From IMG/VR virus record IMGVR_UViG_3300023174_000726, positions 1 through 21,129 of that record: DNA of 21,129 nucleotides. The stretch is one strand, 5' to 3'. Shown in pieces: positions 1 through 21,129 of this stretch. The translations under genes were made by a program, and so were the position numbers. The DNA comes from a virus. The notes beneath the pieces were generated by a model. It did no database searches, was not told the origin of the DNA, and worked only from the letters and a program-made list of their open reading frames with translations. Numbering within the stretch: position 1 is the stretch's first letter; every line of letters begins with the position of its first letter.

Positions 1-1419
1 AAAATGAGTGAGTGCCTTGCGTTGTTTGCCATTGAGATTGGGAATGGAAATCTCATGGGTTCCCGTGGTGCAGGACGTGACCTTTACAACACGCATATTG
101 CAGTTGACAAAGCTCGCAACCTTGTTGTTGACAATGTGTATCTTAAAGGAATGCTGTTGCTCAAGAAAGGCCCGAATGCAAAAGCTGGCGCAGCACCACT
201 AACTGTCCATCATCCTGTTTGCTATATCGCGGAAGGATATGACGTGATTCCGCAGAATCTTCCAGCGGACGTGGATGACTTCTTGCGACTGGATCAGTTT
301 ATCAGCGGACTTGCAGAAGTGCAGGTAGGAACATTCCTGCCGGGTTCTCCAATGGAGGCGCAAGGTAAAAAAACCGCTTCTGAAGTAAATCGAGTTGCTG
401 CTATTGAAAACCAACTCCGCGAAGGTATCTTGATGCGGTGGACGAAGCAATATTCCAAAGCTGTTGAGCGTATGCAACGTGGTATCTGTCACCCGGAACA
501 CGTCAAGGCAGCGGCAGAATTAAAAACACGCCTTGATATTGCGCGTCAAATGGTTCCCAACGCGGTTTGGGCAAGACGTGAGGTTGTTGATGCTTTTGAT
601 CGTTCTGTAATGGATCTCCCTTCTTTCCTCGTTCCATTTGAATTGCCAGAGCATCTGGACGAGGATGCTATTTCATGTTGTTTGAATATGCTGGAGCGCA
701 ACCTTCCTCCAAGTGATATTTTGCTCATGGCATATAGTCCAGCGGAAGAATTGTTGCCAGACACGCAGGCGCAGGACAACGCAATGCTGGATTTGATGAT
801 CCAGCGTTATACTGGCAACCCACAAGTGAACCAAGATGAGTTGTTGAAGCTGGATTGGTCGCGCAAATTAGGCGAGAGTATTGCAAACCAAGTTATTCTT
901 CCAAAAGATCAAGTAGAAGCGTTGGCGATTGAAGCTACACGCCAACAGATTCTTGAGTTGCAATCAATCATTGCTGGTCAAGAAGTTCCTGTATCACCGA
1001 GGGACAATGACATTGTTCACCTTGATACAATGTCTCAAAAGTTGATGCCAGTTATTCAGCAAGCACCTCCCGGCGCATTGCCTCCAGAGATGGTGCAACC
1101 ATTTATGAAAGCGTTGCAACATTACATGATGCACGTTGGACAAGCGGAAGCAAAGGGAGCAGATCCCAAACAGATTTCTCAATATCGACAAGCTGCACAA
1201 CAAGCGTTTGGTCACATCACAGCAGGGCACGGAACTCCACCACCTCCAGAATTGCAGCCTGCCGCTGGCGCAGGTATGCCTTCGCAGGGTGGTGGCGGTC
1301 GCAGACCAGTTGTTGCGCAAGCAAAAGCTGTAGGAGAAATAACAGAACAAGCATCACCAACACAATACGGAACGATTAACGCAATCGCTAATCCTCCAAA
1401 ACCAGTAACAGCAGGATAA
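1..1419 (+). CDS. Portal (head-tail connector) protein, 5'-truncated
   Basis: This is the C-terminal part of a podovirus-type portal, the dodecameric ring at the capsid vertex through which DNA is packaged and the tail attaches. The frame is open to base 1, so the ATG at base 4 is probably internal; full-length members of this family are usually longer than the 471 residues seen here. The recognisable part is the segment SPMEAQGKKTASEVNRV followed by a helical stretch (about residues 115-165), which matches the TA-x-EV-x-R helix common in T7-type connectors. The C-terminal 130 residues become Gln-, Pro- and Gly-rich (PPPPELQPAAGAG, GGGGRR) and are probably disordered. The assignment rests on family resemblance and on the downstream scaffold and coat genes. 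The stop is TAA at 1417-1419. Confidence 0.8.
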   Translation, partial: KMSECLALFAIEIGNGNLMGSRGAGRDLYNTHIAVDKARNLVVDNVYLKGMLLLKKGPNAKAGAAPLTVHHPVCYIAEGYDVIPQNLPADVDDFLRLDQFISGLAEVQVGTFLPGSPMEAQGKKTASEVNRVAAIENQLREGILMRWTKQYSKAVERMQRGICHPEHVKAAAELKTRLDIARQMVPNAVWARREVVDAFDRSVMDLPSFLVPFELPEHLDEDAISCCLNMLERNLPPSDILLMAYSPAEELLPDTQAQDNAMLDLMIQRYTGNPQVNQDELLKLDWSRKLGESIANQVILPKDQVEALAIEATRQQILELQSIIAGQEVPVSPRDNDIVHLDTMSQKLMPVIQQAPPGALPPEMVQPFMKALQHYMMHVGQAEAKGADPKQISQYRQAAQQAFGHITAGHGTPPPPELQPAAGAGMPSQGGGGRRPVVAQAKAVGEITEQASPTQYGTINAIANPPKPVTAG

Positions 1420-1423
1420 TATT

Positions 1424-1822
1424 ATGGGCGGAGTAAACTCACAAATACCACAAGGCAACGAACAAGCAACATACGATCAACTCAAAAAACAGGGCATGAG
1501 CGGATCTGCGGACGAATCGCTTGGAAATTACATGGCAGGCGCAAAGAGTCTTGTCAAAGACGTGATTGGCAAGCCAGCGGATGTTCCAGTTGCGCAAAAC
1601 GAAGAACAAGCAATTGAGCAGCTTAATAAGCAAGAAATGAGTGGTATGGCTGATGAATCACTTGCTCATTACGCAAGGATGATTAAATCGCTGGTTTCTG
1701 AAACTGCTAATCCTAATTACAAGCGGGATGTTACATCATTAAGTAAATCTACAGAACCAGTTCAAAAAGAAAAATCAAAACCATTGTCTTCGTATGATGC
1801 GATTGACGCAGGTTTGCGTTAA
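1424..1822 (+). CDS. Small protein with internal duplication and DAIDxGL tail
   Basis: This 132-residue protein of unknown function starts 4 bases after the portal stop. An AGGA seven bases before the ATG lies in the portal's last codons and may be chance. The protein is built from two copies of a roughly 33-residue unit: residues 13-46 contain YDQLKKQGMSGSADESLGNY and residues 60-93 contain IEQLNKQEMSGMADESLAHY, each ending in KSLV. A Lys/Ser-rich linker follows, then the C-terminal peptide SSYDAIDAGLR. That peptide resembles the tail of the scaffold and a segment of the 17899-18321 protein. The position between portal and scaffold suggests a head-assembly or minor virion role. No enzymatic motif, signal peptide or membrane segment is seen. 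Confidence 0.8.
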   Translation: MGGVNSQIPQGNEQATYDQLKKQGMSGSADESLGNYMAGAKSLVKDVIGKPADVPVAQNEEQAIEQLNKQEMSGMADESLAHYARMIKSLVSETANPNYKRDVTSLSKSTEPVQKEKSKPLSSYDAIDAGLR

Positions 1823-1852
1823 TTAAATAAATAATAAACAAATAAATACAAA

Positions 1853-2092
1853 ATGAAGTGGACTGAATCGGATAGTGTTACCTTACGGGAATATCTTAAA
1901 AAATCTGGCAACAAACTCATAGAATATTACCGATCACGCATACCATTGTGTGATGGAAAATCTATTGAGGAAGTTGCATTGCAGGCAAAATTTAAGGAAG
2001 GTTTTGAATTCGCTATTCGTGAATTGCAAATCCTTGCTTCAGAGAACGAAGAAAACACAGACGCATCGACTGGTAATTTTACCGCGATGTAA
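1853..2092 (+). CDS. Hypothetical 79-residue protein
   Basis: I do not recognise this protein. It appears largely helical and charged, with one Cys (RIPLCDG) and a probable long helix from about residue 38 to 65 (IEEVALQAKFKEGFEFAIRE), ending in an acidic, Asn/Thr-rich tail. The ATG sits in a purely A/T leader with no Shine-Dalgarno sequence. It is in line with the portal and scaffold genes and is probably cotranscribed with them. Its coding status is supported by collinearity and a plausible amphipathic composition, not by homology. Confidence 0.7.
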   Translation: MKWTESDSVTLREYLKKSGNKLIEYYRSRIPLCDGKSIEEVALQAKFKEGFEFAIRELQILASENEENTDASTGNFTAM

Positions 2093-2128
2093 AAATACAT
2101 AGTTGCAGTAAAAATATAACAAAAATAA

Positions 2129-2284
2129 ATGACAACAAAAAAACAAGGACTATACGCGAACATTAACGCAAAGCGGAAACGAATTGAATCTGGTAGTGGC
2201 GAAAAAATGAGGAAGCCGGGAACAAAAGGTGCGCCAACGGCAACAGCATTTAAAAAGTCAGCTAAAACCGCTAAGAAAAAATAA
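2129..2284 (+). CDS. Small Lys-rich phage protein (GLYANINAKRKRI type)
   Basis: This 51-residue basic protein reads MTTKKQGLYANINAKRKRI, then a GSGEKMRKPG segment and a Lys/Ala-rich end. The LYxNIxAKRKRI-x-G-SGEKMR-PG-KGAPT pattern is one I recognise from small conserved proteins next to scaffold and portal genes in environmental podoviruses; its function is unknown. The charge suggests binding to nucleic acid or to an acidic partner such as the scaffold. The start has an A-rich leader. The TAA stop is 2 bases before the next ATG, so the two genes form a tight pair. Confidence 0.85.
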   Translation: MTTKKQGLYANINAKRKRIESGSGEKMRKPGTKGAPTATAFKKSAKTAKKK

Positions 2285-2286
2285 TT

Positions 2287-2538
2287 ATGGCAACACCAGC
2301 AAAAGGAAAGAAGTCAGTTAAAATTGTTAAGAACAAAGCGACTGGCAGGACTAAAAAAGTATCATACGGGCAAAAAGGAGCAAAAATAGCACCGGGGACA
2401 AGTAAAGGTGATTCCTATTGCGCAAGAAGTGCAGGAATCAAAAAAGCGCTGCCTAAAAGCAAACAAAACGATCCGAATACACCTAACAATCTTTCACGCA
2501 AAAAATGGAAATGCGTTGGAACAAAATCAATGAAATAA
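2287..2538 (+). CDS. Small basic Cys-containing phage protein
   Basis: This 83-residue, strongly basic protein starts MATPAKGKKSVKIVKNKATG. Its conserved-looking C-terminal half reads GDSYCARSAGIKKALPKSKQ and then NDPNTPNNLSRKKWKCVG, a pattern (SYCARS ... DPNSPxNLSRKxWKC) that I recognise from a family of uncharacterised phage proteins, often recorded as a DUF. The two Cys residues (about 45 and 76) could form a metal site or a disulphide. It lies between the 51-residue Lys-rich protein and the scaffold. Function is unknown; the basic charge makes nucleic-acid binding plausible, which is inference. Confidence 0.85.
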   Translation: MATPAKGKKSVKIVKNKATGRTKKVSYGQKGAKIAPGTSKGDSYCARSAGIKKALPKSKQNDPNTPNNLSRKKWKCVGTKSMK

Positions 2539-2542
2539 ATCT

Positions 2543-3817
2543 ATGACAGACGAAAACACAGTAGAACCAGACGTGACAGGATTTGGAAATCCAAGTCTTG
2601 ATTCAGACCCAATTGACGAAACCACAAGCACAACAATTGACAACTTGCTTGATGAAGCACTTGGAGAAACAACAGAAAACCATGAACAACCTAATACTGC
2701 TACTGGAGAAAATACAGACAACTTGCTTGAAAATCCAGTTGTTCCTACGGAAACGCAGGGCGAAAAACCAACTCAAGAGAGTCAGGGCAATGTTCAAGCA
2801 GAACCGCAACAGCCCGTCGAACCTAAAATTGAAATTGACCCGGAAATTGCGTCCATTGAGCAACCTCGCAATCTTTCAGAAAAAAACCAAAGCAATTGGC
2901 GCAAGCTGCAAGAAACTGCCAGTCAATACAAGCAACAAGCCGCCGAAGCCGAAATTCTGCGTCAACGCCTCGCAGAAGCGGAACAACGAAAAGAAATCCC
3001 GCAAGACTACGACGAACTCAAAAAGTTCCGTGCAATCTTCGACATCAAAAACGATCCGAGTTTCAAATCAAAATACGAGCAGCCTATCAATAGCGCGAAA
3101 GAAGGCGTTTATAGCATCTTAAGGAAGCATGGCGGAACGGATGATTTAATCAACTCCATTGAGCAAGCTGGAGGCCCAGATAAAGTCAATGATGGGTTCT
3201 GGAAGCAAAAAGCATTTGAGAATCTTCCGCTCACTGACGCTGAAAAACTCAAGCGTAATCTTGTTGATGTTGCGGATCTCAAAGAAAAACAAGAAGCAGA
3301 GATCTCTCATGCCGCTGAACACGCTGAAGAGATCCTTGCTCAACGTGAAAATTCAAACAAAGAATGGTATTCTAAGGAAGTCGAACAAATTGACAACTAC
3401 ATGGAGGAAATTACCAAAGAACTCCCGTGGGCGCGATTTGTTCAAGCGACTCAGGATGCAACTCCAGAGCAGATAAAACAAGTTGAGGAACACAATAAGC
3501 GTGTTGGTGACCTTGCTACCAAGTTTAACTCTGCGCTTTGGCCCACTACGGCGCAAGAACGGGCTAATGTAGCGGCATCTGCTGTGTTCAGTCACGTTCT
3601 TACAGACCAACTCCGCACAGAGCAACAACAGAAGACCGCATTGATGGATCAAATCAAACGACTGACTGATGAGAACAACAAGCTCAAAGGATCTTCCAAG
3701 ATTCCTAAACCAAGCATGAACGCAGTTGTCACTAACAAGCCATCAAACTTGAACGAGCGCATTAAAATGAATGCCTCTGACGCAATTGATCTCGGTTTAG
3801 ACGAGGCAATGGGTTGA
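2543..3817 (+). CDS. Scaffold / capsid assembly protein
   Basis: This 424-residue acidic protein has the make-up of phage scaffolds, which fill the procapsid and leave before or during DNA packaging. Residues 1-100 are Glu/Asp/Thr/Gln-rich and look disordered. A likely coiled coil spans about 110-155 (around LRQRLAEAEQRKEIP), charged helices fill the middle, and a second coiled coil lies near 350-385 (QIKRLTDENNKLKG). The C-terminus ends NERIKMNASDAIDLGLDEAMG; scaffold C-termini commonly contact the coat protein. It is placed between the portal and coat genes, as expected, although two glycosyltransferase-like genes intervene. The family call is by composition and position; no protease motif is seen. 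Confidence 0.75.
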   Translation: MTDENTVEPDVTGFGNPSLDSDPIDETTSTTIDNLLDEALGETTENHEQPNTATGENTDNLLENPVVPTETQGEKPTQESQGNVQAEPQQPVEPKIEIDPEIASIEQPRNLSEKNQSNWRKLQETASQYKQQAAEAEILRQRLAEAEQRKEIPQDYDELKKFRAIFDIKNDPSFKSKYEQPINSAKEGVYSILRKHGGTDDLINSIEQAGGPDKVNDGFWKQKAFENLPLTDAEKLKRNLVDVADLKEKQEAEISHAAEHAEEILAQRENSNKEWYSKEVEQIDNYMEEITKELPWARFVQATQDATPEQIKQVEEHNKRVGDLATKFNSALWPTTAQERANVAASAVFSHVLTDQLRTEQQQKTALMDQIKRLTDENNKLKGSSKIPKPSMNAVVTNKPSNLNERIKMNASDAIDLGLDEAMG

Positions 3818-3819
3818 TA

Positions 3820-3832
3820 AATATATCAAATT
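3820..3832 (+). repeat. 13-nt repeat after stop codon, copy 1
   Basis: AATATATCAAATT lies 3-15 bases after the scaffold stop. The same 13 bases occur at 4867-4879, overlapping the stop of the next gene. Both copies begin A/T-rich spacers before glycosyltransferase-like genes. This could be a regulatory element or chance in A/T-rich sequence. Confidence 0.4.
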
Positions 3833-3863
3833 ATAACGAACTATATTAGAAAAATTGATAAAT

Positions 3864-4868
3864 ATGGCAATACACACAAAAGTATCACCTGACGAACGCA
3901 TTACTATGAACGCATTGGACAATTTTGATCCATTTGCTCGAAATGGAGTTCCAACGAAGCCACTTAACCAACCAAAAGTTGCAAAAAAGCCCGGAAGACC
4001 ACCAAAAACAAGCGAAACCTTGCAAAATGAGGTTCGTAATGTTGAAATCACGACAGAAACCGAAGGAAAAAGCGACTTAGAGCCAATATGTGCAGAAAAA
4101 CTGCACACAAATGCAATAAATACTGTTTTTGAAGCAAAAACTGAAGAAATACCACAAAAATCTGAATCATTACAGCTTCCAATTGTAGAATCCAGAAATA
4201 GTGAAGGGTTGCCAAGCTACAGATGCGAATTTGAAGGACGTGATATATTTGTTGGATTCTCATGCTACAAGGCAACAAATCCTGTAACAGCATTTGCTTT
4301 AATCAACATGGGTCTTGATTTCGGGCGAGACAAGATCCGCTTTGACTTCTCTGTAGCAGAGAATACATTTTACCATTCTCGCAACGAACTTGCTAAAAAG
4401 TTTCTTGAAACGGATGCGAAATGGTTGCTTTTAATCGACAATGACATTGTGCCGTCGATTGGACGTCCAGCTTGGGCGAAAGCAAGTATTGGAGCAGCCC
4501 GTAATTTGTTTGATTTGCCTCTACAGCGTCATGTAATCCATCGCTTGATAGGTAGTGGCAAAACGCTTGTCGGAGGGGCTTATTTCGCCAATATGGACAA
4601 ATCATCAATCGTTTGTTCAAACAAAGGACTTGCTGACAAAGCTAAAGCATACACGGACGAGATAGCAGAAGTGGACTGGATTGGATCTGGGTGTTTATTG
4701 ATTCATCGAAAAGTTCTACTTGCGATGGAAGAAAAGAACGAGAATTTAAACAAGAATTTCTTTTACCCGGATGATATTTCGTTCTGCAAACGCGCCAAGG
4801 ATGCCGGGCATCAACCGCACATTGATCTCGGACTTCCAGTTTTTCATGTAGGAGTAAAATCTTATTAA
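3864..4868 (+). CDS. Glycosyltransferase-like protein with disordered N-terminus
   Basis: This 334-residue protein resembles GT-A fold glycosyltransferases found in phage structural clusters, which transfer a sugar from a nucleotide-sugar donor to an unknown acceptor. I chose the ATG at 3864; a TTG three codons upstream is in frame but less likely. Residues 1-115 are low complexity and include KKPGRPPKT, which resembles an AT-hook, and an ERITMNALDNFD segment resembling the scaffold C-terminus. The catalytic-type region follows: RNELAKKFLETDAKW, then LLLIDNDIVP near residue 188 (a DxD-type metal/donor site), GSGCLLIHRKVLLAM, and YPDDISFCKRAKDAG near the end, with a terminal HVG typical of this group. 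Target may be virion proteins or the host surface. Confidence 0.75.
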   Translation: MAIHTKVSPDERITMNALDNFDPFARNGVPTKPLNQPKVAKKPGRPPKTSETLQNEVRNVEITTETEGKSDLEPICAEKLHTNAINTVFEAKTEEIPQKSESLQLPIVESRNSEGLPSYRCEFEGRDIFVGFSCYKATNPVTAFALINMGLDFGRDKIRFDFSVAENTFYHSRNELAKKFLETDAKWLLLIDNDIVPSIGRPAWAKASIGAARNLFDLPLQRHVIHRLIGSGKTLVGGAYFANMDKSSIVCSNKGLADKAKAYTDEIAEVDWIGSGCLLIHRKVLLAMEEKNENLNKNFFYPDDISFCKRAKDAGHQPHIDLGLPVFHVGVKSY

Positions 4869-4879
4869 TATATCAAATT
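4867..4879 (+). repeat. 13-nt repeat after stop codon, copy 2
   Basis: This is a second exact copy of AATATATCAAATT, here overlapping the TAA stop of the preceding glycosyltransferase-like gene. The spacer 4869-4929 that follows is A/T-rich; I cannot identify a convincing promoter in it. Confidence 0.4.
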
Positions 4880-4929
4880 GGGTATATTGTTATACATTAA
4901 CGCAAATAATGCACCTTATCTGATACATT

Positions 4930-5508
4930 ATGAAACATAAAATTTACGCTTACTACGAAGCAATCCAATCATTGCCACAGGACGAAGAGTTCTCTTGCGC
5001 CAACTACTGGAAGCAATCATGGGAAAAAAACGGATGGGAATGCGTGATGCTGAATAAGTCTCATGCGGTAGCTTCTGCGGTTCACCAGAAGCTCATGCAG
5101 AAATTGGTCAAGTTGTCATTCGCTTTACCAATGGAACTACAAAGCAAATTTCCGATGATAGTTGCTCGATTCTCCCGCTGGTCAGCACTTCACGCGGCAG
5201 GTGGTGGGTGGATGTCGGATTACGATGTTTTTAATTATTCTCTTACTCCTGATATTGCTAATCAATCAGCAAAAACTTTGAACCTAATTGCAGGTGAACC
5301 ATGCCATTTGTTTTATGCAACCCGTGAACATTGTGCGGCAGCAATCACAAAGTTTATTAATGAAGAATTGGTTGAAGGATCTTCGCTTCGATTTGAATCT
5401 GACATACTAAATTTAACTGAAAATTTAAATCATTTTTCTGACAAAATCCATCACGCCAAAAAAGGTGATAAGCCTAAATCTGAAGTGATGGCAGCATTAC
5501 TTCAATAA
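4930..5508 (+). CDS. Glycosyltransferase with DxD sugar-binding motif
   Basis: This 192-residue protein has the hallmark of small glycosyltransferases of the Gly_transf_sug / capsular-synthesis type: RWSALHAAGGGWMSDYDVF, in which Asp97-Tyr98-Asp99 form the DxD motif that binds metal and nucleotide sugar. The N-terminus (KIYAYYEAIQ ... SWEKNGWECVMLN) fits the first strand-helix unit. A GEPCHLFYATREH segment and a basic C-terminus complete it. It is the last gene before the 803-base gap and lies directly after another glycosyltransferase-like gene, so the pair may act in sequence on one acceptor. The start is the only ATG near the beginning of the conserved part, with no Shine-Dalgarno sequence. 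Confidence 0.75.
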   Translation: MKHKIYAYYEAIQSLPQDEEFSCANYWKQSWEKNGWECVMLNKSHAVASAVHQKLMQKLVKLSFALPMELQSKFPMIVARFSRWSALHAAGGGWMSDYDVFNYSLTPDIANQSAKTLNLIAGEPCHLFYATREHCAAAITKFINEELVEGSSLRFESDILNLTENLNHFSDKIHHAKKGDKPKSEVMAALLQ

Positions 5509-5839
5509 TCATTCTGGAAGGCTTGAGGTTGGCGGCAAGAGACACTTCGCCCATTGCGTTGAAGAAGTTGTCTTTGTCAATACTCATTCCGTGTAGGAAT
5601 CGGCAGTATGGCATTTCGACATTAATGCTATTGTCTTTATCGGGCCGCACCAACACTCAACATTCACCCTCAATAGCACCTTCGCCCACATTTCTGTGGC
5701 GTGTATTCAAATACCAATTTCGTGACATCACGAAATTGGTATTTGTGACTGGTTGGCATGGCTTCATCATTCCAGTCATGTGCGTAAACTTGGCAAGTAA
5801 ACCCGCAGGATCGTTGCCATTGTCTCTGTCATATTTCGC
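5474..5839 (-). pseudogene. Possible decayed minus-strand coding region
   Basis: On the minus strand, 5839-5474 reads as one frame of about 120 codons interrupted only by a TGA at 5659-5657. The upstream part contains NGNDPAGLLAKFTHMTGMMK and the downstream part FLHGMSIDKDNFFNAMGEVS, both with natural-looking composition. Across this region the + strand becomes T-rich instead of A-rich, the opposite of every neighbouring gene, which supports minus-strand coding. A + strand frame of 126 codons (5523-5903, TTG start) covers the same bases, but its product is hydrophobic and shadow-like. I cannot name a family. Either reading could be wrong; remnant, TGA readthrough or non-coding RNA remain possible. 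Confidence 0.3.
5708..5745. repeat. Perfect 18-bp inverted repeat with 2-nt centre
   Basis: CAAATACCAATTTCGTGA (5708-5725) is followed by CA and then its exact reverse complement (5728-5745), making a 38-bp near-palindrome. There is no T-tract on either side, so it does not look like a simple terminator. A cruciform, a protein-binding operator, a recombination site or a transposon relic are possible. The perfect arms in a region of poor coding quality suggest a functional or recent element. Confidence 0.85.
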
Positions 5840-5903
5840 TCACAGATATAGCATCATTGCGAGCTACTTTGAGAGAACTGCTTTACGCTTCATGCTAAAG
5901 TAA

Positions 5904-5940
5904 TAACCCGCCTTGACGTATACGGCATCAAGACGGGTTA
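5904..5940 (+). terminator. Terminator-like hairpin in the large intergenic gap
   Basis: TAACCCGCCTTGA (5904-5916) pairs with TCAAGACGGGTTA (5928-5940) with a single C/A mismatch, around an 11-base loop that contains the self-complementary CGTATACG. The + side is followed by TATTTTACC, a weak T-tract. This is consistent with an intrinsic terminator ending transcription from the scaffold/glycosyltransferase genes before the separate unit that starts near 6312. It could instead be a bidirectional or regulatory hairpin. Confidence 0.55.
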
Positions 5941-6063
5941 TATTTTACCAGAGGAAAAAATGTTTCGCCTGAATTCCGTATAAATTCAAGTAAGATGTTG
6001 AAAATATTGCATTGTTTTTTTAACACGTCAAATATTTTTTTCAAAAAAATTAAAAACTTTTTC

Positions 6064-6092
6064 TTGACATATTCAAAAAAAAATCGTAGTCG
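6064..6092 (+). promoter_or_regulatory. Candidate promoter, good -35, poor -10
   Basis: A consensus -35 box TTGACA lies at 6064-6069, downstream of an A/T-rich stretch with several poly-A and poly-T runs. At the 17-base spacing the -10 position reads TAGTCG (6087-6092), a poor match; TAATTA occurs further on at 6094-6099 with too long a spacing for sigma-70. If it is active, transcripts would carry a leader of roughly 210 bases before the ATG at 6312. Confidence 0.35.
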
Positions 6093-6311
6093 CTAATTAT
6101 CTCGACGAGTCAGCTTCGTATGCTGATGACTCCGTGGAAGTCACAAGAATCCACAAACAGGCCGTATTAACAAGCCCAACGTGCCGGGGCGAACAAACAA
6201 GAAAAAAGCAAAGAACTGCGTATGCGGTCTATGCACTTGAATGTCGCCCATTAGATTTTCTAAAGGGTCGGTTCAAGCAGAACAAACCTAAAACAAAACT
6301 TAAAATAACAA
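6093..6311 (+). other. Leader with short inverted repeats and no clear gene
   Basis: This stretch has no supported gene. It holds a hairpin at 6107-6132 (GAGTCAGC, loop TTCGTAT, GCT, a GAT bulge, GACTC) and a second possible stem 6134-6138 / 6150-6154 (GTGGA/TCCAC, 11-base loop) immediately after. A short frame 6130-6240 encodes GSHKNPQTGRINKPNVPGRT and a Cys-rich end (CVCGLCT), but it is preceded by tandem TGA codons and has no start, so it is at best a remnant. Together with 5509-6092 this makes up the 803-base gap. It may be a structured leader of the 6312 gene, a small RNA, or a gene remnant. Confidence 0.4.
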
Positions 6312-7274
6312 ATGAAGATTATCAAAAACCTCCTTCTGGTGACAGCTTCTATGCTGGCGTTGCTCGGCAGTGCCAATGCGTATAATCCTATCACGCTTAC
6401 AGGCGGAACATTTAATTCAGACCCATTCAAAGGTCAGTCGGTTGCTACTTTTAAGGTTGGCGATAAAGAGCTAACACTTACAGATTGGCAAGCAAACACT
6501 GCAAATGCAACTGCGAAAGGATTTGATATTTCAACTCCAACCGCTGGTGGCGCAAATTTCCCAGTTGAAAACGTGTCATGGTATGACGCAGTCAAGTGGT
6601 GCAATTTGGCAAGCATTGAACAAGGCATTACTCCAGTTTACCAAACCTCGTCAATTGGCGTAACGATAACACGCAACAGCACTACTGCAACGGCAACGGC
6701 AACTGCTCCGCATGGTCTTTCCACGGGCAATCACGTTACCATTGCTGGGGCTACTCCTTCTGGCTATAACTTGACCGCCGCAATCACAGTTGTAACGCCT
6801 ACCACCTTTACTTATTCAGTAAGTGGTAATCTTACAACACCTGCGACTGGAACAATTACCGCTGGAGTTATTTACAAGAGTGGTGAGACGTTTCCAAATG
6901 TAAACGCATCAGCTAACGGATACCGCTTGCCAACCGAAAAGGAATGGCAGTGGGCAGCAATTGGTGGAACCAATCAAAACACATATTTGTATAGCGGTAG
7001 CAATACTGCAAATACTGTAGCTTGGTCACGCACAAACAGCCCATCTGGAGCCAAAGAGGTTGGAACAAAAACAGCAAATAGCCAATCTATTTACGATATG
7101 AGCGGAAACGTATTTGAATGGGTCTTCGACGAAGTCCCCGGAATCGTTGGTCGCCGTGTTCGTGGTGGTGGCTGGGTTGTTGACGCTGATAGCTGTCAGA
7201 TTTCCATTCGTGGATATTCTGCTGCTTCTCGTCAAGAATCTGGATTTGGTTTCCGTGTATTCCAAAACAATTAA
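6312..7274 (+). CDS. Secreted FGE/SUMF1-like (C-type lectin fold) protein
   Basis: This 320-residue protein has a Sec signal peptide (residues 1-23, Lys-rich start, LLLVTASMLALLGS core, ANA cleavage site). The FGE-sulfatase/SUMF1 domain follows: PVENVSWYDAVKWCN at 84-98, GYRLPTEKEWQWAA at about 203-216, DMSGNVFEWVFDE near 262, RGGGW at 284-288 and FGFRVF at the end. In formylglycine-generating enzymes two Cys five residues apart after the GGS motif bind copper; here only Cys295 is present and the other position is Val290, so enzyme activity is unlikely. A Thr/Ala-rich beta module is inserted at about 113-187. The fold is that of lectin-like binding proteins and retroelement-diversified proteins. 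It lies just upstream of the coat gene and after a terminator-like hairpin, like a moron. Confidence 0.85.
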   Translation: MKIIKNLLLVTASMLALLGSANAYNPITLTGGTFNSDPFKGQSVATFKVGDKELTLTDWQANTANATAKGFDISTPTAGGANFPVENVSWYDAVKWCNLASIEQGITPVYQTSSIGVTITRNSTTATATATAPHGLSTGNHVTIAGATPSGYNLTAAITVVTPTTFTYSVSGNLTTPATGTITAGVIYKSGETFPNVNASANGYRLPTEKEWQWAAIGGTNQNTYLYSGSNTANTVAWSRTNSPSGAKEVGTKTANSQSIYDMSGNVFEWVFDEVPGIVGRRVRGGGWVVDADSCQISIRGYSAASRQESGFGFRVFQNN

Positions 7275-7292
7275 ACAAACAAACAAACAAAC
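7273..7292 (+). repeat. (AAAC)5 microsatellite before the coat gene
   Basis: Five tandem AAAC units overlap the stop codon of the FGE-like gene and lead into a further A-rich stretch up to the coat-protein ATG at 7321. There is no Shine-Dalgarno sequence, so this unstructured A-rich leader may itself aid translation initiation of the coat gene. Such a repeat can also change length by slippage. Confidence 0.8.
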
Positions 7293-7320
7293 AAAAACCT
7301 TAAATTAGAAAACTAAAATT

Positions 7321-8514
7321 ATGTCTAACAATTGTATCCCATTGGCGACTATCCAAAACTTCGCCTCCAAAGATGTCAACCGCATCATCGGCCAAATCGG
7401 TCGCGTGCTTGCTCGTAAATCTCCATACGTCAATTCGATTGATGGTGGAACTCTCCCTAACGTATCGGACGTCGTTCGTAGCGTGGTTGAGGAAATGGCA
7501 GTGCCTGCCGCTTCGCTCGCTTCTCCTACGTTCTTTAACGACACCACACTTTGCGGTCAAGGTGCTACTCCCGACCAAGTTGGTTCTACTGAGTATCAAT
7601 TCCAACTCCAAACCCTTCGTGGTGCTGGGCCTCGCGTTTGCGTAAAGCAAGCTCGGACTGCTTTTAAAGGCAGTTACCTCCAAGCTCAAGTCTCGTTGGA
7701 AAAAACGATCCTCCAGATCATCAATGCTGACATCCGTTATCAATACCTGATTCAGTCTGGCATCAAATACGTTGTGGATTCCACTTCGACTTTTGATTCC
7801 AACCTCACAGGTGATATGCAACAGATTAACACTCTGTTTGCAAGCAAAACCCCGGATTCTCCGATGAATTTCAAGACACTCTATCGTATTGGAACTTTCC
7901 TCCGCGAAGAGATGCTTGCCGAACCTTTTGCTACAAAAGACGGTGAGTTTTTCCAAGTGCTTGCTTCCGCCGATCAGATTGAGAACTTCCGTAATGACGC
8001 TGATGTCAAAGAAGACCTCCTCTATCTCTCCGCTGGTAGCTTCAAGCTCGGCGAAGAGTCCATCAGTGGTTATCAGTTCATGGGCTATCGTGGTTTCGCT
8101 TTTGGTATTGACCAACAGCCTCTCCGCGCTACCGCAAACGTGGCCGGAACTCTCACGTTGGTTAACCCCATCGTTTCGACTGCCGTAACTAACGGATTTG
8201 CTCAACGCCGTAACCCTGCTTGGGTTTCCGCGCCTTACGAAGTCATGTTCGTCATCGCTGGCGAAGCATTCAAACGTCTTGTTCCTGAACAATACGTTGG
8301 TGAAGGAACATTCAAGTTTGCTCCTCAACTCGCAATGGGCGAACTGGAATGGACTTATTTCCGCGACAACGATTGCAACCTGTATGGTGACTATGGTCAG
8401 CATATCTATCAAATCCAACGCGCTATCCAGCCGATCCGCCCACAGAACGTGTGCGCCATCGTCTACAAGCGTTGCGCTTTTGATACAGGTGTAACTCCTT
8501 GCGTTGTTCCCTAA
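7321..8514 (+). CDS. Major capsid (coat) protein
   Basis: This 397-residue protein is the best candidate for the coat protein that forms the icosahedral shell. It starts MSNNCIPLATIQNFASKDVN, has the long-helix type segment LQAQVSLEKTILQIINADIR (about residues 121-140), and ends in a region (LEWTYFRDNDCNLYGDYGQH) similar to coat proteins I know from environmental phages. Its codons are visibly richer in C-ending forms (CTC, TTC, CGC, ATC) than those of its neighbours, as expected for the most highly expressed virion gene. Position after the scaffold and portal block agrees. It is preceded by an A-rich leader without Shine-Dalgarno and followed by a strong hairpin. An HK97-type fold is expected but cannot be shown from sequence alone. 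Confidence 0.8.
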   Translation: MSNNCIPLATIQNFASKDVNRIIGQIGRVLARKSPYVNSIDGGTLPNVSDVVRSVVEEMAVPAASLASPTFFNDTTLCGQGATPDQVGSTEYQFQLQTLRGAGPRVCVKQARTAFKGSYLQAQVSLEKTILQIINADIRYQYLIQSGIKYVVDSTSTFDSNLTGDMQQINTLFASKTPDSPMNFKTLYRIGTFLREEMLAEPFATKDGEFFQVLASADQIENFRNDADVKEDLLYLSAGSFKLGEESISGYQFMGYRGFAFGIDQQPLRATANVAGTLTLVNPIVSTAVTNGFAQRRNPAWVSAPYEVMFVIAGEAFKRLVPEQYVGEGTFKFAPQLAMGELEWTYFRDNDCNLYGDYGQHIYQIQRAIQPIRPQNVCAIVYKRCAFDTGVTPCVVP

Positions 8515-8533
8515 CGTAAAGTAGGTTGATATC

Positions 8534-8563
8534 GGTGGCAGAGTGGTTGATTGCTCTGCCACC
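8534..8563 (+). terminator. Hairpin after the capsid gene
   Basis: GGTGGCAGAG (8534-8543) and CTCTGCCACC (8554-8563) form a perfect 10-bp stem around a 10-base loop, 20 bases after the coat-protein stop. No T-tract follows, so it may be a partial terminator, an RNA-processing site or a 3' stabiliser that raises coat mRNA relative to downstream fibre genes. Confidence 0.6.
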
Positions 8564-8585
8564 TCATCAGCTTACAAATTAAATT

Positions 8586-8858
8586 ATGGAAAACATTCCC
8601 TCGATTCTTGACACAGCAAAATTTCGCCATCTTGTTCTTGATGGAGTCAATTCACTGGAAACATCTGTTGCAGCTTTGCAAGGATTTCAAATTCCAGAAT
8701 ACGACGAACTTGCTTTGACATACTACGGAACTACAAATAATATTGCTACTGTTGTATACAAAAAATCATCTGCTGTTGTTGCTACGCTTACACTGACGTA
8801 TGCCGTTCAACCTCCAACTGTAAATGACGCTAATTTGGTAAAAGTAACTATTTCTTAA
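8586..8858 (+). CDS. Small beta-rich virion-associated protein
   Basis: This 90-residue protein has a short helical N-terminus and the segment [20 protein letters not shown], followed by [18 protein letters not shown]. The pattern 'IPxYDxxxLTYxG ... VVYKxxxxxVATLTLxYD' is common in small phage proteins next to tail-fibre genes. It is likely a structural component or a fibre-associated beta domain; exact function is unknown. The start lies 22 bases after the hairpin, in an A/T-rich leader, and the stop is 1 base before the collagen-like fibre gene, so the two are probably cotranscribed and may act together. Confidence 0.75.
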
Positions 8859-8859
8859 A

Positions 8860-10851
<1,992 letters not shown>

Positions 10852-10853
10852 CT

Positions 10854-11012
10854 ATGATCGAACGATACGTTATTTTAAACGAAGATGGCGGATGGCTGGA
10901 AAATAATATCCTCTGGGATGGAAATATTGAAACGTGGCAACCTCCCGTAGGAACTATTGTTAAATTAGAGTCTGAAATTGATTATCAGACACTACCGCAA
11001 AAACCAGAATAA
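10854..11012 (+). CDS. Small protein after the fibre gene
   Basis: This is a 52-residue protein whose ATG at 10854 lies 2 bases after the stop of the collagen-like gene; in-frame codons upstream of this ATG lie inside the Gly-rich coding region and are not a plausible start. It is acidic and Trp-rich (DGGWLENNILWDGNIETWQP). I do not recognise a family. Its last base is the first base of the next start (TAATG). The position between a fibre gene and the lysis cassette suggests a fibre accessory or a hypothetical protein of the lysis operon. Confidence 0.7.
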   Translation: MIERYVILNEDGGWLENNILWDGNIETWQPPVGTIVKLESEIDYQTLPQKPE

Positions 11013-11194
11013 TGGACACTCATTCTTTTAACGCAAGTATGGCAGGATTATTAGCAACTGCTACATCAGTTGGTATTTCTTTCTTGCCAGAAGTAGAGCA
11101 ATGGTTACGGATTGTTTCACTAATAGTTGGTATTTTAGTTGGATTTGGATCACTCATTGTCCTCGCCAAAAATTGGAATAAAAATAAATCTTGA
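11012..11194 (+). CDS. Holin-like small membrane protein
   Basis: This 60-residue protein has two hydrophobic segments: a weak one around residues 9-25 (MAGLLATATSVGISFLP) and a strong one around 32-52 (LRIVSLIVGILVGFGSLIVL), followed by a basic tail KNWNKNKS. Size, topology and the endolysin 400 bases downstream fit a small holin that permeabilises the inner membrane at lysis. It overlaps the preceding stop by one base and the following start by one base (TGATG), so its translation is coupled to its neighbours. Confidence 0.7.
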   Translation: MDTHSFNASMAGLLATATSVGISFLPEVEQWLRIVSLIVGILVGFGSLIVLAKNWNKNKS

Positions 11195-11397
11195 TGAAAT
11201 ATAAAATTGCATTAGCATTAATTATATGCTTTGCATTTACAAGTTGCGTTTCAATACCACTTCCTCCATATGGAGACAAAATTGGAGACTATGGTAAAAT
11301 TCAACTTTCATTAAATGTAAAGTATTTCCCACCAGAACAAAAAATAGATTGGTTTAATCCAATCATACCTCAACCTAAACTATATAAAGATAAATGA
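11194..11397 (+). CDS. Small lipoprotein, possible spanin subunit
   Basis: This 67-residue protein starts at the ATG overlapping the previous stop; a TTG one codon upstream is less likely. The N-terminus MKYKIALALIICFAFTSC is a lipoprotein signal peptide with a lipobox (FTSC), so the mature protein would start with a lipidated Cys18. The mature part is Pro-rich and short (SIPLPPYGDK, then FNPIIPQPKLYKDK), like outer-membrane spanin lipoproteins (Rz1 type) that help disrupt the outer membrane at lysis. This points to a Gram-negative-type host. No partner with one membrane anchor and a coiled coil is obvious nearby. A lysis-unrelated lipoprotein is also possible. Confidence 0.6.
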   Translation: MKYKIALALIICFAFTSCVSIPLPPYGDKIGDYGKIQLSLNVKYFPPEQKIDWFNPIIPQPKLYKDK

Positions 11398-11570
11398 AAA
11401 TCGTAGATTACATATTAGCTCGCCTGTCTGAAAGCTCAACTTGGCGTGGTTTGGCACTTATTATTGGCGCAAGTGGGATAGCTATTGATCCATCCAAAGC
11501 CAATGCGATTGCCGCAGCGGGGATGGCAGTTGCAGGCGCAATAAACGTGTTCCGAACAGAGAAAAAATAA
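11394..11570 (+). CDS. Second holin-like membrane protein
   Basis: This 58-residue protein reads MKIVDYILARLSESSTWRGL, then LALIIGASGIAI (first hydrophobic segment), a PSKA turn, and NAIAAAGMAVAGAINVF (second), ending in a charged RTEKK tail. The pattern 'RLSExSTWRGLALxxxxxG ... AIxAAGxAxAGxIxVF' is familiar from phage holin-type proteins next to endolysins. It overlaps the lipoprotein stop (ATGA) and ends exactly before the endolysin ATG, strongly supporting a role in lysis. Having two holin-like genes suggests a holin/antiholin pair, which is inference. Confidence 0.75.
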   Translation: MKIVDYILARLSESSTWRGLALIIGASGIAIDPSKANAIAAAGMAVAGAINVFRTEKK

Positions 11571-12098
11571 ATGATTGACAAACTAATTGCCATTGCGACT
11601 TCGCAGGTTGGCGTTAGAGAAGTTGGCGGTAATAATTGCGGAGAAAAGATCCGCGAATACCAAACCGCGACCGAATTAGATCTTGGAGCTTGGCCTTGGT
11701 GCGCCGCATTTGTTGATTGGTGTGTAAAGAAGTGGTTGGATGACGCAAAGGTTGTAATGTGGCTTGACTTAAAGAAAAAGACTCCAGAAGAATGGCGTCC
11801 CAAAACAGCTATGGCGTATGGATTAACGTCATGGGCAAAAAAGCGTCCAAATACAACAAACATTTACACTGAAAAAGACATTGCGAAGCCGGGTGATATT
11901 GTAACATTTGATTTTTCGCATACAGGAATAATTCTTGAGGATTGTGGAGATCATATTGTAACAATTGAGGGAAATACTAACGGGAAAGGCGACCGAGATT
12001 CCGAATCTGGTGATGGAGTTTGGCGAAAAATCAGGGCAAAGCACTTGATAAAAGACTTAATACGAATACATCCATCAATAAAACAAAATAATGGCTAA
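11571..12098 (+). CDS. Endolysin, CHAP/NlpC-P60-type amidase or peptidase
   Basis: This 175-residue enzyme is a CHAP-type cysteine amidase/peptidase that cuts peptidoglycan peptide bonds at lysis. The N-terminus IAIATSQVGVREVGGNNCGE is typical of these domains. The catalytic Cys44 lies in WPWCAAFVDWC, His117 in FDFSHTGIIL, and a third polar position in IEGNTN (about 132-137). PGDIVTF before the His strand is also characteristic. No signal peptide is present, so export would need the holin encoded just upstream. There is no separate cell-wall-binding domain. The gene starts immediately after the holin-like stop and overlaps the next gene by 8 bases. Confidence 0.85.
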   Translation: MIDKLIAIATSQVGVREVGGNNCGEKIREYQTATELDLGAWPWCAAFVDWCVKKWLDDAKVVMWLDLKKKTPEEWRPKTAMAYGLTSWAKKRPNTTNIYTEKDIAKPGDIVTFDFSHTGIILEDCGDHIVTIEGNTNGKGDRDSESGDGVWRKIRAKHLIKDLIRIHPSIKQNNG

Positions 12099-12837
12099 TA
12101 TTGCACACAAATGGAAAAAAGTGTTAGCAGTTTCATGCAGTCATGCGAAATATTGCGACAAGGAAGCGTTGGATGCTGTTTTGCGGTTCAAAACTGACTT
12201 CAAACCACATACGACGATCCATCTCGGAGACTTTGTTGATTTAACTGCGCTGATGTCTGGAGCAAAAGGGGCAAGCGAGGCAGAACCATTGATTCCAGAC
12301 ATAGATACCGGCCTAATGCACCTCAAAATGCTTAAAGCTAATATAGTCCTTTGCGGAAATCATGAAGATAGGGCTTGGAGATTGAGATCCAGTAACAATG
12401 CTGTTGTAGCTCATGCCGCACATAAAATAGTTGAGGCAATTGAGGATTGCTGTAAGAAGTTAAAAGCACCATTAATTCCGTGGGATGGTGTATGGCAGAT
12501 GTTTGACCTCGCTGATATTGGATTCCAGCATGGTGTTCTTTTCAACGAAATGGCTGCCAGAGACACCGCAGAAGCGTTTTGCAATAGCACAAGGCGTAAA
12601 ATAGTGTTTGGGCATTCGCATAAAGTTTCAATGCAACCGGGGCGAAACATAATTGGTGGCATGGGATACAATATTGGAACTCTCACAAAGCGATCAACGA
12701 TGGATTACGCTAAAGGACGCAGGGCTACGCTTGCTTGGACGCAGGCATTCCTTTGGGGAGAGTATTGCGAAGAATTAAAACAATCGTGCATCCACATTAC
12801 AAGTCGAGAACAAGGGCAACCTTGGAGACTTCCATGA
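12091..12837 (+). CDS. Metallophosphoesterase
   Basis: This 248-residue protein belongs to the calcineurin-like phosphoesterase superfamily, which uses two metal ions to hydrolyse phosphoesters. Motifs in order: SCSH at 15-18, LGDFVD near 45-50, CGNHED near 88-93 and FGHSHK near 173. Motif I is normally D-x-H; here the Asp position is Cys16, so metal binding may be altered, although a similar change occurs in some phage members. The substrate is unknown; candidates are nucleic acid ends or nucleotides. The gene overlaps the endolysin by 8 bases and shares ATGA with the next gene, so it is cotranscribed with the lysis genes without being a lysis protein. Confidence 0.8.
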   Translation: MANIAHKWKKVLAVSCSHAKYCDKEALDAVLRFKTDFKPHTTIHLGDFVDLTALMSGAKGASEAEPLIPDIDTGLMHLKMLKANIVLCGNHEDRAWRLRSSNNAVVAHAAHKIVEAIEDCCKKLKAPLIPWDGVWQMFDLADIGFQHGVLFNEMAARDTAEAFCNSTRRKIVFGHSHKVSMQPGRNIIGGMGYNIGTLTKRSTMDYAKGRRATLAWTQAFLWGEYCEELKQSCIHITSREQGQPWRLP

Positions 12838-13097
12838 CACCAAACGATTTTCTTAAAGTTATCCAAGATAGTATCAATAAACAATACGAACCTGTTCCAA
12901 AGGGTTGGTATTCAAAAAATGACTTGTGTGAAATTTGGAATTTAAAAAGAACAATCGTAATAGCTTATCTTTCAAGAGGGATTGACGATGGATTCATTGA
13001 AAGAAAAAATTTTTACATTCCAAATACAATAGGAGTTCTTAAACCTGTTCCACATTATTATTTTCATGACGAAAAAAAGCGTAAAGCTAAAAATTAG
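12834..13097 (+). CDS. Small winged-helix-like protein
   Basis: This 87-residue protein starts at the ATG overlapping the previous stop (ATGA); an upstream in-frame start would lie deep in the phosphoesterase gene. The core GWYSKNDLCEIWNLKRTIVI followed by SRGIDDGFIERKNFYIP has the helix-turn-helix plus wing layout of small DNA-binding proteins that appear beside metallopeptidase genes in environmental phages. The end is Lys/Arg-rich. It overlaps the next gene by 32 bases. A transcriptional role for the adjacent genes is possible but not shown. Confidence 0.65.
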   Translation: MTPNDFLKVIQDSINKQYEPVPKGWYSKNDLCEIWNLKRTIVIAYLSRGIDDGFIERKNFYIPNTIGVLKPVPHYYFHDEKKRKAKN

Positions 13098-13338
13098 TGG
13101 TCACAATTGGACTATTCGCTATGGGAATCCCGGAAAAACCAATGGTATTACGGATGATGGTTGTTGTGATTACGAAAAAAGGTTAATAACCATTAATAAA
13201 AATAGTCAAAGTTCGCTTTTGAATGTTTTGACTCACGAGATTATTCATGCCCGGTTGCCAGATTTTAATGAAGAAGCTGTTGAAGAGATCGGGTGTTTGA
13301 TTGACGAGGCGTATGTTAAAATTCAAGAAATTTTTTGA
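13066..13338 (+). CDS. HExxH zinc metallopeptidase-like protein
   Basis: This 90-residue protein carries the zinc-metallopeptidase signature HEIIH (His57, Glu58, His61) in NVLTHEIIHARLPDFNEEAV; a downstream Glu in EEAVEEIGCLIDEA could be the third ligand. The N-terminal half is a beta-type stretch (VKLKISGHNWTIRYGNPG) with a CCDYEKRLITI segment. It resembles the minimal SprT/IrrE-type domains often found in phages. Substrate is unknown; trimming of virion or host proteins is possible. It starts inside the preceding gene, and its stop codon overlaps the -35 box of the promoter for the next gene. Confidence 0.75.
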   Translation: MTKKSVKLKISGHNWTIRYGNPGKTNGITDDGCCDYEKRLITINKNSQSSLLNVLTHEIIHARLPDFNEEAVEEIGCLIDEAYVKIQEIF

Positions 13339-13363
13339 CATAATAAAATTATCAATGTAATAA
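13335..13363 (+). promoter_or_regulatory. Sigma-70-type promoter for the second fibre gene
   Basis: TTGACA at 13335-13340 is separated by exactly 17 bases from TAATAA at 13358-13363, a near-consensus promoter. Transcription would start around 13370, leaving only about 7 bases before the ATG at 13377, i.e. an almost leaderless mRNA. The -35 box overlaps the stop of the metallopeptidase gene. This is the clearest promoter in the window. Confidence 0.65.
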
Positions 13364-13376
13364 AGTAATAATTTTT

Positions 13377-14807
13377 ATGGCGAAATATAATTGGGTTCCA
13401 AGCCCACAAGGTTCTTCAAATTGCGGTTGCGCTCCATTGAATGCAATGGATTGTCATTGGCCTTATGTTGGCGCGACAGGGGCGACTGGTGCTACTGGAA
13501 TTGGTTCTACAGGCGCAACAGGGTTGATTGGAAATGATGGCGCAACGGGAATCGCTGGTGCTACTGGATTGACTGGAAGTCAAGGTTCTACTGGCGCGAC
13601 AGGAATTGTTGGCGGACAAGGATCAACAGGAGCCACTGGGTTGACTGGCAATCAAGGCTCGACTGGTGCTACAGGTGCTACTGGTTTGACTGGAAACCAA
13701 GGTTCTACTGGGGCTACTGGATCAACTGGAGCAACAGGGTTGAGCGGAAATGATGGTTCAACTGGAGCTACGGGAATCGTTGGAGGACAAGGTTCTACTG
13801 GAGCTACAGGTGTAGCAGGTATTGATGGTGCAACGGGAAGCACTGGAGCAACTGGAGCCACAGGCTTAACTGGATCGCAGGGTTCCACGGGAGCTACTGG
13901 AGCTACTGGAGCAACGGGGTCAACGGGTATCCAAGGGTCGACTGGTGCAACTGGAATAGGTTCTACTGGAGCGACTGGAGTAACGGGAGGACAAGGAGCA
14001 ACTGGCAGCACTGGCGCAACTGGAATCCAAGGCATTCAAGGAGCAACTGGAAGCACTGGAAGCATTGGAGTTCAAGGGTCAACTGGAGCAACAGGTGTTA
14101 CTGGCGGTCAAGGTTCAACTGGTGCAACAGGTGTTACTGGCGGTCAAGGTTCAACTGGTGCAACTGGTGTTACTGGCGGTCAAGGGTCAACTGGTGCAAC
14201 TGGAATTACAGGTATACAAGGAGCTACTGGGATTGGTGCTACAGGTGCTACAGGAATTACAGGCGGTCAAGGTTCTACTGGATTGCAAGGAAGCACGGGT
14301 GCAACTGGCGTTGTTGGTGGTCAAGGGGCAACCGGCTCGACTGGTGTAACTGGAGGGCAAGGCTCAACAGGTTCAACAGGTTCTACAGGAGCAACTGGAG
14401 TTCAAGGCATACAGGGCATTCAAGGCAGCACAGGAGCTACTGGCATTGGAGCTACTGGCGCAACTGGCATTCAAGGTAATCAAGGAAGCACAGGAGCTAC
14501 TGGCATTGGAGCTACTGGCGCAACTGGTTTGCAAGGCTCCACAGGCCCACAAGGTGCAACTGGTGTAATTCCAGCGTCAAACGCAGGAAATGTTTGGACG
14601 TTTACTGGAAATGGAACAACGACAACATGGACATTAACTGGAAATACAAGCGGAAGTCTTGTATCTGCAAATTATCTTGTAGCTGTTGATGGTGTTTTAC
14701 AAGCTCCAGCAAACTATACAATCAACAATGTCTCTCCAAGGACACTAACAATTTCAACTGTTCCAAGTGGAAGCGCACTTGTTGTAGTTTCGCTTTCTAC
14801 AGCATAA
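13377..14807 (+). CDS. Second collagen-like fibre protein
   Basis: This 476-residue fibre protein has a Cys-containing N-terminus ([18 protein letters not shown]) that differs from the first collagen-like protein and could be disulphide-linked or attach to the virion. Gly-X-Y triplets run from about residue 32 to 398, again with GAT, GST, GGQ and NQG units. The C-terminal beta domain of about 75 residues contains [14 protein letters not shown] and [19 protein letters not shown], a small fibre-tip module that also occurs in the next gene. A 36-bp unit encoding [12 protein letters not shown] is repeated in tandem near 14094-14201. It has its own promoter and is probably displayed on the tail or capsid for surface binding. 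Confidence 0.85.
14094..14201 (+). repeat. Three tandem 36-bp units in the second fibre gene
   Basis: Three nearly identical copies of a 36-bp unit (GGTGTTACTGGCGGTCAAGG and following bases) encode [12 protein letters not shown]. Thirty-two of these bases (14097-14128) are identical to 9877-9908 in the first collagen-like gene, so the two genes could recombine. Confidence 0.85.
14427..14527 (+). repeat. 41-bp direct repeat, 60 bases apart
   Basis: Bases 14427-14467 and 14487-14527 are identical and encode [14 protein letters not shown]-type triplets close to the end of the collagen region. The 60-base period keeps the frame. Confidence 0.8.
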
Positions 14808-14813
14808 AAACAC

Positions 14814-14840
14814 TTGACTATTTAAATTTAATAATATAAA
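14814..14840 (+). promoter_or_regulatory. Possible promoter before the Cys-rich gene
   Basis: TTGACT (14814-14819) and TATAAA (14835-14840) are 15 bases apart, shorter than ideal, in an A/T-rich spacer of 43 bases. The layout resembles the clearer promoter at 13335-13363: a -35 box at a gene end and a start codon about 10 bases after the -10 box. Confidence 0.35.
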
Positions 14841-14850
14841 AAAACAAATT

Positions 14851-15519
14851 ATGTCTTGCGGATGCAATAACTCAAATTATTCCAGCACTTGTTGCCCAGA
14901 AGTTCCATATCCTACTATTTCTTCGGAATCCGTTCCATCTCTTATTAGCAATCTTGTTTATGCATTGTATGGAACAATTAATAAATTTATTGTTAATGGT
15001 AGAGTAGTATGGGACATTCCATGCGATCCAAATAATGTTCCAGCATCAGTTCCTCAAATTCCACGCGAAGAAAATGAAGGTCTTTTATGTTATTTAATTA
15101 GAATATTTACTGATGTATGTGGACAATTAGTTGTTGGAATTCCTTCTCAAAATTTACGTTGGCAACAAACAGGGGATGGGATTATCTCATCTGTAACTTT
15201 AATAGGAGCAACAAATCCAAGTCCATCTGGATACATAGTTTCAATTGATGGAATAGTTCAGAATCCATCTATTGATTACACGATTTCAACAACGCCAACA
15301 TATTCACTTAATACAACATCACCAATTCCTAATGGTTCTATAATTGTTATTGTGCAATTAAATGCAACTGTTTCAGGATGGTATATTGGTTCTGGATCTC
15401 CCGAAGGAGTTACTACAGCAAATCCCGGAAGTATTTTTACAAATACCAGTGGTGGAGCAGGAACAACATTTTGGGTAAAAGAATCTGGAGCAGGTAACAC
15501 TGGATGGATTTCAAAATAA
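14851..15519 (+). CDS. Cys-rich fibre-associated structural protein
   Basis: This 222-residue protein starts MSCGCNNSNYSSTCCPEVPY, with four Cys in the first 15 residues. A helical middle part follows (SLISNLVYALYGTINKFIV). From about residue 105 it carries a beta module (LRWQQTGDGIISSVTLIG, YIVSIDGIVQNPSIDYTI) that matches the C-terminal module of the preceding fibre protein. The end, GSPEGVTTANPGSIFTNTSG followed by KESGAGNTGWISK, is a recurrent phage tail/fibre motif. It is likely part of the receptor-binding apparatus, perhaps an adaptor between the collagen-like fibre and the tailspike. Codons are strongly A/T-ending. Confidence 0.75.
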   Translation: MSCGCNNSNYSSTCCPEVPYPTISSESVPSLISNLVYALYGTINKFIVNGRVVWDIPCDPNNVPASVPQIPREENEGLLCYLIRIFTDVCGQLVVGIPSQNLRWQQTGDGIISSVTLIGATNPSPSGYIVSIDGIVQNPSIDYTISTTPTYSLNTTSPIPNGSIIVIVQLNATVSGWYIGSGSPEGVTTANPGSIFTNTSGGAGTTFWVKESGAGNTGWISK

Positions 15520-15525
15520 AATATT

Positions 15526-17523
15526 ATGGCTATTACTAAAGCAACACAAAATGTAATTACACCAAACATTGTAACTACAGACACAACACAAACAATAACT
15601 GGTGCAAAAACATTTTCAAGTATTGATGGTGGAGTTCTTGCAACTGGAACGGATACAGTAAGAACATTGGCATCTCGTTTTGGAGAAGTAATTAATGTTA
15701 AAGATTTTGGAGCAACTGGAGATGGAACAACTAATGATTTTCCATTTATTCAAGCTGCAATTAATTATTATGTTCAAAATGCACCAATAAGACCTAAATT
15801 ATATTTTCCAGCAGGGACATATCTTATAAATTCTACAACAAATTCACTTTCAGGAACTAATTTGGGTGCATTATATATTAAATCACCTTCAGCAACTGAT
15901 AGATATAGTTATCAAATAGAATTTCATCAAAATGCTGTAATTAAAGCAGGAACAGGATTAAAAGAATCAATGGATGCAAAAGGTGCAACTGGAACTCAAG
16001 CGTTAATTTATGTTGAAAGTGATTTTAGTACTTCAACATATAATTTTGTAGATGACAATTACCCTGAATTTAATTTAACTGGAGGTATATTTGATATATC
16101 TAATTTTTCTATAGCAACAACATATGGCGTTAATTGTCTTTCAATAGGGCCGAAATTTGGAGCAGTTAGAATTAGCAATACAACATTTACTCATGGACTT
16201 GGGCCTGCATCTGGAGCAACTATAAACCCAAGCGGGCGCGGTGATTCTTCAATAACTTGTGCAGAACCAGAATTTGTATCAATAACTAATTGCAAATTCA
16301 TGGGTGCTGTTGATTTAGGAGTTTATTTGACAGGAACAGGAGGAGATACAAGTTTACCAGACACTTCTTTAAGAGTTGGAAGACACGCAATCGTATCTGG
16401 AAATTATTTTTATCGTTGCAATTCAGCTATTGCTTGCAAAAGATGGTTTGAAAAAACAATTATATCTGGAAACAATATTTTTGAATGTGGTGATGGCATT
16501 TTTGCTGGCGTAGCTGATGGAAACACGATTAATACAGGGCAAAAAATTACTGTATCTAATAATATTATTAATAAATGCCAAGGAAATCCATTAAGATTAA
16601 CATCATCTGATTTTGCAGTTGTTTCAAACAATCAAATTTTAGATTATAGAAAATTGATTTCAGATGAGACAATAGCAACAACTGTTTCAAATTCTAATTA
16701 CGGAGCAGCAATTTTGCTTGAAGGAAGTTCAAACTTTTCTGTAACTGGAAATGTTGTTGGTTTTGATAAATGGACACCTTCTCTGACTGTATACAAATGG
16801 GATTCTGGAATTAGAATTGATTATTATAAACCATCAACTGTTCCGGGAAAATTTACTGTTGGATTACAATATCAAATTATAACAGTAGGATCAACAACTC
16901 AACTTGAATGGAATACTATTGCTGGAACAACTGGAGTCACATATAGTGTTGGATCTATTTTTACTTGTGTAAACGTAGGAACAAGTGCGCTTACACCAGC
17001 AGGAACAGCACAAGTAACAATTCCATATCTTTCAAATAATGGAATTGTTATAGGAAATCAAATAGAAAATTGTTATAAACCAATTATTGAGTTAAATGGA
17101 TGTTCTGATAACATTTTTAATGACAATTCTATTTCTAATTGCACAACAAATTACAATGATACAATAACAGATGAAGACAGAACAAATTATATTGCTGGAA
17201 CTCAATCTGGATTTAAATATTTTGGTGGACTAAATCCAGATTATTCAATATTTTCAGCAATAGCAGCAAACACTGAAGTTGCTCGATTTACAGCTACTAC
17301 AAGCGCAGTAAATAATGTTGTTTTTCAAAACAGTATTGCAGCCAGTCCAGTTGTTATAACAGCAAGAGGATCTGACCCCGCTGTGGATTTGCAATTATTA
17401 CCAAAGGGAATTGGAGCAATCAGACTACAAGGCTGGACATCGATAGGGGGTGGTGCTGTTAATGGATATTTTACAGTAAAAGATGCTTCAGGAAATGTTA
17501 AAAAAATACCAACAATAGCATAA
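15526..17523 (+). CDS. Tailspike with pectate-lyase-type beta-helix
   Basis: This 665-residue protein has the signature of phage tailspikes with a Pectate_lyase_3 right-handed beta-helix: VINVKDFGATGDGTTNDFPF (about 56-75), then LYFPAGTYLI, with repeated Asn/Gly/Ser-rich strands (ISNTTFTHG, SGNYFYRCNS, VSNNIINKCQ). Such proteins bind and usually cleave surface polysaccharides. The N-terminus (QTITGAKTFSS) is a typical virion-anchor segment. At about 440-498 a foreign-looking module (GKFTVGLQYQIITVGSTT ... FTCVNVGTSALTPAGTAQ) interrupts the helix. The C-terminus VNGYFTVKDASGNVKKIPTI matches fibre ends in other phages. The gene is markedly A/T-rich compared with the coat gene. Catalytic residues cannot be assigned from sequence. 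Confidence 0.85.
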   Translation: MAITKATQNVITPNIVTTDTTQTITGAKTFSSIDGGVLATGTDTVRTLASRFGEVINVKDFGATGDGTTNDFPFIQAAINYYVQNAPIRPKLYFPAGTYLINSTTNSLSGTNLGALYIKSPSATDRYSYQIEFHQNAVIKAGTGLKESMDAKGATGTQALIYVESDFSTSTYNFVDDNYPEFNLTGGIFDISNFSIATTYGVNCLSIGPKFGAVRISNTTFTHGLGPASGATINPSGRGDSSITCAEPEFVSITNCKFMGAVDLGVYLTGTGGDTSLPDTSLRVGRHAIVSGNYFYRCNSAIACKRWFEKTIISGNNIFECGDGIFAGVADGNTINTGQKITVSNNIINKCQGNPLRLTSSDFAVVSNNQILDYRKLISDETIATTVSNSNYGAAILLEGSSNFSVTGNVVGFDKWTPSLTVYKWDSGIRIDYYKPSTVPGKFTVGLQYQIITVGSTTQLEWNTIAGTTGVTYSVGSIFTCVNVGTSALTPAGTAQVTIPYLSNNGIVIGNQIENCYKPIIELNGCSDNIFNDNSISNCTTNYNDTITDEDRTNYIAGTQSGFKYFGGLNPDYSIFSAIAANTEVARFTATTSAVNNVVFQNSIAASPVVITARGSDPAVDLQLLPKGIGAIRLQGWTSIGGGAVNGYFTVKDASGNVKKIPTIA

Positions 17524-17525
17524 TT

Positions 17526-17825
17526 ATGATTTGGCAAATAACTAAAATTAAAACATTAAACTCACCAAACGAAGGAACAATTTCAATTGTAAATTTTTCT
17601 GTTTCAGATGGTGTGTCAACAATTGAATCCGAGACAAAATTAAATTATCCAAATACTGATAACTTTATTGAATTGAAAGATACAACAGAAGAACAAGTTA
17701 TTGGGTGGGTAAAGGATGTCCTTAATTATAATGGAATTAACCAAGTGGAATACTTTGAAAACATGGTTACTTTAAAAACAAATGAAGTAATTCCAGAAGA
17801 AGTTCCATTGCCTTGGGATAAATAA
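17526..17825 (+). CDS. Small phage protein downstream of the tailspike
   Basis: This 99-residue protein starts 2 bases after the tailspike stop. The pattern MIWQITKIKT, then a beta stretch (SVSDGVSTIESETKLNY), then TEEQVIGWVKDVLN and a PLPWDK end, is one I recognise from uncharacterised phage proteins that lie next to tail-fibre genes. It may be a fibre assembly factor or minor virion component; function is not known. The A/T-rich codon use is like that of the tailspike, suggesting that the two moved together. Confidence 0.75.
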   Translation: MIWQITKIKTLNSPNEGTISIVNFSVSDGVSTIESETKLNYPNTDNFIELKDTTEEQVIGWVKDVLNYNGINQVEYFENMVTLKTNEVIPEEVPLPWDK

Positions 17826-17828
17826 TAT

Positions 17829-17897
17829 ATGAGCTATTGCACACCATGCCAACCATGCGACACGGAATATCCGTTGTTGTGTGAACCACTAAATTAA
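17829..17897 (+). CDS. Tiny Cys-rich ORF (22 residues)
   Basis: MSYCTPCQPCDTEYPLLCEP followed by LN has four Cys in a CxxCxxC spacing plus one near the end. It fits exactly between the stop of one gene (3 bases before) and the ATG of the next (1 base after). Its style resembles the N-termini of the 13377 (NCGCAPLN) and 14851 (MSCGC, CCPEVPY) proteins. It could be a genuine micro-protein, the leftover N-terminus of a lost Cys-rich fibre gene, or a translational coupler. Confidence 0.5.
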   Translation: MSYCTPCQPCDTEYPLLCEPLN

Positions 17898-17898
17898 T

Positions 17899-18321
17899 AT
17901 GCCATACGCAAACGAAAAAGCCAAACTCAAATCAGACTTCATCGACCTCGGTGAAGAAATGAAAGGTGGTGGGATGACTATCTCAATGGGTTCTGAAGAA
18001 TCCAGCGAATCTCCAAAATATCACTATCCTTCGCTTTATTTTGACAACGTGAAAGGACTTGAAAAGCTGGGCAAAGAAGGAATGGCAGTCATCCATTATA
18101 AAAAAGTGATGGAGCGCAATGAAGACATCACTCGCAATGGAAAAAACGAAAAACGTCATTCAGTAGAACTTCAAATCTGCGGAATCAAGCCTGAATGTTG
18201 CGAGGATATGCCTGAAATGGAAATGGAAGAAAAAGAAGATACCGAAGACGCAATTGAAATGGGCTTGAAAGCTGCTGCTGGCGAGTCCGAAGAAGAAGAA
18301 ACCGAAGAAGACAAAGACTAA
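17899..18321 (+). CDS. Small acidic virion/assembly protein (capsid-staple-like)
   Basis: This 140-residue protein has a beta-type centre, YHYPSLYFDNVKGLEKLGKE, then GMAVIHYKKVMERNEDITRN and HSVELQICGIKP, a pattern that resembles small phage proteins annotated as capsid staple or decoration proteins (YPSLYLxxxxGLxxLPxxG ... VxIxxIKP). The last 40 residues are very acidic and include EDAIEMGLKAAAG, related to the DAIDxGL peptide in the scaffold and the 1424 protein. A capsid-stabilising role is plausible. Its codon use returns to the head-gene style after the AT-rich tailspike block. Confidence 0.7.
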   Translation: MPYANEKAKLKSDFIDLGEEMKGGGMTISMGSEESSESPKYHYPSLYFDNVKGLEKLGKEGMAVIHYKKVMERNEDITRNGKNEKRHSVELQICGIKPECCEDMPEMEMEEKEDTEDAIEMGLKAAAGESEEEETEEDKD

Positions 18322-18325
18322 TTTT

Positions 18326-18658
18326 ATGCCTGACAAAACTATGCCTCCCACCGAAGCACCAACACCAACACCAGACGCAATGCCGGGGGAAATGGCTGCC
18401 CCAACTCCTGATATGGCTTCTCCTGCTGGCGGTCAAGTCATGGTTCAAATGCCTGCTGATGCATTTGATGCCATTCACGCAATGGTTACACAGCTTGCAA
18501 GTGGTCTTGAATCGCTCAAAGCAAGCGTAGATCAACAAAAAGGTAGCGGAAGTCCAGAAATGGCTCCAGAAAGCGCAGAAGCACCTGCTCCAGCGCAACC
18601 AAGTGGAAGTGACGAGGAATTCTTGAAAAGTCTTGCGCAAGAAGGATCGATGCGCTAA
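18326..18658 (+). CDS. Pro/Ala-rich protein with short helix
   Basis: This 110-residue protein has a disordered N-terminus rich in Pro, Thr and Ala (PPTEAPTPTPDAMPGEMAAP), a central helix that may form a coiled coil (DAIHAMVTQLASGLESLKAS, about residues 48-70), a second Pro/Ala/Ser-rich linker and a short helical end DEEFLKSLAQEGSMR. It starts 4 bases after the preceding gene. A two-linker-one-helix layout suggests a tether or small assembly factor; no family is recognised. Confidence 0.7.
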   Translation: MPDKTMPPTEAPTPTPDAMPGEMAAPTPDMASPAGGQVMVQMPADAFDAIHAMVTQLASGLESLKASVDQQKGSGSPEMAPESAEAPAPAQPSGSDEEFLKSLAQEGSMR

Positions 18659-18667
18659 TTTTGCGCC

Positions 18668-21129
18668 ATGTTTGTATCGGAAATCTTCGATGAATGTGCT
18701 GAAATTTTAGGGACTACCAACGAAAAGAAGGTTTTTCGTAAAATAACGCAAGCTGTCCAGACTCTGATGGAGTCAGGGCATTGGACGCACACGACCGCAG
18801 AAATTGATGTCTGCACGGGATGGGATCGTTGTTCATTGACGTTGCCTCGCGGGATTGACGTTCCTTTAGCAGTCAACATTGATGGATCTCCGACATATTT
18901 CCGCAATCGTTTGTTCCAATACCATGTCAACAAGGGAGGAATGTATAGTTCCGTTGAGTGGGCGTGGGATGATCGAGGTTATGTAGCGACCCTGATGGAC
19001 ATTATCCAGCCTTCGCAGCTTGTTGCTGTTGCCGAAAGTAATAATGACGTTGGAAAGAAGTTGCGAGTTCTTGGAATTGATCAAAACAACAGAACACTTC
19101 GCGCCCAGATGCCTAATGGTGCTGGCGTTGATGGATTGTTGATACCGATACATTCCCAACAAGACTTTCAATACGGAACGATTGCGCCAGATGACGCAAC
19201 GATTGCAACCCGGCAAGTTGCTATAACTCCGATTACCGATTTTACTACAACGACTGCGCATGGTCTTTCTTCTGGTCAAGGAATGTCTGCGCGTGTTCTT
19301 ACAGGCACAATTCCAGTTCCGCTCAACGATGGTCAAACTTATTACGTTGGCGTAATTGACGCTTTTACAGTTCAACTTTTTAGCGATTCATTAAATGCAC
19401 AAGCACTGCAATATCCAATTGCACTTTCCAGTATCGTTGGATTTGGTTCAATGCAACTCCGCGACAAGCGAAATGCGCAGGTTGAAACTACGCTTAAATT
19501 CGCTTCTGCGCCTTCTTTTGCTATTGATTCGCCCAATGAGGTTGTATTCCCAACAACTCCTCTCCCTGCGCCTCTGGAAGCGAAAAAAACATATTTTGCA
19601 CAACCGATTGATTCGCTGAACTTGAATATCTTCAATTCGCTATCTGATGCGAATAGCAATTCAAATCCGATTTACACAACTGGATCAATGGCAGCGATTG
19701 ATATTGATATCCGCAAACCAATCGTTCCAGAGACAAAATTAGTATTTTCGGTCAAACATTATTTCAATGATGGCGACCAAGTTCAAGCGGCAACTAATGG
19801 CGGGACGCTGCCGCAACCACTGATTGCGAACCAGAACTATTTTGTCAACGTCATTGACGATTATTCTGTTTCGTTACATGAAAATCAAGCGGATGCCAAT
19901 TCATCAACGCCGACAAATTTTGTAAATCCAATCAAAATAACAACAAGTGGAGCAGGAACGAACTCGCTTGTTAAACTTATTCAATCTACTTCCAAAGTTG
20001 GGACACAAAGTCAAATTACTGCGCCCGGATTGACTATTGGAACTCCATCTGGGTCTGGAGCGCAATTTCAAGCCATTGTGACTGGTGTAGTCACAAGTGT
20101 TCATGTTAATGGTGGGGGGACTTATTCTTCTGCTCCTGAAGTTACTTTTTCTGCTCCAACTGACTTGCCAACTGGAAGCTCAATAGAACAACGAGCCGCA
20201 ACTGGATATGCTTTATTGGCTGGAACATCAGTTACAGCAATAGTAATAACTGACCCCGGATCAGGATATTCAACTGCTCCAACTATTTCATTTTCAGCAG
20301 GAACATCTGCAGCAACGGCAACAGCAACAATAACAACATCATTTGTTTCTGGATTCACCAAAATTTCTGGCGGATTTAATTATACTGAAGCACCCCAAGT
20401 TAAAATAACTGGCACTGGGACTGGCGCGACTGCTACGGCTACAATAAACAGCACAAATCTTGTTGTTAACTCCATTACAAGAGTAAGCACAACAGCAACA
20501 ACAACCACCGCAACCCCTCATGGTTTTGTAACTGGTCAAACTGTTAAAATTAATGGATGCATTGGAACATCTGTTGGTTTTAATGGAAACAAAACAATTA
20601 CAGTTCCAACGATTGATACTGTTGTTTCATCAATAATTAAAATAAATCCTACAGATACTATAGCGACAGTAACAACGTCTTCAAATCACGATTATAATAC
20701 TGGCGATAGAGTAACTATTTCTGGATGCACTGGAACATCTGCTGGATACAATTCTGATTACAATGTTGTGGTAACAGGACTTACGACATTTACCATAAAT
20801 GTAGCTTCAACGCTTCCAACTCCTGCTGTTGGAGTTTCAAAATTGTCTTCAATTGCGGATAATAGTGCAACTACTTTTACATATGTGGTTGCAAATACAC
20901 TCCCAGCAAGTGCGGCAGGAACAATTTCAGTATTTTCTGGAGAAGTAACAGGATTAACTATTGTAACTGCTGGAACTGGATACACGACTCCACCGACAGT
21001 TACGATTACTCCATCAACTGGCGTTTTTGTGAATTTTTCATCCACGGGAATATTACCTTCTCCGCTTGTATCAGGAAATGCTTATCGTGCAGAAACTCCG
21101 ATATCTGGAAATACATTTACTGTCAAAAA
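18668..21129 (+). CDS. Adaptor-like protein with long beta-repeat extension, 3'-truncated
   Basis: The frame is open from the ATG at 18668 to the window end, at least 820 residues. Residues 1-170 (FDECAEILGTTNEKKVFRKI, TLPRGIDVPLAVNIDGSPTY, DIIQPSQLVAVAE) match a family of phage proteins placed after head genes that I take to be a neck/tail adaptor or tail-tube-associated protein. The rest is beta repeats of several kinds: two 'HGLSSGQ ... YYVGVIDAFTVQL' units (near 195 and 360), several 'GSGYSTAPTISFS' units (near 475, 535 and later), and two 'HGFVTGQTVKING' units (near 612 and 666). The last type also occurs inside the FGE-like protein. The repeats are probably exposed, perhaps for adhesion. 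The stop lies beyond the window. Confidence 0.8.
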   Translation, partial: MFVSEIFDECAEILGTTNEKKVFRKITQAVQTLMESGHWTHTTAEIDVCTGWDRCSLTLPRGIDVPLAVNIDGSPTYFRNRLFQYHVNKGGMYSSVEWAWDDRGYVATLMDIIQPSQLVAVAESNNDVGKKLRVLGIDQNNRTLRAQMPNGAGVDGLLIPIHSQQDFQYGTIAPDDATIATRQVAITPITDFTTTTAHGLSSGQGMSARVLTGTIPVPLNDGQTYYVGVIDAFTVQLFSDSLNAQALQYPIALSSIVGFGSMQLRDKRNAQVETTLKFASAPSFAIDSPNEVVFPTTPLPAPLEAKKTYFAQPIDSLNLNIFNSLSDANSNSNPIYTTGSMAAIDIDIRKPIVPETKLVFSVKHYFNDGDQVQAATNGGTLPQPLIANQNYFVNVIDDYSVSLHENQADANSSTPTNFVNPIKITTSGAGTNSLVKLIQSTSKVGTQSQITAPGLTIGTPSGSGAQFQAIVTGVVTSVHVNGGGTYSSAPEVTFSAPTDLPTGSSIEQRAATGYALLAGTSVTAIVITDPGSGYSTAPTISFSAGTSAATATATITTSFVSGFTKISGGFNYTEAPQVKITGTGTGATATATINSTNLVVNSITRVSTTATTTTATPHGFVTGQTVKINGCIGTSVGFNGNKTITVPTIDTVVSSIIKINPTDTIATVTTSSNHDYNTGDRVTISGCTGTSAGYNSDYNVVVTGLTTFTINVASTLPTPAVGVSKLSSIADNSATTFTYVVANTLPASAAGTISVFSGEVTGLTIVTAGTGYTTPPTVTITPSTGVFVNFSSTGILPSPLVSGNAYRAETPISGNTFTVK

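Follow-up and report, generated by a model that had tools for sequence, protein, structure and literature searches.

The DNA analysed here is the complete 21,129-base IMG/VR record IMGVR_UViG_3300023174_000726 (hereafter the window), which is probably a genome fragment. At 6312-7274 it encodes a protein that we consider, with moderate confidence, to be a non-enzymatic, Sec-exported binder with the formylglycine-generating enzyme (FGE) subtype of the C-type-lectin fold, acting on the host envelope. Its gene, accessory and moron-like, would form part of the coat gene unit. For the conserved RNA that precedes this gene we propose, judging the chances to be about even, a new type of regulatory RNA in phages, in which a three-pseudoknot, two-state switch sets coat expression, with the exported FGE gene as repeatedly placed cargo. 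An initial annotation of this DNA had overlooked both the leader RNA (6098-6280), which lies between a terminator and the reading frame, and a module of ~70 residues between the two halves of the FGE fold. Coordinates are collected in Table 1.

Table 1. Features of the FGE-coat region of the window
Feature	Position	Strand	Basis or remark
Intrinsic-terminator-like hairpin	5903-5941	+	Followed by TATATTTT; closes upstream transcript
Promoter-like TTGACA - 17 nt - TAGTCG	6064-6092	+	TTGACA-like box similarly spaced in nearly all relatives
Leader 5' domain (model R1)	6098-6197	+	Helices P1-P3 and three pseudoknots; covariation
PK0	6103-6105 x 6116-6118	+	R1
P1	6109-6114 x 6122-6127	+	R1
P2	6128-6131 x 6139-6142	+	R1
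PK1	6134-6138 x 6150-6154	+	R1
P3	6160-6164 x 6180-6185	+	R1
PK2	6174-6177 x 6187-6190	+	R1
Switch-like 3' domain	6187-6277	+	Own versus swapped duplex energies
S2, pairing with S1/PK2a 6174-6177 (PK2) or with S3 6242-6249 (P5)	6187-6195	+	Duplex energies
P6 (S3 with S4 instead)	6236-6249 x 6265-6277	+	Duplex energies
Accessory gene for a 320-aa protein with the FGE-subtype C-type-lectin fold, predicted to be secreted	6312-7274	+	Pfam, PDB, AlphaFold model
Signal peptide, residues 1-23, predicted cleavage SANA/Y24	6312-6380	+	Such an N-terminus in 20/20 orthologues
Inserted beta module, residues ~114-186	6651-6869	+	phrog_9998-like; homologous stretch in virion protein 20636-20887
Codons for Gly287, Val290, and Cys295 (human FGE Ser333, Cys336, and Cys341)	7170-7196	+	Alignment
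Coat (major capsid) gene, 397 aa	7321-8514	+	Downstream gene in the unit of the FGE reading frame; 84-94% identical in 80 relatives

The product of 6312-7274 matched the Pfam family FGE-sulfatase (PF03781) with 87.6 bits and an E-value of 1.4e-24, and its sequence matches in the PDB were TvpA (E 1.1e-20, the best), CarF, and SUMF2. An AlphaFold model based on an alignment of 32 sequences (pLDDT 80.7, pTM 0.77) had its best fold matches in the PDB with TvpA (E 3.3e-15), CarF (TM-score 0.75 by target length), PvdO, and FGE, true FGEs being ranked lower. The initial annotation had assigned an FGE/SUMF1-type fold and proposed structure prediction and structural comparison as a check; both lines of evidence agree with it, and the FGE-sulfatase/SUMF1 domain and the fold that an FGE requires are present. 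The fold is split by the inserted beta module, and similar modules are common in phage tail, fibre, baseplate, and structural proteins. The window's own large virion protein (18668-21127) likewise has a module, matching PF16190 (E1 FCCH), that is related to the insert. One orthologue, L026, has no insert and instead carries a short loop, VYTVNGQTYKTGE, resembling the VYTVGGVVYRTGD of the bacterial relative L094.

Human FGE has been described as having a catalytic triad, with Ser333 and Cys336 named (PMC6328139), and Cys341 is the partner cysteine. When the segment G287-W288-V289-V290-D-A-D-S-C295 was aligned to human GGSY-M-C336-xxxx-C341, only the last triad residue was found to be retained; the product therefore lacks the copper-binding cysteine pair and Ser333 that a catalytic FGE requires. 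This confirms the earlier reading of Cys295 as present and Val290 as occupying the other cysteine position. The same Gly/Val/Cys pattern was found in the orthologues L009 (74% identity) and L010 (58%). Across 20 orthologues, ten of them aligned and ten further read, the first cysteine (Cys1) was never found and the second (Cys2) was found in eight, all of which have Val at the Cys1 position; the Ser333-equivalent position is occupied by G, C, N, or A. As these residues are missing, it is very unlikely that the protein acts as an FGE, in line with the non-enzymatic role proposed initially, and the converse pattern named at that time as pointing to an enzyme, orthologues that all keep both cysteines, was not found. 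The description of the pair as "broken" was misleading. Among 64 readable motifs from close bacterial relatives, 33 had Cys2 only, 30 had neither cysteine, one had Cys1 only, and none had both, so that a single cysteine is the ordinary inherited state of this branch and not a recent break.

The N-terminus, MKIIKNLLLVTASMLALLGSANA followed by Y24, combines a charged n-region with a hydrophobic core and an AxA site, and all 20 orthologues keep this signal-peptide-like shape despite diverged letters. Signal peptides were rated by a simple score, not a dedicated predictor, and among 22 other predicted genes of the window that were scored, only the lipoprotein-like gene at 11191 scored equally high. 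The Sec signal peptide of the initial annotation is thus borne out, and because a signal peptide implies export, the exported protein that it envisaged is supported by the shape conserved in 20/20 orthologues. The gene at 11191 lies in a likely lysis cassette (11012-12098) comprising a small holin-like membrane protein, a spanin-like lipoprotein with a lipobox-like TSC, and a CHAP endolysin. By inspection alone, the lipobox-like N-terminus (TSC) of the small reading frame 11191-11397 fits an outer-membrane spanin, which would suggest a Gram-negative host.

As predicted initially, the coat gene lies immediately 3' of the FGE gene, 46 nt from its stop codon. The coat protein had no family match, and its structural model was of low confidence (pLDDT 45), with weak fold matches that were mostly to phage capsid chains and none of them significant; 7321-8514 is assigned as the putative coat gene on position, conservation, and these weak matches. 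From the 163 relatives that a scan with the coat protein gave, we examined the best 80. No relative of the coat or the leader was found among annotated phages, and no coat match in 388 Verrucomicrobiota genomes; the nearest bacterial FGE domains are mostly from Verrucomicrobiota. In L063, L066, L067, L076, L077, and L081 the coat frame seems to be ~38-55 residues longer at its N-terminus, giving a longer gap between leader and coat.

Model R1 of the leader, derived from 39 leaders, had a match in each of the 80 best coat relatives as well as in the window, L009, and L010, the match to L039 being partial because that contig is cut. Among the 79 full-match loci (coat 84-94% identical; drawn from the best 80 of 163), 72 have no gene between the RNA and the coat gene, with a gap of 101-182 nt, or of 225-274 nt in the six with an extended coat frame. 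The remaining seven carry the FGE gene in this position, with a gap of 955-1158 nt compared with 1123 nt in the window. Ten further FGE loci from a separate scan have R1 upstream and the coat gene just downstream, and the order RNA-FGE-coat is seen at 20 loci in all in these uncultured phages. When mapped on the coat tree, the FGE gene must have been gained or lost five times, each change being forced by well-supported branches. The proteins from ten of these phages nevertheless group in a single clade (support 100/99) that includes neither bacterial FGE domains nor those of other phages, which argues for exchange, or for loss on repeated occasions, at a fixed site. Whole-gene dN/dS values of 0.04-0.15, and of 0.03-0.15 for the C-terminal half, indicate purifying selection and hence a function that has been kept. 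By its distribution and position the FGE gene is an accessory gene, predicted to be the first in the coat transcript. The initial suggestion of a moron holds in part: presence in seven and absence from 72 of 79 close relatives at the same site, with five changes on the coat tree, is as expected of a moron, but the gene does not have its own promoter and terminator. Since it is located behind the coat leader and promoter without a terminator of its own, we call it moron-like rather than a classical moron. In a second phage lineage (L176-L185, L327-L337), the encoded FGE-fold protein belongs to a different clade and has no insert, and the leader RNA was absent from this lineage where it was looked for.

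The terminator-like hairpin noted initially upstream of the FGE gene was corroborated by its stability (MFE -18.2 kcal/mol, z -4.4, with 0/200 shuffles equally stable) and by the tract that follows it; it is missing from the list of a simple terminator scan because its loop and bulges exceed the scan pattern. The promoter-like element is likewise missing from a generic scan because its -10 box is weak. Its pattern in relatives is TTGACA-N17-TAnnnn, and the RNA fold begins ~10 nt further on. Scans for hairpins and terminators found no terminator-like hairpin between the FGE and coat genes, and from the order promoter, leader, FGE, coat, with no terminator before the coat gene, the two genes would be co-transcribed. 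Upstream of the hairpin, ~400 nt (5509-5900) separate it from the gene at 4930-5508; partly similar DNA occurs in L014 and L015, with no forward reading frame shared with them. By inspection, the window genes just 5' of the leader are glycosyltransferase/methyltransferase-like, as they are in relatives, although no significant Pfam match was obtained for those of the window; such genes would fit a surface-modification locus. Gene content differs among relatives in 3855-5508 and the corresponding stretch of L014-L093, in the manner of a cargo hotspot.

The conserved leader RNA (~200 nt) occurs in the window and in 79 relatives (e.g. L078:5796-5990), 5' of the FGE gene or, in phages that do not have it, 5' of the coat gene, and was found at every examined coat locus long enough to show it. 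Its pseudoknots are supported by covariation in the alignment. In alignment A4, 88.6% of cells were paired across the 27 pairs of R1 versus 29-47% in slid versions of the structure; 21 pairs changed on both sides, with 200 such cells versus 57 in shuffles, and the covariation score was 0.493 versus 0.175 when shuffled. As relatedness inflates the shuffle contrasts, better support comes from the slid control and from the many different helices that each stem shows. Support is weakest for PK0, with both-side change in one of its three pairs. R1 scored 96.9 bits against the window, from whose sequence its structure was drawn. Searches of Rfam 15 with the window (E <= 1) and seven relatives (E <= 2), and at gathering scores, gave no relevant match to the leader, and no tRNA or tmRNA was found in the window; a hammerhead or other known ribozyme, a tRNA, and a tmRNA were ruled out on these grounds. 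No described coat-leader RNA was found in a literature search limited to open-licence papers. A wide DNA pattern search of viral contigs yielded 12 R1 matches among the loci searched, 11 strong and one weak (19 bits); the strong ones are mostly on contigs already known through the coat, and most other pattern matches are due to chance.

The 3' part of the leader offers alternative pairings. When the duplexes of 17 representatives were compared with swapped duplexes, the leader's own were more stable for PK2 (-8.5 vs -5.8 kcal/mol), P5 (-13.3 vs -9.4), and P6 (-15.3 vs -10.0); for each, 0/5000 permutations were as good, a count that does not give independent-event probabilities as the representatives are related. 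Reversed-strand controls were near z 0 and unrelated regions were likewise without effect. The part of S2 beyond PK2 alone gave a weak P5 signal (z -1.9, 167/5000), so that much of the evidence for P5 rests on shared bases. P5 uses two to four of the four PK2b bases in 39/39 leaders, and since the same bases are used in every leader, P5 and PK2 cannot both form fully. On account of this sharing we call the leader switch-like, real switching being the step that we infer. The states would be exclusive, S1:S2 with S3:S4 or S2:S3, the pseudoknots would lie consecutively at the 5' end of the mRNA, and the switch might work by binding a small ligand, the coat protein, or a different late protein. 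Trp-type attenuators also have such a chain of mutually exclusive pairings (S1-S2, S2-S3, and S3-S4); unlike these, the coat leader has a last hairpin without a U-tract and no evident leader peptide, and so probably does not act by transcription termination. The well-studied leader pseudoknot of T4 gene 32, which a 2010 review considered possibly the sole viral case in translation autoregulation, likewise precedes the start codon of a phage gene, within its 5' leader (PMC3014915). It is a single gp32-binding pseudoknot, whereas the coat leader has several, with alternative pairings, and no sequence relation is claimed.

Several roles for the FGE-fold protein have to be weighed, and known proteins of this fold bear on each. 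The main rival reading, which we regard as rather unlikely and which the initial annotation raised as an alternative, is that of a virion-displayed lectin anchored by the inserted beta module, its N-terminal segment being unused for export or tolerated. The adjoining coat gene fits this, as does the FGE-subtype fold of the phage receptor-binding protein Mtd (PMC6328139), and the kinship of the insert with virion protein 20636-20887 and with many phage structural proteins speaks for a virion part and counts against the explanation that we prefer. Display is nevertheless made less likely by the signal-peptide-like N-terminus of 20/20 orthologues, with which the protein would leave the cytoplasm where heads assemble, and by L026, which does without the insert; moreover, as most sister phages do not have the gene, particles do not need its product. 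Decidedly unlikely is a CarF-like role, in which the protein would bind a cell-wall or antibiotic-like ligand in the periplasm, for example protecting the infected cell until lysis. CarF, a periplasmic protein linked to carbapenem self-resistance, has an FGE-like fold without being an FGE enzyme, and its structure (PDB 5aoh) is the best match by TM-score, but the likeness is at fold level only (~22% identity), its gene neighbourhood is different, and no comparable insert appears in the alignment.

Treponema denticola TvpA (PDB 2y3c), an FGE-subtype C-type-lectin variable protein of a diversity-generating retroelement (DGR), is a ligand-binding scaffold, as is proposed here, and also lacks Cys1 while having Cys at the Cys2 position. 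As TvpA is the best PDB sequence match, the phage protein shares its fold, and its C-terminus has many NNY codons, we considered a DGR variable protein with the C-terminal FGE region as a hypervariable binding site. We find this very improbable and rejected it: no reverse transcriptase was found in the window or in six related contigs, one of 63.9 kb, these contigs being incomplete, and the C-terminus is conserved among orthologues under purifying selection, not subject to adenine-directed hypervariation. The phage protein also differs from TvpA in being encoded next to a coat gene and in its extra module. Hardly credible, too, is an active enzyme, either formylglycine-generating or a related oxidase, that would use an alternative metal site; the Pfam and fold matches and the one retained triad cysteine would suit it, but Cys1 and the Ser333 equivalent are missing in 20/20 orthologues and Cys2 in 12/20, and an active FGE was rejected as the triad is not retained. 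Human SUMF2 (PDB 1y4j), an FGE paralogue, is a non-catalytic protein without formylglycine activity and is likewise an exported FGE-fold protein, although it is eukaryotic and matched weakly in sequence (E 5.8e-5). The best viral fold match was the FGE-like reading frame, annotated as "kinase", of the Microcystis phages LMM01 and MaMV-DC, which is also phage-encoded but shares 38% identity over the C-terminal part and stands in another gene context.

The exported, non-enzymatic binder thus remains our preferred reading, and the protein would probably be produced alongside the capsid and act at the surface of the infected cell. Placed behind the promoter and leader, the FGE gene would be transcribed together with the coat gene in the late phase of infection, and removal of the signal peptide would leave a mature protein starting at Tyr24. 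This protein would most likely bind a ligand of the host envelope, such as a surface glycan or peptidoglycan, and thereby alter the infected cell or keep out competing phages. Elsewhere in the window, two large proteins (8860-10851 and 13377-14807) consist mainly of collagen-like Gly-X-Y repeats (GATGxTGATG); they have relatives in L009 and L010 and are probably fibres.

Taken together, our analysis suggests that a non-enzymatic, exported C-type-lectin scaffold is phage cargo that is gained and lost at one site, foremost in the coat message, and this cargo offers a way of testing how phages may control the host surface in late infection. The leader RNA, previously undescribed and opening the coat-gene message, would matter more than the protein, as its alternative pairings suggest an RNA switch that controls capsid expression.
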